Shown: positions 1 to 64,000 of the stretch, piece after piece
Layout: each line of letters starts with the position of its first letter
Position numbering within the stretch: the first letter of the stretch is position 1
Source of the DNA: Pseudomonadota bacterium
GTDB taxonomy: Bacteria; Pseudomonadota; Gammaproteobacteria; Burkholderiales; JABEVD01
Assembly (NCBI GenBank): GCA_021802545.1
Contig: JAJZRS010000011.1
Location: 1 to 64,000, forward strand
Length of the DNA: 64,000 nucleotides
Direction of reading: 5' to 3'
Translations under genes and position numbers: made by a program
The notes under the pieces: model-generated
Databases searched by the model: none
Seen by the model: the letters and a program-made list of their open reading frames with translations, nothing else
Told to the model about the DNA's origin: nothing

Positions 1-316
1 AAATCGCGGGGGGTAATCGTTTCACGCATCTCTGATGGGGTTACGCTTTCAAAGTTGAAGTATCGATCAATACGGAGCGGTAGCTTCTATCTTTATACAT
101 TATTATGTTTTTCGACTGTGGCTGAGCCCGCGCATTTCCGGAGAAGAGGAAGTTTGGATGTCATGATTGTTTAGCGAGTGACAGGCAGCTTATGGCACGG
201 AGCGCCAGTTCACGGAATGGGAGAGCTGCCGTTCAGGGTAAACCCTGACGGAACGGCGGGTTACCGGCACCTTGCTGCCTGACCCGGCGAAGCTGACCAA
301 GGACGGCAAAGGCCGA
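1..316. other. Gene-free left edge
   Basis: I find no gene I can support here. The one visible structure is a hairpin at about 229-251 (arms CAGGGT/ACCCTG extended by CCGT/ACGG with one bulged base). It lies downstream of the leftward IHF gene but has no T-run, so it is not a clear terminator. A short frame at about 177-278 reads plausibly but has no start signal. Confidence 0.4.
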
Positions 317-601
317 TCAGTTGCCTGATTGGTGAACCCTGTCTTTAAGTTCTTTGCCAGGCTTAAAGTGGGGGATTTTCTTGGGTGGAACGAGAACCAC
401 TTCGCCAGTCTTGGGATTTCTTCCCACTCTTCCGGCACGAGCGACAATGTGGAATGATCCGAAGCCTCGGATCTCAACACGTTCTCCGCTTTCGAGGCGT
501 TCGGTTATAGCGTCAAGGACAATCTTAACTGACTCCGCCGCGTCTCCGTTTTTGAGATCATATTTTGATGCCAGTATCTGTATGAGCTCGGATCGGTTCA
601 T
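317..601 (-). CDS. ihfB: Integration host factor beta-like DNA-bending protein
   Basis: This 94-residue protein covers the whole HU/IHF family fold. It opens with MNRSELIQILA, has the core ERVEIRGFGSFH, and then the minor-groove arm GRNPKTGE followed by PHFKPGKELKDRV, which are IHF-beta hallmarks. IHF bends DNA and supports recombination, replication and transcription. The gene is solitary, not next to rpsA where ihfB usually sits in proteobacteria, and lies beside mobile-type genes. It is therefore probably an extra copy carried on accessory DNA. HU-like or IHF-alpha assignment is the alternative. Confidence 0.85.
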   Translation of the reverse strand: MNRSELIQILASKYDLKNGDAAESVKIVLDAITERLESGERVEIRGFGSFHIVARAGRVGRNPKTGEVVLVPPKKIPHFKPGKELKDRVHQSGN

Positions 602-718
602 TGTTGTTCTTTTCGTGAAATTCCCGATTCTGAAAGTCGCATCCTATTGAGTCAATGACTCTTTCGGGTTAGGTGCTACCTTAATTGCTGATTGTGTAGA
701 TCCCTGCCGATAAATAAT

Positions 719-952
719 TTAGGTATTGATGTTGTCTGGAATATGTTCTACCAACTGATTCATCGTGCAGCCAAAATAACTACACAATTTATCCAAGACA
801 TCAGCAGTCGGATTCGCATCTTTGTTATTTGATAATCTGGATAGCGTCATTCTGTGGATTCCTGTTCCTTCTGCAACCTCTATTAGGGTAATTACCCTTT
901 TCTCCCTGAATTCTTTTTCGGCCAGCAGTTCTTTCAATCTGAATCTTAGCAT
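719..952 (-). CDS. Small XRE/Cro-type HTH regulator
   Basis: The product (77 aa from ATG at 952) is one helix-turn-helix domain of the Cro/CI type: VITLIEVAEGTGIHRMTLSRL covers helices 2 and 3, and the tail LDKLCSYFGCTMNQLVEHIP is typical of short repressors. I prefer the start at 952 because a GAAAG ribosome site precedes it; a frame-open extension to 1030 would run through the TGATGCAT repeat region. It is divergent from the regulator at 1116, an arrangement typical of a phage or island switch. Its target is unknown. Confidence 0.75.
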   Translation of the reverse strand: MLRFRLKELLAEKEFREKRVITLIEVAEGTGIHRMTLSRLSNNKDANPTADVLDKLCSYFGCTMNQLVEHIPDNINT

Positions 953-1060
953 GATGCATCTTTCGCGCCAGTGATGCATAAGTATATCACCGGTACTTGA
1001 CATGTAGCTAAAGCGGTGTGTATTATGCATTATGTGATGTATTTGTGCATCATAGTATTT
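950..1060. promoter_or_regulatory. Repeat-rich divergent control region
   Basis: The space between the divergent regulators carries several copies of a TGATGCAT/ATGCATCA-like word: GATGCATC near 953, TGATGCATAA near 971, TATGCATTATG near 1023 and TGTGCATCATA near 1045. The repeats are partly palindromic, so I infer operator sites for one of the flanking HTH proteins. Confidence 0.5.
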
Positions 1061-1115
1061 ACACGGTATACATGTGATGTAGTTATTTTATATTTACAAA
1101 CCAAGGGAGTGATTT

Positions 1116-1424
1116 ATGAAAAACCTCGATAGCATTAACATCCTCGAACTGATCAACGCCATCCATTGCGAAAACCGCCGTCGGGGTTTGACCATGGCCG
1201 AACTTGCCGATGACCTCGGGATCAGCCACATCTATATGTACTCTTTGTCGAACGGTGCCCGCCCGCTCAGTGCCCTGTCGATCGAGAAGCAGCGCAAGCT
1301 GGCCGCATACTTGAGAATGCCTCTGCTGGATTTCCTGGTCGCATGCGGGGCACTCAATCCCGATGATTTACTGCCCAATCCGCCGTTCTATCAGCAGGAT
1401 GATGGTATGGCACTTTCATTTTAA
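1116..1424 (+). CDS. XRE-family HTH protein
   Basis: The 102-residue protein starts at an ATG preceded by AAGGGAGTG. Its central part, LTMAELADDLGISHIYMYSL followed by a conserved-looking recognition helix, resembles a Cro/CI HTH, and the C-terminus LRMPLLDFLVACGAL resembles the trailing helices of such proteins. It is 9 bases upstream of the nuclease-like gene at 1434 and almost certainly co-transcribed with it. It could be an autoregulator or a targeting partner of that protein. Confidence 0.65.
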   Translation: MKNLDSINILELINAIHCENRRRGLTMAELADDLGISHIYMYSLSNGARPLSALSIEKQRKLAAYLRMPLLDFLVACGALNPDDLLPNPPFYQQDDGMALSF

Positions 1425-1433
1425 GGATTAACC

Positions 1434-2327
1434 ATGCCTATTTTCATGATGAAAGGCGGAAAGCTTCAAACGCTTTCCGCTGAACCCTTCCAATACGAGA
1501 GGCAATTGCAGAGCATGATCGAGAACAATTTGATGACGGTGCTCGAGATGTATTACCTGGCGTCCGAATACCCCATGACCAACGGCTGCAGGATCGATAC
1601 GCTCGCGGTCGACATGAATGGCGCGCCGGTGATCATCGAATATAAGCGCTCCCGCAACGGCAATGTGATCAGTCAGGCGCTTTCATACCTGAAGTCACTG
1701 AGATCCCAGCGGCCGGAGTTTCTCAAGATGCTGATGATCAACAAGCTGGGTAAAACCGTTGCCGATGGCATCACGCTTGATTGGCACAATCCACGGGTGA
1801 TCTGCATTGCCGAATCCTTCAATCGGTTCGATATGGATACTGCGGAAATCGTCCCGCTCAGGATCGAACTCTATCGCTACTGTCGATACGCGGATGGCAT
1901 ATTCAAGCTCGAACCGGTTTTGGTGAACGATCAGCAACGAATCCCGTCAGGCTATCCGGTTCAGCCGGCTGCGAACAGCTCGTTTGTCGATCTGATGAAA
2001 AGCCAGTCCAAAGCGGGCAATCAGGTGCAGCGTCTATTTGATGAATTAAGGGAGCGGATCCTCGCACTCGATGACCAGATTGTCGAGAAGACGATCAAGA
2101 AGGGAGTGGCCTATCTGGTCTCCAAGCACTTTGCAGAGATCCAAATCAAGAAGGACATGCTGGTCATTGATCTTCGGCCGATCGATTATTTTGATCCAAA
2201 AAATAGGATCGAACGGATTGGCATCGGTTATACGATCACCCTGAACAGGCGCATCCGGTTGCAACATCGCCAGGATCTGGATTATGTCTTCGGAATAATC
2301 GAACAGTCTTACAAGAATGTTCTGTAG
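1434..2327 (+). CDS. PD-(D/E)XK nuclease-like protein with DUF5655-type C-terminus
   Basis: This 297-residue protein resembles the COG3586 family (wrongly called 'predicted transport protein'). The N-terminus opens MPIFMMKGGKLQ and carries a nuclease-like pattern: RIDTL with Asp55, IIEYKR with Glu69 and Lys71, and Gln81 in SQALSYL, matching the D...ExK...Q order of PD-(D/E)XK enzymes such as NucS. The C-terminal third (about 200-295) looks like DUF5655. These proteins often occur in accessory or defence regions. DNA cleavage is inferred from the motif only. An AAGGA site precedes the ATG. Confidence 0.65.
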   Translation: MPIFMMKGGKLQTLSAEPFQYERQLQSMIENNLMTVLEMYYLASEYPMTNGCRIDTLAVDMNGAPVIIEYKRSRNGNVISQALSYLKSLRSQRPEFLKMLMINKLGKTVADGITLDWHNPRVICIAESFNRFDMDTAEIVPLRIELYRYCRYADGIFKLEPVLVNDQQRIPSGYPVQPAANSSFVDLMKSQSKAGNQVQRLFDELRERILALDDQIVEKTIKKGVAYLVSKHFAEIQIKKDMLVIDLRPIDYFDPKNRIERIGIGYTITLNRRIRLQHRQDLDYVFGIIEQSYKNVL

Positions 2328-2360
2328 GTGCAACACCATCAACGCTTTGGAAAGGAACAT

Positions 2361-2624
2361 GTGAAAATCGATAAATCAAGAGACGCGCATTGGTTGGTCC
2401 TGCTGACCATGCTGGTTATGGCAATTGCCTGTGCCTACCTGGTGATTTTCCAGCAATGGACGGTCCGACGGTTTCTTCTCACCATGATTCTGGCCACGTC
2501 CTGCCTTCTGGGAGCGGTGTTTCTCTATGCATACCTGGTCAAGGGGAAGCGTGCGGTGAAGATACTCTGGCAGGTCGTGCTTGAAACTGCGAAGGATGAT
2601 CTCCGGAAAATAACAGGCAGATGA
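2361..2624 (+). CDS. Small two-helix membrane protein
   Basis: The 87-residue product begins at GTG 2361, chosen because AAAGGAA lies directly upstream; the frame stays open back to 2328. It has two hydrophobic segments (WLVLLTMLVMAIACAYLVIF and FLLTMILATSCLLGAVFLYA) and a basic, amphipathic C-terminus. I do not recognise a family; the layout vaguely recalls SecE but lacks its motif. It follows the nuclease-like gene by 33 bases and may belong to the same operon. Confidence 0.5.
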   Translation: MKIDKSRDAHWLVLLTMLVMAIACAYLVIFQQWTVRRFLLTMILATSCLLGAVFLYAYLVKGKRAVKILWQVVLETAKDDLRKITGR

Positions 2625-2655
2625 TCTCGAGAACGAATGAACTGAAGGTGCTCAT

Positions 2656-2964
2656 ATGTTATTCAAGGGAAAAAAGATGAAGGATTCCGAGCTCAAGAAA
2701 TTTATGCTTCCATTCCGATACAAAGATCAGCGGATCAGTCATCTGCTTAATATATTCGACGAGTATGTGTACTTCATCCGGAACTACGACGAAAATTTCC
2801 AACTGGATGAAAAGAAGTACGAACCGAATGTGCTGGCAGGATATCGGAACAGTGCATACGGAATCCTGTTTGCGTTATTCCAGCTGGGTCATCTGAACAC
2901 AGGGGATTTCCACCTGCGGCTGCATGCGCTGAATTCCGTCTTCTTCGACAAGGTGAAGGTCTGA
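2656..2964 (+). CDS. Small protein of unknown function
   Basis: The frame encodes 102 charged, soluble residues, with GAAGGTG upstream of the ATG; a second possible start is the ATG at 2677. It is rich in aromatic and acidic residues (FDEYVYFIRNYDENFQLDEK) and has no motif I recognise. It follows the membrane-protein gene by 31 bases on the same strand, so it is probably the last gene of the unit that starts at 1116. Confidence 0.5.
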   Translation: MLFKGKKMKDSELKKFMLPFRYKDQRISHLLNIFDEYVYFIRNYDENFQLDEKKYEPNVLAGYRNSAYGILFALFQLGHLNTGDFHLRLHALNSVFFDKVKV

Positions 2965-3398
2965 CAAGACAAACCCTTAAACCGGTTAGTAGGGCGCGAA
3001 TGGAGAGTGTCGCCTGCATGATGGAAGTGCCCGCGATCGATCTCCGGAGCATGCAGCCTTCAGGACGCTCCGTTTGCAGATATGCCGTGAAACTTGGGTA
3101 ACTACGTTTGACGACAGAGGTCGGCATTTTCCTTCTCAACCGCCAGAATTCGTGCCATATGTGACTTTGCAGAATTGGAAGGATTGGGCGGCTCCGTGCC
3201 AAGAGCGGCCATTCATTGTGTTTATAGCGCTGTCGATCTAATGACTGCTCAATTCTGAAACCCGCCATTTCTCCTATGCGTACAATTCGACATTGTAGAC
3301 ATGCAAGCATCTTTTGCCTCGGTCAGCAAAACGGCTCAGTGGTAACTCATAGATCCGTATTGCAAAAAGGAAGCATGATGTAGTGCTTGCGCATTCCG
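2965..3398. other. Gene-free stretch before the B12 riboswitch
   Basis: No reading frame here looks coding. The stretch from 3110 to 3260, containing GCCAAGAGCGGCCATTCATT, resembles non-coding or decayed sequence often left beside mobile elements, but I could not identify a parent. It probably separates accessory DNA from the B12 unit. Confidence 0.4.
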
Positions 3399-3407
3399 TG
3401 GTAGAAT
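3399..3407 (+). promoter_or_regulatory. Candidate extended -10 promoter of the B12 unit
   Basis: TGGTAGAAT fits an extended -10 element (TGnTAGAAT). It lies about 10 bases upstream of the first conserved riboswitch bases, where a start site would be expected. There is no good -35 match. Confidence 0.45.
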
Positions 3408-3416
3408 TCGCAACGC

Positions 3417-3580
3417 TTTGAGGTGCTTTGTCTATCATCAGACAAGTTAAACGGGAAGCAGGTGGAATGCCTGCGCTGCCCCCGCAACGGTAAGCAAGTG
3501 CGGCCTCGCCATTATGCCACTGTGTGAAAACATGGGAAGGCGGCGAAGCAAGTCTTGCGAGCCCGGATACCGGCCTCGAT
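3417..3580 (+). ncRNA. Cobalamin (B12) riboswitch
   Basis: The conserved blocks appear in order: TGAGGTGCTTTG at the 5' end, GTTAAACGGGAAGCAGGTG, the B12 box neighbourhood GCCTGCGCTGCCCCCGCAAC, CCACTGT, GGGAAGGCGG, and GAGCCCGGATACCGGCC. This aptamer binds adenosylcobalamin and shuts off expression when B12 is plentiful. It sits about 130 bases upstream of btuB and probably controls btuB and btuM, perhaps the whole cob run. Confidence 0.96.
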
Positions 3581-3712
3581 GCATAGGACAGGAGATGCTG
3601 CGGGAGGCGCATCGGTAATGCTTTTTGGCGTCACTACTGACCGAATATATCCCGCACATTTCCTGAAAATCAATGTTCCAACGGGGACCCTTGGAATTTT
3701 TCAGGAAAAACA

Positions 3713-5554
3713 ATGAAACAAAAGCTCTTCTTTGCCGCGCTGTTCGGCGCGACTGCTCTTCCGTCAATTTCGTATGCTGAGGATTCGCTTTCCGATGAAA
3801 TCGTCATCACGGCGAGTCGTCTTCCACAATCATTGAATCAGACCATTGCGGACACTACAGTCTTGACCGAGCAGGATATACGTAATTCTGGCGCGGCAGA
3901 TGTGCCGACACTGCTCCGCATGATGCCTGGAGTTGAAGTCGTTCAGACTGGCGGGCTTGGGGCTCAGGCAAGCGTTTTCATGCGCGGCACCAATTCGAAT
4001 CAGGTTCTGGTGTTGCTTGACGGGGTGCGCGTCAATTCAGCGACGCTGGGTACCACAGGAATAGAACATCTCATGCTCGACGATATCGAGCGTATCGAAG
4101 TGGTTAGGGGCAACGTCAGCAGCCTTTACGGGTCTGAAGCCATCGGCGGAGTGATTCAAATATTTACCAAACACGGAAGCGGAAAGCCGACGTTCACTGC
4201 CAGTACCGGCATAGGAAATCTTGGCACAAGGCATTTGGACGCTGGATTCTCGGGTGCAGTGGATGATAATTCTTTTAGCGTGAATGCAGGGCATGTCGAA
4301 TCAAGCAACGTTTCCGCAATGAATCCCCAGCTGATTCCAGGGGTCAATCCGAACAACAACGGCTATGCCAACGACACCTTCAATGCCAATATAAGGCATG
4401 AATTCAATGCGGATCATGCCCTTTCCGCATCGGTATTCAGCACACGTGGCAATATCTCCTATGATAATCCATTCAACGCTGCGGTGACTGACGTCAACAA
4501 TGTTGTCGAGAACATCGACAAGTACTCCCTGGCTTCCGAAGACCGGCTGAACGATACGTGGAACAGCAAAATCATGTTGGCGGAAGGCGTTGATGACAGC
4601 CATGATTATCTCAATGGCCAACCGCAGTCACGATATCAGACAAAGAACGATCAGCTTTCCTGGCAAAACAATTTCGCGATCGCCAAGGGGCAGCAGATCA
4701 GCCTTTCTGCCGAACATTTGCGTCAGGGAGTGAATTCGACCGTGCTCTTCACGCAAACTTCTCGTACTGTAAACAGTCTCCTGGGCGGGTACGTCGGCAG
4801 TTACGGCGCCCAGGAGGTGCAGCTCAATCTCAGGCAGGACCGCTATTCCGATTTCGGAACGGCGAATACGGGCCTGCTCGGTTACGGAATCGGATTCGCA
4901 ACCCATTGGCGCGCTACGGCCAGCATCAGCAATGCCTTCAAAGCCCCAACTTTCGATGACATGTATTGGCCTCTGGCCTTCGGTTATCAGGGCAACCCCA
5001 ATCTGCAGCCCGAGCGTTCCGTGAACAGGGAAGCCGGCCTTCATTATGACGCAGGAAATCAGCATGTGGATGCAATATATTTCGACAACAGGATCGGCAA
5101 TCTGATCTTGCTCAATGCCGCCTATACGACTGTGGTCAACATCAGCAAGGCGCAGATCAAGGGCCAGGAGTTGAGCTATTCAGGCGATTTTGGAGGCAGT
5201 CATTTGAAGGCCGATCTGACTTTCCAGAACCCGATAAACTCGATCACCGGCCAGGTATTGCCTCGTCGCGCCAAGGAATTCTCAAGCTTCTCGGCATCGC
5301 GAGATTTCAATTCTTTGAATCTTGGCGCCGAATTGCGCTACAGCGGCAGCCGGCCAGACATCAACCCGGTGACCTATGCTCCGGTCACGCTCTCAAGTTA
5401 TTCTCTGCTCAATCTGATTTCACACTATACAGTTAACAAGCACTTCAACATCGAGGCTCGTATAGATAATCTATTTGACCGAGACTATTCTGAAGCCTAT
5501 GGTTTCAATACGCTAGGGCGGGTCATTTTCGTCGGATTGAATTACACGCAGTAA
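3713..5554 (+). CDS. btuB: TonB-dependent outer-membrane cobalamin receptor
   Basis: The 613-residue protein has a signal peptide (about residues 1-22, ending ISYA), a TonB box DEIVITASR at about 28-36, a plug domain with RIEVVRGNVSSLYGSEAIGG, and a long beta-barrel region. Length and plug motifs fit BtuB, which moves B12 and related corrinoids across the outer membrane using TonB energy. AGGAAAAAC precedes the ATG. The B12 riboswitch immediately upstream makes a corrinoid substrate very likely. Confidence 0.93.
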   Translation: MKQKLFFAALFGATALPSISYAEDSLSDEIVITASRLPQSLNQTIADTTVLTEQDIRNSGAADVPTLLRMMPGVEVVQTGGLGAQASVFMRGTNSNQVLVLLDGVRVNSATLGTTGIEHLMLDDIERIEVVRGNVSSLYGSEAIGGVIQIFTKHGSGKPTFTASTGIGNLGTRHLDAGFSGAVDDNSFSVNAGHVESSNVSAMNPQLIPGVNPNNNGYANDTFNANIRHEFNADHALSASVFSTRGNISYDNPFNAAVTDVNNVVENIDKYSLASEDRLNDTWNSKIMLAEGVDDSHDYLNGQPQSRYQTKNDQLSWQNNFAIAKGQQISLSAEHLRQGVNSTVLFTQTSRTVNSLLGGYVGSYGAQEVQLNLRQDRYSDFGTANTGLLGYGIGFATHWRATASISNAFKAPTFDDMYWPLAFGYQGNPNLQPERSVNREAGLHYDAGNQHVDAIYFDNRIGNLILLNAAYTTVVNISKAQIKGQELSYSGDFGGSHLKADLTFQNPINSITGQVLPRRAKEFSSFSASRDFNSLNLGAELRYSGSRPDINPVTYAPVTLSSYSLLNLISHYTVNKHFNIEARIDNLFDRDYSEAYGFNTLGRVIFVGLNYTQ

Positions 5555-5584
5555 GTATTGGCAGGGGGCTCCCCTGTCAATACT
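5554..5584 (+). terminator. Hairpin between btuB and btuM
   Basis: AGTATTGGCAGGGG and CCCCTGTCAATACT form a near-perfect 14-bp stem (one G-U pair) right at the btuB stop codon. No run of T follows, so it may be a weak terminator, an RNA stabiliser or an attenuator between receptor and transporter. Confidence 0.5.
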
Positions 5585-5638
5585 CGTCTTTCCTGTGGGA
5601 TGGACTGACGGATCACCATTCAATAACCAAGGGAGTCA

Positions 5639-6211
5639 ATGATGGATACGTTTAAAAAACCAGGGATTCTTGTATTATTGATGCTGTTCATGGCGGCAAC
5701 ACGGACACATCACTTCGAAACATTGATGCACTTGCCTGATGCGTCCCTTGCGGTATTCCTTCTCGCAGGATTCTTTATCTCCAACCCCGCGGCATTTGGG
5801 ATCCTCTTCCTTGAAGCCGTGTTGATCGATTACCTTGCGATTACCCATTTCGGCGTAAGCGATTTTTGCGTCACGCCAGCCTACTGGTTCCTTATCCCAA
5901 CTTACGGAGTGCTCTGGTTTGCCGGGCGCAGCTATTCGCGTATTTGCCAGTTCACCCTGAGCAGCCTGGGTGTTTTTACCTTCATGTCGCTGGCCTCGGT
6001 AAGCGCGGCTTTTTTGATTTCGAACGGCGCTTTTTATGCTTTTTCCGGACGATTCCCGGAAATGAGTTTGGCTGACTATGCTGCACGCGTTTCCGGATAT
6101 TTTCTGCCGTACCTGGACAGTGCACTTGTTTATCTCGTCCCCGCCGCGTTGATCTACGCTGCTTTTGCAATCCGTGAACATGTTCATTTCACAAGCCATG
6201 CAGGACAATGA
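5639..6211 (+). CDS. btuM: Solitary cobalamin ECF-type S component BtuM
   Basis: This 190-residue hydrophobic protein has about six membrane segments. It resembles BtuM, a small inner-membrane B12 transporter of betaproteobacteria known from Thiobacillus denitrificans to work without an ECF ATPase module. The single cysteine at residue 77, in DFCVTPAYW, sits where the conserved cobalt-ligating and decyanating cysteine of that family is found; the early THHFE motif is also present. AAGGGAG precedes two in-frame ATGs (5639 and 5642). The position between btuB and cobO supports inner-membrane corrinoid uptake. No EcfA or EcfT gene is nearby. Confidence 0.88.
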   Translation: MMDTFKKPGILVLLMLFMAATRTHHFETLMHLPDASLAVFLLAGFFISNPAAFGILFLEAVLIDYLAITHFGVSDFCVTPAYWFLIPTYGVLWFAGRSYSRICQFTLSSLGVFTFMSLASVSAAFLISNGAFYAFSGRFPEMSLADYAARVSGYFLPYLDSALVYLVPAALIYAAFAIREHVHFTSHAGQ

Positions 6212-6794
6212 AAAACACCGTAGCCGCATGGTGCGCAAGAAAGGCGTCGTCGATGCTGCAATTGCAAGGGCGGACCAGGACAAGGGTCTGCTCCTGGTGC
6301 TGACCGGGAACGGCAAGGGAAAATCGAGTTCGGCTTTCGGTATGGTGGTTCGAACATTGGGCTACGGCAAGAAAGCGGGCGTTGCCCAGTTCGTCAAGAG
6401 TCGCCGCGACTCGGGAGAAGAAAGCTTTCTCTCCGTCCAGGAAGGCGTCAAATGGCATGTTCTGGGAGACGGTTACACATGGGAAACTCAGAACCGCGAT
6501 TCGGACATTGCTACCGCAGAACGCGGGTGGAAAGTGGCGCAGGATATGCTTCGCGACTCATCCCTTCATCTCGTGGTACTCGATGAATTGACTTATCTCC
6601 TGAAATACGGGTACTTGGACATGCAGCGGGTATGTTCCGATCTCGCCGCCCGCCCTCCCATGCAGCATGTCGTGGTTACCGGAAGGGCAGCTCCGGAAAG
6701 ACTGGTCGAAATGGCCGATACCGTTAGCGAGATAAGGGATATCAAGCATGCTTTTCGAGCGGGCGTGCGTGCCCAGCCAGGAATAGACCTTTAG
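6198..6794 (+). CDS. cobO: Cob(I)yrinic acid a,c-diamide adenosyltransferase
   Basis: This BtuR/CobO/CobA-type enzyme adds the 5'-deoxyadenosyl group from ATP to the reduced cobalt of corrinoids. The P-loop GNGKGKSS, the following SAFGMVVRTLGYG and the terminal RDIKHAFRAGVRAQPGIDL are typical. I chose ATG 6198 (198 aa), which overlaps btuM by 14 bases; the frame is open to 6165. It is the first enzyme of the tightly packed cob run and would adenosylate corrinoids arriving through BtuB and BtuM. Confidence 0.93.
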   Translation: MQDNEKHRSRMVRKKGVVDAAIARADQDKGLLLVLTGNGKGKSSSAFGMVVRTLGYGKKAGVAQFVKSRRDSGEESFLSVQEGVKWHVLGDGYTWETQNRDSDIATAERGWKVAQDMLRDSSLHLVVLDELTYLLKYGYLDMQRVCSDLAARPPMQHVVVTGRAAPERLVEMADTVSEIRDIKHAFRAGVRAQPGIDL

Positions 6795-6796
6795 CC

Positions 6797-8083
6797 ATGC
6801 ACTTCTGTCCGGCTCTTTTCATCAGCGCGCCTGCATCCGGGCAGGGCAAGACCACCGTGACTGCGGCCATTGCCGCCTATCACAGCAGCTTGGGAAGGCG
6901 GGTTCGCGTATTCAAAACCGGGCCCGATTTCATCGACCCTACCCTGCTTGAGAAAGCTTCAGGCCATCCCGTCTATCAGCTCGACCTCTGGATGGGGGGC
7001 GAGGCGGACTGCCGAGCGAGGCTCTACGAGGCCGCCGCGGAATCCGATCTGATCCTGATCGAGGGAGTCATGGGGCTTTTCGATGGCAATCCTTCGAGCG
7101 CCGATCTGGCCAAACGGTTCGGCATCCCCGTTCTGGCGGTAATCGACGCGGGCAAAATGGCGCAAACCTTCGCGGCGCTGGCTCATGGTCTTGCAAGGCT
7201 CGATCCCGATCTGCCTTTCTGGGGCGTGATGGCCAACCGGGTTGCCGGTGAACGCCATGCCGCAATGCTTCTCGAGCGGATGCCCGCAGAGCTGAGGTTC
7301 TGCGGCGCATTGCCGAATCAGGTTGACATTGCGCTTCCGGAAAGGCATCTCGGACTGCTGCAGGCCGATGAGCTTCCGGATATCCTGACCCGCATCGACC
7401 TGATTGCGAAACTGTGGGGGGAACATGCCGAAATGGATTTGCCGGCATCCGTCGCCTTCGATCCCGAACAACTGCCGCAACTCTCGGAAAATCTATCAAG
7501 CGTCACGATAGCCGTGGCCAAGGACGCCGCCTTCTCATTCATTTACAGGGCCAATCTTGATTTGCTGGTGAGTATGGGCGCAGAACTGAAGTTTTTCTCC
7601 CCTACTGAAGACGATGCTTTGCCGCAGGCGGACAGTCTTTACCTTCCAGGAGGATACCCAGAGCTTCATCTTGGGAAGCTTTCAGGGAATCAAAGGATGC
7701 TCGATGCCATTCGCGCCCATCATTCTGATCAGAAACCCATTGTTGCCGAATGTGGAGGCATGCTTTATACACTGAAATCGCTTACCGACAAGGACGGGCG
7801 ACAGGAAAATCTCCTCGGATTGCTGGATGGCTCGGCAAAAATGCGCACCAGGCTGACTGCGATTGCTCTCCAGCAAGTCGAATTGCCGCAAGGGTCGCTG
7901 CGAGGGCATACCTTTCATTATTCCGAACTGGACGAAAGCCTGATACCCGTCGCCACGGGGGTATGTCCCAATGGCGGCAGAACGAACGAAGGCGTGTATC
8001 AGGTCAATCGCCTCACGGCTTCCTATATCCATTTTTATTTTCCATCCAACCCTGAAGCTGCAGCGCAGCTTTTTTCTCCATGA
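6797..8083 (+). CDS. cobB: Cobyrinic acid a,c-diamide synthase
   Basis: The 428-residue enzyme (CobB/CbiA) uses ATP and glutamine to amidate the a and c side chains of cobyrinate. The N-terminal synthetase half has the loop SAPASGQGKTTVTAAIA and the ligand-binding FKTGPDFIDPTLL. The C-terminal glutamine amidotransferase half has the nucleophile in VAECGGMLYTL and a histidine in RGHTFHYSE. It starts two bases after cobO ends and overlaps bluB by four bases (ATGA). Confidence 0.94.
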   Translation: MHFCPALFISAPASGQGKTTVTAAIAAYHSSLGRRVRVFKTGPDFIDPTLLEKASGHPVYQLDLWMGGEADCRARLYEAAAESDLILIEGVMGLFDGNPSSADLAKRFGIPVLAVIDAGKMAQTFAALAHGLARLDPDLPFWGVMANRVAGERHAAMLLERMPAELRFCGALPNQVDIALPERHLGLLQADELPDILTRIDLIAKLWGEHAEMDLPASVAFDPEQLPQLSENLSSVTIAVAKDAAFSFIYRANLDLLVSMGAELKFFSPTEDDALPQADSLYLPGGYPELHLGKLSGNQRMLDAIRAHHSDQKPIVAECGGMLYTLKSLTDKDGRQENLLGLLDGSAKMRTRLTAIALQQVELPQGSLRGHTFHYSELDESLIPVATGVCPNGGRTNEGVYQVNRLTASYIHFYFPSNPEAAAQLFSP

Positions 8084-8730
8084 AGATGCCGCATCAATAT
8101 TCTGAAGAGAAGCGCTCGGCCATCTATCGTGTCATAGCCGAGAGGCGTGACATGCGCCATTTTACCAGCGCCCCGGTGCCGGAGGAGATTCTTCAAAGGG
8201 TACTGCATGCCGCCCACCAGGCCCCCAGCGTCGGGCTGATGCAGCCATGGCGGTTCATCCGCATCACGTCAGCGGATCTGCGAAGAAAAATTCATGCCCT
8301 GGTCGAGGCGGAACGCCAGCTGACTGCGAAAGCCATGGGAGAGCGGGATGAGGAATTCCTGAAGCTGAAGGTTGAAGGGGTACGCGAATGCGCCGAATTG
8401 CTCGTGGTGGTGCTGGCGCCGGACGATGGAACGATATTCGGGCGTCGTACTTTGCCAGAGATGAATCTGGCTTCGGTAGCCTGCGCAGTCCAGAATCTTT
8501 GGCTGGCGGCGCGAGCGGAAGGAGTGGGCATGGGCTGGGTTTCGCTTTTCGACCCGGCAGAGCTGGCTTCCCTTCTCGATGTTCCGGATGGCGGGAAACC
8601 CGTGGCTATTCTCTGCCTCGGTCAGGTCGATGAATTCTATGCCCTGCCAATGCTGCAGCTGGAAGGATGGCGCAACCCGAAACCCTTGTCGGAACTGCTT
8701 TTCGAGAACGGATGGGAATCCTCTTCATGA
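8080..8730 (+). CDS. bluB: 5,6-Dimethylbenzimidazole synthase
   Basis: BluB is a flavin-destroying nitroreductase-like enzyme that turns reduced FMN and oxygen into 5,6-dimethylbenzimidazole, the lower ligand of B12. The 216-residue protein shows the family pattern RRDMRHFTSAPVPEE, AAHQAPSVGLMQPWRF and GVGMGWVSLFDP. It overlaps cobB by ATGA and cbiB by four bases. Its presence means the organism can make the lower ligand under aerobic conditions; an unrelated nitroreductase is unlikely in this operon. Confidence 0.92.
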   Translation: MKMPHQYSEEKRSAIYRVIAERRDMRHFTSAPVPEEILQRVLHAAHQAPSVGLMQPWRFIRITSADLRRKIHALVEAERQLTAKAMGERDEEFLKLKVEGVRECAELLVVVLAPDDGTIFGRRTLPEMNLASVACAVQNLWLAARAEGVGMGWVSLFDPAELASLLDVPDGGKPVAILCLGQVDEFYALPMLQLEGWRNPKPLSELLFENGWESSS

Positions 8731-9659
8731 CCGGCAACTTCGATCCGCTCGTTGCCCTGCTGTCCGCAGTCATGCTCGATCTCGTCTTTGGCGAGCCGCG
8801 CCGCTTCCATCCTCTGGTCGGGCTAGGCTGGTTGATCGGCCAGATCGAATGCCTGTGCTATGGAAAGGCACCCTCCAGCATGATGCGCCTGCGCGGCCTG
8901 GTTGCAGTTCTTCTGCTCCTGGCGCCGCTTGTTGCGCTGGCTATTTGTCTGCAGCATTTTCTCGGCGTGGCGTTTTCCTCGATCGTTCTTTATTTTTCGA
9001 TCGCTCCGCGCAGTCTGCGCGAACATGCCATGCAGGTGGCCGGAGCTCTGGAAAATGGCGACTTGAGAGAAGCCAGGATTGCCGCTGGAAAAATGGTCAG
9101 CCGAGAGACGGGCCGGCTCGACGAAACAGGTGTCGCGCGGGCCACCATCGAATCTGTTCTGGAAAATGGCAGCGATGCCGTTTTCGCGGCGATATTCTGG
9201 TTCGCCTTGGCAGGTGCGCCTGGCGCGCTGCTCTACAGGGCGAGCAACACGCTGGACGCGATGTGGGGTTACCGCAACGAGCGCTACAACGAATTCGGAT
9301 GGGCGGCTGCCCGCCTGGATGACTTGCTGAACTTCATTCCTGCGCGACTCACCGCGATCAGCTATGCGCTGCTCGGCCATATTCCGAGTGCGCTTCGATG
9401 CTGGTCGCGACAGGCGCCAAAATGGGACAGTCCGAATGCAGGTCCGGTGATGGCGTCCGGTGCAGGAGCGCTGCAGGTGCGTCTGGGCGGTTTGGCCATC
9501 TATGGTGGGGAGTGCTGCGATCGCCCTTTGCTCGGCTGCGGCAATGAAGCCGAATGCAAAGACATCTTTCGTGCAATCCGGCTGGTGCAGCACACGCTCT
9601 ATCTGTGGCTGTTTGTTCTTTGTTGCACGGTTTTCGTGCCGAAAGGCTGGCATGCTTGA
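8727..9659 (+). CDS. cbiB: Adenosylcobinamide-phosphate synthase
   Basis: This membrane enzyme (CbiB, called CobD in Pseudomonas nomenclature) joins the aminopropanol arm to adenosylcobyric acid. The signature runs DLVFGEPRRFHPLVGLG near the N-terminus and SRETGRLDETGVARATIES mid-protein, with several membrane segments (strong ones at about 52-85 and at the C-terminus). I chose ATG 8727 for its ATGA overlap with bluB; the frame is open to 8667. It overlaps the following cobD gene by 8 bases. Confidence 0.92.
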   Translation: MTGNFDPLVALLSAVMLDLVFGEPRRFHPLVGLGWLIGQIECLCYGKAPSSMMRLRGLVAVLLLLAPLVALAICLQHFLGVAFSSIVLYFSIAPRSLREHAMQVAGALENGDLREARIAAGKMVSRETGRLDETGVARATIESVLENGSDAVFAAIFWFALAGAPGALLYRASNTLDAMWGYRNERYNEFGWAAARLDDLLNFIPARLTAISYALLGHIPSALRCWSRQAPKWDSPNAGPVMASGAGALQVRLGGLAIYGGECCDRPLLGCGNEAECKDIFRAIRLVQHTLYLWLFVLCCTVFVPKGWHA

Positions 9660-10632
9660 GCATGGCGGAAGACTTCTTGCCGCGGCCCGTCTTTACGGCA
9701 TACCTGAAGAAGATTGGCTGGATCTGTCGACTGGCATCAACCCGAACGGCTGGCCAGTTCCTTCTTTTCCCGGAGATCTCTGGCTGAGGCTCCCTCAGGA
9801 CGAAGACGGCCTGGAAGAAGCGGCAAAGGGCTATTACGGCACTTCACAGGCACTTCCAGTTGCCGGATCCCAGTCCTCGATCCACCTGCTTCCCCGATTG
9901 CGGGAACGGTCCAGGGTCGCAATCCTGGATCCGGGCTACAGCGAGCATGCTCATGCCTGGAGAAAACACGGACATGAAGTCGTGAGTGTTCCGGAGAGCG
10001 GAATTCTCGATCTGGCAGAATCCGCACAGGTTGTAGTCGTCATCAACCCAAACAATCCTACGGGAAAACTGTTCAGCCGGCAGGAGTTGCTTGCCGCCCA
10101 CGGCAAACTGGCCGGAAGGGGAGGCTGGCTCATCGTCGACGAGGCATTCATGGACGCAACCCCTGATTGTAGCCTTTCAAGGGATTGTCCGCTCGAAGGG
10201 CTGATCGTCCTTCGTTCGGTAGGCAAGTTTTTCGGGCTGGCCGGCGCAAGGGTCGGATTTGTCCTGGCCGAGGAAAATATTTTGGATGCGCTGAAGGAAG
10301 AAATGGGCCCTTGGGCGATCGCCGCGCCTTCCAGGCATGCTGCGAGGCTTGCCTTGAAAGACCGGTCCTGGCAGGAAAATGCGCGGCTTGCATTGCAGCC
10401 GAGATCCCGCTCTCTTGCACAGGTGCTGGAATCCGGAGGTTTGCAGGTTTGTGGCGGAACGCCGCTTTTCCAGTGGGTGCTCTGCGCGGAAGCACCTCGT
10501 CTTTTCGATGTCTTGGCACGACAAGGAATACTTGTTCGCCGTTTCGACTGTCCATCCGGCCTGCGCTTCGGCTTGCCCAGAGACGACGAAGATCTCGATC
10601 GACTGGCTGGTGCATTGGAGAACCTGGCATGA
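9652..10632 (+). CDS. cobD: L-threonine-O-3-phosphate decarboxylase
   Basis: A PLP enzyme of the aminotransferase class I/II fold. It decarboxylates threonine phosphate to give the aminopropanol phosphate used by CbiB. The 326 residues include [15 protein letters not shown] at the start, NPNNPTG, and the PLP lysine in [17 protein letters not shown] histidinol-phosphate aminotransferase is the closest relative, but the N-terminal HGG and the cob context favour CobD (CobC in Pseudomonas naming). It starts inside the last codons of cbiB and overlaps cobQ by ATGA. Confidence 0.9.
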
Positions 10633-12095
10633 ACGTGCGCACCTTGATGGTCCAGGGCACGACATCGGACGCCGGGAAAAGCACCCTCGTTACCGGATTA
10701 TGCCGCTGGCTGGTTCGGCAAGGGGTTTCAGTTGCTCCGTTCAAGCCGCAGAATATGGCCCTGAACAGCGCAGTGACCGGCGACGGAGGGGAGATCGGTC
10801 GTGCCCAGGCGGTCCAGGCTCATGCGGCGATGATCCAGCCACACACCGACATGAACCCGGTTTTATTGAAGCCCAACAGCGATACGGGAGCCCAGGTCAT
10901 CATCAATGGAAAAGCCATTGGAAACATGGATGCTCTCGAATACCACGAATACAAGAAAATGGCGAAAAATGCCGTCTTCCAATCCTATGAAAGCCTTTGC
11001 AAAAAATATAAAGCCGTCATCGTGGAAGGCGCGGGAAGCCCGGCCGAAATCAACCTGAGAAAAAATGACATCGCCAACATGGGCTTCGCCGAAGAAGCGG
11101 ATTGTCCGGTCATCCTGATTGCGGACATCGACAGGGGAGGAGTATTCGCGCATATCGTCGGGACCCTGGAACTCCTTTCTGAAAGCGAAAGAAGGAGGGT
11201 GAAGGGATTCGTCGTCAATCGGTTCCGCGGCAACCTTTCGCTTCTCAAACCGGGGCTCGAGTGGCTCGAGAAGCATACGGGAAAACCCGTGATCGGCGTC
11301 CTGCCTTATCTGCATGGACTGCACCTCGAAGCTGAGGATGCGATTCCGGTAATGAGCACAGCGTCAGACGCCAGGAAAATCCGCGTGATCGTACCTGCAT
11401 TGCCCCATATCAGCAATCATACCGATTTCGACCCGCTCCGCCTGCATCCTCAGGTGGAATTCGCTTTCGTCCCGATGGGTGAAGCAGTTCCATCAGCCGA
11501 TCTCGTCATTTTGCCGGGGAGCAAATCGGTGAGATCCGACCTCGAAATCCTGAGAAAATCGGGATGGGAAATGGTGATCTCGAGGCATCTCCGTTACGGG
11601 GGAAAGGTCATGGGAATTTGCGGGGGGCTGCAGATGCTGGGCGAACGCATCAGCGACCCCCTCGGCCTGGAAGGCGAAGCGGGAAGCAGCGAGGGACTGG
11701 GCTTCTTGAATCTTACGACGACGCTCGAAGCGGAAAAGCAGTTGCGCAATTCGGTCGGCACGTTGCTTCTGGGGAATGTGCCCATATCCGGCTACGAGAT
11801 CCACGCCGGCGTCTCGACCGGACCCGCACTCGAAAGCCCTGCGCTGCGCCTTGAGCACGGCCATGACGGGGCGCTTTCAGAAGATGGTCAGATCCTCGCC
11901 ACCTATCTGCATGGCCTGTTCGAGATGGCTGAAGCTACGCGTACCATTCTGCGCTGGGCAGGGCTTTCCGAAGCCATGCCTTACGATTATCGCGCCCGGC
12001 GCGAATCGGAGATCGACCGCCTCGCGGATGAAGTGGAAAAGCATCTCGACATGGAAATGCTGATTAAGATCATGGATGAAAAATGCTCGAACTGA
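10629..12095 (+). CDS. cobQ: Cobyric acid synthase
   Basis: CobQ/CbiP amidates the b, d, e and g side chains of adenosylcobyrinate a,c-diamide using glutamine and ATP. The 488-residue protein starts [19 protein letters not shown] (phosphate loop), continues [10 protein letters not shown], and has the amidotransferase nucleophile in [13 protein letters not shown] and a late histidine in TYLHGLFE. It overlaps cobD and cobU by 4 and 13 bases, consistent with translational coupling. Confidence 0.95.
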
Positions 12096-12601
12096 TATTG
12101 GGAGGCGTGCGCTCGGGGAAAAGCAGTCTTGCGGAAAAGCGCGCGATGGATTCCGGATTGCAGGTTGTTTATATTGCAACGGCTGAGATGCTTGACGAAG
12201 AGATGCAGGAGCGCATCAAACGCCACAAAATGAGGAGACCGGAAGAGTGGGTTCTGATCGAGGCTGGCGCGAATCTCGCCGAAATCCTTCATCGTGAGTG
12301 TCGTCATGACCGCTGCATCCTCGTCGACTGCCTGACGCTCTGGGTGACGAGGATGCTTTGCAATGGCGACGATGCGGTGATGAAGCGGGAAATCGGCTCG
12401 CTGCTCGATGGCCTATCCGGACTTCCTGGAAAGCTCATCTTCGTGAGCAACGAGACCAACATGGGCGTCGTCCCGATGGGCGATTTGTCTCGCCGTTATT
12501 GCGACGAAATGGGCAGGCTGCATCAGCAGCTCGGGAAATTGTGCGATGTGGTGGCGCTGACCGTGGCCGGACTGCCTCTGTGCATCAAGGGATCGATGTA
12601 A
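12083..12601 (+). CDS. cobU: Adenosylcobinamide kinase/guanylyltransferase
   Basis: A bifunctional enzyme that phosphorylates adenosylcobinamide and then transfers GMP to it. The 172-residue protein has the P-loop [12 protein letters not shown] and the GMP-accepting histidine region [24 protein letters not shown] and [19 protein letters not shown] are further family signatures. It overlaps cobQ by 13 bases. The product, adenosylcobinamide-GDP, is used by CobS at the end of the run. Confidence 0.95.
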
Positions 12602-12618
12602 CCAACGAATCGGAAAAT

Positions 12619-13671
12619 ATGGAAAATGGATGGATTTCGATGCCATGCGCGTCATCGGACGAATTGGCGAGATCTGCCGCTCTGGCAAGGCAGGGACAAC
12701 TCACGAAGCCTCCCGGCGCGCTCGGCAGGCTAGAGGATATCGCCGTGCAGTTCGCCGCCTGGCAGGGCGATGAATTCCCCAAAATAGACAAGGTGCATAT
12801 CAGCATTTTCGCTTCCGATCATGGCGTAGCGGAGGAAGGCGTTTCTCTTTTTCCCCAGGCGGTGACAGGGGAAATGGTCAGGAATTTCGCCAGGGGAGGC
12901 GCTGCGATCAGCGTGCTAGCGAGGTCGCTCGGATCGTCCCTCGAAGTAATCAACCTGGGGACGATTTTCGAGATCGAACCCATGCCAGATGTTTTGGACG
13001 AGCGCATCGCGCAAGGAACCGCTAATTTTGCGAAAGGCCCTGCCATGACGGAAGGACAGTTGGGCGAGGCCATGAATTCCGGGAGAAATGCAGCGCTGCG
13101 CGCCAAGCAGAGCGGAGCGGATCTTTTCATCGGCGGGGAAATGGGGATAGCCAACACCACATCAGCGTCGGCGATTGCCTGTGCACTGCTTCGGGCCTCG
13201 CCCGATTGCCTGGCCGGCCCGGGAACAGGGCTTGACGAGCACGGCGTGAAGCGCAAGGCGAGCGTGATCGAACAGGCACTCGCCCTGCACCATCTCCATG
13301 CGGACGACCCTATCGAGATTCTTCGCCGCGTCGGCGGTTTCGAGATAGCCGGGCTGGCCGGCGCATATATCGCTTCCGCACAATACGGCATTCCTGTGCT
13401 TGTCGACGGTTTCATCAGCTCTGTTGCCGCCTTGCTTGCCGTGCGGATCAACCCTTCCGTTCGCGGCTGGATGATGTTCGCCCATGCATCCGCTGAGCCC
13501 GGGCACCGTCATGTCCTGTCGGATCTCGCCGCCGAGCCGCTTTTTCAGCTCGGCATGAGGCTTGGCGAAGGGAGCGGGGCTGCGGCTGCCGTTCCGATCC
13601 TGAGACTCGCATGCGATTTGCACGGAAAAATGGCCACCTTTCTCGAAGCAGGTGTCAGTGAGCAGGAGTGA
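12619..13671 (+). CDS. cobT: Nicotinate-nucleotide:dimethylbenzimidazole phosphoribosyltransferase
   Basis: CobT activates the lower ligand made by BluB, giving alpha-ribazole phosphate. The 350-residue protein from ATG 12619 has [48 protein letters not shown] and, near the end, [14 protein letters not shown] with the Glu of SAEPGH expected as catalytic base. It follows cobU by 17 bases. An earlier in-frame extension would overlap cobU extensively and is unlikely. Confidence 0.94.
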
Positions 13672-14251
13672 ACCTGTTCTGGTCACGGTGCTTCGCCACG
13701 GAAATGTGGAAGGCCCGTCCGGCGTGCTGCGTGGCTCATGCGACGCAGCCCTCAGCGAAGAGGGAATGATGCAGATGAATCGGATTTTGGCAAAGCTGGA
13801 AAGCGAATCTTTCGATTTGGTCGCCACTTCGCCGCTGCGCAGATGCCGCGATTTCGCCGTCGATTATGCCGGGCGCATTGGTCTGCCTTTGCAGGTGGTT
13901 CCGGATTTCCGTGAAATCGACTTCGGCTTGTGGGAAGGGCTGATGCCTGGCGGGGCGGCATGCCCTGCGGATGAATACCGTGCCTTCATGGATGGGAGAC
14001 ATGCCCCTCCTCTGGGAGAATCCATTTCCAAGCTTCGCACGCGGGTTTCAAAGGGATGGGCCGAATGGATGGCGGAATCTGCGGGCGCCAATCGCCTGCT
14101 CGTTACGCACGCCGGGGTGATGCGTGCGCTGCTCATGGAGCTTTTCGGGTTTACGCCAAAACAGACGTTTCGGATCGCTTTGCCGGAAGCCGCCTGTCTG
14201 CGCATATCCCATCTCGATGGTCAAACGCCGTTTCTGCTCTCCCTCAACTGA
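13652..14251 (+). CDS. cobC: Alpha-ribazole phosphatase
   Basis: A histidine phosphatase of the phosphoglycerate-mutase type. It removes phosphate from alpha-ribazole phosphate or from adenosylcobalamin phosphate. The RHG motif is present as VLRHGNVEG; the second histidine is in [11 protein letters not shown], with [10 protein letters not shown] in between. The start is GTG (13652 or 13658), overlapping cobT by up to 20 bases. Function is assigned on family plus location; without the cluster it would be called a generic phosphatase. Confidence 0.88.
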
Positions 14252-14256
14252 ACGCC

Positions 14257-15003
14257 ATGCGTAACTTGATCCATGCAATGCAACTCCTCACCAGGCTTCC
14301 CATGCCGAAACTGCCGGGTACTGCGAAACCAACCCAGGGTGCATCCTGGTTTCCCATGGTGGGCCTTGTCATCGGCTTGTTTCTGGGGGCGGCACTGTGG
14401 GTTGGAAGCAGACTGAACCCATGGCTCGGCGCGTTGCTCAGCCTTCTGGTTTGGGTATGGATTACAGGTGCACTGCATCTGGACGGTTTGGCTGACATGA
14501 GCGATGCGTTGGGGGCGGCTCACCGCAACCGGGAAAAGTTTCTGGAGATTCTTGCAGATCCCCATCTAGGCACGTTTGGCGCTGTCAGTCTTATTCTTCA
14601 GCTTGCAACCAAGCTTATCCTCTTGATGCTCCTCGCCAAGGAAGGCCATTTCTGGGCGCTTGTTCTCGTTTCTGCATGGGCGAGACTCGGACCGCTCTTC
14701 TGGGCAAGGTTGCCTCCTTTAAAATCAGGCATGGGCGAACGCTTTGGCGCGGAAATGTCTCCTTACGCGCCATGGCTATGGATTTTCTTGTTATCCCTTC
14801 TCAGTTTGCCAAACCCGGTATTATTGTGCGCTCCCCTCGGGATCTGGATTTGGCGGGGATTTCTTTCAAGGCGCATGGGCGGTATGACCGGAGATCTGCT
14901 TGGTGCCGGCATCGAGATGCTGGAGAGCGCATTTCTTCTGGTGTTGGTGGGAACAACTGGTTTCACACCAATCTCAAATCAGCTAAGCACATTATTCAGC
15001 TGA
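14257..15003 (+). CDS. cobS: Adenosylcobinamide-GDP ribazoletransferase (cobalamin synthase)
   Basis: CobS is the integral membrane enzyme that joins adenosylcobinamide-GDP with alpha-ribazole to complete B12. The 248-residue protein shows several membrane helices and the family motifs MQLLTRLPMP, HLDGLADMSDALG and MGGMTGDLLGAGIE. It starts 5 bases after cobC and closes the cob run. No terminator hairpin is obvious behind it. Confidence 0.93.
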   Translation: MRNLIHAMQLLTRLPMPKLPGTAKPTQGASWFPMVGLVIGLFLGAALWVGSRLNPWLGALLSLLVWVWITGALHLDGLADMSDALGAAHRNREKFLEILADPHLGTFGAVSLILQLATKLILLMLLAKEGHFWALVLVSAWARLGPLFWARLPPLKSGMGERFGAEMSPYAPWLWIFLLSLLSLPNPVLLCAPLGIWIWRGFLSRRMGGMTGDLLGAGIEMLESAFLLVLVGTTGFTPISNQLSTLFS

Positions 15004-15306
15004 AAAATTTGTCGCCAATTTCGTGATTCCTTCTGAAAAGTCGAGGCGTTGTCCTAAATTTGATTTACTGAGTGACTGCTGCACTCTGGATCCTGCCGTT
15101 TAACCTCTGAACACATGACTGGCGGCAAAGGGCACATTTCAACCGACCTAATTGATACAGTATCCAATGTCGATGCGTTACCGTAACGCATTACAGTAAC
15201 ACTCGCCTCGCAAAGAATTACGAGTAACCACTTTTTCCCCCTTACCGAAATTACAAACTCATGCAGTCCATTTCCTTGTGCAATGACAACTACACAAGGA
15301 AATTTC
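15004..15306. other. Gene-free junction after the B12 module
   Basis: No coding frame is convincing here. The stretch holds the palindromic operator-like site described separately and probably the promoter of the gene at 15307. It marks the change from the GC-rich cob run to the accessory segment on its right. Confidence 0.5.
15174..15190. promoter_or_regulatory. Perfect palindrome, likely operator
   Basis: TGCGTTACCGTAACGCA is an exact 8+1+8 palindrome. It is followed at 15191 by the related half-palindrome TTACAGTAAC and, near 15221, by TTACGAGTAA. Repeats of a GTTAC/GTAAC word upstream of a small basic protein gene look like operators or short iterons. Confidence 0.55.
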
Positions 15307-15654
15307 ATGAGCACAATTCCAGAACACACTGAGGATGAAGACGTTCACTTGGCCGAGCAACACGGTCTGGTGAAAACCACGGCTTACATTCGCAACAACT
15401 CAGAGAAACAGCGAACTGCTGGAGCTGAGCGCGTTGCGAAGCATAGGCAAAAGAAAAAGGCGCAGGGGCTCGTGCAGGTTGATCTTCCTGTTTCCATCGC
15501 CGATGAAATCAAGGCGTCCGGCTCGTTTGCAGACTGGTTTAATCAGTTCCGGCGGTTATCGAGCCAAGAAAGCACGGAAATTAATCAAGCCATTGAAATA
15601 GCGAATAGGATTGCTAAGTTTCCCCGCTGGCTACGGCGGTTGCTTGATGTATAG
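15307..15654 (+). CDS. Small basic protein, possible DNA-binding regulator
   Basis: The 115-residue product starts at ATG 15307, with AGGAAA upstream (the frame is open to 15283). A lysine/arginine/glutamine-rich helix (RVAKHRQKKKAQGLVQV) is followed by DLPVSIADEIKASGSFADW, which resembles a ribbon-helix-helix strand and helix. I recognise no precise family. The operator-like palindrome 117 bases upstream fits an autoregulated plasmid- or island-type protein. A terminator follows. Confidence 0.55.
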   Translation: MSTIPEHTEDEDVHLAEQHGLVKTTAYIRNNSEKQRTAGAERVAKHRQKKKAQGLVQVDLPVSIADEIKASGSFADWFNQFRRLSSQESTEINQAIEIANRIAKFPRWLRRLLDV

Positions 15655-15662
15655 AGTCCTTC

Positions 15663-15697
15663 AACAGGAATCACGAAAGTGATTCCTGTTTTTTTAT
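15663..15697. terminator. Rho-independent terminator, possibly bidirectional
   Basis: AACAGGAATCAC and GTGATTCCTGTT form a 12-bp stem around a GAAA loop, followed by a run of seven T. It lies just past the stop codon at 15654; the mirrored strand could also serve the leftward frame ending at 15694. Confidence 0.9.
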
Positions 15698-15900
15698 TCA
15701 AATTTAGAAATTACATCCCCATTCCTCCCGAAGAGAAAATGTCGAACGACCCCATTCGAGTTCTGGACGGCAATAGTAAATGCCTTGAGACGTGAGAGGC
15801 GCATTGCACTCGATCGATGCAAAGCGACCGCACCTATTGACCCAGAGCTAACGCCTGATAGAATCACCTCACCATTTTTCTTTTCCTGGAGCGCCTTCAC
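15694..15900 (-). CDS. Doubtful small leftward gene
   Basis: A 68-residue frame beginning at GTG 15900. The sequence is protein-like (AFTIAVQNSNGVVRHFLFG) but matches nothing I recognise, and there is no strong ribosome site. It would be convergent with the gene at 15307, sharing its terminator, and divergent from the gene at 15933. Confidence 0.3.
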   Translation of the reverse strand: MKALQEKKNGEVILSGVSSGSIGAVALHRSSAMRLSRLKAFTIAVQNSNGVVRHFLFGRNGDVISKFE

Positions 15901-15932
15901 AGGGAAGGTGCGCCTCTCGAAAGGAAAGAAAA

Positions 15933-16151
15933 ATGCGTCAAACTGTATACGCCGTTCATACTGCCTCTGGAATCACCTTCTTTATCGAGGCAAGCAGTTA
16001 CCAGGAAGCCAGGCTGCGCGCCTCGGATCCAACGATTGGCAAAGAGATCGCCAGCATGATTGTCAGTGCCGTTTCTGAAATCCGTGAATTTCACGCTTGC
16101 AAAGGAGCTGCTCGAGGAAAACTTTTTTTCGGAAAAGAGTTCTTTACCTGA
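15933..16151 (+). CDS. Small protein of unknown function
   Basis: A 72-residue frame starts at ATG 15933, with AAAGGAAAG 6 bases upstream, which supports translation. The first half, VYAVHTASGITFFIEASSYQEARLRASD, looks like a compact alpha/beta fold. The tail after residue 55 looks less protein-like. No family is recognised; the neighbours suggest an island gene. Confidence 0.45.
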   Translation: MRQTVYAVHTASGITFFIEASSYQEARLRASDPTIGKEIASMIVSAVSEIREFHACKGAARGKLFFGKEFFT

Positions 16152-16179
16152 CCTGGTGTGCGGGTCTTGAGAGACTTCG

Positions 16180-16460
16180 ATTCTGTCATTGCGGCCAACG
16201 AGCCGCCCACCGCACTCTAATGCTGCGACGGGGTTGGAGCGGAAGGCTGTCAATGCTGGTCGTCTGGTCGTGGAATAAATAAGGGCTGTTGCCGCTCAAC
16301 GAGCGGCGACGGTGTGCTTGTTTATGCCGCGAAAGCCGGGCGGCCACCCGCAGGGCTTGGCATTGACAGGCTGAAGCGACTATAAGCTTTGCAACGACGG
16401 GGCCGATGTTGATAAACACGGCCCCGGTTGCCACCCGGCGAGGGGCCGGGAAGAAATATG
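16180..16460. other. Hairpin-dense non-coding block
   Basis: There is no convincing gene from 16152 to 16506. The block contains GCCGCTC-AAC-GAGCGGC at 16291-16307, the exact arms CGGGGCCG/CGGCCCCG at 16398-16426, and the word GGTTGCCACCC at 16427, which recurs near 19537. The structure suggests RNA or a mobile-element end rather than protein. Confidence 0.5.
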
Positions 16461-16506
16461 ATCAGCTTGAACGAGAATAACAATATGGGCAGATCATATC
16501 AGTGAT

Positions 16507-16725
16507 TCATTTCTTTCCAACGATTCCCAGAAGGTAAACTAATCCCATGAAAAATAATATTACAGATACGAACATCCCCAATTTATCCCCGAATCTGATC
16601 ATGAGCATTTGCCAGAAACTGTCGAATACTTGAACGCCAGCTTCATTGGTTCGTTCGAATCGACTTTTCTTCACAAAGATAAAAAGCCCAACACTAACAG
16701 CCATAAGTATGATGCCTATCAACAT
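16507..16725 (-). CDS. Small two-helix membrane protein beside the AAA ATPase
   Basis: A 72-residue protein with an ideal ribosome site (AAAGGAGGAA) before its ATG. It has a hydrophobic N-terminal segment (IGIILMAVSVGLFIFV), a middle stretch of about 30 residues, then a second segment (MFVSVILFFMGLVYLLGIV). The family is unknown. It is 24 bases downstream of the double-AAA+ ATPase on the same strand, so the two are probably co-expressed and may form a membrane complex. Confidence 0.6.
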   Translation of the reverse strand: MLIGIILMAVSVGLFIFVKKSRFERTNEAGVQVFDSFWQMLMIRFGDKLGMFVSVILFFMGLVYLLGIVGKK

Positions 16726-16749
16726 TACATTTCCTCCTTTTAAAAGTCG

Positions 16750-18999
16750 TTACACTGCCTTTTGCATCAATGCCTGTTGCATATCTTGAGCCGCCAGGAA
16801 GGTCTTTTCGACAGCTTGGCCAGCAGCAATCGTCCTTTGCACAGCCAAATTGAACCCTTCGGTCACGAGTTCGCGCAGGTCCCGTCCTGAGAGCCCTGCA
16901 CTTTGGTTTGCCAACGATTCGATATCCAGTGCGCTATCAACAGGACGATTGGCCAGAAGGTTCATGAAGATCGATTTTCTCTCTTCCAGTGCAGGTAGTG
17001 GGATTTCTATTTTCTGAGCGAATCTCGATAGGATGGCAGGGTCAAGTTGAGATGGAATATTGGTAGCAGCGATTACGAGAACATAGCCGGAATGCGCAGA
17101 AACACCATCGAGCTCTTGCAGAAGCTGCGTTACTGCTTCAGATTGCAACTGGTCGTTATTTCCATCACGGGCTGAAGAAATTGCGTCGATTTCATCAAGA
17201 AATAGAATCGTCGGAGATGATGATCTTGCTGTTTCGAATGTCTGGGCAATTCTTGCTGCGGCATGACCTAGATATTGACCTTTCAAGTCAGCGGTCGTGC
17301 GCGCCATGAAATTGATTTTTGATTCGTTGGCGAGTGTCCGTGCAATTTGTGTTTTGCCCGTTCCTGGTGGCCCATACAGCAATAGCGTTTTAGGGATAGG
17401 GATACCGCTGGCATGCAATGATTCCGATTTTCGTATCATTTCCACCATGGCTTTAAGGCGCTCCTTTATGGTACCGGGCAATACCAAAGTTCCCCAGGAT
17501 GCATCAGAAGCCACAGTGGTTGATGATTTAACACGTGTTTTATCAAGCGCCTTGTGGAAATGCGACAATTCCGGCTGCTTTGGGGCGGCCATTCGTATCG
17601 CTTGTTGCATGGCGTTTCGTATCTCGCGGCCGCTCAGCCCTCCAAGCGATTGAATAATCTCATCTGGTATGGCAACACCTAGACCCACATCATGAGCGAT
17701 TGTCATAACAAGTTTTTCTTTGTCATCAATGCCGACGGGATTGAGTTCAATGACATCAGCAAACCTGCTCATGATTGCATCATCCAGAAGTTCCGCGCGA
17801 TTGGTTGCGCCGATTACAAGAACTTGAGAGCTGCTGCCTATGCCATCCCATTCGGTCAGGAATGTCTGGACAGCTTCGTTGACAAACGAATCACCCTGAT
17901 CCCCGCCTCTCTTTGAGAAAATCGACTCGCATTCATCAATGAAAATCACAGAAGGGACGTTTGCACGAGCCTCTTCCCACAATTTCTTGACGTTTGCCGC
18001 AGTTCCTCCGATGACGTCGCTCTTAATATGAGCGACAGAGAGCTTGATGAAATGAGCTCCCGAGGAATCTCCAAATATCTTTGCTGTAAGAGATTTCCCT
18101 GTACCTGGAGGCCCCTTCAGCAATATTCCCTTCGGTGCGGCAGAATCTTGGTAAACAAACAGCAGTTCCGCTCGTAGGAGATTTTCCAAGGTTTCGAGAT
18201 CCAAGACCACTTTCTCCCACGCTGATTTAAGCGGCGCCAACTCGAGGGATGGGTGGCTACTGTCCTGAGCATCCTCGAATTGCTGAAAGAGATGGAACGC
18301 CATGCCATCTTGATTGATCATTTCCTTGATGCCACTGCCGACAACAGAGTCCTTCAGTGATAACTTTTGCTTGCCATCGAAGGTAAACAGCTGGATTCCG
18401 GATGAGTCGATGGACAGGAATCCGTACAATACTTCGCCCTTGAAAATCCCAATACCATATCCACTATCTGGGATACGCACTGTGTTCTCAGCATAACTGA
18501 GCAATTGAGGCCCGGTGAATCCATTTTTTGGATTGTGGTAGAGCACAACAAACGACAACGGATATTCAGTATTGTCAGCAACTTCGTGAAACCGCATCAG
18601 ACGGACAACAATCGTTTTCTGAAGCTGCCTGATGTTTATAGCTGTCGATAGCTTATATGCCAGGACACCCGCCGCAATTGCAAGGATGAAACCAAAGGTG
18701 CTGCCAATAAGAATGCCGATAATTATCCAGGTAAATATGAATCCCAAAAATGCACTGACATAGGGTGGAATGAATGGAAGCGCTTCCGTATTTCGGCATA
18801 GCCTTTCGAGACCGCTTTCTAACTCCTTCCAGTTAATTAGCTTTTTCAGGGCGCAGTCTGCATTGATGGTGAACTGGCGAGCCCAGGCGTAGTTTTCGTT
18901 CAACTTCCTTTTCTCTGCTTCGAATTGGCCATGAGCCCGTTCTTTCAATGCATTCTGAAGAGCGCCAATTCTATCCCAAACGATGTCTTCTTTATCCAC
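16750..18999 (-). CDS. Membrane-anchored tandem AAA+ ATPase
   Basis: The 749-residue protein has a coiled N-terminal region, two membrane segments at about 80-118, a roughly 150-residue middle region, and two classical AAA modules. Module 1: Walker A GPPGTGKS at 296-303 and Walker B VIFIDECE at 351-358. Module 2: Walker A GPPGTGKT at 543-550 and ILFLDEID at 598-605. Both keep SRF arginine-finger motifs. The pattern is Cdc48/VCP-like, but the membrane anchor is unusual and there is no FtsH-type HExxH protease site. It probably remodels or extracts proteins at the membrane. Function is not known; a defence role is a guess from context. Confidence 0.85.
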   Translation of the reverse strand: MDKEDIVWDRIGALQNALKERAHGQFEAEKRKLNENYAWARQFTINADCALKKLINWKELESGLERLCRNTEALPFIPPYVSAFLGFIFTWIIIGILIGSTFGFILAIAAGVLAYKLSTAINIRQLQKTIVVRLMRFHEVADNTEYPLSFVVLYHNPKNGFTGPQLLSYAENTVRIPDSGYGIGIFKGEVLYGFLSIDSSGIQLFTFDGKQKLSLKDSVVGSGIKEMINQDGMAFHLFQQFEDAQDSSHPSLELAPLKSAWEKVVLDLETLENLLRAELLFVYQDSAAPKGILLKGPPGTGKSLTAKIFGDSSGAHFIKLSVAHIKSDVIGGTAANVKKLWEEARANVPSVIFIDECESIFSKRGGDQGDSFVNEAVQTFLTEWDGIGSSSQVLVIGATNRAELLDDAIMSRFADVIELNPVGIDDKEKLVMTIAHDVGLGVAIPDEIIQSLGGLSGREIRNAMQQAIRMAAPKQPELSHFHKALDKTRVKSSTTVASDASWGTLVLPGTIKERLKAMVEMIRKSESLHASGIPIPKTLLLYGPPGTGKTQIARTLANESKINFMARTTADLKGQYLGHAAARIAQTFETARSSSPTILFLDEIDAISSARDGNNDQLQSEAVTQLLQELDGVSAHSGYVLVIAATNIPSQLDPAILSRFAQKIEIPLPALEERKSIFMNLLANRPVDSALDIESLANQSAGLSGRDLRELVTEGFNLAVQRTIAAGQAVEKTFLAAQDMQQALMQKAV

Positions 19000-19128
19000 G
19001 AGATTCCTCGATATAGGCTAGCTGCAAGAAATTACCTAATGATTCGCAGTCGGGATATTTTGCCCAATATATTGTGAAGACGCAATAAGATCCTAACCGT
19101 ATCTTCTCCCTTATAAAGGGAGGGGTTG

Positions 19129-19371
19129 GTGGAGCCTGAGATTGCATTAGGGATCGTCTTAAAATCTTTGCGAAAGCAACGGAAGCTTTCTCAGGAGAAA
19201 TTAGCGCATGAAGCCGGGATTGAGAGGAATTACGTTTCCTTGCTTGAACTGGGGCGCAGCAGTGCGAGCATCAAGATGCTTTTCAAGATTGCCGTAGTTC
19301 TAAATATCAGTGTTTCTGAGCTAATCTACCAAGTCGAGAGCCTGCTCAAAGACAATACTGACAACGCATAA
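19129..19371 (+). CDS. XRE-family HTH regulator
   Basis: An 80-residue single-domain protein: LRKQRKLSQEKLAHEAGIER followed by NYVSLLELGRSSASIKMLFKIA, a standard Cro/CI helix-turn-helix, and a short tail VSELIYQVESLL. I chose GTG 19129, 5 bases after GGGAGG; TTG 19126 is possible. It is divergent from the AAA+ ATPase with 129 bases between, so it is the natural candidate to regulate that gene. Confidence 0.85.
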   Translation: MEPEIALGIVLKSLRKQRKLSQEKLAHEAGIERNYVSLLELGRSSASIKMLFKIAVVLNISVSELIYQVESLLKDNTDNA

Positions 19372-19479
19372 TTATCAACAAATCCGATGCTGCAGCTTGC
19401 GCAGCAATAAAAGCCGCGACTTGGTTTTATGCGGCTTTCAGAGAAACAAATTCGCTTGAAAAGCGACAAAATAAATAAA

Positions 19480-20850
19480 GATTCCAAGGGGTTGACTTTC
19501 GATTTTGGCAACCCCATGATGGATACATCGCCACGGGTTGCCACCCCGATCACAAAACATCGTGTAAGGGGCTGCCACCCCTCGACGCGATGACACACAT
19601 GAGCCGGACGGCTCGACTTACGATTGCCAATCGTAAGAGACTGCGGAAGCCGCATGTTCGTAATGGAACTGGTGCGGCATGCAACGAAGCGCTGTGGTTA
19701 TTCCGCTTCGACTTTAATCCCTAGAAATACGAATATTGGGCGACACGGAAAGGGCCATCTGGAGGATTCGCGAAGTAATTGCGAGAAACCAGAATGGTTC
19801 GTCAGCATGGGATCGGAAGAGGGAAACATTCCTCGTCAATACCGACCAGGGGGAGCGGATGACCGTTCAACCTGTGACCCACACCGGCACTTCTGAGCCA
19901 ATGGGAAACCATTGGAGGGTTGATGAGCGAGAGTGGATTCAGCCGGCACCTTGTGGCGCAAGCCATGGGGGTCGTTGATAGCTCCGGTGTAACGAAACAA
20001 AGGCGTCCCGGCTGTGTTTACAGACCGATGCGATGCGCTGGGTGACATGATGCCTGTATCCGTCCTCAGGACGGACAAGCGAGTGGTGATGAAGATTGGA
20101 GGAAGTAAGCGAGCCGTTTTGGAATCTTGGGCCGCCGAAAGCCTGACCGCCCGTACCGGGCAGTGGGTGAGCGGGGAGACCCCGTAGAATATCTTCTAAT
20201 CTGAGCCAGCAGGCTGGTGTTATGACTATGCTGACTAACGTGGGAAGCGCTAAGGCTGAATGAAATCGGGTGGCACCGATTAGGCTATGCGTGGGAGACC
20301 AGGCAAGTATGCGCGCCAGGACAAAGTATCCTTGCGTGTCAGGAAGACTCAAAAGGCAAACTCGCTGATTGTCTGATGAAAAAAAGCCTGGAGCAGTCGA
20401 AAATGTGTGGTGAGATTACCTGGTACGGATGCGTCGAAGCTCAGGCAGGGGTGGCACCCTGTCTGCGTCCGCTTGGCGGCGGACTGATGACGAAAGGCGA
20501 TGGAAAGCGTTGCCCTGAAACTTGGGTGACAATTTTTAACGAACTGCCAACCTGGGCCAACATGGGCAGGTAGCCGCACCGATGGCAAGGTGACCGTTTG
20601 TCAAAGGGGAAGGCTGATCGTCCGATGGTTTAATCGGAATAAACGGCGGGACAAAGTCCGAACCAGAACATCCCGCGTCAGTTGAAGCCTAAGGGACTAT
20701 TCGGAGTCCGATGGCAGGCGACCCATTGTCGTCATGAGACGGGAAACCGTTTGTTGTAGGAATGAAGCCCTAACGGGTGGAGTTTCAGCCGCATGTTACT
20801 TTGCGGTAGTAGCACCAAACCCCGCCGATTTTCGGCGGGGTTTTCTTCTT
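19480..20850 (+). ncRNA. Candidate large structured non-coding RNA
   Basis: About 1.35 kb has no credible gene on either strand but is packed with exact hairpins. Examples are GGGGTTG/CAACCCC (19488-19515), CTTACGATT/AATCGTAAG (19618-19638), CGAAGCG/CGCTTCG (19685-19710), TCCGTCC/GGACGGA (20059-20075), GCCCG/CGGGC (20149-20161), CGGGG/CCCCG (20172-20184), ATCGG/CCGAT (20265-20280) and GTCCGC/GCGGAC (20467-20484). It ends in a strong rightward terminator, which sets the strand. Size, mobile context and nearby tRNA recall giant RNAs such as GOLLD. A group II intron relic is the alternative, but I see no domain V and no reverse transcriptase. The 5' end is uncertain. Confidence 0.6.
20817..20850 (+). 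terminator. Rho-independent terminator of the large RNA
   Basis: CCCCGCCGA and TCGGCGGGG form a 9-bp perfect stem with a TTT loop, followed by TTTTCTTCTT. An AAA run precedes the stem, so the leftward gene at 20887 could also end here. Confidence 0.92.
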
Positions 20851-20886
20851 GATTTGTGTATACCGATTCTCGTCGCTTTTAGCTGC

Positions 20887-21513
20887 TTATAATCTTGAAG
20901 ACTTCTTTTTCACATACTCTGCCGCATCTTCCAACGGTAGGATGTCCCAGTATAGCCACGCATCGTCAATGGAACTGTAGTCAAAACCCACACACACCCG
21001 CAGACCTGCAGGGTTAATCATTCCCCCACCTGTGCGCTCATGTGCAGGAACCAGTTTTTCTGCAAGCATGATCATCAGACCAACCAGATCTGCATCGGTC
21101 ATCCCTTGACCAAGCAAAATCCTTGCGCCTTTTTCCAGGAATTTAAGGGCGCTTCTTCGGTCGGCACTCCTTTTCTTCAGCATTGTGCTTGAAAGTTCGG
21201 TCAACATCTGCCGCTCATCTTTTGAATACAGGTCTTCGTTCCATTTCAGCACATACCTAACGAGGGGTCCCTCCCATCCTCGCTGACGGGCAATTCGTGC
21301 CAGCGCTATCTGGCGATCTTCTCCCATGACCTTTTTTTTACCAGCTAGATATTGCCGAACCAGATCCTCAGACAGAACGATTTCGGGTTGCAATGCCTCG
21401 GCGAGATCGCCAGCCGTCAATTGACTCGCCTGCTTGATTTCCCTCATTAAAGAAGAAGTGCGCAACAGAGCGTCTCTTTTGTCATCGTTTAAATACTTCT
21501 TTTTACGTCCCAC
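20887..21513 (-). CDS. Unknown protein with possible N-terminal HTH
   Basis: The 208-residue protein opens MGRKKKYLNDDKRDALL and has an N-terminal region (LMREIKQASQLTAGDLAEAL, then LVRQYLAGKKKVMGEDRQIA) that resembles an HTH used by phage or plasmid regulators. The rest is helical and charged with no known motif. It is divergent from the gene at 21631, with 117 bases between. Recombinase-side accessory or regulatory roles are possible. Confidence 0.55.
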   Translation of the reverse strand: MGRKKKYLNDDKRDALLRTSSLMREIKQASQLTAGDLAEALQPEIVLSEDLVRQYLAGKKKVMGEDRQIALARIARQRGWEGPLVRYVLKWNEDLYSKDERQMLTELSSTMLKKRSADRRSALKFLEKGARILLGQGMTDADLVGLMIMLAEKLVPAHERTGGGMINPAGLRVCVGFDYSSIDDAWLYWDILPLEDAAEYVKKKSSRL

Positions 21514-21630
21514 TAAACCCCTCCCATGTGACCTTTTTTATCCCGAAAACCCAGACCGTTTTTCGTCATTCAACTCGATCGCGTCGAACCTTATTCTCGT
21601 AGCCATTCAATTTACTCGCAAGAATATATT

Positions 21631-22416
21631 ATGAAAACTCCTTTGATTTTTACTTCCCGATCACTCCTGATGCAGCGATTGTGCGATGGCGTCATACAGG
21701 GGTATACCCATTGGGTGGCGGGGTCAGTGGATATTGGTCGCTGCCAGAAACTGGTCAAAAAATTCGATCTTACCTACCAAGTTTTGGCCGACCGCAATCT
21801 TCGCGTCAACCGCAAGCGCGCCGAGATTGGGAATGCACGCCTGTATCTGTGGCACACAAACGGGACAATCCGGTGGTGGTTGTTGGTAACGGCACCTGAA
21901 AAAGGCGAGCATGCCGCGCACTCCATAGAAAAGCTCAAGAATGCGTTAGAGAAGAGCGGGCGGATCGAAATCGACGGCTTCGAACTTGTCAGGTTTCCGA
22001 AAAAAAAGGGAGGTACCACAAAGCAAAAAAGTAGTGAGACGGGCGCCAAGCAAAACAATAGCACGGTCAAACCAAAACAGAAAAATGCATCATCAGAAAC
22101 CAAGTGGACTTGGCGAATGAACGAAAGCAAATACCAGAACTGGCGGGATTCGATTATAGACACCGTCCGGAAGGGTTCCTCGAACAACATGCACCAGATG
22201 CTCTACCAACTCTGGTCGTCCCCTGGCTTTGCTGGCATCCGTAGTCAGGTTGGCAAGCTTGCTGCGCTCTACCGAGCCGAAGTGCAGCGTTCATCCAGGA
22301 AGGACGCTCCGATGCCGCCAAAACGTCTTCCGTACGTTCGTCGGCTCCGTGACGATGGGGTCAGTGTTGCCCAACTCTTGAAAAAGGCCACTTGTTCAGA
22401 GTCCCAACAAAGCTGA
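21631..22416 (+). CDS. Unknown protein of the recombinase cluster
   Basis: A 261-residue frame. The N-terminal part (to about residue 125) looks folded and rich in aromatics (NARLYLWHTNGTIRWWLLVT). A low-complexity linker rich in K, Q, S, N and T follows (about 126-160). The C-terminal part is basic (YQNWRDSIIDTVRKG, MPPKRLPYVRRLRDDGVSV). I do not recognise a family. The same-strand order with the small gene at 22423 and the serine recombinase suggests an element-encoded accessory protein. Confidence 0.55.
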   Translation: MKTPLIFTSRSLLMQRLCDGVIQGYTHWVAGSVDIGRCQKLVKKFDLTYQVLADRNLRVNRKRAEIGNARLYLWHTNGTIRWWLLVTAPEKGEHAAHSIEKLKNALEKSGRIEIDGFELVRFPKKKGGTTKQKSSETGAKQNNSTVKPKQKNASSETKWTWRMNESKYQNWRDSIIDTVRKGSSNNMHQMLYQLWSSPGFAGIRSQVGKLAALYRAEVQRSSRKDAPMPPKRLPYVRRLRDDGVSVAQLLKKATCSESQQS

Positions 22417-22422
22417 GCGCCA

Positions 22423-22581
22423 GTGGCAGTCCATAAAAAAGATTCTTTCCCGGAAATACAGGTTTGCTTCAAACCTGGAACGGAGTCTATTCGGCCGGAG
22501 GAAATCGATCTTCTCGAATCCATTCTTCCCGAACTCATTGAACTGATGCGAATTTCGGAATTGGAAATTGAATCCGTATAA
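22423..22581 (+). CDS. Short acidic protein upstream of the recombinase
   Basis: A 52-residue frame starts at GTG 22423, 6 bases after the preceding stop, and ends 65 bases before the recombinase. The sequence (RPEEIDLLESILPELIELM) is strongly acidic and helical. No ribosome site is clear, but tight spacing suggests translational coupling. It could be a small partner of the recombinase; that is inference from position only. Confidence 0.45.
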   Translation: MAVHKKDSFPEIQVCFKPGTESIRPEEIDLLESILPELIELMRISELEIESV

Positions 22582-22646
22582 TATCAAAAGAGTCAGTTGA
22601 TTTTACCATCGCTGTGAATTTTCACAGTTGAAGCCCTGGAGGCGTT

Positions 22647-24293
22647 ATGCAGGTTGCTCTATATGCACGAGTGTCCACCGTCAGACAAGCTGAGAACGAA
22701 CTTTCGATTCCAGACCAGTTGAGGCAGATGCAGGAATGGGCGAAGGTACAAGGGCATATCGTCGTTGCTGAATATATCGAACCAGGCGCATCCGCTACGG
22801 ACGACAAGCGGCCGATCTTCCAGCAAATGATGGGGGAGGCTCTTCAAAAACATCCTCCGTTCGAAGCAATCATCGTGCATAGTCATTCCCGCTTCTTTCG
22901 CGACGGGATCGAGGCCGGAGTGCATGAACGTAAGCTCAAGCGCAACGGCGTGAAACTATTCTCCATCACCCAGCCTACTTCCGATGATGCAAGCGGCGAA
23001 CTGGTCCGCAATATCATCAGAATGTTCGATGGCTACCAATCTCAGGAGAACGCCAAGCATACATCCCGCGCCATGAAGGAAAATGCGCGGCAGGGTTTTT
23101 TTAATGGTTCCCTGGCGCCGTTTGGTTATATGGCAATCAGCACTGACGTGTCTGGAAGCCGGGGCCGGAAGAAAAAGAAACTCGCCATCAACGAAGCAGA
23201 GGCTGGGGTCGTGAAGCTGATCTACGATCTGTATCTTCATGGATATAATGGACGCCCCATGGGCGGCAAGGAAATCGCCAGGCATCTGACCGAGAAGGGG
23301 CTATTGATGCGCGGCAAGCCTTGGCGCATGCAGAAAATCCATGACGTTCTGACTGACCCCATGTACATGGGAGAATACTTCTTCAACGTCCGGGATTCTA
23401 GGGCGGGACAGGTTAGGCCGCCCGAGGAGTGGGTCAAGACTGAGATTCCCGCAATTATCGATGCGGCAAAATTCGAGCAAGTCCGGATCAAGCGCGAGTC
23501 ACGTTCGCCCAGCCGCCTGCCCCCTCGTCGGGTATCCTCCCCTGTTCTGTTGAGTGGTTTGCTGAAATGCGGTGTCTGTGGAGCAGGAATGACGCTATCC
23601 ACCGGGAAAGGCGGCCGCTACCGGTATTACAAATGCACCAATCGCCGCAACAAGGGTAATCATGCATGTTCCAGTTCCAATATTCCCATGGACAAGCTGG
23701 ATGAACTGGTCATTGCCAGCCTGGTGGAAAAGATACTGGCTTCAGATCGATTGCATGCCATGATGGCCGAACTTCGCAAACGCATCCGCGATTCAAAGGA
23801 TAACAAGCAGGAACGCATCAATGAATTGAACCGTCAGCTCAAGCAGCTTGATGAGCGCCAACAGCGTTTGCTTGATGCGATCGAGACGGGGATCATCGAA
23901 TTGGACGAAACCACCCAGAAAAGAGCCCAAACCCTCAAGGCATCACGTGAAGCCTTGCTGATCGAAAGGGCTGGCGTGGTTCGGGAACAATCCATGCCCG
24001 AGGTAGAGTATCTGAAGCCGTCTCAGGTTGAAGTGTTCGGGAAAGCGCTTCGCAAGAAACTGATGTCGAATGACTCAACTCTGGCCAAAAGCTACCTGAA
24101 CATCCTTGTGGATGAAATCAGGATAGAGGACAAGCAGGCCACCATACGAGGCAGCTTTGATGCGCTTGCGGCGACCATGCATCAAATAAAAATGGGCACC
24201 GATCAAGTGCCCACTTTTATCCATGACTGGCGCGCCCGACAGGAGTCGAACCTGTGGCCTCTGGCTTCGGAAACCAGCGCTCTATCCAACTGA
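22647..24293 (+). CDS. Large serine recombinase/integrase
   Basis: The 548-residue protein has an N-terminal resolvase domain with catalytic Ser10 (ALYARVSTVRQAE) and SRFFRDGIEAG, then the 'recombinase' domain (RAMKENARQGFFNGSLAPFG), a zinc ribbon (KCGVCGAGM with KCTNRRNKGNHAC) and a long coiled coil. Such enzymes integrate and excise phages and islands at short att sites. The last 21 codons, starting at Trp, lie antisense inside tRNA-Arg, so the stop codon is supplied by the tRNA. That implies the enzyme gene abuts its own attachment site. Confidence 0.93.
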   Translation: MQVALYARVSTVRQAENELSIPDQLRQMQEWAKVQGHIVVAEYIEPGASATDDKRPIFQQMMGEALQKHPPFEAIIVHSHSRFFRDGIEAGVHERKLKRNGVKLFSITQPTSDDASGELVRNIIRMFDGYQSQENAKHTSRAMKENARQGFFNGSLAPFGYMAISTDVSGSRGRKKKKLAINEAEAGVVKLIYDLYLHGYNGRPMGGKEIARHLTEKGLLMRGKPWRMQKIHDVLTDPMYMGEYFFNVRDSRAGQVRPPEEWVKTEIPAIIDAAKFEQVRIKRESRSPSRLPPRRVSSPVLLSGLLKCGVCGAGMTLSTGKGGRYRYYKCTNRRNKGNHACSSSNIPMDKLDELVIASLVEKILASDRLHAMMAELRKRIRDSKDNKQERINELNRQLKQLDERQQRLLDAIETGIIELDETTQKRAQTLKASREALLIERAGVVREQSMPEVEYLKPSQVEVFGKALRKKLMSNDSTLAKSYLNILVDEIRIEDKQATIRGSFDALAATMHQIKMGTDQVPTFIHDWRARQESNLWPLASETSALSN

Positions 24294-24304
24294 GCTACGG
24301 GCGC
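24228..24304 (-). tRNA. tRNA-Arg, anticodon CCG
   Basis: The reverse strand reads GCGCCCGTAGCTCAGTTGG at the 5' end, has anticodon stem CTGGT/GCCAG with loop TTCCGAA (anticodon CCG, decoding CGG), GGTTCGACTCC in the T arm, and acceptor CGGGCGC-G with an encoded CCA. It is complete at 77 bases. Its 3' two-thirds is also the coding tail of the recombinase on the other strand. Confidence 0.96.
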
Positions 24305-24337
24305 GGGAGAGAAAACCGCAAAGGTGGAGCAAAGGTC

Positions 24338-24346
24338 ATTTTATCA
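24338..24346 (-). promoter_or_regulatory. Extended -10 upstream of intact tRNA-Arg
   Basis: On the minus strand, TGATAAAAT (TGn plus TAAAAT) lies 33 bases upstream of the mature tRNA 5' end. It aligns with a diverged copy at 24436-24444. The surrounding 9-bp inverted repeat AAGGTCATT/AATGACCTT (24332-24366) overlaps it. Confidence 0.5.
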
Positions 24347-24368
24347 CGCAGCCTCCGAATGACCTTAA

Positions 24369-24413
<45 letters not shown>

Positions 24414-24435
24414 AAAAATGCAACAAAACGGTGCT

Positions 24436-24444
24436 ATTCTATCA
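24436..24444 (-). promoter_or_regulatory. Extended -10 upstream of truncated tRNA-Arg
   Basis: On the minus strand, TGATAGAAT fits an extended -10, 26 bases before the truncated tRNA 5' end. It is probably the original chromosomal tRNA promoter, and read-through could also reach the intact copy. Confidence 0.5.
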
Positions 24445-24525
24445 CACAGGCCCCATTTGTCCTTTACCTTACTGGCGATGGGGACTAAAATAAACATTGC
24501 CTAATATACTCAAAAGGGGACCATC

Positions 24526-24831
24526 ATGAAAGCATTCAAAATCCTTCCCGTCGTCGCATTCGCGTTCCTTCCTGCTGTCTCCCACGCGGATATGACGGGC
24601 GAGCAGGTCTTCAAGGGCGTCTGCACTACGTGCCACTCTGCGGGCGTCATGGGTGCCCCTAAATTCGGCGACAAGGCGGCATGGGCACCCAGGATCAAGC
24701 AGGGCGAAGATACCCTGGTCCAGCATGCGCTTCACGGCATCCGCATGATGCCCCCGAGAGGCGGCAAGAGCAGCCTGACGGACGCTGAAGTGAAGGCAGC
24801 TGTCCATTACATGGTCTCGCATGCCCAGTGA
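24526..24831 (+). CDS. Periplasmic c-type cytochrome (cytochrome c5-like)
   Basis: A 101-residue monohaem cytochrome with a signal peptide ending VSHA at about residue 21, the haem site CTTCH, and a likely axial methionine in RMMPPRGG. The order resembles cytochrome c5 (MPPRGG...LTDAEVKAAVHYM). It would carry electrons in the periplasm. AAGGGG precedes the ATG. It is the first host-type gene to the right of the tRNA-Arg repeats. Confidence 0.9.
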   Translation: MKAFKILPVVAFAFLPAVSHADMTGEQVFKGVCTTCHSAGVMGAPKFGDKAAWAPRIKQGEDTLVQHALHGIRMMPPRGGKSSLTDAEVKAAVHYMVSHAQ

Positions 24832-24850
24832 TGCCGGGCGCTAGGCGCCC

Positions 24851-25678
24851 ATGCCGACTTATGTCATCGGCGACGTACAGGGTTGCAGTCACGAGCTGAA
24901 ATCGCTCCTAGAACTGATCGGCTTCGATCCGGCAGGAGACAGGCTGTGGTTCGTCGGCGACCTCGTCAACAGAGGGCCTGATTCGGCGGGCGTCTTGCGC
25001 TTTGTCAAAGCGCTCGGGGACTCCGCTCTGACCGTACTCGGCAACCATGACCTGCATCTGCTCATGGTCGCCGACGGCATGGAAAGGCAGCACAGGAGCG
25101 ACACGATTCATGACGTCCTGTGCGCCCCCGACCGTGAAGAGTTGATCGATTGGCTGCGCCATCGCCCGCTTTTTCACAAAGAGGACAATACGGTTCTTGT
25201 CCATGCGGGACTCCTTCCCCAATGGAGCGCGGATAAGGCCTCCAGGCTTGCAGCGGAGGTCGAGGCGGCATTGCGGGGGCCGAACCGAATCGACCTCATG
25301 GCGAACATGTATGGCAACAAGCCTCATGAATGGAGCGATGAACTGTCCGGTCATGCGCGGCTCAGGGTCATCATCAACGCCATGACCAGAATGCGGTACT
25401 GCACGCATGAAGGAAGCATGGAATTCTCGCACAAGGGCGGACTCGACAAGGCGCCGGAAGGCTATCTTCCCTGGTTCGATGTGCCCGATCCCGCTTGGGC
25501 AGGTTCCAGGATCGTCTTTGGACACTGGTCGGCCCTGGGGCTCATGATGAGGGAAAATCTGGTGGCGCTGGATACGGGCTGCCTCTGGGGAGGCGCGCTG
25601 ACGGCTGTCAGGCTCGAAGATCGCCGGGTGTTCCAGATTCCTTGCCGGGCCTGGGCAGATCTAGTGCTTCCGCAATGA
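24851..25678 (+). CDS. apaH: Symmetrical diadenosine tetraphosphatase
   Basis: ApaH hydrolyses Ap4A to two ADP and, in enterobacteria, also removes Np4 caps from RNA. The 275-residue protein shows the metallophosphatase blocks YVIGDVQGC, GDLVNRGPDS and GNHDLHLL, and later FGHWSALG and ALDTGCLWGG. It lies 19 bases after the cytochrome gene. Its 3' end overlaps the convergent acyltransferase gene by 71 bases. Confidence 0.94.
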   Translation: MPTYVIGDVQGCSHELKSLLELIGFDPAGDRLWFVGDLVNRGPDSAGVLRFVKALGDSALTVLGNHDLHLLMVADGMERQHRSDTIHDVLCAPDREELIDWLRHRPLFHKEDNTVLVHAGLLPQWSADKASRLAAEVEAALRGPNRIDLMANMYGNKPHEWSDELSGHARLRVIINAMTRMRYCTHEGSMEFSHKGGLDKAPEGYLPWFDVPDPAWAGSRIVFGHWSALGLMMRENLVALDTGCLWGGALTAVRLEDRRVFQIPCRAWADLVLPQ

Positions 25679-26414
25679 CGGATTCCGCATCTCTCGCGAG
25701 CGTCTTCCTGTCCTTCCCATCCACCTCGATCGCTTCGATGAAAACGAGTTCGGCATGGATTTTTTTCTGTCCGAGTATCGTCCAGAGCGATGCGCCGAAG
25801 GAAGTGTCACCGGCATAGGCCACTTGAGTGTCGATCTTGCCTTCACGGGTGACATACCGGATCGCTGCGGGATGGAGCCTTGAAGAGCGGGCCGGCTCGA
25901 GAAGAGGCGCCCTGAAATTCAGTATCGAACGGCCGTCGCTTGTCGTCCCTTCCGGAAAGACCGCGACGATGTCGCCGGATGCGATCGCTCCAGAGATCGC
26001 GGCGTTGATCCTTCCCGTATCAAGGCGGCTTCCCCGTTCCACGAAAAGCACCCCGGTCTTTTCGCTGAGCCACCCGATAACCGGCCAGGACCTGATTTCG
26101 GATTTCGCGACGAAGCGGGGCGGGCATACCGCATTGATGAGGTAGATGTCGAGCCAGGAAACATGGTTCGCGACCAGGAGGGACTGCGATTCTGGAGGCA
26201 TTCCTCTGACCGAGAGGGAAACGTTGAGTATTTTCAGGAGCTTGCTTGACCAGCTCCGAACAAGCCGCTGCCTTCGCCTCTTGCCGCTGACCGGGAACAC
26301 GGTGCTCACCGTCAGCATGCCCAAGGCGAGATGGATGCCAAGGCGGGTCATCCGAACCGCCCTGATCGCATGATGCATTCCTGGAGCCATGCCCGATTCT
26401 AGAGCGTACTCCAT
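25608..26414 (-). CDS. olsA: Lyso-ornithine lipid acyltransferase (PlsC family)
   Basis: A 268-residue member of the 1-acylglycerol-3-phosphate acyltransferase family, with a hydrophobic N-terminus, the catalytic ANHVSWLD (HxxxxD) and FPEGTTSDG. By sequence alone PlsC is equally possible, but the OlsB-like gene 18 bases upstream on the same strand points to O-acylation of lyso-ornithine lipid. The true start may be the ATG at about 26378 (MHHAIRAVRM). The 3' end overlaps apaH. Confidence 0.75.
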   Translation of the reverse strand: MEYALESGMAPGMHHAIRAVRMTRLGIHLALGMLTVSTVFPVSGKRRRQRLVRSWSSKLLKILNVSLSVRGMPPESQSLLVANHVSWLDIYLINAVCPPRFVAKSEIRSWPVIGWLSEKTGVLFVERGSRLDTGRINAAISGAIASGDIVAVFPEGTTSDGRSILNFRAPLLEPARSSRLHPAAIRYVTREGKIDTQVAYAGDTSFGASLWTILGQKKIHAELVFIEAIEVDGKDRKTLARDAESVIAEALDLPRPGKESGTPGDLRA

Positions 26415-26432
26415 TTCGAGTCCAGGCCGAAG

Positions 26433-27209
26433 TCAGGCGGGGATCAGCGCGCTCGAGGATTTCCTCATGAAATGGCGCTCGTATCGGGAAGACATCTTCG
26501 AGAGCGGCAGCATCATCAAGAGGTCGGCCGTGTTGAAGTCGGGATCCCATGCGGGCTCTCCGCAGACGTAGGCCCCGAGGCGGAGATAGCCTTTCAGCAA
26601 CGGGGGGAGCGTCGGGTCGAGATTGCCGTTGAGCGCATCAAGGGGCAGGGCGCAGCGCGGGAAAACGCGGTACTCAGGAGGGCTCAGGTACCTTTGCCTG
26701 ATCCGGTTATAGATGCTTGCCGCGACATGGCCGCCGTCCGTCATCGGGATGCTCGCGCAGCCGATCAGGTACTGGTAATGGTGGGCCTGCATGTACTGCG
26801 CGATCCCCGACCAGAGCAGGGTGATGGTTGCGCCATTCCGGTAGTCGGGATGGACGCACGATCTGCCTACTTCGACCATGTCGGCACGAAGATGATTGAG
26901 GCGGGTGAGGTCGAATTCGTCATCGGAATAGAATCCGCCGATTTTTTTCGCCTGCATGCTGTCGAGAATCCGATAGGTGCCGACCACCTCGGTGGTTTCT
27001 TCGTCGCGCACCAGAAGATGCTGGCAGAACGGGTCGAATATGTCGCTGTCCACCCCTTCCTCCTTGGTCGAAAGGCGGGCGCCCATCTCCTCAGCAAAGA
27101 TGCGGTGCCGGAGTTTTTGCGCTTCCACGACTTCGGACATGGACCTTGCGAAATGCAGGGTCAGTTTCTTGCCCGCGTTCTGGGATTCCTGGAGCTCTTG
27201 GAGCAGCAT
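26433..27209 (-). CDS. olsB: L-ornithine N-acyltransferase
   Basis: A 258-residue GNAT-fold protein of the COG3176 'hemolysin' group that contains OlsB. Signature parts are EAQKLRHRIFAEEMGA, GTYRILD, VEVGRSCVHPDYRNGATI and LIGCASIP. OlsB attaches a 3-hydroxyacyl chain from acyl-ACP to ornithine, the first step to phosphorus-free ornithine lipids. Pairing with the acyltransferase gene downstream supports this. The frequent database name hemolysin is misleading. Confidence 0.8.
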   Translation of the reverse strand: MLLQELQESQNAGKKLTLHFARSMSEVVEAQKLRHRIFAEEMGARLSTKEEGVDSDIFDPFCQHLLVRDEETTEVVGTYRILDSMQAKKIGGFYSDDEFDLTRLNHLRADMVEVGRSCVHPDYRNGATITLLWSGIAQYMQAHHYQYLIGCASIPMTDGGHVAASIYNRIRQRYLSPPEYRVFPRCALPLDALNGNLDPTLPPLLKGYLRLGAYVCGEPAWDPDFNTADLLMMLPLSKMSSRYERHFMRKSSSALIPA

Positions 27210-27287
27210 GTTTTACCTCCGATATATGTACGGTAAAACATTAAGCGTCTCAGGTGACAGGCCGGTGACGAATCGGTGACACTTTGA

Positions 27288-28220
27288 TTACAGGTCTGCT
27301 CCGAAGGCTTTCCTGTAACGGCGTTTGATTTCATCCATGCCCATTTCATGATTCTGACCGCCGCGATGGGCAATCTTGACCGATCCCAGAAGTGAGGCGA
27401 GCCTGCCGGTCGTCTCCCAGTCGAGGTCGTTCGCGATGCCGTAAAGGAGACCGGCGCGATAGGCATCGCCGCATCCGGTAGGGTCGAGAACGGCTTCCGG
27501 CTCGACTGCGGGAATCCTGATTTCCTTGCTCCCTGCGTGGATCAGCGAACCTTCCGAGCCCAGGGTGACGACGAGCGCCTTGACATGCTTTGCAAGCTCC
27601 TCGATCGTTCTGCCTGTTTTCTCCTGAAGCATCTTCGCTTCGTAGTCGTTGACCGTGAGGTAGTCTGCCTTTTCGATGAAGGCCATGAGTTCGGTTCCGT
27701 CGAACATCGGCATGCCCTGGCCGGGATCGAAGATGAATGGAATGCCCGCTTCGAAAAATTCCTGCGCATGCTTCAGCATCCCCTCCCTTCCGTCGGGGGA
27801 GATGATGCCCAGGCTCACTTCTTTAGCGTCAAGGACGCTGTTGAGGTGGGAATGATTCATCGCGCCCGGATGAAATGCCGTGATCTGATTGTCCTTCACG
27901 TCGGTGGTGATGAATGCCTGGGCGCAGAACGTGCCTTCGACATGCCTGACGTGCGATGCGTCCAGGCCGAGTTTCTCCATCCTGTAGGAATAGGGCTGAT
28001 GGTCGTCTCCGACTGTGGCCATGACAAGAGGCGAACCATTCAGCATTTTCAGGTTGTAGGCGATGTTTCCGGCGCAGCCGCCGAATTCCCGCCTCATGTC
28101 CGGAACCAGGAAAGCCACGTTCAGGATATGGATCTGCTCGGGAAGGATGTGCTTCCTGAATTCATCATGGAAGACCATGATGGTGTCGTATGCGATGGAG
28201 CCGCAAATCAGTGTGTTCAT
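27288..28220 (-). CDS. PfkB-family sugar/nucleoside kinase
   Basis: A 310-residue ribokinase-type enzyme. FGGCAGNIAYNLKMLN is the N-terminal PfkB signature and DPTGCGDAYRAGLLYG holds the catalytic Asp and anion hole. The N-terminal ICGSIAYDTIMVF resembles bacterial proteins annotated as adenosine kinases. The substrate cannot be fixed from sequence. The gene sits 9 bases upstream-to-downstream of the 2Fe-2S reductase gene, which is transcribed first, so the two probably share a transcript. Confidence 0.85.
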   Translation of the reverse strand: MNTLICGSIAYDTIMVFHDEFRKHILPEQIHILNVAFLVPDMRREFGGCAGNIAYNLKMLNGSPLVMATVGDDHQPYSYRMEKLGLDASHVRHVEGTFCAQAFITTDVKDNQITAFHPGAMNHSHLNSVLDAKEVSLGIISPDGREGMLKHAQEFFEAGIPFIFDPGQGMPMFDGTELMAFIEKADYLTVNDYEAKMLQEKTGRTIEELAKHVKALVVTLGSEGSLIHAGSKEIRIPAVEPEAVLDPTGCGDAYRAGLLYGIANDLDWETTGRLASLLGSVKIAHRGGQNHEMGMDEIKRRYRKAFGADL

Positions 28221-28229
28221 TGAATCAGC

Positions 28230-29243
28230 CTATTTCGGAGAAAAAGTGAATGCGTCCGAGAAGAACTGGTCTTCCGGCAAGCCTCTTTGCGAAGTGAAGT
28301 CCTTGTGGGCGGCTTGAACGACGACAGGAGAGCCGCAGGCATAGACTTGGTGGCCGGACAGGTCGGAGAAATCTTCCATGACGGCGTGATGGACGAAGCC
28401 CGTTCTGCCTGACCAGTTGTCTTCAGGGAGAGGCGAAGAAAGCACTGGAACGAAGCTGAAGTTTTCGTGCGTTTCAGCCCATTTCTCGGGAAGGTCGATC
28501 ATGTAAAGATCGGCAAGCGTGTTGACGCCCCAGTAAAGCGTCATCTGACGCTCGATGCCGATATGGAAGGCATGCTCGACGATGCTCTTGATGGGAGCGA
28601 AGCCCGTTCCGCTTGCGACGAAAACAATCGGTTTTTCAGATGATTCGTCGAGGCAGAAAGTGCCGTGCGGGCCTTCGAAGCGCAGAATGTCCTTTTCCTT
28701 CATGTCGGTGAAGACATGCCGGCTGAAGTTTCCACCGGCGACATTCTTGACGTGAAGTTCAAGCATCTCGTCGTCGTGCGGTGCGTTGGCCAGGGAAAAG
28801 CTGCGGCGCTTGCCGTCTTTGAGCAGGATGTCGATATACTGCCCGGCCATGAACTGGAGCCGCTCGCTGGCAGGGAGCTTGAGGTGAATCACCATTGTGT
28901 CCGCATAGCGGCTCAGCTTCTGTACCCTGCAGGGCAGCGTCTTCACCTGGATGTCCTTGGCCGCCTTGATTTCCCTGCATTCGATGACGAGGTCGGAAAG
29001 CGGTTTTGCGCAGCAGAAAAGCGTCATGCCTTCAGCGATCTCGGAATCGCTCAGGGCGGACTTGTCGTGTTTGCCAAGGGCAACCTCGCCTTGGGCAACT
29101 CTGCCCTTGCAGGAGCCGCATGCGCCGTTCCTGCAGCCGTAAGGAAGCTCGTACCCTTCCCGCAAGGCGGCTTCGAGTATCGTTTCGTCTTCTCGGTTGG
29201 AAAAGGCATGCTGGCTGGCTTTGATGGTGACTCTGAAAGACAT
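28230..29243 (-). CDS. 2Fe-2S ferredoxin-NAD(P)H reductase
   Basis: A 337-residue fusion: an N-terminal plant-type 2Fe-2S ferredoxin (YGCRNGACGSCKG, last cysteine in LFCCAK), an FAD domain with RRSFSLANAP, and an NAD(P)-binding domain with VFVASGTGFAPIKSI. It resembles CDP-6-deoxy-glucoseen reductase and phenol hydroxylase reductase components, and would pass electrons from NAD(P)H to a partner protein that is not identified here. GGGGAG lies before the ATG. Confidence 0.85.
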   Translation of the reverse strand: MSFRVTIKASQHAFSNREDETILEAALREGYELPYGCRNGACGSCKGRVAQGEVALGKHDKSALSDSEIAEGMTLFCCAKPLSDLVIECREIKAAKDIQVKTLPCRVQKLSRYADTMVIHLKLPASERLQFMAGQYIDILLKDGKRRSFSLANAPHDDEMLELHVKNVAGGNFSRHVFTDMKEKDILRFEGPHGTFCLDESSEKPIVFVASGTGFAPIKSIVEHAFHIGIERQMTLYWGVNTLADLYMIDLPEKWAETHENFSFVPVLSSPLPEDNWSGRTGFVHHAVMEDFSDLSGHQVYACGSPVVVQAAHKDFTSQRGLPEDQFFSDAFTFSPK

Positions 29244-29290
29244 GTTCTCCCCTGTTGTCGGGACCGGCGAAATTGTAGAATCTCTATCCT

Positions 29291-30142
29291 ATGAGAAATT
29301 TGCTTATTATCGGCTGCGGCGACATCGGGCTGCGCGCAGCCCGCCTGCTGGCCAGGCGCTATCGGCTTTTCGCCCTGTCCCATTCTCCCGAGCGCTTCAC
29401 GGCATTGCGGGAGGCGGGCGTCACGCCGATATACGGCGATCTCGACAGTCCTGAAAGCCTGGTTAGAATCGCCGGCATCGCACAGGACATTCTGCATCTC
29501 GCTCCCCCCCGAAACTCGGGCAGGGAAGACGTCAGGACGCGGAATCTGCTGGCAGCCTTATCAAAAGGCGATATCGTACCACAACGTCTCGTGTATATCA
29601 GCACAAGCGGGGTCTACGGCGATTGTGCGGGTGAGCATGTCGCTGAAACAAGAAAGGTGAGCCCCCAGACCTCGCGCGCTGAAAGGCGCCTTGACGCGGA
29701 GCGCCGCATCAGGCAATGGGGCGGTAAAAACGGCATAAGGGTGTGCCTCCTGCGCGTTCCGGGCATCTATTCGAAAGAGCGGATTTCGCTTTCCAGGCTG
29801 AGCCTTCCCATGCTTGCGGAAGCGGAAGACGTCTATACCAACCACATTCATGCGGAAGATCTTGCGCGCATCGTGACCTGTGCGCTGCATCACGGATCGA
29901 ACGGGAGGATCTACAATGTAAGCGACGATTCTTCCATGAAGATGGGCGATTACTTCGATTTTCTGGCGAAAAAGTACGATTTGCCGGAGCCGAGGCGCTT
30001 GCCCAGGGAGGAACTCAGGCAAGTCGTTCCGGAATCGATGTATTCGTTCATGTCCGAGTCCAGGAGGATGGACAACGCCAGAATGAAGAAGGAACTCGGT
30101 GTTTCACTCAAGTATCCCCATGTTTCCGACGGTGTAAGCTAA
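29291..30142 (+). CDS. NAD-dependent epimerase/dehydratase-like SDR protein
   Basis: A 283-residue extended short-chain dehydrogenase-type protein: nucleotide loop IIGCGDIGLRAARLL, GDLDSPESL, and YISTSGVYGDCAGE. The substrate is unknown. Many betaproteobacterial relatives are annotated as nucleoside-diphosphate-sugar epimerases without evidence. It is divergent from the reductase gene (47 bases apart) and convergent with fxsA, overlapping it by 4 bases. Confidence 0.82.
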   Translation: MRNLLIIGCGDIGLRAARLLARRYRLFALSHSPERFTALREAGVTPIYGDLDSPESLVRIAGIAQDILHLAPPRNSGREDVRTRNLLAALSKGDIVPQRLVYISTSGVYGDCAGEHVAETRKVSPQTSRAERRLDAERRIRQWGGKNGIRVCLLRVPGIYSKERISLSRLSLPMLAEAEDVYTNHIHAEDLARIVTCALHHGSNGRIYNVSDDSSMKMGDYFDFLAKKYDLPEPRRLPREELRQVVPESMYSFMSESRRMDNARMKKELGVSLKYPHVSDGVS

Positions 30143-30510
30143 TCAATCCTGTGGAACCTGCCCTCGATGATGCCATGATCCGGGGCGTCGGGTTTTTTTG
30201 GCCACAAAAGCAGGATAATGGCGACAATATCGGAGATAATGCCGGGAACGATCAGCAAAATGCCTGCAACGAGCTTCCTTGCGGGGAATTCGTTCAGCTG
30301 CAGCGGAGAAGGGACGAACGCCCGGCTCAAGAGGGAATGGAATTCGCCGCGGATCAGCTGCCATCCGCCGAAAGCGCTGGCCGAAAGGAGCAGGATCACG
30401 GGCAAGCCGCCGATATGCTCTGCCAGCTTGATCAGAAAATAAATTTCCAGAAAAGAAAAACCGAGTAAAATGAGCAACAAATTTTTCAAGTCAGTTTCCC
30501 ATGGACGCAA
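30139..30510 (-). CDS. fxsA: FxsA family membrane protein
   Basis: A 123-residue protein with about three membrane segments: LLLILLGFSFLEIYFLI, LPVILLLSASAFGGWQLI, and VAGILLIVPGIISDIVAIIL, followed by a charged tail. The layout is that of FxsA, whose Escherichia coli member relieves F-plasmid exclusion of phage T7; its cell role is unclear. The annotated ATG overlaps the start of cutA on the other strand by 10 bases, so a start at the TTG near 30490 (LKNLLL) is possible. Confidence 0.82.
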   Translation of the reverse strand: MRPWETDLKNLLLILLGFSFLEIYFLIKLAEHIGGLPVILLLSASAFGGWQLIRGEFHSLLSRAFVPSPLQLNEFPARKLVAGILLIVPGIISDIVAIILLLWPKKPDAPDHGIIEGRFHRID

Positions 30511-30815
30511 TGCTCGTCATCACCAATATGCCGGACAGGGACAGGGCTGAGGCCCTCGCCAGAAAGCTCGTCGATTCTCGTCTGGCCGCCTGCGTCAACA
30601 TCATGGCGGAATGCGATTCGATTTACGTCTGGGAAGGCAAGACAGAGTCGGCGCGCGAGGTGCCGCTTCTGATCAAGACGCAATCACGGCACTACCGATC
30701 GGTCGAGGCTGCGATTTTGGATGACCATCCCTATGAACTTCCGGAGATCGTCGCTGTCTCTTTTTCCGACGGTTTGCCGGAATATCTGCGGTGGATCGCT
30801 ACCCAGACACTCTGA
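30501..30815 (+). CDS. cutA: Divalent-cation tolerance protein CutA
   Basis: A 104-residue CutA1 protein. The family pattern is clear: NMPDRDRAEALARKLVDSRL, AACVNI, YVWEGK, and the C-terminal HPYELPEIVAVSFSDGLPEY. CutA forms very stable trimers linked to copper tolerance and, in E. coli, sits beside dsbD as it does here. ATG 30510 (MLVITN) is an alternative start that matches the family better. Confidence 0.93.
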   Translation: MDAMLVITNMPDRDRAEALARKLVDSRLAACVNIMAECDSIYVWEGKTESAREVPLLIKTQSRHYRSVEAAILDDHPYELPEIVAVSFSDGLPEYLRWIATQTL

Positions 30816-30827
30816 CAGAGCCGAAAC

Positions 30828-32612
30828 ATGTCCCTTCTCCGCACTATTCTAATCCTTTTTCTGTGTTTGACCAGCACTGTGCAGGCGAACGCCTCGTCCT
30901 TCCTGTCCGACATCAAAACGGACATCTTCGGCAAGGCCCCGAAATTCCTTAAACCCGATGAAGCGTTCAAGGTGGATGCAAAGGCCAGGGACGGCAATTC
31001 GGTGGCAGTCGATTTTGCGCCTGCCGAAGGATACTATCTCTATCGCGCAAGAATGAAATTCGAAGTGCAGAATGCGCCCGGGCTGAAAATCGCCCGCATC
31101 GACCTGCCTGACGGCGAAATGAAGGATGACCTCAATCTTGGCAGGACGATGGTCTACCATCATCCTTTTCGCGCCGTTCTTGTTTTGGACAGGGACAAGG
31201 CTGCGACCGGCAAGCTGCTGCTCATTGCAACTTATCAGGGCTGCAGCGGGAAAGGGTTGTGCTACGAACCGATGACGAAGCAATTCGACCTGCAGCTGCC
31301 TGCAGCGGGCGCCCAGACAACAAGCTTCGACGAGTCATCGAAAATCTCCGCGCTCTTCATGGGAGGGAACTACTGGCTGATATTGGCGAGCTTCGTGGGA
31401 TTCGGTTTTCTCCTCTCGCTGACCCCGTGCACTTTTCCCATGATCCCCATCCTTTCCGGGATCATTGTCGGGCATGGCGGAAAGATGACGAGATCGAAGG
31501 GTTTCTTCCTGTCGCTTGCCTATGTGCTGGGCCTGGCCATCGTTTATGCGATCGCCGGAGTTGTCGCCGGATTTTCAGGCGTACTGGTATCCGATGCATT
31601 GCAGAATCCTTGGGTGCTGGGTTCTTTCTCGTTCATCTTTGTTCTGCTTGCATTTTCCATGTTCGGCTTCTACGAGCTGCAGCTGCCGACATTTCTGCAG
31701 AGCAGGCTGTCTGATGCGAGCAACAGGCTGCAGGGCGGCCATCTTTCCGGCGTGTTTCTGATGGGGGCGCTCTCCGCCCTGATCGTCGGCCCATGCTGCG
31801 CAGCGCCGCTTGCTGGCGCGCTCCTTTATATAGGCAAGACGCATGACGTTCTCCTCGGCGGCTCGGCGCTGTTCGCCATGGGTATCGGAATGGGACTGCC
31901 TCTTCTCGCAATAGGCGTTTCGGCCGGTTCCCTCTTGCCCAAGGCGGGACCCTGGATGCAGTCGGTCAAGAATTTCTTCGGCGTCCTGCTGATCGGGCTT
32001 GCGATCTGGATTGTCTCTCCCATCATTCCAGCGGTGATCAACATGCTGCTTTGGGCGGCGCTTCTGATCGTCTCGGCAATCTACCTGCATGCCGTCGATC
32101 CCCTTCCGCACGGTTCGTCAGGCTTCAGGAAATTCGGCAAGGGGCTTGGTCTCATCGCGCTGCTTCTGGGTATAGCGCTTCTCGTCGGCGCATTGAGCGG
32201 CGGGCGCGACATCCTGCAGCCGCTCGCAGGATTGAGAACGGCCGCGGCTTCCCCCGAAGGGGTGCATTTCGAAAGGATCAGGAATCTGGCCGAGCTGGAT
32301 GACCGGCTGGAAGCGAGCAAGGGTAAATACGTGATGCTAGACTTTTATGCGGACTGGTGCATCTCCTGCAAGGAAATGGAGCGCGCCGCTTTCGCAGATG
32401 CCAGAGTGAAGGGCAAGCTGAAGGACGTGATCCTGCTCCAGGCGGACGTGACGAAAAACTCCCCGGACGATGCCGCGCTGCTCAGGAAATTCAGCCTATT
32501 CGGCCCGCCGGGCATCGTTTTCTTCGACAAAAACGGCAATGATGCGCTCCATCTGGTCGGAGAGCAGAAAACGGAATCCTTCCTCTCCGCGCTTGATTCG
32601 GTGATTTCATGA
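30828..32612 (+). CDS. dsbD: Thiol:disulfide interchange protein DsbD
   Basis: A 594-residue protein with a signal peptide, a periplasmic alpha domain (cysteines in YQGCSGKGLCYEP), a membrane domain of about eight helices with redox cysteines in LTPCTFPMIP and GPCCAAPLAG, and a C-terminal thioredoxin domain (DWCISCKEME). It passes electrons from cytoplasmic thioredoxin to periplasmic partners such as DsbC and cytochrome c maturation proteins. Its TGA overlaps the ATG of the next gene, a likely electron acceptor. Confidence 0.95.
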   Translation: MSLLRTILILFLCLTSTVQANASSFLSDIKTDIFGKAPKFLKPDEAFKVDAKARDGNSVAVDFAPAEGYYLYRARMKFEVQNAPGLKIARIDLPDGEMKDDLNLGRTMVYHHPFRAVLVLDRDKAATGKLLLIATYQGCSGKGLCYEPMTKQFDLQLPAAGAQTTSFDESSKISALFMGGNYWLILASFVGFGFLLSLTPCTFPMIPILSGIIVGHGGKMTRSKGFFLSLAYVLGLAIVYAIAGVVAGFSGVLVSDALQNPWVLGSFSFIFVLLAFSMFGFYELQLPTFLQSRLSDASNRLQGGHLSGVFLMGALSALIVGPCCAAPLAGALLYIGKTHDVLLGGSALFAMGIGMGLPLLAIGVSAGSLLPKAGPWMQSVKNFFGVLLIGLAIWIVSPIIPAVINMLLWAALLIVSAIYLHAVDPLPHGSSGFRKFGKGLGLIALLLGIALLVGALSGGRDILQPLAGLRTAAASPEGVHFERIRNLAELDDRLEASKGKYVMLDFYADWCISCKEMERAAFADARVKGKLKDVILLQADVTKNSPDDAALLRKFSLFGPPGIVFFDKNGNDALHLVGEQKTESFLSALDSVIS

Positions 32613-33106
32613 AGATATTCAGCATGGTAATCGCTGCCGTCGTGGCGGCATTGATGCTCTATATGGCTTACTTCAATCCGGGCGGGAACGAGGATAAGCG
32701 GCGGGATGCGGCGGTTATCAAGGCCGTTCTGCCCGACATGACAGGGAAAATGCAAGCAATTGAACAGTGGCGCGGCAAGGTGCTGGTGGTCAATTTCTGG
32801 GCATCCTGGTGTCCGCCCTGCCGTGCTGAAATACCGGGGTTCATCGATCTGCAGAAGAAATACCAGAGCAGTGGCCTGACCTTCGTAGGCATTGCCGTCG
32901 ACAGCGCCGACAAGGCCGGCGCCTTCGCAAAAAAGATAGGCGTGAACTATCCTGTATTGATCGACCAGGATTCCAGTGTGCTGAACCTTGCAGGGCTTCC
33001 CTATACTTTGGTTTTCGACAGGAAAGGCGAAGTTGTCTCGACCCATGTGGGCGCGTGGCCTGAGGAGGAACTCGACGGTATCGTCGGTAAACTGCTTCGA
33101 AATTGA
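32609..33106 (+). CDS. TlpA-like periplasmic thioredoxin
   Basis: A 165-residue protein with an N-terminal signal anchor ([17 protein letters not shown]) and a TlpA/ResA-type thioredoxin fold with active site [15 protein letters not shown] and the cis-proline region [13 protein letters not shown]. Such proteins reduce disulfides in apocytochrome c or in copper-site assembly. The 4-base overlap with dsbD suggests DsbD recharges it. Confidence 0.9.
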
Positions 33107-33155
33107 CGGCAAAAAGCAGCTGGACAATCGCAACCAATTGCGGCAAACTTGCGCC

Positions 33156-33593
33156 GTGAAAAACATACTCGTGCTGCATGGTCCCAATCTCAATCTGTTG
33201 GGAACCCGTGAACCTGAAATTTACGGCGGAGATACCCTTGACGCCATCAATGCCCGTCTGGCAACGATTGCAGAGCAGGCAGGGGCAGGGCTGACCGCTT
33301 TCCAGAGCAATGCCGAATCCGCGCTGATCGACCGCATCCAGGCGGCAAGGGGCGACGGCACCGAATTCATCATCATCAACCCGGCCGCCTACACGCATAC
33401 CAGCGTGGCGATGCGCGATGCGCTTGCCGCGGTGGCACTGCCATTCATCGAAGTGCATCTTTCCAATATTTTCGCTCGCGAACCTTTTCGTACCGAATCC
33501 TATTTCTCGGATCTCGCCGTCGGCGTGATCAGCGGGTTGGGCGCGAAAGGGTACGAGCTTGCGCTCAACTATGCGCTCCAACTCGGGGATTGA
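33156..33593 (+). CDS. aroQ: 3-Dehydroquinate dehydratase, type II
   Basis: The enzyme catalyses the third step of the shikimate pathway. The 145-residue protein starts at GTG 33156 and reads [20 protein letters not shown] (catalytic Tyr), [29 protein letters not shown] and [14 protein letters not shown] (catalytic His region). It precedes accB by 3 bases; aroQ-accB-accC is a common proteobacterial order. Confidence 0.95.
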
Positions 33594-33596
33594 ATT

Positions 33597-34034
33597 ATGG
33601 ATTTGAGAAAACTGAAGAAATTGATCGATCTCGTCGAGCAGTCCGGCATATCGGAGCTTGAGATCACCGAAGGAGAGGAAACCGTGCGCATCAGCCGCAC
33701 CTCACACCCGGTTTACGCGCCGCAGCCGATGGTGCATCACGTGAGCGCCGCACCCGCGCCCGCAGCACCGCAGGCAGCGCCTGTTGCGGAAGAGCCTTCG
33801 GGTCATGTCCTCAAATCCCCGATGGTGGGGACATTCTACCGGTCGCCTTCACCGGGTGCAGATCCTTTCGTCGAGGTGGGAAGTCGAGTGGAAGCCGGCG
33901 CCACGCTCTGCATCATCGAAGCGATGAAACTCTTGAACGAGATCGAAGCGGACAAGTCAGGCGTGATCAAGGCCATCCTCGTCGAGAACGGCCAGCCTGT
34001 CGAATACGGTGAGCCGCTGTTCGTGATCGAATGA
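33597..34034 (+). CDS. accB: Biotin carboxyl carrier protein of acetyl-CoA carboxylase
   Basis: A 145-residue carrier with an N-terminal dimerisation part ([19 protein letters not shown]), a proline/alanine-rich linker at about 46-65, and a C-terminal biotinyl domain with the biotinylated lysine in [14 protein letters not shown]. It shuttles carboxylated biotin between biotin carboxylase and the carboxyltransferase in fatty-acid synthesis. accC follows 13 bases later. Confidence 0.96.
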
Positions 34035-34047
34035 TCGGGACCTTTTG

Positions 34048-35403
34048 ATGTTCGAAAAAATTCTGATAGCCAACAGGGGGGAGATCGCGCTCAGGATTCA
34101 GCGCGCCTGCCGCGAACTCAACATCAAGACGGTCGCCGTCCATTCGGAGGCCGACGCGGACGCGAAATACGTAAGGCTTGCCGACGAATCTGTCTGCATC
34201 GGCCCTGCCCCGTCTTCCTTGAGCTACCTCAACATCCCCGCGATCATCAGCGCAGCGGAGGTGACGGATGCCCAGGCGATCCATCCCGGATACGGGTTCC
34301 TCTCGGAAAATGCCGATTTTGCCGAGCGTGTCGAAAAGAGCGGGTTCGTTTTTATCGGCCCTCGCCCCGAGACCATCAGGATGATGGGGGACAAGGTGAG
34401 CGCGAAAAACGCGATGAAGCGTGCAGGCGTTCCTTGCGTGCCCGGTTATGACGAAGCGCTTCCCGATTCTCCCGCGGAAATCGTGAAAATCGTGCGATCG
34501 ATAGGCTATCCGGTGATCATCAAGGCGGCGGGCGGAGGCGGTGGCAGAGGCATGCGGGTCGTCCATACCGAAGCCGCCCTGCTGAACGCGGTGACGATGA
34601 CGCGCAGCGAAGCGCAGTCGGCATTCGGCAATCCCACGGTCTATGTCGAGAAATACCTGGAAAACCCGCGGCACATTGAAATCCAGGTGCTTGCCGACGA
34701 GCATGGAAATGCCGTCCATCTCGGCGAGCGCGATTGTTCTATGCAGCGTCGCCACCAGAAGATCATCGAGGAAGCGCCTGCATACGGCATTCCGCTTCGC
34801 CTGAGAAACAAGATCGGGGAACGGTGCGCTGATGCATGCCGCAAGATAGGCTATCGCGGCGCGGGGACATTCGAATTTCTTTACGAAAACGATGAATTCT
34901 ATTTCATCGAGATGAATACGCGTGTCCAGGTCGAACACCCTGTTACCGAGATGATCACGGGAGTGGATATCGTCCAGGAGCAAATCCGCATCGCCGCGAA
35001 CGAGAAACTCGCCTTCAGGCAGCGCGACATCCAGTTCAGGGGGCATGCGATCGAATGCAGGATCAATGCGGAGCATCCTTTCAAGCTCACGCCGTCCCCA
35101 GGCAGGATCATCGCCTACCATACGCCGGGCGGGCCAGGCATCAGAGTGGATTCGCATGTCTACCACAATTATTTCGTTCCGCCGCATTACGACTCGATGA
35201 TCGGAAAAGTGATCGCTTACGGCGATACCCGGGAGCAGGCTTTCGCCAGGATGCGCAGCGCGCTTTCCGAAATGGTCGTCGAAGGAATCGACACGAACAT
35301 TCCGCTGCATCGCCAGCTTCTCCAGGACGCCGCCTTCATCAGGGGTGGAACCAGCATCCATTACCTCGAGCAGAAGCTGGCGAGTCTCGCCCCTCCCGAA
35401 TGA
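34048..35403 (+). CDS. accC: Biotin carboxylase subunit of acetyl-CoA carboxylase
   Basis: AccC carboxylates biotin on AccB using ATP and bicarbonate. The 451-residue protein has [20 protein letters not shown] at the start, an ATP-grasp domain with [12 protein letters not shown], and the catalytic [16 protein letters not shown]. It starts at ATG 34048. It overlaps prmA by 4 bases (ATGA). Confidence 0.97.
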
Positions 35404-36287
35404 GCTGGCTGTCGATCACCGCGGAAATCGGTGCACGGGATGCCGAATCGTTCAGCGATGCGCTCCTCGCGATCGGTGCGGTTTCGGTCGATATCCACGA
35501 TCCCAAGGCTGGAACGGAAGAAGAGCAACCCATCTTCAACGAGCCGGGCGAGAATGGGGACAAAATTTGGGACTGGGCCAGGGTCACCGCGCTTTTCGAT
35601 GAAGGCGTCGATCCTGCGGAGAAGATGAAGGCTGCGGCAGATTGCGCAGGGCTCGGCCATGTTCCGGACTATGCCACTGGAAAAGTGCGCGAACAGGATT
35701 GGGTCAGGCTGACGCAATCGCAATTTCCTCCGATCAGAATTTCCGGCCGCCTCTGGATCACGCCGACCTGGCACGAAAGTCCGGATCCGGGTGCGATCAG
35801 CATCGTCCTCGACCCAGGACTTGCTTTCGGAACAGGCAGCCATCCCACCACCAGGCTTTGCCTTGAATGGCTCGAAGCTAACCTGGAGGGCGGGGAGACC
35901 GTGCTCGATTACGGATGCGGTTCGGGAATACTCGGCATCGCAGCATTGAAGCTCGGCGCGTCTCTTGCCGTCGGCGTCGACATCGATCCGCAGGCGATTC
36001 TGTCCGGCAGCCAGAATGCAGAACAGAACCGTGCGGACATGCATTTCTTTACGCCAGAGGAAGCGCCGCGAGCAACCTACGACATAGTCGTCGCGAACAT
36101 ACTGACCAACCCGTTGAAACTGCTCGCCCCTCTGCTCGCCGAATTCTCGGGGGGCAGGATCGTTCTTTCAGGCATCCTCGAACGCCAGGCGGATGAAGTG
36201 GTGCGCATCTATGCGCAATGGTTCGACATGGAAGAGCCCGTCTTTTCGGAAGGCTGGGCGCGCCTTGTGGGGAAGAAGCGCACATAG
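35400..36287 (+). CDS. prmA: Ribosomal protein L11 methyltransferase
   Basis: PrmA trimethylates ribosomal protein L11 with S-adenosylmethionine. The 295-residue protein has the N-terminal substrate-recognition domain, [20 protein letters not shown], the SAM loop [20 protein letters not shown], and the catalytic [12 protein letters not shown]. The ATG overlaps the stop of accC, the usual accC-prmA arrangement. Confidence 0.96.
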
Positions 36288-36296
36288 GAGCTGGAA

Positions 36297-37163
36297 ATGA
36301 GCATGGTGACCCGTTGCCCGCATTGCTCGACCGCTTTCAGGATCACGTCAGGTGCCCTGAAGGCGCACCAGGGGCTCGTGAGATGCGGGCATTGCTCGGA
36401 AATATTCAACGCGTTCGACAGCCTGGCCACCCTGCAAGATGCCCCGGCGCGCTCGATTCCGGTTGCGGAAATCGTTGAAGTTCTCCCTGAAACGCCTCTC
36501 GAAGAGCAAGTGCCTGCCGAGCTTCTTGTCCTTGAGGAGAGCGCTGTATTGCCGGGAGAAGAACCGGTTGCCGTGCTGGAAGAGCCTGTTCATGGGACGG
36601 CTGAGGCGCATTCTCCCGGCACTTTGGAGGAGCCTCTGGAGGATGAAGCGGACTTGGGGGAGTTTTTTGTCGGGGAGCCGCCCTCCAGGCTCAGATGGTT
36701 CTGGGGCTTGGGTTCCGTGTTGCTCCTGGTCTCGATGCTCGCCCAGTCGGTCTATTATTGGCGCATGGAACTGGTCATCGCCATGCCGGGTTTGAGACCC
36801 GCAGCCATTGCCTACTGCGCCATGCTGGATTGCACCATTCCACTGCCCAGAAAGACTGATCTCATCGGGATCGAGTCTTCCAGCCTGCAGGCGGAACCGC
36901 AGCGCGTCGGCGTGCTCGATCTTCATGCCTCGATCAGGAACAGTGCGTCTTTTGCCCAGGAATATCCGCTGATCGAGCTTACCCTGACCGATGCGCAGGA
37001 TGCGCCTTTGGCGAGAAGAGTTTTCAAGCCTCGTGACTATCTTCCGCCCGATTCGAAAATCGGGGAAGGGATTCCCGCCAACGGCGCGGCGAATGCAAGG
37101 CTTTATCTGGATACGGGCTCGCTCCTGCCGAGCGGTTATCGGCTTTATCTGTTCTATCCCTGA
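36297..37163 (+). CDS. Zinc-ribbon/DUF3426 membrane protein
   Basis: A 288-residue protein with an N-terminal MJ0042-type zinc ribbon (TRCPHCSTAFRIT and VRCGHCSEIFNAF), an acidic proline-rich linker, one membrane segment at about 140-158, and a C-terminal DUF3426 region (LDLHASIRNSASFAQEYPLI, FKPRDYLPP). The same gene follows prmA in many betaproteobacteria; its function is unknown. Its 3' end overlaps the convergent psiE-like gene by 10 bases. Confidence 0.88.
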   Translation: MSMVTRCPHCSTAFRITSGALKAHQGLVRCGHCSEIFNAFDSLATLQDAPARSIPVAEIVEVLPETPLEEQVPAELLVLEESAVLPGEEPVAVLEEPVHGTAEAHSPGTLEEPLEDEADLGEFFVGEPPSRLRWFWGLGSVLLLVSMLAQSVYYWRMELVIAMPGLRPAAIAYCAMLDCTIPLPRKTDLIGIESSSLQAEPQRVGVLDLHASIRNSASFAQEYPLIELTLTDAQDAPLARRVFKPRDYLPPDSKIGEGIPANGAANARLYLDTGSLLPSGYRLYLFYP

Positions 37164-37573
37164 TTCTCCCTGATCAATCGATAAACGATGCCAAGCGCAA
37201 GGAGCGATGCGGCAAGCGCTGCGAGCACCCTGGCCGAATCACTTTGGAACTCGAAAACGATGTACTGCCTCGAGATGGCCAGAATGGCGATCAGCACGAT
37301 CGTCTGGGTCTTGATGATGCCGCCGTTTCTCATGTTCGGGTGGATGATCGAATGGCTGAATTCCAGCGCGATGAGCAGGGTCAGGATCGTGCCGAACACC
37401 TTCTGGAATGTCTGGTGGTCCAGGTGGTCGAAGGCGCCGCGCAATACCAGGTGATACACTTCGACGATTAGGCCCCAAAGGGCGGTGAGCACCAAGATCG
37501 AAATCAGGATCGCCAGCACGGAAGTGACGCCTTGTTCGAAGCGTTGATGGAACGTATTTTTCTCCATGTTCAT
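37154..37573 (-). CDS. PsiE-like membrane protein
   Basis: A 139-residue protein with four hydrophobic segments (VTSVLAILISILVLTALWGL; VFGTILTLLIALEF; TIVLIAILAISRQYIVF; VLAALAASLLALGIVY), matching the phosphate-starvation-inducible PsiE family. The role is unknown. It is convergent with the zinc-ribbon gene. Confidence 0.78.
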   Translation of the reverse strand: MNMEKNTFHQRFEQGVTSVLAILISILVLTALWGLIVEVYHLVLRGAFDHLDHQTFQKVFGTILTLLIALEFSHSIIHPNMRNGGIIKTQTIVLIAILAISRQYIVFEFQSDSARVLAALAASLLALGIVYRLIRENQG

Positions 37574-37672
37574 TCCCGAGAGCCATTCAACCCGGTTAGT
37601 CGCTTTTTTTCTGGATTAGTTTCAGAGTTGCAAGCAGTGAGGCGCTCGGGTATAGTGCACTCAGCCGTACAA

Positions 37673-37840
37673 TGCATCAGCAGGAGAGTGTGCAAAGCAG
37701 CACCGCCGAAGGCGCAACCGCCCGGAATCGCTCAGGCCGAAGAACCGCTGAAAGCAGGCTATTCTGGAGAGCGCTGATTATTCAGCCACCGAAGGGGCAC
37801 GCAGGCATCCTGCAATCTCTCAGGTATAAGGGACAGAAGG
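37673..37840 (+). ncRNA. Tandem glycine riboswitch
   Basis: Two glycine aptamers stand in series. The first has CAGGAGAGTG, GCCGAAGGCGCAACC and GCTCAGG; the second has CTGGAGAGC, CACCGAAGGGGCACGC and CTCTCAGGTATAAGGGACAGA, all canonical blocks. Glycine binding turns on glycine cleavage genes, and gcvT begins 45 bases downstream. Confidence 0.95.
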
Positions 37841-37872
37841 GTGAAGCTCGTATGAGCTTCGCCTTTTTCATT
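37841..37872 (+). terminator. Riboswitch expression-platform terminator
   Basis: GGTGAAGCTC and GAGCTTCGCC form a 10-bp stem (one G-U pair) around GTAT, followed by TTTTTC. It lies between the second glycine aptamer and gcvT, where glycine binding would prevent termination. Confidence 0.85.
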
Positions 37873-37885
37873 TTCTGGGGATGTC

Positions 37886-38959
37886 ATGCTCAAAAGAACA
37901 CCGCTCTATAGCGCTCATGCCGACATGGGCGCCAAGCTCGTCGATTTCGGCGGATGGGAAATGCCGCTTCATTACGGTTCTCAGGTCGACGAACATCACA
38001 AGGTCAGGAACGACTGCGGCATGTTCGACGTGTCCCACATGCAGGTGCTCGATCTCAAGGGGGAGGATTGCCGAAACTTCCTCAGATACCTCGTCGCAAA
38101 CAACGTCGACAAGCTGAAAGAATCCGGCAAGGCGCTTTATTCGGCCATGTTGAATCGGGAAGGCGGCGTGGTCGACGACCTGATCATCTATTACATGAAT
38201 GAATCCTGGTTCAGGATCGTCGTCAATGCGGGAACAGCGGAAAAGGATATCGCCTGGATGCAGGAGAAGGCGAATGGGCGTGCTGTCGACATCGCAATCC
38301 GGTCGGATCTGGCCATGATCGCTGTGCAGGGGCCGAATGCGCGGGAGAGGCTGTGGCAGGCGATACCGGGTTCGAAGGATGCGACCGAATCCCTCAAGCC
38401 ATTTTATGCTGCGCAATACGGCTCCTATTTCATCGCGAGAACCGGCTATACAGGAGAGGACGGCTTCGAGGTCATGCTGCCTTCGGACGATGCCGAAAAT
38501 CTCTGGAATGCTTTGAATTCACTTGGGGTTGCGCCCATCGGGCTCGGTGCGCGCGACACGTTGCGCCTGGAGGCGGGCATGAACCTGTATGGGCAGGACA
38601 TGGACGAGCAGACGAACCCGTTGGAAGCGGGGCTTGCCTGGACTGTCGACCTCAAGAGCGAACGCGATTTCGTGGGAAAGGACGCGCTCCTCTCAAAACC
38701 GGTGAAATTTCAGCTTGCCGGCCTTCTTCTGGTCGACCGCGGGGTGTTGAGAAGCCATCAACCGGTCTCGACGCCCTGCGGGGAAGGCGAGATCACCAGC
38801 GGTACTTTTTCTCCCACGCTTGGCCAGTCCATTGCGCTGGCCAGGATCCCCAAGGAGATTTTGCCAGGAGATGAAGTCCGGGTTACGGTGCGCGACAAGC
38901 AGTTGCGCGCCAAGGTCGTGAAATATCCTTTTGCCAGAAACGGCAAGTCACTGATATGA
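37886..38959 (+). CDS. gcvT: Glycine cleavage system T protein (aminomethyltransferase)
   Basis: GcvT releases ammonia from the aminomethyl-lipoyl H protein and passes the methylene group to tetrahydrofolate. The 357-residue protein shows [33 protein letters not shown], the folate-region [12 protein letters not shown], and [20 protein letters not shown]. It is the first gene after the glycine riboswitch, and gcvH and gcvP follow directly. Confidence 0.96.
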
Positions 38960-38970
38960 ATGGAGAAGAG

Positions 38971-39354
38971 ATGAATGCAAATCTGAAGTACACCGCCTCG
39001 CACGAGTGGGCAAGGCTTGAGGCGGACGGCACCGTGACGGTTGGCATCACGGATCATGCGCAGAGCCTGCTGGGCGACATGGTCTATGTGGAAAACCCGG
39101 AAATCGGGCGCAAGGTTGCAAAGGGAGAAGAATGCGCAGTGGTCGAATCGGTCAAGGCTGCATCGGACGTCTATGCGCCTATCTCCGGCGAAATTGTCGA
39201 TAAAAATGAAGAACTCGACGGATCTCCTGAGAAAATCAACGAAGATGCATTTTCTGCATGGCTTTTCAGAATGAAGCCGGACAATGCTTCCGATCTTGAT
39301 TCGCTGCTCGATGCGGCGGCCTACCAGGCTGTGGTGGACAGCGAAGCGCACTGA
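38971..39354 (+). CDS. gcvH: Glycine cleavage system H protein
   Basis: The lipoyl carrier of the glycine cleavage system. The 127-residue protein has [39 protein letters not shown], and the lipoylated lysine in [13 protein letters not shown] chose ATG 38971 because GGAGAAGAG lies in front; ATG 38956, overlapping the gcvT stop, is possible. Confidence 0.96.
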
Positions 39355-39357
39355 TTT

Positions 39358-42201
<2,844 letters not shown>

Positions 42202-43135
42202 CTAGATCCGTCTTGCCTGCTTGACTGCCTTGGCTTCGAAATGCTTCAGGGTCACATACATGCCCCAGCCCAGAAAGCCCATCGCAACGACAAAAGCGCC
42301 GTAGGAAATAGGCCAGGGGATGCCGTGCGTCATCATCGAGAATTCGGACATCCCCCTATTCCGGCCAGGATGTTGATCGGCATGAAGACCACGCCGAAGA
42401 AGGTCGGCTGGTTCACACGCTTGTTCTGGTTGATATTGATGAAGCCTATGGTTGCATCCATCAGAAAGTTGATCTTGTCGAACAGAAACGCTGTGTGGCT
42501 GTTGAGTGACTCGATATTGCGCAGGATTTGTTTGGCATCGTTCTGCTGGTTGTGGGAAAGCACCCTGATCTGCATGAGGAAGGTCAGCGCCCGCTGGGTA
42601 TCCAGGATGTCGCTGCGTAGGTCGAAGCAATCGGAGACATAGCCGATCCGGGTGCGCATGCGCCTTCGCTGCAACCTGAAAACGGGCAATTCCTCGTTCC
42701 TCTGGGAGAACAGGATGCCTTCGTGCAGAACGAAGGCAACAGGGATCGGGGAGGGAAACCCTGAAATGCTCTCCAACGTAGGCCCGTTGCGCTGCGCTTG
42801 CATTGGGCAGGTTGGTTTGTGCCTTCCAGGTTCTTTCTCGCCAGGATTTCGATCTGGTGGAGCTTGCCGTTGACCAGGGTGAATGCGCTGATCTGGCTCT
42901 CCCTGTCTTCAGGGATGATCGTCCAGACGAGGAGCGCGTCTTCGATGGGCAATGCTTCAAGAATGTTGCCGACTTCGTTCGCTGACAATTTCGCCATCAG
43001 CTCTTCGAGCGCCACCAGATGCTGCCGGTGCACCAGCGTTTCGACGACCTCTTTGCGGGGCTGCGGCTGATTCTGCACCATGCTTTCGACCAGCTTGTGC
43101 TTGTTGAGCAATTCTTTGGCTGTTTCAAGAGACAT
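42202..43135 (-). pseudogene. Frameshifted CorA-type transporter with MgtE-N domain
   Basis: Three frames must be joined to read one protein. The N-terminus (from ATG 43135, MSLETAKELLNKHKLVES) is an MgtE-N-like helical domain. A short piece AAQRAYVGEHFRVSLPDP near 42800-42750 is in a second frame. PIPVAFVLHEGILFSQRNEE to INILAGIGG is in a third. The tail, MSEFSMMTHGIPWPISYGA onward, returns to the second. One break is a missing base in the C-tract at 42352-42356. The CorA GMN motif is not seen in its usual form. Metal transport by the intact ancestor is inferred; sequencing error is an alternative. Confidence 0.8.
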
Positions 43136-43194
43136 ATTGCTTTCCTGAGAGCACCTTCAGTTCCCCAGATGCGTACGAGACATGCCAGGTCGCC

Positions 43195-44220
43195 TCAAGG
43201 AGCGGGATTCGGGTATCTGAAATGGATGGAATCAATTCGCCTGAAAATTTCATCGTCCAGAACGACGTCCAGGCTCTCGATGTTTTCCTTTAATTGGGCC
43301 ATGGTTGTTGAACCTATGATGGTGCTCGACACGAATTTCCTGCTTCTCACGAAGGCAAGCGCAAGCTTGGCGGGCGTTGTCCCGATTTCATTCGCGAGAG
43401 CGCGATAGGCGTCGACGGCATCGTTCACGTTCTCTTTGTGGTAGCGCTGGCCGAATTGCGGGAAAAGGGTGAGCCTGCCTTGCCCGCCCTCCAGGTATTT
43501 CCCGGTGAGGATGCCGAACCCGAGCGGGCTGTAGGCAAGCAGTCCGATCCTTTCCCTGTGGCAGAATTCGGAAAGGCCGTACTCGAAAATCCGGTTGATG
43601 GGGTTGTAGGCGTTCTGGATGGAGACAGGTCTTGGCAGCCCGTGCAATTCGGACAGCTTCAGAAATTCGCTCAGTCCCCACGGGGTTTCGTTGCTGAGCC
43701 CGATATGCCGGACCTTTCCCGATTTCACGAGTACCGCCAATGTTTCAAGCTGCGCCAGTATCGGGATGGTGTCGCGCTCCAGCGAAGGGTCGTAAAAGCT
43801 CTGCCCGAACATCGGCACGTTCCTGTCCGGCCAGTGGATCTGGTAGAGGTCGACGTAATCGGTCTGGAGCCGCTTGAGGCTGCCGTCGAGCGCTTCCACG
43901 ATGTTCTTGCTGTCCAGGGAAGTCGGTCCTCCCCTGAGCCAGGCGAATCCCCTGGAAGGCCCTGCGACCTTGGTCGCGACGAAAAGGGCCTCACGCCTCT
44001 GATTCTTCAGCCATTTCCCGACATATTCCTCGGTCCTTCCCTGCGTCTCGGGCTTGCCTGGAACGGGATACATTTCGGCCGTGTCGATGAAATTGATGCC
44101 TGTAGAGACGGCATAATCGAGCTGCTCCATCGCCTCAGTCAGGGTGTTCTGCTCGCCAAACGTCATCGTCCCGAGGCAGAGTTCGGAAACCGACATGTTA
44201 CCCAGCTTGTTGTATTTCAT
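43195..44220 (-). CDS. Aldo/keto reductase, Tas-like
   Basis: A 341-residue NADP-dependent aldo/keto reductase. The catalytic tetrad is visible: Asp and Tyr in NFIDTAEMYPV, Lys in FVATKVAGPS, His in LYQIHWPDRNVP. C-terminal TIIGSTTMAQLKENIES binds the cofactor. The insertion PVPGKPETQGRTEEYVGKWL is the mark of the E. coli Tas group. The substrate is unknown. It is followed, in the upstream direction, by the methyltransferase gene one base away. Confidence 0.88.
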   Translation of the reverse strand: MKYNKLGNMSVSELCLGTMTFGEQNTLTEAMEQLDYAVSTGINFIDTAEMYPVPGKPETQGRTEEYVGKWLKNQRREALFVATKVAGPSRGFAWLRGGPTSLDSKNIVEALDGSLKRLQTDYVDLYQIHWPDRNVPMFGQSFYDPSLERDTIPILAQLETLAVLVKSGKVRHIGLSNETPWGLSEFLKLSELHGLPRPVSIQNAYNPINRIFEYGLSEFCHRERIGLLAYSPLGFGILTGKYLEGGQGRLTLFPQFGQRYHKENVNDAVDAYRALANEIGTTPAKLALAFVRSRKFVSSTIIGSTTMAQLKENIESLDVVLDDEIFRRIDSIHFRYPNPAP

Positions 44221-44221
44221 G

Positions 44222-44920
44222 TCATGACTTTCTCAACAAGTCGACCCGTATGGGCATGAAGAAATCGGCCCCCTTTTCCGCCATGTGGACCTCGAACTTT
44301 TCCCTGACTGTTTCAAGAAGATCGGGGGATAGGGTGTGGCTCGTATGCGTCACCTTGATGATCTTGTTTTCGAAATCCTCGAAATCGTCGAAATGCATGG
44401 GCGTCCTGAAGAATTCCTGTCTGACGAGCTCGAATCGCTTCGATTCGACGGCGCGCCGCACTGCGGCAAAAGCGGCTTCCCTGACGATTTTCTCGTCGTG
44501 GAAGAGCCTCAATACCTCGTTGAAATCCCCTGCATAGACGGGTTCTGAAATATAGGCGTATCCGCCGGGCTTCAGCACCCTGCGGATTTCCAGGAAAGCC
44601 TGGTCCATGAATTCTATAGGGACATGGTGCAGCGACTTGAACATCACCACGATGTCGAAATGCTCGTCGGGAGCAGGGACGGCTTCTGCGCCTCCCCGAT
44701 CGAAGACGACATTGGGAAGATCATTCATCTTCCTGTTCTTCTCGAGCTGGATTTCGTCGACTTCGAGCGCCAGGATGGTTTTCGCCTTTTCGGAAAGCAC
44801 GCGGGTTTTTTCGGCCTTTCCGCAGCCCAGCTCGAGCATGTGCGCGCCGCTTAAGGGCAGCTTTCCGAAAATGTCCTGTTCGTCGCAAACGGGGCCGTAA
44901 TCGGCGGAAGAAATCTGCAT
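44222..44920 (-). CDS. Class I SAM-dependent methyltransferase
   Basis: A 232-residue methyltransferase of the Methyltransf_11 type: SAM loop HMLELGCGKAEKTRVL, acidic end of strand 2 in ALEVDEIQ, and FDIVVMFKSLHHVP for motif 4. RRVLKPGGYAYISEPVY is also characteristic. The substrate is unknown. It is co-directional with the aldo/keto reductase gene. Confidence 0.85.
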   Translation of the reverse strand: MQISSADYGPVCDEQDIFGKLPLSGAHMLELGCGKAEKTRVLSEKAKTILALEVDEIQLEKNRKMNDLPNVVFDRGGAEAVPAPDEHFDIVVMFKSLHHVPIEFMDQAFLEIRRVLKPGGYAYISEPVYAGDFNEVLRLFHDEKIVREAAFAAVRRAVESKRFELVRQEFFRTPMHFDDFEDFENKIIKVTHTSHTLSPDLLETVREKFEVHMAEKGADFFMPIRVDLLRKS

Positions 44921-45018
44921 AAACTCTCCATGGGTATTGTCGAACGATACAATATTGAGCCTGTTCTTGCCAGATGTATGGGATACTGGCTGCAGGATGG
45001 ATTCTCGAGGAATGCGAT

Positions 45019-45426
45019 ATGGGTTTCGACGATACGTTCAGGATGAGCGCACACGCCGTCATCACCGACAAGGAGGGCCGGGTGCTCATGCTGAAGGCTA
45101 CCTACGGCAATTTCAGCTGGAGCTTTCCGGGCGGCGCGCTCGATCCGGGCGAGACGGTCCACGAGGCCCTGCGCCGCGAATGCATGGAGGAACTGGGCTG
45201 CAGCGTCAAGATTCTCTATTTGAGCGGCATCTACCATCATCTCAGGGTGAATTCCCATGCTCTTATCTTCCGCTGCGAGCTCATGGAAAACGCAGGGATC
45301 GTCCTGAGCGAAGAGCACTCCGACTGGAAATACATGCCGATCGAGGAAATGAGCGACAGCCAGAAAACAAGAGTGGAGGATTGCGTCGCCTTTTCAGGGG
45401 ACGTGGTCAGCCGAGCTTTTTCCTGA
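45019..45426 (+). CDS. Nudix hydrolase
   Basis: A 135-residue Nudix protein from ATG 45019 (GAGGAATG upstream; frame open to 44974). The Nudix box is complete: GALDPGETVHEALRRECMEE followed by LGC. The N-terminal SAHAVITDKEGRVLMLKATY is typical for small nucleotide or dinucleotide pyrophosphatases. The substrate cannot be named. Confidence 0.9.
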   Translation: MGFDDTFRMSAHAVITDKEGRVLMLKATYGNFSWSFPGGALDPGETVHEALRRECMEELGCSVKILYLSGIYHHLRVNSHALIFRCELMENAGIVLSEEHSDWKYMPIEEMSDSQKTRVEDCVAFSGDVVSRAFS

Positions 45427-45496
45427 AATTCAGTTTGACATTGCAGGACACAAAATTAAAATTGTATGAGGATGATTGATCCATACGGGCTGGTCG

Positions 45497-45826
45497 ATGA
45501 GCATTCTGTCCCTTACATCGCAAATCGCTAACAATTCGCTTGTGCTCGCCCAGCAGAAAGTGCAGGGCGACAAGTCGCAGGTGCAAAGCGATCAGACGCA
45601 GGTTCAGAACGCCCAGTCGCAGCTCCAGCAGGATCAGGCGCAGCTCGAGCGAGACATGACGCACCTTTCGGCCACCCTGCAGCAATCAGGAAGCACTCAG
45701 AAGATCCTGGCGAACCTAGCGCAGGATGCCGGGCAGAACAGCCTGGCGCAGATCGCTCATACGCCGGTCCCGCAACCCCCCCAGCCGTCAGGGCTCAAGG
45801 GGAGCATCATCAATACCTACGCGTGA
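45497..45826 (+). CDS. Glutamine-rich coiled-coil protein of unknown function
   Basis: The 109-residue product from ATG 45497 has a long heptad-like region with repeated Q/D/S (VQGDKSQVQSDQTQVQNAQ and onward) and ends in a proline patch and SGLKGSIINTYA. There is no signal peptide and no family I recognise. The frame may begin at 45476. It faces the flagellin-like gene, and the two 3' ends overlap by 10 bases. Confidence 0.55.
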   Translation: MSILSLTSQIANNSLVLAQQKVQGDKSQVQSDQTQVQNAQSQLQQDQAQLERDMTHLSATLQQSGSTQKILANLAQDAGQNSLAQIAHTPVPQPPQPSGLKGSIINTYA

Positions 45827-46620
45827 GAATTTCCGGGAAGCAAGGCCAGCACGCTCTTTTGCGTGGCGTTGTACATGTTGATCGCATAGATCGCCGCTTG
45901 CTGCGAGATATTGCTTTGCGCGAGCGTCGAGGAGGCCGATGCATAATTCGTGTCGCTCAGGGCGCTGTTCGATGCAGAGGCGTTGACTTGCGAGATGGCT
46001 TGGCTGGATTGCGCGATGTCGAGCCCGGTTTGCGCTGCGCCAAGGCTTGCTCCGGCTGAGTTGACCGAATTCAGCGCGTTCTGCACTGCAGAGAGCGCCG
46101 AGGATTGGCCTGCACTCGAAGTGATGTCGATGTTGCTGACATTGAGCGCTGACCCGGAGAGATTGGGCAAGGAGAAGGTTTGCGCGTTGCCGGCATTCGG
46201 ACCGGTCTGCGCGGTGATGCTCTGGTTGCCATTCAAAAGCGGCTGACCGTTGAATTGGGTGTTCTGCGCAACCTGGTTGATGTCCTGCAGCGACTGGTTG
46301 ATCTGGGTCTGGATCGCCTGCTTGTCTGAAGCAGTCAATATGCCGTTTCCAGCCTGGACAGACAGGGTATTGATGCCCTGCAAATCGCTCGCGATCTGAT
46401 TCACGCCGCCCTGTGCGGTATTCAGCGCGGATGAGGCGTTCTGGGCATTGCTCAAGGCCTGCGCCGCGCCGGAGATCTGGACGCTGAACGACGCGGACTC
46501 GGCCAGGCCCGCAGGGTTGTCTGCGGCGCTGTTGATGCTTTTTCCAGAGCCCATCGACTGCAGCGAGCGATACTGGTTCAGGCCAATGCTCGAAAGGGAA
46601 TTCGTCAGATCGATCGGCAT
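45817..46620 (-). CDS. Orphan flagellin-like protein
   Basis: A 267-residue protein with both flagellin ends: N-terminal INSAADNPAGLAES and LNTAQGGVNQIASDLQGINT, NQSLQDINQVAQNTQFNGQP, and C-terminal SQAISQVNASASNSALSDTN. The variable middle is very short, and the first residues (MPIDLTNSLSSIGLNQYRSL) diverge from usual flagellins. No other flagellar gene is near. It may be a minor filament or adhesion-type flagellin. Start 46620 fits the family better than 46647. Confidence 0.75.
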   Translation of the reverse strand: MPIDLTNSLSSIGLNQYRSLQSMGSGKSINSAADNPAGLAESASFSVQISGAAQALSNAQNASSALNTAQGGVNQIASDLQGINTLSVQAGNGILTASDKQAIQTQINQSLQDINQVAQNTQFNGQPLLNGNQSITAQTGPNAGNAQTFSLPNLSGSALNVSNIDITSSAGQSSALSAVQNALNSVNSAGASLGAAQTGLDIAQSSQAISQVNASASNSALSDTNYASASSTLAQSNISQQAAIYAINMYNATQKSVLALLPGNSHA

Positions 46621-46683
46621 ATATGCTTCAATCACGATTTGGAACAATTACAAGCTTAGCGCGCAAGGGGTGCAAAGGCAAGC

Positions 46684-47118
46684 TTACGGGACGTTTTCGG
46701 TGAAGATCGCTTCGAAGGGTTCGCCTTGTCCCGGCTTCAGCACGAAAACGGTGATGAGGTAATGTCCGCTGGCATCGAACATGAAATATTCGCCGTAGTT
46801 TGAAGGCCCTGCTGGCGCAGCATGAAGCAGCGTCTTCTTCTGGGTTCGGCCGAGCGGATCCCGCACCGCCATGCTGATCCTGGCATCCTTGATCAGCTCG
46901 CCGTTGTCGGCATTGGACAGCGTGACCAGAAAAGGCTGCAAGGATGAGGATTTTGCGATATTGAGCGGAGCGCGCGGGTTTTGGGGGCTGTTCGCCATGC
47001 CGATCTGCACGGTCAGGCCGTCCACGGTTTCCGATTCGGCTTTCGCATTGATGGGGTGAAACGCTGCGAGGAGGAGCGCTCCTGCGACGATCCGCAATTG
47101 AAAGATGGTGATGCGCAT
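46684..47118 (-). CDS. Exported protein of unknown function
   Basis: A 144-residue protein with an N-terminal signal peptide (about 1-27, ending NAKAES). The mature part is beta-rich (DGLTVQIGMANSPQNPRAPL, HYLITVFVLKPGQGEPFEAI) and resembles the YtkA/FixH-like immunoglobulin fold loosely. It is probably periplasmic. The por operon starts further right and reads toward it, with 54 bases between. Confidence 0.6.
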   Translation of the reverse strand: MRITIFQLRIVAGALLLAAFHPINAKAESETVDGLTVQIGMANSPQNPRAPLNIAKSSSLQPFLVTLSNADNGELIKDARISMAVRDPLGRTQKKTLLHAAPAGPSNYGEYFMFDASGHYLITVFVLKPGQGEPFEAIFTENVP

Positions 47119-47172
47119 TTCCCCTCCCTGTGGCCCTTCTAAGGTAGGACGCTAAAAGGAAGTTTTGGTTCG

Positions 47173-48792
47173 CTAGATCGATTCAGGGATCATCCGGATC
47201 GCGCCGCAGGGGCACTCGGATGCGCACAGCCCGCAGCCTTTGCAGAAATCGTAATTGAATTGGAATTTGAGGCCGGGCCCGAGCTTGATCACTGCATTAT
47301 CCGGGCAAACCCCGTAGCAGTTGTCGCATTCGAAGCAGTTGCCACAGGACAGGCACCTTCTCGCCTCGAACAGGGCGTTTTCCTCGGAAAGCCCCTTGAC
47401 CACTTCGTCGAAGCTGGACTGGCGTCGGACGATCCCGAGCTCGTTCTGAACCGTCTTCGACGCATCGCTGTAATACCAGGTGTTGAGCTTGTCGAAAGAA
47501 GCTATCTCGTGCAGCGCGCCTTTGGCGAAGACTTCGCCCTTGAGCCATGCGTCGATGTTCCTGGCCGCCTTCTTGCCGTGGCCGACTGCTGTGGTGACCG
47601 TTTTTTCGGCAGGGACCATGTCTCCGCCGGCGAAGATGCCTGGACGGCTCGTCATCATCGAAACATCGACCTTGACCTGCCCTTTTTCAGTTTCCAGATC
47701 GGGGATGCTTTTCAGCAGCGAGAGCTCGGATTCCTGACCAAGCGCGAGAATCAGGCAGTCTGCTTCTATGTTTTCGAATGCTCCTGTTGGCCTGGGAAAA
47801 CCGGTTTCGTCGAGGATCATCTTTTCGACGACGATGCCCTCATCGCCCATTTCCTTGACCGTGGCGAGCCATTTGAACCGTATGCCTTCCTCGATGGCTT
47901 CATTCAGTTCGGATGCGTGCGCAGGCATTTTCTCCTTCGTCCGCCTGTAGACGATCAGGGATTCCTCAGCGCCCAGCCTCTTCGCCGTCCTCGCCGCATC
48001 GATCGCCGTGTTCCCGCCGCCGTAGACGGCGACCTTCTTTCCCAGAAAGGGCGGATTGCCCTCTTCCATGTCATGAAGCAGGGAGATGGCGTCCAGTATT
48101 TTCGCCGCATCCCCTGCAGGGATGTAGGCTCTTCTCGCGATATGGGCGCCGACGGCCAGAAAGGCGGCATCGAATCCTTCCATGACCGCCATGACGTCTT
48201 CAATCTTTTCGCCAAGGCGGATCTCGACGCCCATCTTCTCGATTCGGGCAATTTCGGCGTCAAGCACGTCTCTCGGCAGCCTGTATTTCGGAATTCCATA
48301 GCGCATCATGCCGCCGGAATCCTTTTCCGATTCCATGACGACGACCTGGTGACCCATGAGCCGAAGATGGTAGGCGCAGGACAGGCCGGAAGGGCCTGAG
48401 CCGACCACGAGCACGCGCCTTCCGCTCGCCTTTGCCTTGATTTCAGGATTCCAGCCTTCGCGCAGGGCCAGATCCCCCAGGAAGCGTTCGACCGCATGGA
48501 TGCCGACCGCCTCGTCAAGTTCGCCCCTGTTGCAGGATGATTCGCACGGATGGTAGCAGACGCGTCCCATGATCGCCGGGAACGGATTGTTTTCCATCAG
48601 CGATTCCCATGCCTTTTTGTATTCCCCGCTTTCCGCATGGTAAAGCCAGTTCTGGATGTTTTCTCCGGCAGGGCAGGCGTGATTGCAGGGAGGCAGTCTG
48701 TCGACGTAGACCGGGCGTTCGGTCCGCCAGGTTCCCGTGTGGTTGGCCAGGCTGGACCCCGGGTCGAGCGTGATGGCGAAAGGCTTCTTCAT
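47173..48792 (-). CDS. NAD(P)H flavoprotein with ferredoxin domain, por operon partner
   Basis: A 539-residue GltD-type oxidoreductase. It has an N-terminal Fe-S cysteine domain (CNHACPAGENI, VCYHPCESSCNRG), an FAD loop VLVVGSGPSGLSCAYHL, an NAD(P) loop VAVYGGGNTAIDAARTA, and a C-terminal two-cluster ferredoxin (CLSCGNCFECDNCYGVCP and CKGCGLCASECPCG). It probably links NAD(P)H to the 2-oxoacid oxidoreductase encoded just upstream. ATG 48792 overlaps porB's stop (ATGA). Confidence 0.88.
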   Translation of the reverse strand: MKKPFAITLDPGSSLANHTGTWRTERPVYVDRLPPCNHACPAGENIQNWLYHAESGEYKKAWESLMENNPFPAIMGRVCYHPCESSCNRGELDEAVGIHAVERFLGDLALREGWNPEIKAKASGRRVLVVGSGPSGLSCAYHLRLMGHQVVVMESEKDSGGMMRYGIPKYRLPRDVLDAEIARIEKMGVEIRLGEKIEDVMAVMEGFDAAFLAVGAHIARRAYIPAGDAAKILDAISLLHDMEEGNPPFLGKKVAVYGGGNTAIDAARTAKRLGAEESLIVYRRTKEKMPAHASELNEAIEEGIRFKWLATVKEMGDEGIVVEKMILDETGFPRPTGAFENIEADCLILALGQESELSLLKSIPDLETEKGQVKVDVSMMTSRPGIFAGGDMVPAEKTVTTAVGHGKKAARNIDAWLKGEVFAKGALHEIASFDKLNTWYYSDASKTVQNELGIVRRQSSFDEVVKGLSEENALFEARRCLSCGNCFECDNCYGVCPDNAVIKLGPGLKFQFNYDFCKGCGLCASECPCGAIRMIPESI

Positions 48793-49781
48793 CTTCCCTC
48801 CAGGGAAAATCTGGCGATGTTCCTGTCGGCGATTTCCTGGATCTGTGCGATCGTCTCGAGATCGGGACGCTCCCCGAAAAGATGGGCAAAGCGCCTTTGC
48901 AGCTTCAGGTACGCCTCGACCGGGGCTTTCCGCCTGATCGCGCTGCTTGACGTGATCTCGCCGTGTTCCGCTTCGAAAAGGGGGAAGAGGCCGGACTCGA
49001 CGGCGAGTCTTGCGATCTTCACCGTGTCCGACGGGTGCGAACCCCATCCCAGGGGGCAGGGGACGTGGATGTGGATGTAGCGAGCGCCGTGGATGCCCAT
49101 GGCTTTCTCGACCTTGGCTTCAAGGTCGTGCAGATTGGCGACGGAGGCGGTGGCGACATAGGGAATGTGGTGCGCCATCGCGATCAGCGGGAGATTCTTT
49201 CCCGTGCCGAAAGGGTTGCCCGGGTGGGGGCCGGCTGCCGGCGTGGTCGCCGTCCTTGCGCCTGCAGGGGTTGCCGAGGAACGCTGAACCCCGGTATTCA
49301 TGTAGGCTTCGTTGTCGTAGCAGATGTACAACACATCGTCGTTGCGCTCGAACATGCCGGACAGGCAGGCGAATCCGATGTCCGTCGTGCCCCCGTCCCC
49401 GCCCTGGGCGATCACCCTGATTCCTTTTTTCTGCTTCACCTTGAGCGCGGCTGCGATGCCGGTTGCGACTGATGCCGCGTTGCCGAAGACGGAATGCATC
49501 CAGGGGATCTGCCAGGAGGTTTCAGGATAGGGGGTGGAAAAGACTTCGAGGCATCCGGTCGCATTGGCGGCGATCACCTGATTGTTTGACGCGCGCATCG
49601 CCGCATCGATGGCATAACGCGCGCCGAGCGCTTCCCCGCAGCCTTGGCAGGCCCTGTGCCCTGAATTGAGCGAATTGGTCCGCCGCATGTTGGCCTGAAC
49701 GGTTCGCTGGGATTCGTCGAGCAGCCTGTTTCCCACTGTGAATGTGCCGGTCTGGTAGAATTTGATCGTTTGCAGCGTCAT
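48789..49781 (-). CDS. porB: 2-Oxoacid:ferredoxin oxidoreductase, beta subunit
   Basis: The 330-residue TPP-binding subunit. Cluster cysteines are in RACQGCGEALGARY and NATGCLEVFSTPYP, and the TPP/magnesium motif is in AQGGDGGTTDIGFACLSG with DNEAYMNTGVQRS. It fits pyruvate:ferredoxin oxidoreductase PorB. The ketoacid could instead be 2-oxoisovalerate or another. It is 8 bases downstream of porA. Confidence 0.92.
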   Translation of the reverse strand: MTLQTIKFYQTGTFTVGNRLLDESQRTVQANMRRTNSLNSGHRACQGCGEALGARYAIDAAMRASNNQVIAANATGCLEVFSTPYPETSWQIPWMHSVFGNAASVATGIAAALKVKQKKGIRVIAQGGDGGTTDIGFACLSGMFERNDDVLYICYDNEAYMNTGVQRSSATPAGARTATTPAAGPHPGNPFGTGKNLPLIAMAHHIPYVATASVANLHDLEAKVEKAMGIHGARYIHIHVPCPLGWGSHPSDTVKIARLAVESGLFPLFEAEHGEITSSSAIRRKAPVEAYLKLQRRFAHLFGERPDLETIAQIQEIADRNIARFSLEGR

Positions 49782-49789
49782 GATTTCCC

Positions 49790-51043
49790 CTAGGCGATTC
49801 TCGATGCGACCGTGCCGATCGATCTCAAGACGTTTTCCGCGACGGGCCCGGAACGCCTGGTTTCCTTTTCCCGCGCAAGCTGCCGGTTCACGACATCGTG
49901 ATCAAGGTCGAGAAAATTCAAAAGTTCGAGTTCGTCCTTTTCAGCCTGCATGAAAAGCGCCATCAGCGATCTTTTGGTGATGGCGCGCCCCCCCAGCCCG
50001 GCGATCACGGTATAGCCCTTCAATCCCGTTCCGCTCATCGCTTTCCTGACGCCGTCGGACAGCGGGCCGCCGAGACCGACGGAGAGCGATTTTTCCAGGA
50101 CGACGAAGCGCTTCGCTTTTTCCAGCGCTGTGCGAACGGCCTGCAATGGAAACGGCCTGAATGAGGTGATCGAAATGCTGCCGATCGAATGCCCGGCTTC
50201 GCGCATTTCGTCCACGGCATCCTTGATGGTGCCGTTCACCGAGCCGAGCGCAACGACGATGGTTTGGGCATCGTCCGTCCTGTAGGACTTCAGGAGCCCT
50301 CCCGAGTTTCTGCCGAATGCTTCCGAAAATTCGGCGGCGATTTGGGGGATCAGTTCGAGCGCGCTCTGCTGCTTGTGATGCTGCAGATATTTCACCTCCA
50401 TGAAGGCTTCTGGTCCCACCATCGCGCCGATCGATATGGGGTCGGCGCAGTCGAGCACCTGGACGGGATCGAAGGGAGGGAGGAAGGCGTCGACTTGCCT
50501 CGATTCGGGAATCTCGACCTGTTCATAGGCATGGGTCAGGATGAAGCCGTCCACGCAGACCATGGTCGGGCAGGAGAGCGCTTCCGCAAGCCTGAAAGCC
50601 TGGATGTGCAGATCGAGCGCTTCCTGGTTGGTTTCTGCGTAAAGCTGTATCCAGCCGGCATCGCGCATCGCCATGCTGTCCGAATGGTCGTTCCAGATGT
50701 TGATCGGGGCGCCGATGGCCCTGTTGCCTATGGTCATGACGATGGGAAGCCCGAGTCCCGCAGCATTGTAGACGGCCTCAGCCATGTAGAGCAGCCCCTG
50801 GCTCGCGGTGGCGGTATAGCTGCGGGCGCCGGCAGCGGATGCGCCGATGGCCACCGAAAGGGCTGCGAACTCCGATTCGACGTTGATGAATTCGCACTGT
50901 TCGAGTTCCCCTTTTTTCACCATTTCGGCGATCGCCTCGACGATATGGGTTTGCGGCGTGATGGGGTAGGCGCACACCACTTCGGGGCGGCAAAGGGCGA
51001 TTCCCAGGGCGATTGCTTTCGAGCCCTCAAGCTGTTGCAGCAT
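49790..51043 (-). CDS. porA: 2-Oxoacid:ferredoxin oxidoreductase, alpha subunit
   Basis: A 417-residue subunit with YPITPQTHIVEAIAEMVKKG and VESEFAALSVAIGASAAGAR, the typical pyrophosphate- and substrate-binding half of this enzyme family, then the transketolase-C part (SITSFRPFPLQAVRTALEKA). Start ATG 51043 follows AAGGAG; the frame is open to 51061. It overlaps porG by 17 bases. Confidence 0.92.
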   Translation of the reverse strand: MLQQLEGSKAIALGIALCRPEVVCAYPITPQTHIVEAIAEMVKKGELEQCEFINVESEFAALSVAIGASAAGARSYTATASQGLLYMAEAVYNAAGLGLPIVMTIGNRAIGAPINIWNDHSDSMAMRDAGWIQLYAETNQEALDLHIQAFRLAEALSCPTMVCVDGFILTHAYEQVEIPESRQVDAFLPPFDPVQVLDCADPISIGAMVGPEAFMEVKYLQHHKQQSALELIPQIAAEFSEAFGRNSGGLLKSYRTDDAQTIVVALGSVNGTIKDAVDEMREAGHSIGSISITSFRPFPLQAVRTALEKAKRFVVLEKSLSVGLGGPLSDGVRKAMSGTGLKGYTVIAGLGGRAITKRSLMALFMQAEKDELELLNFLDLDHDVVNRQLAREKETRRSGPVAENVLRSIGTVASRIA

Positions 51044-51596
51044 GCATGATCTCCTTGACATGATCGAATGCGGCTCTTGCGGCCGCCCTGTTGTCCTGCC
51101 CTGTCTTCCCCTTGAATTTCTCGCCGATGGCTTTCTCGAGCGAGTCGATGCCTATTTGACCGGAGAATGCGGCAAACCCGCCGAGGAGCGCTGAATTGGG
51201 AAGCGGTCTGCCGATATGTTCGAGGGCGATTTCCGTCGCAGGCAGACAGTAAACGGGATGGTTTTCGGAAAATTCGGCGAGCCCAAGCTCATTGAGGTTC
51301 TTGCCGGAATTGACGAGGACGATGCCGGATGCCGAGAGCCCGCGGAAAAGATCGACCTGGTGGAGCAGGGTCGGGTCCTGGACGAGGATCGCGTCGGGTG
51401 ACATGACGGGCTCCCTGAGGCGAATTTCATGGTCGGCTATGCGGCAGAATGCGACGACCGGAGCGCCCATCCTTTCCGAACCGAAGCTTGGGAAAGCCTG
51501 GCTGTGCCTGCCCTCCAGAAATGCCGCGATGGAAAGCAGTTCGGCTCCCGTGACCACGCCCTGCCCGCCCCTGCCGTGTATCCTGATCTGAAACAC
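51027..51596 (-). CDS. porG: 2-Oxoacid:ferredoxin oxidoreductase, gamma subunit
   Basis: A 189-residue gamma subunit: IRIHGRGGQGVVTGAELLSI at the N-terminus, FPSFGSERMGAPVVAFCRI, then ALLGGFAAFSGQIGIDSLEK. It is the first gene of the operon porG-porA-porB-flavoprotein. The complex would interconvert a 2-oxoacid, CoA and reduced ferredoxin with an acyl-CoA and CO2, in an oxidative or a CO2-fixing direction. Confidence 0.92.
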   Translation of the reverse strand: MFQIRIHGRGGQGVVTGAELLSIAAFLEGRHSQAFPSFGSERMGAPVVAFCRIADHEIRLREPVMSPDAILVQDPTLLHQVDLFRGLSASGIVLVNSGKNLNELGLAEFSENHPVYCLPATEIALEHIGRPLPNSALLGGFAAFSGQIGIDSLEKAIGEKFKGKTGQDNRAAARAAFDHVKEIMHAATA

Positions 51597-51633
51597 TCTG
51601 CCCTCCCGCCTTGTTCTCCCTAAAAAGCATAGA

Positions 51634-52377
51634 TCATTTTGATCTGCCGCAGACGGGACATGATGGATCCCTTTCGATCAGGATTTCGCGCCAGGACAGG
51701 GTGCTTGCGTCCAGAAGCAGCAATCTCCCGGAAAGAGAATGGCCGAAGCCGATCAGCAGCTTGAGCGCTTCAAGGGCCTGGATCGAGCCGATGACGCCGA
51801 CAAGCGGCGCGAAAACGCCCATCAGGGCGCAGCGCAGTTCCTCGTCGAACGCTTCCTCCGGAAAGAGGCAGTGATAGCAGGGGCCGCCCGCATTGAAAAC
51901 GGAGATCTGGCCTTCGAGGCGTATGGCGGCTCCAGAGACGAGGGGTTTGGAATAGCTGACACAGACCCTGTTCACTTCGTGGCGCGTCGCAAAATTGTCG
52001 CTGCAGTCGAGCACGATGTCGGCTTGTTCGGCGAGTTCGGCGAGCAGTTCCCCGGTTGCCTTTGCCTTGATGGGCAGCACTTCTATTTCAGGATTGATTT
52101 CCCGCAGCGACTCTTGGGCGGAGGCGACCTTGGGCATGCCGACGGCATTCGTCTTGTGGATAATCTGCCGCTGCAGATTGGTGAGGTCGACGACATCGTT
52201 GTCGCAGATCGTGATTTTTCCGACCCCGGATGAGGCGAGGTAGAGCGCGGCAGGCGATCCGAGCCCGCCCGCGCCGATGACGAGCGCATGGGATTTCGAC
52301 AGCCGTTCCTGCCCATCCAGCCCGATCTCCGGCAGCAGGATATGGCGGCTGTAGCGCAGCAAGGACGCATCATCCAT
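51634..52377 (-). CDS. moeB: HesA/MoeB/ThiF-type adenylyltransferase
   Basis: A 247-residue E1-like enzyme that adenylates the C-terminus of a sulfur-carrier protein. It has RYSRHILLPEIGLDGQERL, the ATP loop VIGAGGLGSPAALYLASSGV, the DLTNLQRQIIH block, and two zinc CxxC pairs (CYHC and CPVC). MoeB (molybdopterin) or ThiF (thiazole) both fit; no carrier gene is next to it. ATG 52377 overlaps the upstream stop by one base. Confidence 0.88.
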   Translation of the reverse strand: MDDASLLRYSRHILLPEIGLDGQERLSKSHALVIGAGGLGSPAALYLASSGVGKITICDNDVVDLTNLQRQIIHKTNAVGMPKVASAQESLREINPEIEVLPIKAKATGELLAELAEQADIVLDCSDNFATRHEVNRVCVSYSKPLVSGAAIRLEGQISVFNAGGPCYHCLFPEEAFDEELRCALMGVFAPLVGVIGSIQALEALKLLIGFGHSLSGRLLLLDASTLSWREILIERDPSCPVCGRSK

Positions 52378-52769
52378 CAGCGGTATTCGCGCCACTCCTC
52401 GGGCGTTGCGTCATGGTCGCCGTGCGGATGATGCTCGTAGACCTTCACGAAAATCTCCATGTTCTTCTGCATTCTGGGCTGCTCGCACAGGTTCTGGCAC
52501 TGCACTTCCTCGACGTAATGGACGAGCGCGCGCTTGATTTTCTGCAGCAGGGAGTTGTCGAGATGAAAGCCCTGATCGACAAGCGCCTCTTCCAGGGTTT
52601 CAAGACTGTGCTCCGGCAGATGGTAGCATACGGTCAGCATGCCGGGCCCTGCGATCTCGGCCGCAAGCCCCATCTCGGCCAGGCTTTCGGCCGCCCTTGC
52701 CGCTTGCCCTGAAGGCAACGCGGAGAAATGGATTTCTCGCTTCTTGAAGCAATCTTCGGGTTGAGTCAT
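52377..52769 (-). CDS. Conserved-looking small protein of unknown function
   Basis: A 130-residue soluble protein. The first part (EIHFSALPSGQAARAAESLA, LTVCYHLPEHSLETLEEALV) resembles a ferredoxin-like, heavy-metal-associated fold without the CxxC motif. The tail is histidine-rich (YEHHPHGDHDATPEEWREYR). The 1-base overlap with moeB suggests coupling. Metal handling is possible but unproven. Confidence 0.6.
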   Translation of the reverse strand: MTQPEDCFKKREIHFSALPSGQAARAAESLAEMGLAAEIAGPGMLTVCYHLPEHSLETLEEALVDQGFHLDNSLLQKIKRALVHYVEEVQCQNLCEQPRMQKNMEIFVKVYEHHPHGDHDATPEEWREYR

Positions 52770-52799
52770 GGCCCCTCCTGCCTTGAATCAACTCTACAT

Positions 52800-52824
52800 C
52801 GGCCTGCAGCAAAAGTACAGGCCG
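52800..52824 (-). terminator. Hairpin downstream of ctpA
   Basis: CGGCCTG and CAGGCCG form a 7-bp exact stem just past the leftward ctpA stop codon. There is no T-run on that strand, so factor-independent termination is doubtful. Confidence 0.35.
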
Positions 52825-52829
52825 GTCCG

Positions 52830-54188
52830 TCATCTTTTCTGCAGGATGGACATTCCCTTCAGCACGTTGAGCGCCTGCCCGAGCATGTAGTCATCCTTCG
52901 ATCCGGGCTCGGCAGGCTTGCCTGTTTGCTCGGGTTCCTGGATGGTGAGCTTGGGTTTGGGCGCAGCTCCGCCCTTCTCGTTGATGAGATGGTGCTCGAG
53001 GTCTGATTCGTGCAGGTTGAGCGCAGCTTCCTGGGAGGACACGGTGGTGTCCTCGATCGTGATGTCAGGCGTGATGCCCTTCGCCTGGATCGAGCGCCCG
53101 TTCGGGGTGTAGTAGCGCGCAGTGGTCAGCTTCACCGCAGTGCCGTTGCCGAGCGGGAAGATGGTCTGCACCGAGCCCTTGCCGAATGTCTGGGTGCCCA
53201 TGACGAGGGCGCGCTTGTCGTCCTGGAGTGCGCCGGAGACGATCTCGGAAGCGGAAGCCGTTCCGTTGTTGACCAGCACGATCATCGGCACCGTCTTCAC
53301 TTCGGCGGGAAGATTCTTGATGTAGTCGGTCTTGTCGGAGGGCTTCAGGTAATCCTCCGGAATCGTTTCCAGCTTCATTTCGGAATCAGATGTCCTGCCT
53401 CGGGTCGAGACGACGGGCGAATCCGGCGGCAGGAATGCGGCCGAGACGGCGACGGCGCCGAACAGCAGGCCGCCCGGATCGTTCCTCAGGTCGAGCACGA
53501 GTCCCTTGACGGGCTGCTTGAAGAGCTCCCTGATCGCGGCTGCAAGCGATTCTCCGGTATGCTCCTGGAACTGGGTGATGCGGATGTAGGCATAGCCCGG
53601 TTCGACCGTCTTGTACTTGACGCTCTTCACCTTGATGACGGCGCGGATCAGCTTGAAGACGAGCGGCTTGGCGGAGCCTTTTCTCAAAACGGTCAGCACG
53701 ATCGGGGTGTTGGGCTTGCCGCGCATCTTCTTGACGGCATCGTTCAGGGTCATTCCCTTGACCAGCAGGTCGTCGAGCTTGAGGATCAAATCGCCGCTCT
53801 TGATCCCGGCCTTGTAGGCGGGCGTGTCCTCGATGGGGGAGATGACCTTGACCAGGCCGTCTTCCATGGTCACTTCGATGCCCAGCCCGCCGAATTCCCC
53901 TTCGGTGCCGATCTGCAGTTCCTTGTAGGCATCGGCGTCGTAGTAGGCCGAATGGGGGTCAAGCCCGGTGACCATGCCGTTGATGGCCGAAGTGATCAGG
54001 TCCTTGTCGGATTTGGGATCGACGTAATCGCTCTTGATTCTGCTAAAAATGTCTGCGAAGGTGCGCAGTTCCTGGACGGGAAGCGGGCTCGACGCCGTTT
54101 CCCTCTGGGCTATCGCAGAAAGGTTGAGGCCGAGCATGACGCCGGCGGCGACACCGATCAGAATCAAGCCTGCTTTTTTCATGTGCAT
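52830..54188 (-). CDS. ctpA: Carboxyl-terminal processing protease (S41)
   Basis: A 452-residue periplasmic protease with an N-terminal signal segment, a PDZ domain (GGLGIEVTMEDGLVKVISPI, GIKSGDLILKLDD), and the S41 catalytic region with Ser in NNGTASASEIVSGAL and Lys in TQTFGKGSVQTIFP. The C-terminal tail after about residue 390 is charged. It lies 13 bases behind envC, and gpmI-envC-ctpA is a familiar proteobacterial order. Confidence 0.93.
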   Translation of the reverse strand: MHMKKAGLILIGVAAGVMLGLNLSAIAQRETASSPLPVQELRTFADIFSRIKSDYVDPKSDKDLITSAINGMVTGLDPHSAYYDADAYKELQIGTEGEFGGLGIEVTMEDGLVKVISPIEDTPAYKAGIKSGDLILKLDDLLVKGMTLNDAVKKMRGKPNTPIVLTVLRKGSAKPLVFKLIRAVIKVKSVKYKTVEPGYAYIRITQFQEHTGESLAAAIRELFKQPVKGLVLDLRNDPGGLLFGAVAVSAAFLPPDSPVVSTRGRTSDSEMKLETIPEDYLKPSDKTDYIKNLPAEVKTVPMIVLVNNGTASASEIVSGALQDDKRALVMGTQTFGKGSVQTIFPLGNGTAVKLTTARYYTPNGRSIQAKGITPDITIEDTTVSSQEAALNLHESDLEHHLINEKGGAAPKPKLTIQEPEQTGKPAEPGSKDDYMLGQALNVLKGMSILQKR

Positions 54189-54201
54189 GTTCTCTCCAGT
54201 T

Positions 54202-55344
54202 TCATTTTACAGTGACCCATTTCATCGGGTCGAGCGGCACACCCTGGTCGCGAAGTTCAAAGTATAAACCGGATTCATCGTTACCGCCGCTGTTTCCGAC
54301 TTCGGCAATCACGTCCCCGCCGTGGACCCTGTCCCCGACCTTCTTGAGCAGCGCTTCGTTGTCCCCGTAAAGACTCATGTAGCCGCTGCCGTGATCGACG
54401 ATGATGATGTTTCCGAATCCTCTCAGCCAGTCTGCGAAGACCACCTGGCCGGCCGCGATGACGTGCACTTCTTCTCCGGTCGCCGCCCTGATGAAGAGCC
54501 CTTTCCAGATCAGCCTGCCGTTCATCCGCGGCGCGCCGAAACGGTTGGCCAGCACGCCCCTGACAGGGAGCCTCAACCGGCCCCTCAGCTTCCTGAACGG
54601 GCTGCTGTCGAACGATGCGTCCGGGACATGCTCGTTTCTGAGCTGGCCGCGGGAGGCTCGCCTGCCGATCTGCTCGACGAGTTTTCTCAATCTCGCCTCG
54701 TCCTGCTTGAGCCTGGCGATCTCCTTGCGCTGCCTGCCGATTTCTCCTGAAACCTTGTCGAGGACGGCCTGTCTCTGGGCTTTCTCCTTTTCCAGCTCCT
54801 TTTTCTGAAGGCGCTGTTTATCCAGAATGTCGTCGAGTTCCGCCTTCTTGTCTTTCGTCGAAGCGGTCAGGGTATCGAGTTCCTTCAGGTTGCCGCGCAG
54901 GCTTTTCAATACGGATGAGCGTTCCTTCGAGACATAGGTCAGGTATTCCAGGTTTCTGGCAGCCTGGTTCGGGTCCTTCGCATCGAGCAGAAGCCTCAGG
55001 TATTCCTGTTCTCCGCCGAGATAGCGCTCGTAGAGCAGCTTGCCGAGCAGCGTCTGCTGTACCCTGATGTTTTCAGTGACCCTGCCGGTGTCGCTTTGCA
55101 GGCGGGAAAGCTCGGCATTCGCATCGCGCTCCTTGCTGCCCAGCGTCCTCAAGTGCCTGACCGAGTTGCTGATCGCCACTTCGGATTCCTTCAGGGCATC
55201 CGCGGCCTCGTTCCTGGAAGCCATGTTCTGGCCGAGCTTCTTCTCGAGAGTGGAGATCCTGGAGCGCAAATCCCCGAGATTCTGGGCATGCGCGCTGCCT
55301 GCAAGCAGGATGCCGGCCAATGCGAGGCTGAGCGCCGTTCTCAC
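54202..55344 (-). CDS. envC: EnvC-like murein hydrolase activator
   Basis: A 380-residue protein with a signal peptide (about 1-20), long coiled coils (about 22-225), and a C-terminal LytM/M23 domain (IAAGQVVFADWLRGFGNIII, VDHGSGYMSLYGDNE). The zinc-binding HxH is replaced by LYFELR, so the domain is probably not a protease but an activator of amidases at the division site, as in E. coli EnvC. It overlaps gpmI by 4 bases. Confidence 0.9.
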   Translation of the reverse strand: MRTALSLALAGILLAGSAHAQNLGDLRSRISTLEKKLGQNMASRNEAADALKESEVAISNSVRHLRTLGSKERDANAELSRLQSDTGRVTENIRVQQTLLGKLLYERYLGGEQEYLRLLLDAKDPNQAARNLEYLTYVSKERSSVLKSLRGNLKELDTLTASTKDKKAELDDILDKQRLQKKELEKEKAQRQAVLDKVSGEIGRQRKEIARLKQDEARLRKLVEQIGRRASRGQLRNEHVPDASFDSSPFRKLRGRLRLPVRGVLANRFGAPRMNGRLIWKGLFIRAATGEEVHVIAAGQVVFADWLRGFGNIIIVDHGSGYMSLYGDNEALLKKVGDRVHGGDVIAEVGNSGGNDESGLYFELRDQGVPLDPMKWVTVK

Positions 55345-56912
55345 TCTTTTGCGAGGAGTGACTGTCCAGTCATCTCGGGCGGCTGGGGAAGTCCCAGGAT
55401 GGCCAGCATGGTGGGCGCGATATCCTGGAGAGAACCTGTTTCCCTGACGCGGGAAGCATGATTGCCGACATAGAGGAAGGGCACCAGGTTGAGGGAATGC
55501 GCGGTATGCGGCTGATGCGTGACGGGGTCTTGCATCATTTCCGCATTGCCGTGGTCGGCCGTGATCAGCACTTCTCCGCCGATCGACTGCATGGCCTCGA
55601 CGACGCGTCCGATGCAGACATCCATCGCCTCCACGGCGCGTACCGCGGCTTCCAGATTCCCGGTATGTCCGACCATGTCGCCATTGGCGAAATTGCAGAT
55701 GATGGCCTGGTATGTCTTGCTCCTTATCGCATCCACCAGTTTGTCCGTCACTTCGAAAACGCTCATTTCGGGCTTGAGGTCGTAGGTCGCCACTTTCGGG
55801 GAAGGTACCAGGATCCTGTCTTCCAGCGGATAGGGATCCTCCCTGCCGCCATTGAGAAAATAGGTGACATGCGCGTATTTTTCGGTTTCCGCGATCCTGA
55901 GCTGCTTCAACCCATGATTGGACAGGTATTCCCCGAAGCAGTTCACGATGCGCTCCGGTGCAAAGGCTGTCGGAAGCGCAAATTCGTCGCCGTAGTGCGT
56001 CAGCATGACGAAATGGGTCTTGGGGAAGCTGCCCCGGACGAATCCATCGAATTTTTCCGAGGTCATGCAGCTCGTGATTTCACGTGCGCGGTCGGCGCGA
56101 TAGTTCATGAAGACGACGACATCGTTATCTTCCATTCTGACGGGTTGTTCGTCCGGTCCATGGATGGCTGTCGCATGCACGAATTCATCCGTTTCGCCGC
56201 GTGCGTAGGCGGCATCCAGGGCGTCCAGCGCGCTTGCGAAATGGTGCTCGGCGATGCCTTGCGTGACGAGTTCAAATGCGGACTTGACCCGCTCCCAGCG
56301 CTTGTCCCTGTCCATGGCGTAATAGCGGCCGATGATGGAAGCGATTTTTCCTTTGCCCAGCTGTTTGCATTTCTCCTCGAAAGCATGAATCGAGGCGGCT
56401 GCGCTTTTCGGCGGCGTGTCCCTTCCGTCCAGGAAGGCGTGCAGGTGGATTCTCTCTATGCCGGCTTTTGCAGCCATTTCCAGCATGGCGTGGATATGGG
56501 ATTCATGGCTGTGCACGCCTCCAGGGGAGAGCAGGCCCATGATGTGGAGCGCGCTGTTGTTCTTCAAAGCCTCACCGATTGCGCCTTGCAAAGCGGGGTT
56601 GGCAAAGAATTCGCCTTTTTCGATGGAAAGGTCGATGCGCGTCAGCTCCTGATAGACGATGCGCCCTGCGCCGATGTTGAGGTGACCGACCTCGGAATTG
56701 CCCATCTGAGCTTCCGGCAATCCGACCGAGGATTCGGATGCATGAATCGTGGTGTGCGGGTAGGCAGCGCGGAGTTTTTCCCAATTGGGTTTGTGCGCGA
56801 GCGCTACCGCGTTGTTTTCCTTGTCTTTCCTGCAGCCGATGCCATCCAGTATCAGGAGCAGGACGGGGGTTGCCGTGCCGTTCTGCGGAAGTTTCTTCGT
56901 TGGGCTCATCAT
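55341..56912 (-). CDS. gpmI: 2,3-Bisphosphoglycerate-independent phosphoglycerate mutase
   Basis: A 523-residue glycolytic enzyme that interconverts 2- and 3-phosphoglycerate with two manganese ions. The catalytic serine is in PEAQMGNSEVGHLNIGAGR; substrate parts include HAFLDGRDTPPKSA and FMNYRADRAREIT; metal ligands are in NFANGDMVGHTG and ITADHGNAEMM. It is the first gene of gpmI-envC-ctpA and divergent from the ArsR gene. Confidence 0.96.
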   Translation of the reverse strand: MMSPTKKLPQNGTATPVLLLILDGIGCRKDKENNAVALAHKPNWEKLRAAYPHTTIHASESSVGLPEAQMGNSEVGHLNIGAGRIVYQELTRIDLSIEKGEFFANPALQGAIGEALKNNSALHIMGLLSPGGVHSHESHIHAMLEMAAKAGIERIHLHAFLDGRDTPPKSAAASIHAFEEKCKQLGKGKIASIIGRYYAMDRDKRWERVKSAFELVTQGIAEHHFASALDALDAAYARGETDEFVHATAIHGPDEQPVRMEDNDVVVFMNYRADRAREITSCMTSEKFDGFVRGSFPKTHFVMLTHYGDEFALPTAFAPERIVNCFGEYLSNHGLKQLRIAETEKYAHVTYFLNGGREDPYPLEDRILVPSPKVATYDLKPEMSVFEVTDKLVDAIRSKTYQAIICNFANGDMVGHTGNLEAAVRAVEAMDVCIGRVVEAMQSIGGEVLITADHGNAEMMQDPVTHQPHTAHSLNLVPFLYVGNHASRVRETGSLQDIAPTMLAILGLPQPPEMTGQSLLAKE

Positions 56913-56979
56913 TTCTCTGGACGGTTCAAAATCTTTATTTTATTCTATTTCGTTGATCATACCTAGACGTGGGCATTTC

Positions 56980-57306
56980 ATGAAAAGCCAGATTGATTTC
57001 CTTCACGAAATGATGGGGCAGGACGAGATAATCGAGCAGGCTTCGCGTTCCATGAAGGCCATCTCCCATCCATTGCGGCTCAAGATACTGTGCATTCTTG
57101 GCGACAACGAAGTCAGCGTGCAGGATATCGTCGAGAGCGTAGGCACATCCCAGAGCAACATCTCCCAGCATCTTGCCATTTTGAGGGACAAGGGCGTCTT
57201 GAAAACGCGTAAGGATGCGAACAAGGTCTATTATCGAATTGGGGATGCCCGCGTTCTCCAGCTGATCAAGATGATGCGCGACGTATTCTGCAACACGGCG
57301 GCTTAG
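56980..57306 (+). CDS. ArsR-family regulator, probable persulfide sensor
   Basis: A 108-residue winged-helix protein: MKAISHPLRLKILCILGDNE, recognition helix VGTSQSNISQHLAILRDKGV, wing RKDANKVYYRIGD. It has cysteines at 38 (KILC) and 104 (DVFC), 66 residues apart, the same spacing as the paired cysteines of the sulfide/persulfide sensor SqrR (also BigR and YgaV). The metal-binding ELCVCDL motif of arsenic sensors is missing. The palindrome at 57340 and a rhodanese and glutaredoxin downstream fit this role. Confidence 0.82.
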   Translation: MKSQIDFLHEMMGQDEIIEQASRSMKAISHPLRLKILCILGDNEVSVQDIVESVGTSQSNISQHLAILRDKGVLKTRKDANKVYYRIGDARVLQLIKMMRDVFCNTAA

Positions 57307-57339
57307 GTCTGCAGGGCTGGGCCCTGTTGTCAGTCCCTG

Positions 57340-57361
57340 TATATTAGATTAAACTAATATA
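57340..57361. promoter_or_regulatory. AT-rich palindromic operator of the efflux operon
   Basis: TATATTAG and CTAATATA are exact inverted arms around ATTAAA, 21 bases before the efflux adaptor start. AT-rich 8+6+8 palindromes are typical ArsR/SqrR-family sites, so the adjacent ArsR protein is the likely ligand. Confidence 0.7.
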
Positions 57362-57381
57362 CCTATGAAAGGGGTGCTCGC

Positions 57382-58386
57382 TTGATCAAAGCCATTTTTC
57401 TGCTGCTTCTTGTGCCTTCCGTCTATGCGGCGGATGTCGTCCAGGTTCGCTATGTCGATGCGCCTCTGACCTATTCGGCGGAAGGGGTGGTCGAAGCGGC
57501 CAAGCAATCGACCGTTTCCGCCCAGATTTCGGGCAGGGTGGCTGCGGTCAATTTCGATGTCGGCGAGAAGGTGAAGAAAGGCCAGGTTCTGGTCAGGATC
57601 GACGCCACCGAAGTCGGCCAGACGCTCAATGAGCGCAGGGCCCAGCTCGCCGAAGCCCTGGCCTCGTTCGAGAATGCCAAATCCACCTACAATCGCACCC
57701 AGTATCTTTTCGAAAAGAAGTTCGTGAGCCAGGCTGCGCTCGACAAGGCCAGGGCTGAATTCGAGGCGGCCAAATCCAGGGTGGATGCGCGGCGCGCCAA
57801 TGTCGGCATTGCGGCCAATACGGAGAGCTATGCCACCGTGGTTGCCCCCTACAGCGGCGTCGTCTCGGTGCGCCATGTGGAAATCGGGGAAATGGCCTAT
57901 CCGGGCAAACCGTTGATGACGGGGTTCGACCCAAGGGAGCTGAGGCTCACGGTGAGCGTTCCTCAATACAGGCTCGAAGCCGTCAAGGCCAATCTGCAGG
58001 AAGGCGCGTGGATCATGCTTGGGAAAGGCCAAGCGCTCAGACCTTCCGCGGTCATGGTGCTGCCCGCCGCCAATCCGCTGACCCATACCACGCAGGTGAG
58101 ACTCGAATTTCCGTCCGATTCCATCGGGATTTACCCGGGCATGTTCGCGCGTGCAGAGTTTTCCGTTGGTCATGCCGAGAAACTCCTGATTCCGGCGTCC
58201 AGCGTGCTGAGGCGCAGCGAAGTCACCGCAGTTTATGTTTTGAACCAGTCAGGCAAGTACGAATTGCGCCAGGTGAGGCTCGGCGAGCCTTCGGGCAGCG
58301 AGATCGAAGTGCTCGCAGGCTTGTCTACAGGGGAAAAGATCGCGCTCGATCCGATCAAGGCGGGCATTACCAGAAGTGCCGAATGA
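57382..58386 (+). CDS. RND efflux periplasmic adaptor (membrane fusion protein)
   Basis: A 334-residue adaptor. It has a short signal peptide, the lipoyl halves (VVEAAKQSTVSAQISGRVAA and TVVAPYSGVVSVRHVEIGEM), a coiled coil (RRAQLAEALASFENAKSTYN), and a beta-barrel region. It bridges the inner-membrane pump to an outer-membrane channel, which is not in this operon. The start is TTG 57382, with AAGGGG upstream. The pump gene starts 1 base after its stop. Confidence 0.9.
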   Translation: MIKAIFLLLLVPSVYAADVVQVRYVDAPLTYSAEGVVEAAKQSTVSAQISGRVAAVNFDVGEKVKKGQVLVRIDATEVGQTLNERRAQLAEALASFENAKSTYNRTQYLFEKKFVSQAALDKARAEFEAAKSRVDARRANVGIAANTESYATVVAPYSGVVSVRHVEIGEMAYPGKPLMTGFDPRELRLTVSVPQYRLEAVKANLQEGAWIMLGKGQALRPSAVMVLPAANPLTHTTQVRLEFPSDSIGIYPGMFARAEFSVGHAEKLLIPASSVLRRSEVTAVYVLNQSGKYELRQVRLGEPSGSEIEVLAGLSTGEKIALDPIKAGITRSAE

Positions 58387-58387
58387 C

Positions 58388-61300
58388 ATGGGCATTTCCG
58401 GACGCATCAGCAAGTTCTTCCTGCATTCCCAACTGACACCGCTGATCGCGCTGGTCGCCGTGCTCCTCGGCCTTTTTGCGGTGATCGTGACGCCCCGCGA
58501 GGAAGACCCGCAGATCAACGTCACGATGGCGAACGTATTCATCCCCTTCCCGGGCGCATCCGCGCGAGACGTTGAGCATCTGGTGACGACGCCGGCCGAG
58601 CAAGTGCTTTCCCAGATCACCGGAATAGACCATATCTATTCGATTTCGAGGCCCGGTCTTGCCATTCTCACCGTCCAGTTCAAGGTCGGCGAGGACAGGA
58701 TACAGTCGCTCGTCAAGCTGTATGACACCATCAATTCTCATGCGGACTGGGTTTCCCCCTATCTTGGCGTGCAAAAGCCGATCATCAAGCCGATGGGCAT
58801 CGACGACGTCCCCATTCTGACGCTCACCCTGTGGACGAAGAACGAGAACGAAGGCGCCTTCGAACTCGAGCAGGTGGGACATGCGGCCGAAATCGAGTTG
58901 AAACGCATCCCCGGGGTCAAGGAAGTGAAGACCATAGGCGGACCGCAGCACATGATCAGGGTGCTGATGGATCCGGACAGGATGAATGCTTATCACCTTT
59001 CTGCGGAGGATCTGAGGAACGCGCTCCAGTTCGCCAATGCTTCCCAGCCTGCAGGAGATCTCACCCGTAACAACCGCGAAGTGCTGGTGCAGACAGGCAC
59101 TTTTCTCGCTTCCAGCGACGACGTGAGAAAACTGGTGGTCGGCGCCGCTGACGGCCGTCCGATCTTCATGAGCGACGTGGCCGACGTGGTCGACGGCCCG
59201 GATCAGCCCGAGCATTACGTCTGGATCGGGAAGCAGGGCGGGGAACATCCTGCGGTGACGCTGGCCATTTCCAAGAAGCCTGGGGAAAACGCAGTTGCGG
59301 TGGCGAGGGAATTGATTAAACGTGTCGGGCAGCTCAAGGGCAGCGTGATTCCGTCGAATATCGAGGTAACGGTGACGCGCGACTACGGCGTCACGGCAAA
59401 CGACAAGGCGTTGAAGCTGATCGAGAAGCTCATCTTTGCCACCACTTCCGTGGTGATACTGGTGTGGATCGCGCTCGGCAAAAGGGAGGCCGTGATCGTG
59501 GGAGTCGCGGTGATGCTCACCCTGCTGGCCACGCTTTTCGCATCCTGGGCATGGGGCTTCACATTGAACCGCGTCTCCCTGTTTGCGCTCATTTTTTCGA
59601 TCGGGATACTGGTCGACGATGCGATCGTGGTGGTCGAAAACATACACAGAAGGCGGGTGCTTTCGGATGCGCCCCTGTCCGAGATCATTCCCGAGGCGGT
59701 GGACGAAGTGGGGGGGCCGACCATCCTGGCCACCCTGACCGTCATTGCGGCATTGCTTCCCATGGCTTTCGTGACGGGGCTCATGGGGCCCTACATGAGC
59801 CCGATTCCGATCAATGCCAGCATCGGCATGCTGATATCCCTGGGCATCGCCTTCGTCGTGACGCCATGGCTCGCTTTCAGGCTGGCCGGCAAGCATACGC
59901 ATCAGCAGGATTCGGGACATGAAAAAGCAAGCGCATTCTTCACCCGCAAACTCATTCCCTTCTTGAAGCGGGAAGAAGGCTCGAAAAACAGGAAGCTCCT
60001 CTTCATCGGCATCGTCGTGCTCATTCTGCTCGCCGTGTCCCTGGCGGCCGTCAAGCTCGTCGTGCTCAAGATGCTCCCCTTCGACAACAAGTCCGAATTC
60101 CAGGTCGTGGTCGACATGCCCGTCGGCACTCCCCTGGAAGACACGGCCAAGGTGTTGCACGAGATCGGCGCCTATATCGCCAAGGTGCCTGACGTGACCG
60201 ATTACGAAGCCTATGCCGGCACGTCTTCCCCGATCAATTTCAACGGCCTCGTGCGTCAGTACTACCTGAGGGATGGTCCCGAATACGGCGACATCGAAGT
60301 CAATCTGGTCGACAAGCATGACCGCAGCAAGCAGAGCCACGAGATCGCAACAATGGTGATCGGGCCGATTGCAAAAATCGCCCAAAAATACGGCGCGAAG
60401 ACAAAGATCGTCGAAGTGCCGCCCGGGCCGCCTGTCATGTCGCCTCTGGTTGCCGAAGTGTACGGCCCGGACTACAACGGGCAGATTGCTGTTGCGAAGC
60501 GCATCAAGGCAGCCTTTTCCAGCACCCAGGACATCGTCGGCATAGACGACAGCGTCGATGCGGATGCGGACAAGATCACCATGAGGGTGCTGCAGAACAA
60601 GGCGGCATTGCGGGGAATCGCCCAGAAGGACATCGTCGAAGTGATGAGGATGGGGCTCTCAGGCGAGAGCGTGACCCCGGTGCATAGCCTGAATGCGAAA
60701 TACGAAATCCCGGTGATGGTAGGCTTTCCGGCCGACAGGAAGGGGAATCTCAACGACCTGCTGAAACTTGCAGTGCGCTCGAACAAGGGGGAGCTCGTCC
60801 CGCTTTCTGAACTCGTCGAAGTGATGCATGTGCCGCGAGAAAAAACGATCTACCACAAGGACCTGCTGCCCGTCGTCTACGTGGTCGGGGATATGACCGG
60901 GAAAATCGACAGCCCGCTTTACGGCATGTTCGACATCCGTTCGAAGATCAAGAACATGAAGCTGCCAGAAGGCGGCATGCTGAAGGAATACTTCATCCAT
61001 CAGCCCAAGGACCCTTATGCCAGCTATGCGGTGAAATGGGACGGCGAATGGCAGGTCACCTACGAGACGTTCAGGGACATGGGCATCGCCTACGGGGTGG
61101 GGCTCGTGCTCATCTATCTCCTGATCGTGGCCCAGTTCAGATCCTATCTCGTGCCGCTCGTCATCATGGCGCCGATCCCGCTCACCATCATCGGCGTGAT
61201 GCCCGGGCATGCGCTCCTTGGCGCGCAATTCACCGCGACATCGATGATCGGCATGATTGCGCTCGCCGGCATCATCGTCAGGAATTCGATATTGCTGGTC

Positions 61301-61591
61301 GATTTCGTCAATCTCCAGGTCGCCGAGGAGGTGGATTTCCAGGAAGCGGTGATCGCGGCGGCTGCGACGCGCGCCAAGCCCATCCTGCTCACAGGACTCG
61401 CAGCAATGATCGGCGCCTTTTTCATCATCGACGACCCGATTTTCAACGGGCTCGCCATTTCACTTATTTTCGGCATTCTGGTATCCACCATCCTCACGCT
61501 GGTCGTGATTCCGGTGCTGTATTACGCCCTGTCTTACAGGAATATCGACAAAGCAAGGAGCATTATTGATGAACACCAATCGAATCGTTAG
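58388..61591 (+). CDS. RND-family efflux pump
   Basis: A 1067-residue inner-membrane pump with the usual twelve helices and two large periplasmic loops. Visible signs are PREEDPQINVTMANVFIPFP near the start, FSIGILVDDAIVVVENIHRR in helix 4, and ALAGIIVRNSILLVDFVNLQ in helix 10. It is closer to the HAE-type than the CzcA-type pumps. Start ATG 58388 (MGISGRISKFF) was chosen over the GTG 12 bases upstream. The substrate is unknown; the location suggests sulfur-related stress. Confidence 0.92.
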   Translation: MGISGRISKFFLHSQLTPLIALVAVLLGLFAVIVTPREEDPQINVTMANVFIPFPGASARDVEHLVTTPAEQVLSQITGIDHIYSISRPGLAILTVQFKVGEDRIQSLVKLYDTINSHADWVSPYLGVQKPIIKPMGIDDVPILTLTLWTKNENEGAFELEQVGHAAEIELKRIPGVKEVKTIGGPQHMIRVLMDPDRMNAYHLSAEDLRNALQFANASQPAGDLTRNNREVLVQTGTFLASSDDVRKLVVGAADGRPIFMSDVADVVDGPDQPEHYVWIGKQGGEHPAVTLAISKKPGENAVAVARELIKRVGQLKGSVIPSNIEVTVTRDYGVTANDKALKLIEKLIFATTSVVILVWIALGKREAVIVGVAVMLTLLATLFASWAWGFTLNRVSLFALIFSIGILVDDAIVVVENIHRRRVLSDAPLSEIIPEAVDEVGGPTILATLTVIAALLPMAFVTGLMGPYMSPIPINASIGMLISLGIAFVVTPWLAFRLAGKHTHQQDSGHEKASAFFTRKLIPFLKREEGSKNRKLLFIGIVVLILLAVSLAAVKLVVLKMLPFDNKSEFQVVVDMPVGTPLEDTAKVLHEIGAYIAKVPDVTDYEAYAGTSSPINFNGLVRQYYLRDGPEYGDIEVNLVDKHDRSKQSHEIATMVIGPIAKIAQKYGAKTKIVEVPPGPPVMSPLVAEVYGPDYNGQIAVAKRIKAAFSSTQDIVGIDDSVDADADKITMRVLQNKAALRGIAQKDIVEVMRMGLSGESVTPVHSLNAKYEIPVMVGFPADRKGNLNDLLKLAVRSNKGELVPLSELVEVMHVPREKTIYHKDLLPVVYVVGDMTGKIDSPLYGMFDIRSKIKNMKLPEGGMLKEYFIHQPKDPYASYAVKWDGEWQVTYETFRDMGIAYGVGLVLIYLLIVAQFRSYLVPLVIMAPIPLTIIGVMPGHALLGAQFTATSMIGMIALAGIIVRNSILLVDFVNLQVAEEVDFQEAVIAAAATRAKPILLTGLAAMIGAFFIIDDPIFNGLAISLIFGILVSTILTLVVIPVLYYALSYRNIDKARSIIDEHQSNR

Positions 61592-61778
61592 AATTGTCGC
61601 CGGATTTTTCGTCATGACATCACTCGCACTGGGCGTGGAGGGCAGCCCCCTCTTCATGAACTCGAAATGGCTTTGGCTCACCGCATTCGTCGGACTCAAC
61701 CTGTTCCAGAGCGGCTTCACGCGATTCTGCCCCCTGGAGAACATCCTGAGGAAATTCGGCGTCAAGGACGCCTGTTGA
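61569..61778 (+). CDS. DUF2892 (YgaP membrane-domain) protein
   Basis: A 69-residue protein with two hydrophobic segments (IVRIVAGFFVMTSLALGV; WLWLTAFVGLNLFQSGFTRF) and FTRFCPLENILRKFGV. This is the DUF2892 domain, which in E. coli YgaP is fused to a rhodanese. Here the rhodanese is a separate gene 96 bases downstream. The ATG lies within the last codons of the pump gene (23-base overlap). Confidence 0.88.
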   Translation: MNTNRIVRIVAGFFVMTSLALGVEGSPLFMNSKWLWLTAFVGLNLFQSGFTRFCPLENILRKFGVKDAC

Positions 61779-61874
61779 GCGCAGGCATCGGCCCGATTCC
61801 GGTCGAGCTGATGAGCTGAGGAAGCGCTCACTCCGCTTGTCGAGGAAGTCAATATAAACTGAAGGAGCGAAACA

Positions 61875-62285
61875 TTGCATTTCATCACGAGTAATTTGCC
61901 TCTTTTCATCGCGGCCCTGGGAAGCGGGATCATGCTGCTTTGGCCCTACGCGAGGAAGCTTTTCGTCAATTTCCCGGAAATCGACACGGTCGAGGCGATC
62001 AACCTGATCAACCACCAGGATGCGGCGATCCTCGACGTCAGAGAGCATCACGAATATGCGGGCGGGCATCTTCCCAATGCGAAGCATATCCCTTCGGGGA
62101 AAGTGAGCGCGCGCATCGACGAAATCGAAGCCCTGAAAGACAAGCCCATCCTTGTTTACTGCAGGAGCGGCGCTAGATCGTCCAGCGTTTGTGTGTTATT
62201 GTCGAAAAGAGGTTTCGCCAAGGTCCACAACCTCAAGGGAGGGATACTCTCCTGGGAGGGCGCGAAACTACCGGTGGAGAAATGA
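61875..62285 (+). CDS. Membrane-anchored rhodanese
   Basis: A 136-residue sulfurtransferase with an N-terminal membrane segment (about 5-25) and a rhodanese domain: AILDVREHHEYAGGHLPNAK and the catalytic loop VYCRSGARSSSV with active Cys. It moves sulfane sulfur between thiols. TTG 61875 follows GAAGGAG. The next gene, glutaredoxin, overlaps by 4 bases. Confidence 0.92.
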   Translation: MHFITSNLPLFIAALGSGIMLLWPYARKLFVNFPEIDTVEAINLINHQDAAILDVREHHEYAGGHLPNAKHIPSGKVSARIDEIEALKDKPILVYCRSGARSSSVCVLLSKRGFAKVHNLKGGILSWEGAKLPVEK

Positions 62286-62539
62286 TGGCCAAGGTGAAAA
62301 TGTACTGCACGGCTGTCTGTCCCTACTGCGTCATGGCCGAACGCCTCCTGAAATCAAAAGGAGTGACCGAGATCGAAAAGATCAGGATCGACCTTGATTC
62401 AGCCAAACGAGCCGAAATGATGGAAAAAACCGGCAGGCGAACAGTTCCCCAGATTTACATCATGGATTATCATGTGGGCGGCTACGACGATCTCGCGGCG
62501 CTTGACCGCGCCGGAAAACTGAATGAACTGTTAAATTAG
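62282..62539 (+). CDS. grxC: Glutaredoxin 3-like protein
   Basis: An 85-residue dithiol glutaredoxin: KMYCTAVCPYCVMAERLLKS with active site CPYC, the cis-proline TVPQIYI and the glutathione-binding GGYDDLAALD. It reduces disulfides or persulfides using glutathione. It overlaps the rhodanese gene by ATGA, and secB follows 8 bases later, the common grxC-secB order. Confidence 0.94.
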   Translation: MMAKVKMYCTAVCPYCVMAERLLKSKGVTEIEKIRIDLDSAKRAEMMEKTGRRTVPQIYIMDYHVGGYDDLAALDRAGKLNELLN

Positions 62540-62547
62540 GAAAATTG

Positions 62548-63000
62548 ATGAGCGAAGAAAACACCCCCGTTTTTGCGATCGAAAAGATTTACGTCAAGGA
62601 TCTTTCCCTCGAAATCCCCCATGCACCCCAGATTTTCCTCGAGCGCGAAACGCCCCAGATCGACGTCCAGCTCCACACGGAAGGCAAACCCATCGATGAG
62701 GGCATTTTTGAGGCTGTTCTCACCGTCACGGTGACCGCGAAATTTGCCGAGAAGACGCTCTTTTTGGTCGAGTGTGCCCATGCAGGCATTTTCCGCATCG
62801 AGAATGTGCCCCAAGGCGACATCGAACCGATTCTCGGCATCACCTGCCCCAATATTCTCTTCCCCTATGCGCGCGAAGCCGTATCCGACGTGATCACGCG
62901 CGCAGGTTTCCTGCCTGTGATCCTGAGCCCGATGAGCTTCGAGGCGCTTTACCAGCAGCGCCAGCAGGCGCTCGCCGAGCAAGAGCAAAAAGCGCATTGA
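62548..63000 (+). CDS. secB: Protein-export chaperone SecB
   Basis: A 150-residue tetrameric chaperone that keeps precursors unfolded and delivers them to SecA. Typical parts are FAIEKIYVKDLSLEIPHAPQ, VECAHAGIFRIENVP and TCPNILFPYAREAVSDVITR. Start ATG 62548. It lies between grxC and a secreted SH3-like gene with gpsA beyond; grxC-secB-gpsA is a conserved order. Confidence 0.96.
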   Translation: MSEENTPVFAIEKIYVKDLSLEIPHAPQIFLERETPQIDVQLHTEGKPIDEGIFEAVLTVTVTAKFAEKTLFLVECAHAGIFRIENVPQGDIEPILGITCPNILFPYAREAVSDVITRAGFLPVILSPMSFEALYQQRQQALAEQEQKAH

Positions 63001-63002
63001 TA

Positions 63003-63512
63003 ATGAAGCGGCTCGTTCTCCTGCTGCTCATCGGGTCCTGCGGCATGGCGCACGCCGCGGACTTCGTTTCGGTCGGGGATCAGCCAGCTGTGCTTTTCGA
63101 CGCGCCTTCCATGAAAGCGAACAAGCTCTTCGTCCTGAGTCCGCATTTTCCGCTGCAGGCGGTCGTGACGCTTGAGCACTGGGTCAAGGTCAAAGACCAG
63201 AAGGGCAAGCTGTTCTGGGTGGAAAAATCCAGCCTGGGCGCAAGCCATTACGTGATGGTTTCAGCCCCTGTCGCGGATGTGAGGCAATCGGCGTCCGACG
63301 ACGCTCCGCTCGTTTTCCAGGCGAAGCAGGGCGTATTGCTCGAAGTTCCCCCCCCACCGCCACCACAGCCTGTGTCTCAGTCTCAGCCGGTAGCGCAGTC
63401 TCAGCCTGTGGCGCAGTCGCCAGCTTCCCCGCCCGTGGCTGAATGGCTGGCTGTCAAACACCAGGACGGGCAAAGCGGATTCGTGAAGGCAAGCCAGGTC
63501 TGGGGCGGATGA
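63003..63512 (+). CDS. Secreted bacterial SH3-like protein
   Basis: A 169-residue protein with a signal peptide (about 1-19, ending AHAA), two SH3-like repeats (FVSVGDQPAVLFDAPSMKAN and VMVSAPVADVRQSASDDA), then a proline run and a VAQSQP repeat region. A short third strand set (WLAVKHQDGQSGFVKASQVW) ends it. It is probably periplasmic and cell-wall or protein binding. It starts 2 bases after secB and overlaps gpsA by ATGA. Confidence 0.8.
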   Translation: MKRLVLLLLIGSCGMAHAADFVSVGDQPAVLFDAPSMKANKLFVLSPHFPLQAVVTLEHWVKVKDQKGKLFWVEKSSLGASHYVMVSAPVADVRQSASDDAPLVFQAKQGVLLEVPPPPPPQPVSQSQPVAQSQPVAQSPASPPVAEWLAVKHQDGQSGFVKASQVWGG

Positions 63513-64000
63513 AGATTGCCATTTTCGGGGCGGGCGCCTGGGGGACGGCGCTCGCCATCGGCTTGTCCAGGCAGCATGCGGTGGTCCTCTGGGTGAGGGA
63601 TCCGGTCCAATATCGCGAGATGGCATCAACCCGGATCAACAGGCGCCATCTCGATGACATTCGCCTGCCTGAAAGCATACAATTCACGAACGACCCCACC
63701 GAGACGCTCAATGGGGCGGATCTTGCGATCATCGCCGTGCCCATGTCAGGGCTGAGGCAGACTTTCAGGATGATCGCCGCGTCCAACAGCAAGGTTCCCG
63801 TCATCTGGGTTTCGAAAGGCTTCGAGGCCGGAACCGCCAAACTTCCCCATCAGGTTGCCCTTGAAGAGTACGACGAAATCGCCCCGATCGGCACGCTTTC
63901 CGGCCCGAGTTTCGCAATGGAGGTCGCAAGAGGACTGCCCGTTGCCCTCACCCTGGCATCCAAAGATGCCGATTTTGCATCGAGAACGGCAGCAGCCCTG
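63509..64000 (+). CDS. gpsA: Glycerol-3-phosphate dehydrogenase [NAD(P)+], 5' part
   Basis: The frame runs off the window after 164 residues. KIAIFGAGAWGTALAIGLSR is the nucleotide loop, followed by INRRHLDDIRLPESI, VSKGFEAGT and LSGPSFAMEVARGLP, all GpsA hallmarks. It makes glycerol-3-phosphate for phospholipids. The ATG overlaps the previous stop. Confidence 0.95.
   Translation, partial: MKIAIFGAGAWGTALAIGLSRQHAVVLWVRDPVQYREMASTRINRRHLDDIRLPESIQFTNDPTETLNGADLAIIAVPMSGLRQTFRMIAASNSKVPVIWVSKGFEAGTAKLPHQVALEEYDEIAPIGTLSGPSFAMEVARGLPVALTLASKDADFASRTAAAL

Follow-up and report, generated by a model that had tools for sequence, protein, structure and literature searches.

At 19.6 to 20.85 kb, the 64,000-nucleotide stretch of DNA analyzed here (the window) carries the gene for a large RNA that codes for no protein, folds strongly, and is closed by a terminator. 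This RNA is almost certainly a group II ribozyme of the circularly permuted (CP), or "T-large", kind, with the domain order D5-D6-D1-D2-D3-D4. CP group II ribozymes were described in 2021 by Roth, Weinberg, Vanderschuren, Murdock, and Breaker (PMC8637638), and the RNA is therefore not the undescribed class for which an earlier note on this DNA had seen it as a candidate. Based on gene order in related plasmids, we consider it probable (roughly 0.6) that the ribozyme back-splices and, together with the protein AcpG, forms a DNA-processing module for transfer that takes the place of a relaxase and an oriT. The features of the RNA gene and its surroundings are as follows.

16750-18999: possible AAA protein
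19126..19371, + strand: XRE/HTH_3 regulator upstream of the RNA
19485-19600: additional hairpins
About 19605-20490: ribozyme core
19605..19641, + strand: 5' hairpins before D5, probably P1/P2 of the CP group II model, the precise correspondence being inferred
19648..19680, + strand: domain 5, with AGC triad (19648-19650), loop GTAATG (19660-19665), and bulge; covariation
19686..19718, + strand: domain 6, ending at T19718 of the NU motif, which the 3' splice site follows; the branch point is the bulged A19711
19719..19737, + strand: predicted excised 19-nt RNA circle (CCCTAGAAATACGAATATT), between NU and GGGCG
19738..20386, + strand: 5' splice site GGGCG (19738-19742) and D1-D3
20387..20816, + strand: D4 and the variable, less conserved 3' part of the transcript, up to the terminator
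20817..20850, + strand: intrinsic terminator
20887..21513, - strand: 208-aa ORF convergent with the RNA, with weak HTH similarity, also in the sister element
21631..22416, + strand: acpG, the partner gene
22647..24293, + strand: large serine recombinase (Resolvase, Recombinase, Zn_ribbon_recom), 3' end overlapping tRNA-Arg
24228-24304: tRNA-Arg

Within 19480-20850 the longest ORFs are 137 aa or less and no protein of an annotated family is encoded, which bears out the earlier note's view that this ∼1.35-kb interval holds no plausible protein. Single-strand folding of 19600-20560 gave -373.8 kcal/mol, compared to -334.6 +/- 6.2 kcal/mol for shuffled sequences (z = -6.37; 0 of 20 shuffles as low), in keeping with the large structured non-coding RNA that had been suggested. 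The rightward terminator is likewise real: a 12-bp stem without mismatch (20817-20843) is followed by a T-rich tail. Near the 5' end, a 10-bp hairpin at 19617-19637 has all of its pairs matched. When the region was searched with Rfam covariance models, no family reached its gathering score, and the weak matches near the 3' end of the RNA covered the terminator hairpin alone. A kinship with giant RNAs of the GOLLD type was not upheld; GOLLD and ROOL resemble this RNA in size and mobile setting but showed no similarity by the Rfam covariance models.

The RNA is identified by the arrangement of its parts. Domain 5, which had been reported as missing, is present at 19648-19680, where the permuted domain order places it ahead of D6 and D1. 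The splice sites have the reversed layout: T19718, in the NU motif that we took from PMC8637638, then a 19-nt linker, then GGGCG at 19738-19742, with published linker or circle lengths ranging from 15 to 86 nt (PMC8637638). After GGGCG, the D1-D3 motifs occur in the expected order. The same motifs stand in the same order in pPNAP05, a published member in which Roth et al. detected the CP RNA transcript (PMC8637638). Direct BLAST between the window and pPNAP05 was weak (E = 0.01); transitively, via Paraburkholderia (pBN5), the two are linked at E = 1e-20.

The earlier note had suggested a homologue search followed by a covariation check, and this revealed compensatory base changes among the homologues. 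In an alignment of D5-D6 from 61 sequences with a hand-written structure, all members containing GGGCGAC because it was required for inclusion, 96.9% of cells were paired, compared to 75.5% after shuffling, and 20 of the 21 pairs showed double-sided changes. Nine of the 10 pairs in D5 had such changes, and D6 contributed 11 covarying pairs on either side of the bulged A. The signal collapsed once the structure was slid by one column, and RNAalifold, unaided, recovered the same D5 and D6 helices. Farther downstream, a helix at 20247-20291 covaried in 11 of 11 predicted pairs. When we sought EBS/IBS pairing by column covariation, no clear helix emerged.

With the published CP group II class the window RNA thus shares domain order, the AGC triad of D5, the bulged A of D6, the GGGCG and NU motifs, the short linker, an adjacent acpG, and a plasmid or mobile setting. 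It differs in being longer than the ∼900-nt average, in its altered D1 motif, in its location on a chromosomal element that encodes a large serine recombinase, and in having acpG downstream on the same strand rather than divergent. Canonical group II introns have the same domains and predicted chemistry but, compared to them, this RNA has a permuted order, no intron-encoded protein, and no exons, and the corresponding Rfam models (RF00029 and the D1-D4 models) remained under threshold. The scanned ORFs near the RNA include no reverse transcriptase, as had been noted before.

The setting is a mobile element, recognizable by a serine recombinase that runs into tRNA-Arg and by a second copy of the module in the genome, so the mobile, tRNA-proximal context that had been described stands. 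Neither a type IV secretion system (T4SS), nor a coupling protein, nor a relaxase was found among the scanned ORFs of the element, and a search for an att repeat at its left boundary yielded none that was convincing. A 41-bp near-perfect direct repeat of the tRNA-Arg 5' half occurs at 24264-24304 and 24369-24409, 105 bp apart; one or several integrations at this tRNA seem to have left these repeats as remnants of attachment sites. Elsewhere, the window holds a cobalamin riboswitch (3404-3592) and a tandem glycine riboswitch (37671-37846).

BLASTN placed relatives of the RNA on plasmids of Paraburkholderia, Pandoraea, Azotobacter, and Halomonas, and further searches added E. coli, Acinetobacter, Deinococcus, Pseudoalteromonas (pMtBL), Thiothrix, Komagataeibacter, and others; in nearly all of these records the matched stretch is unannotated. 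A 27-base conserved motif brought in 65 more stretches from genome contigs and one from viral contigs, the few stretches that lacked the other motifs being set aside. Two pattern scans of 2.9 million viral contigs gave that single match and a phage collection gave none, and we rejected a phage RNA on these grounds. We also rejected a plasmid replication RNA or vegetative origin: on pMtBL the OriR spans 1918-2759 and the RNA lies outside it, at 3122-3466, and Roth et al. (PMC8637638) cite a deletion of the CP RNA copy of pTT8 without loss of replication. In pPO70-4 of Pandoraea, two CP RNA matches are separated by an IS256 element (L005:4314-5579), which apparently splits the RNA near D5/D6.

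The comparison that bears most directly on function concerns the slot beside the coupling-protein gene. In plasmids of Providencia, Klebsiella, Eleftheria, Bermanella, Vibrio, and Pseudomonas, a gene X is followed by 0.86 to 1.8 kb of non-coding DNA and then by a coupling-protein gene on the opposite strand, with VirB11 directly preceding X in four of these six MobC-type plasmids. In all six, X gave matches to the replication-relaxation family MobC that did not reach the curated cut-off (E = 3e-9 to 3e-18), and the Vibrio plasmid was typed MOBC by MOB-suite. Gluconacetobacter has the same order, VirB11 included, but there X is AcpG and the non-coding stretch contains the CP RNA; in Paraburkholderia and Pandoraea, acpG, RNA, and coupling protein likewise follow in order. 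E. coli pLAU-OXA4 and Providencia pYPR25-2 have 16 proteins in common (28 to 66% identity), including the coupling protein and the whole T4SS (34 to 66%), and differ in the X/non-coding module. Both modules sit in one gene slot, adjoining the coupling-protein gene (and VirB11) with non-coding DNA at their side, but AcpG is not homologous to MobC and its neighboring non-coding DNA encodes a ribozyme.

Reciprocal searches gave the same picture. The MobC HMM matched nothing in the CP RNA loci, including the complete pLAU-OXA4 and pBN5; AcpG was absent from the MobC plasmids, as was the full CP motif set from their gaps, where single motifs occur by chance; and in the loci examined the two modules never occurred together. 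The scanned ORFs of pLAU-OXA4 and pBN5 included no Pfam relaxase, and PF03432 was found in none of 12 CP RNA plasmids. Relaxase-negative typing applied to 27 of 28 AcpG plasmid records, compared to 128 of 1,225 plasmids with a related coupling protein, although these counts overstate independent events because many records are near-identical E. coli plasmids, and MOB-suite misses divergent MobC (pYPR25-2 and pTHO-017-3 were typed non-mobilizable). Several CP RNA plasmids do carry a T4SS and coupling protein; VirB11 and TraD families are among the commonest neighbors of the RNA, and a coupling-protein gene adjoins it in 15 of 75 loci. From these gene orders we infer that AcpG and the CP RNA replace a relaxase and oriT on these plasmids. 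Separately, hairpin-rich non-coding stretches of 0.86 to 0.9 kb lie beside divergent MobC genes on two plasmids typed non-mobilizable (L088:2853-3710 and L089:7078-7979) and are likely oriT regions missed by current typing.

Some E. coli plasmids carry the RNA on its own. Seven E. coli genomes contain a 3-kb plasmid that has the RNA but no match to acpG; only one of them also holds the acpG/T4SS plasmid, which occurs in 15 of 5,426 genomes. Presence of the RNA without acpG on 3-kb plasmids is what a cis-acting transfer site would show, a pattern that is suggestive only. A 150-aa gene is common to the 30-kb (L012:6476-6934) and 3-kb (L011:2289-2741) E. coli CP RNA plasmids, and on the MobC plasmid pYPR25-2 a homologue of it adjoins the coupling-protein gene; its product is possibly an accessory transfer factor.

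The product of 21631-22416 fits the description of AcpG given by Roth et al. (PMC8637638). A homologous protein, mostly of 200 to 390 aa and usually encoded divergently from the RNA, is present at nearly every CP RNA locus, some loci having no AcpG match nearby. Searches of Pfam, NCBIfam, PHROG, and PDB returned no significant match to AcpG. AlphaFold2 predictions were confident, with a mean pLDDT of 91.2 for the window protein and 95.4 for a second model, and these predicted folds had no significant match among PDB and viral structures; ferredoxin-like designs and an entry described as SIRV1 ORF119 were rejected as fold relatives, since their matches were not significant. W161 and R204 are invariant and Y49, E100, and E118 near-invariant, and the sequence contains no recognizable nuclease motif.

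How such a module might work can be outlined from the chemistry of its relatives, for which back-splicing has been demonstrated in vitro; Roth et al. saw expression of the CP RNA, but not processing, in vivo (PMC8637638). In the window RNA, A19711 would attack the phosphate that precedes G19738; the 3' end released by this step would then attack the site after T19718. The products would be the 19-nt circle and a branched ribozyme with a free 3'-OH at the end of D6. In group II reverse splicing, DNA is attacked by the 3'-OH of a ribozyme, after which the 5' DNA end carries RNA and the DNA has a free 3'-OH. By analogy, the 3'-OH of D6 may attack a single DNA strand, with exon-binding sequences choosing the site; the DNA would then have a free 3'-OH and a 5' end covalently joined to the RNA, a polarity identical to that of a relaxase nick. 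Given the replacement in the gene slot, the RNA and AcpG (21631-22416) would act as a DNA-processing module in place of relaxase and oriT, with AcpG linking the ribonucleoprotein to the coupling protein of a T4SS supplied in trans and the serine recombinase carrying out excision and integration. Under this model, the window element would be an integrative mobilizable element without a protein relaxase; its transfer role is borrowed from the plasmid relatives, because the window itself has no T4SS or coupling protein. That the CP RNA and AcpG form an RNA-based relaxase, nicking DNA by reverse splicing so as to initiate conjugative transfer and carried on the 5' strand end, we put forward tentatively, as less likely than not.

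The D1 of the window RNA reads AGCTCCGGTGTAA (from 19980) where the highly conserved motif is AGCTCAAGCGTGTAA, with the change of AGCTCAAGC lying at 19985-19988. BLAST-found comparison loci keep the motif with small changes at most; most comparison loci were chosen by a pattern containing it, and its presence there reflects selection. Such departures, at several positions invariant in other members, are what would be expected of a CP group II relic that has decayed in a defective element and lost its function, and the window RNA may be inactive or altered because of the change in D1; yet the sister copy preserves it. That sister element, in the same genome, holds a second copy of the whole module, with an RNA 90% identical to that of the window, and both copies share departures at otherwise near-invariant positions, including AGCTCAAGCGTGTAA to AGCTCCGGTGTAA. 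Between them, 19605-19718 (including D5-D6) is 99.1% identical, the circle 100%, and D1-D3 98.3%, compared to 79% for D4 and the 3' part (20387-20816); acpG stands at 87.5%, the recombinase at 86.3%, and the 208-aa gene at 65.5% (DNA). With the core, the most conserved part of the element, 98 to 99% identical while the genes are at 66 to 88%, we take the ribozyme core to be strongly constrained, although recent gene conversion of the core alone could also produce this identity. The D5-D6 pairs are all retained in the window except two at the D6 tip, and both copies show a compensatory change from C-G to U-A in D5. A relic is on this evidence very improbable.

Two further explanations accept a functional locus. 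AcpG alone might be a new protein relaxase or accessory, with the RNA gene acting as a DNA-level oriT and the RNA product or circle regulating transfer genes or copy number. The gene-slot evidence serves this reading equally, the conserved residues and confident fold of AcpG without a significant PDB match suit it, and the RNA-only 3-kb plasmids fit an oriT in cis. However, conservation at the level of RNA pairing across the catalytic core, with many G-U among the standard pairs, favors an RNA product over a DNA site, and AcpG is missing near some CP RNAs; we consider this explanation unlikely. Plasmid leading regions often hold anti-restriction or defense-type genes, and the ribonucleoprotein could be a plasmid anti-restriction, exclusion, or defense factor that happens to adjoin transfer genes. 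Defense or nucleic-acid disruption was indeed proposed by Roth et al. (PMC8637638). However, RNA and AcpG take the place of MobC and do not accompany it; the RNA is also on plasmids of 3 to 4 kb, and it is nearly absent from the 2.9 million viral contigs and absent from the phage collection, all of which leaves a defense role quite improbable. A transfer module of ribozyme and AcpG is the reading we prefer.

In the open-access literature, the CP group II RNA and AcpG have been without an assigned biological role since their description. What is new here is that AcpG and the ribozyme lie in the slot where related plasmids keep MobC and non-coding DNA, and this replacement makes the role of the CP RNA directly addressable by deletion and mating. 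If our reading is correct, transfer is open to some of the plasmids at present classed as non-mobilizable, and a protein relaxase is not essential for conjugation. Were the more tentative RNA-based relaxase also to hold, it would have displaced protein relaxases in a family of plasmids and integrative elements that extends over the Pseudomonadota, with CP RNA also present on Deinococcus plasmids.
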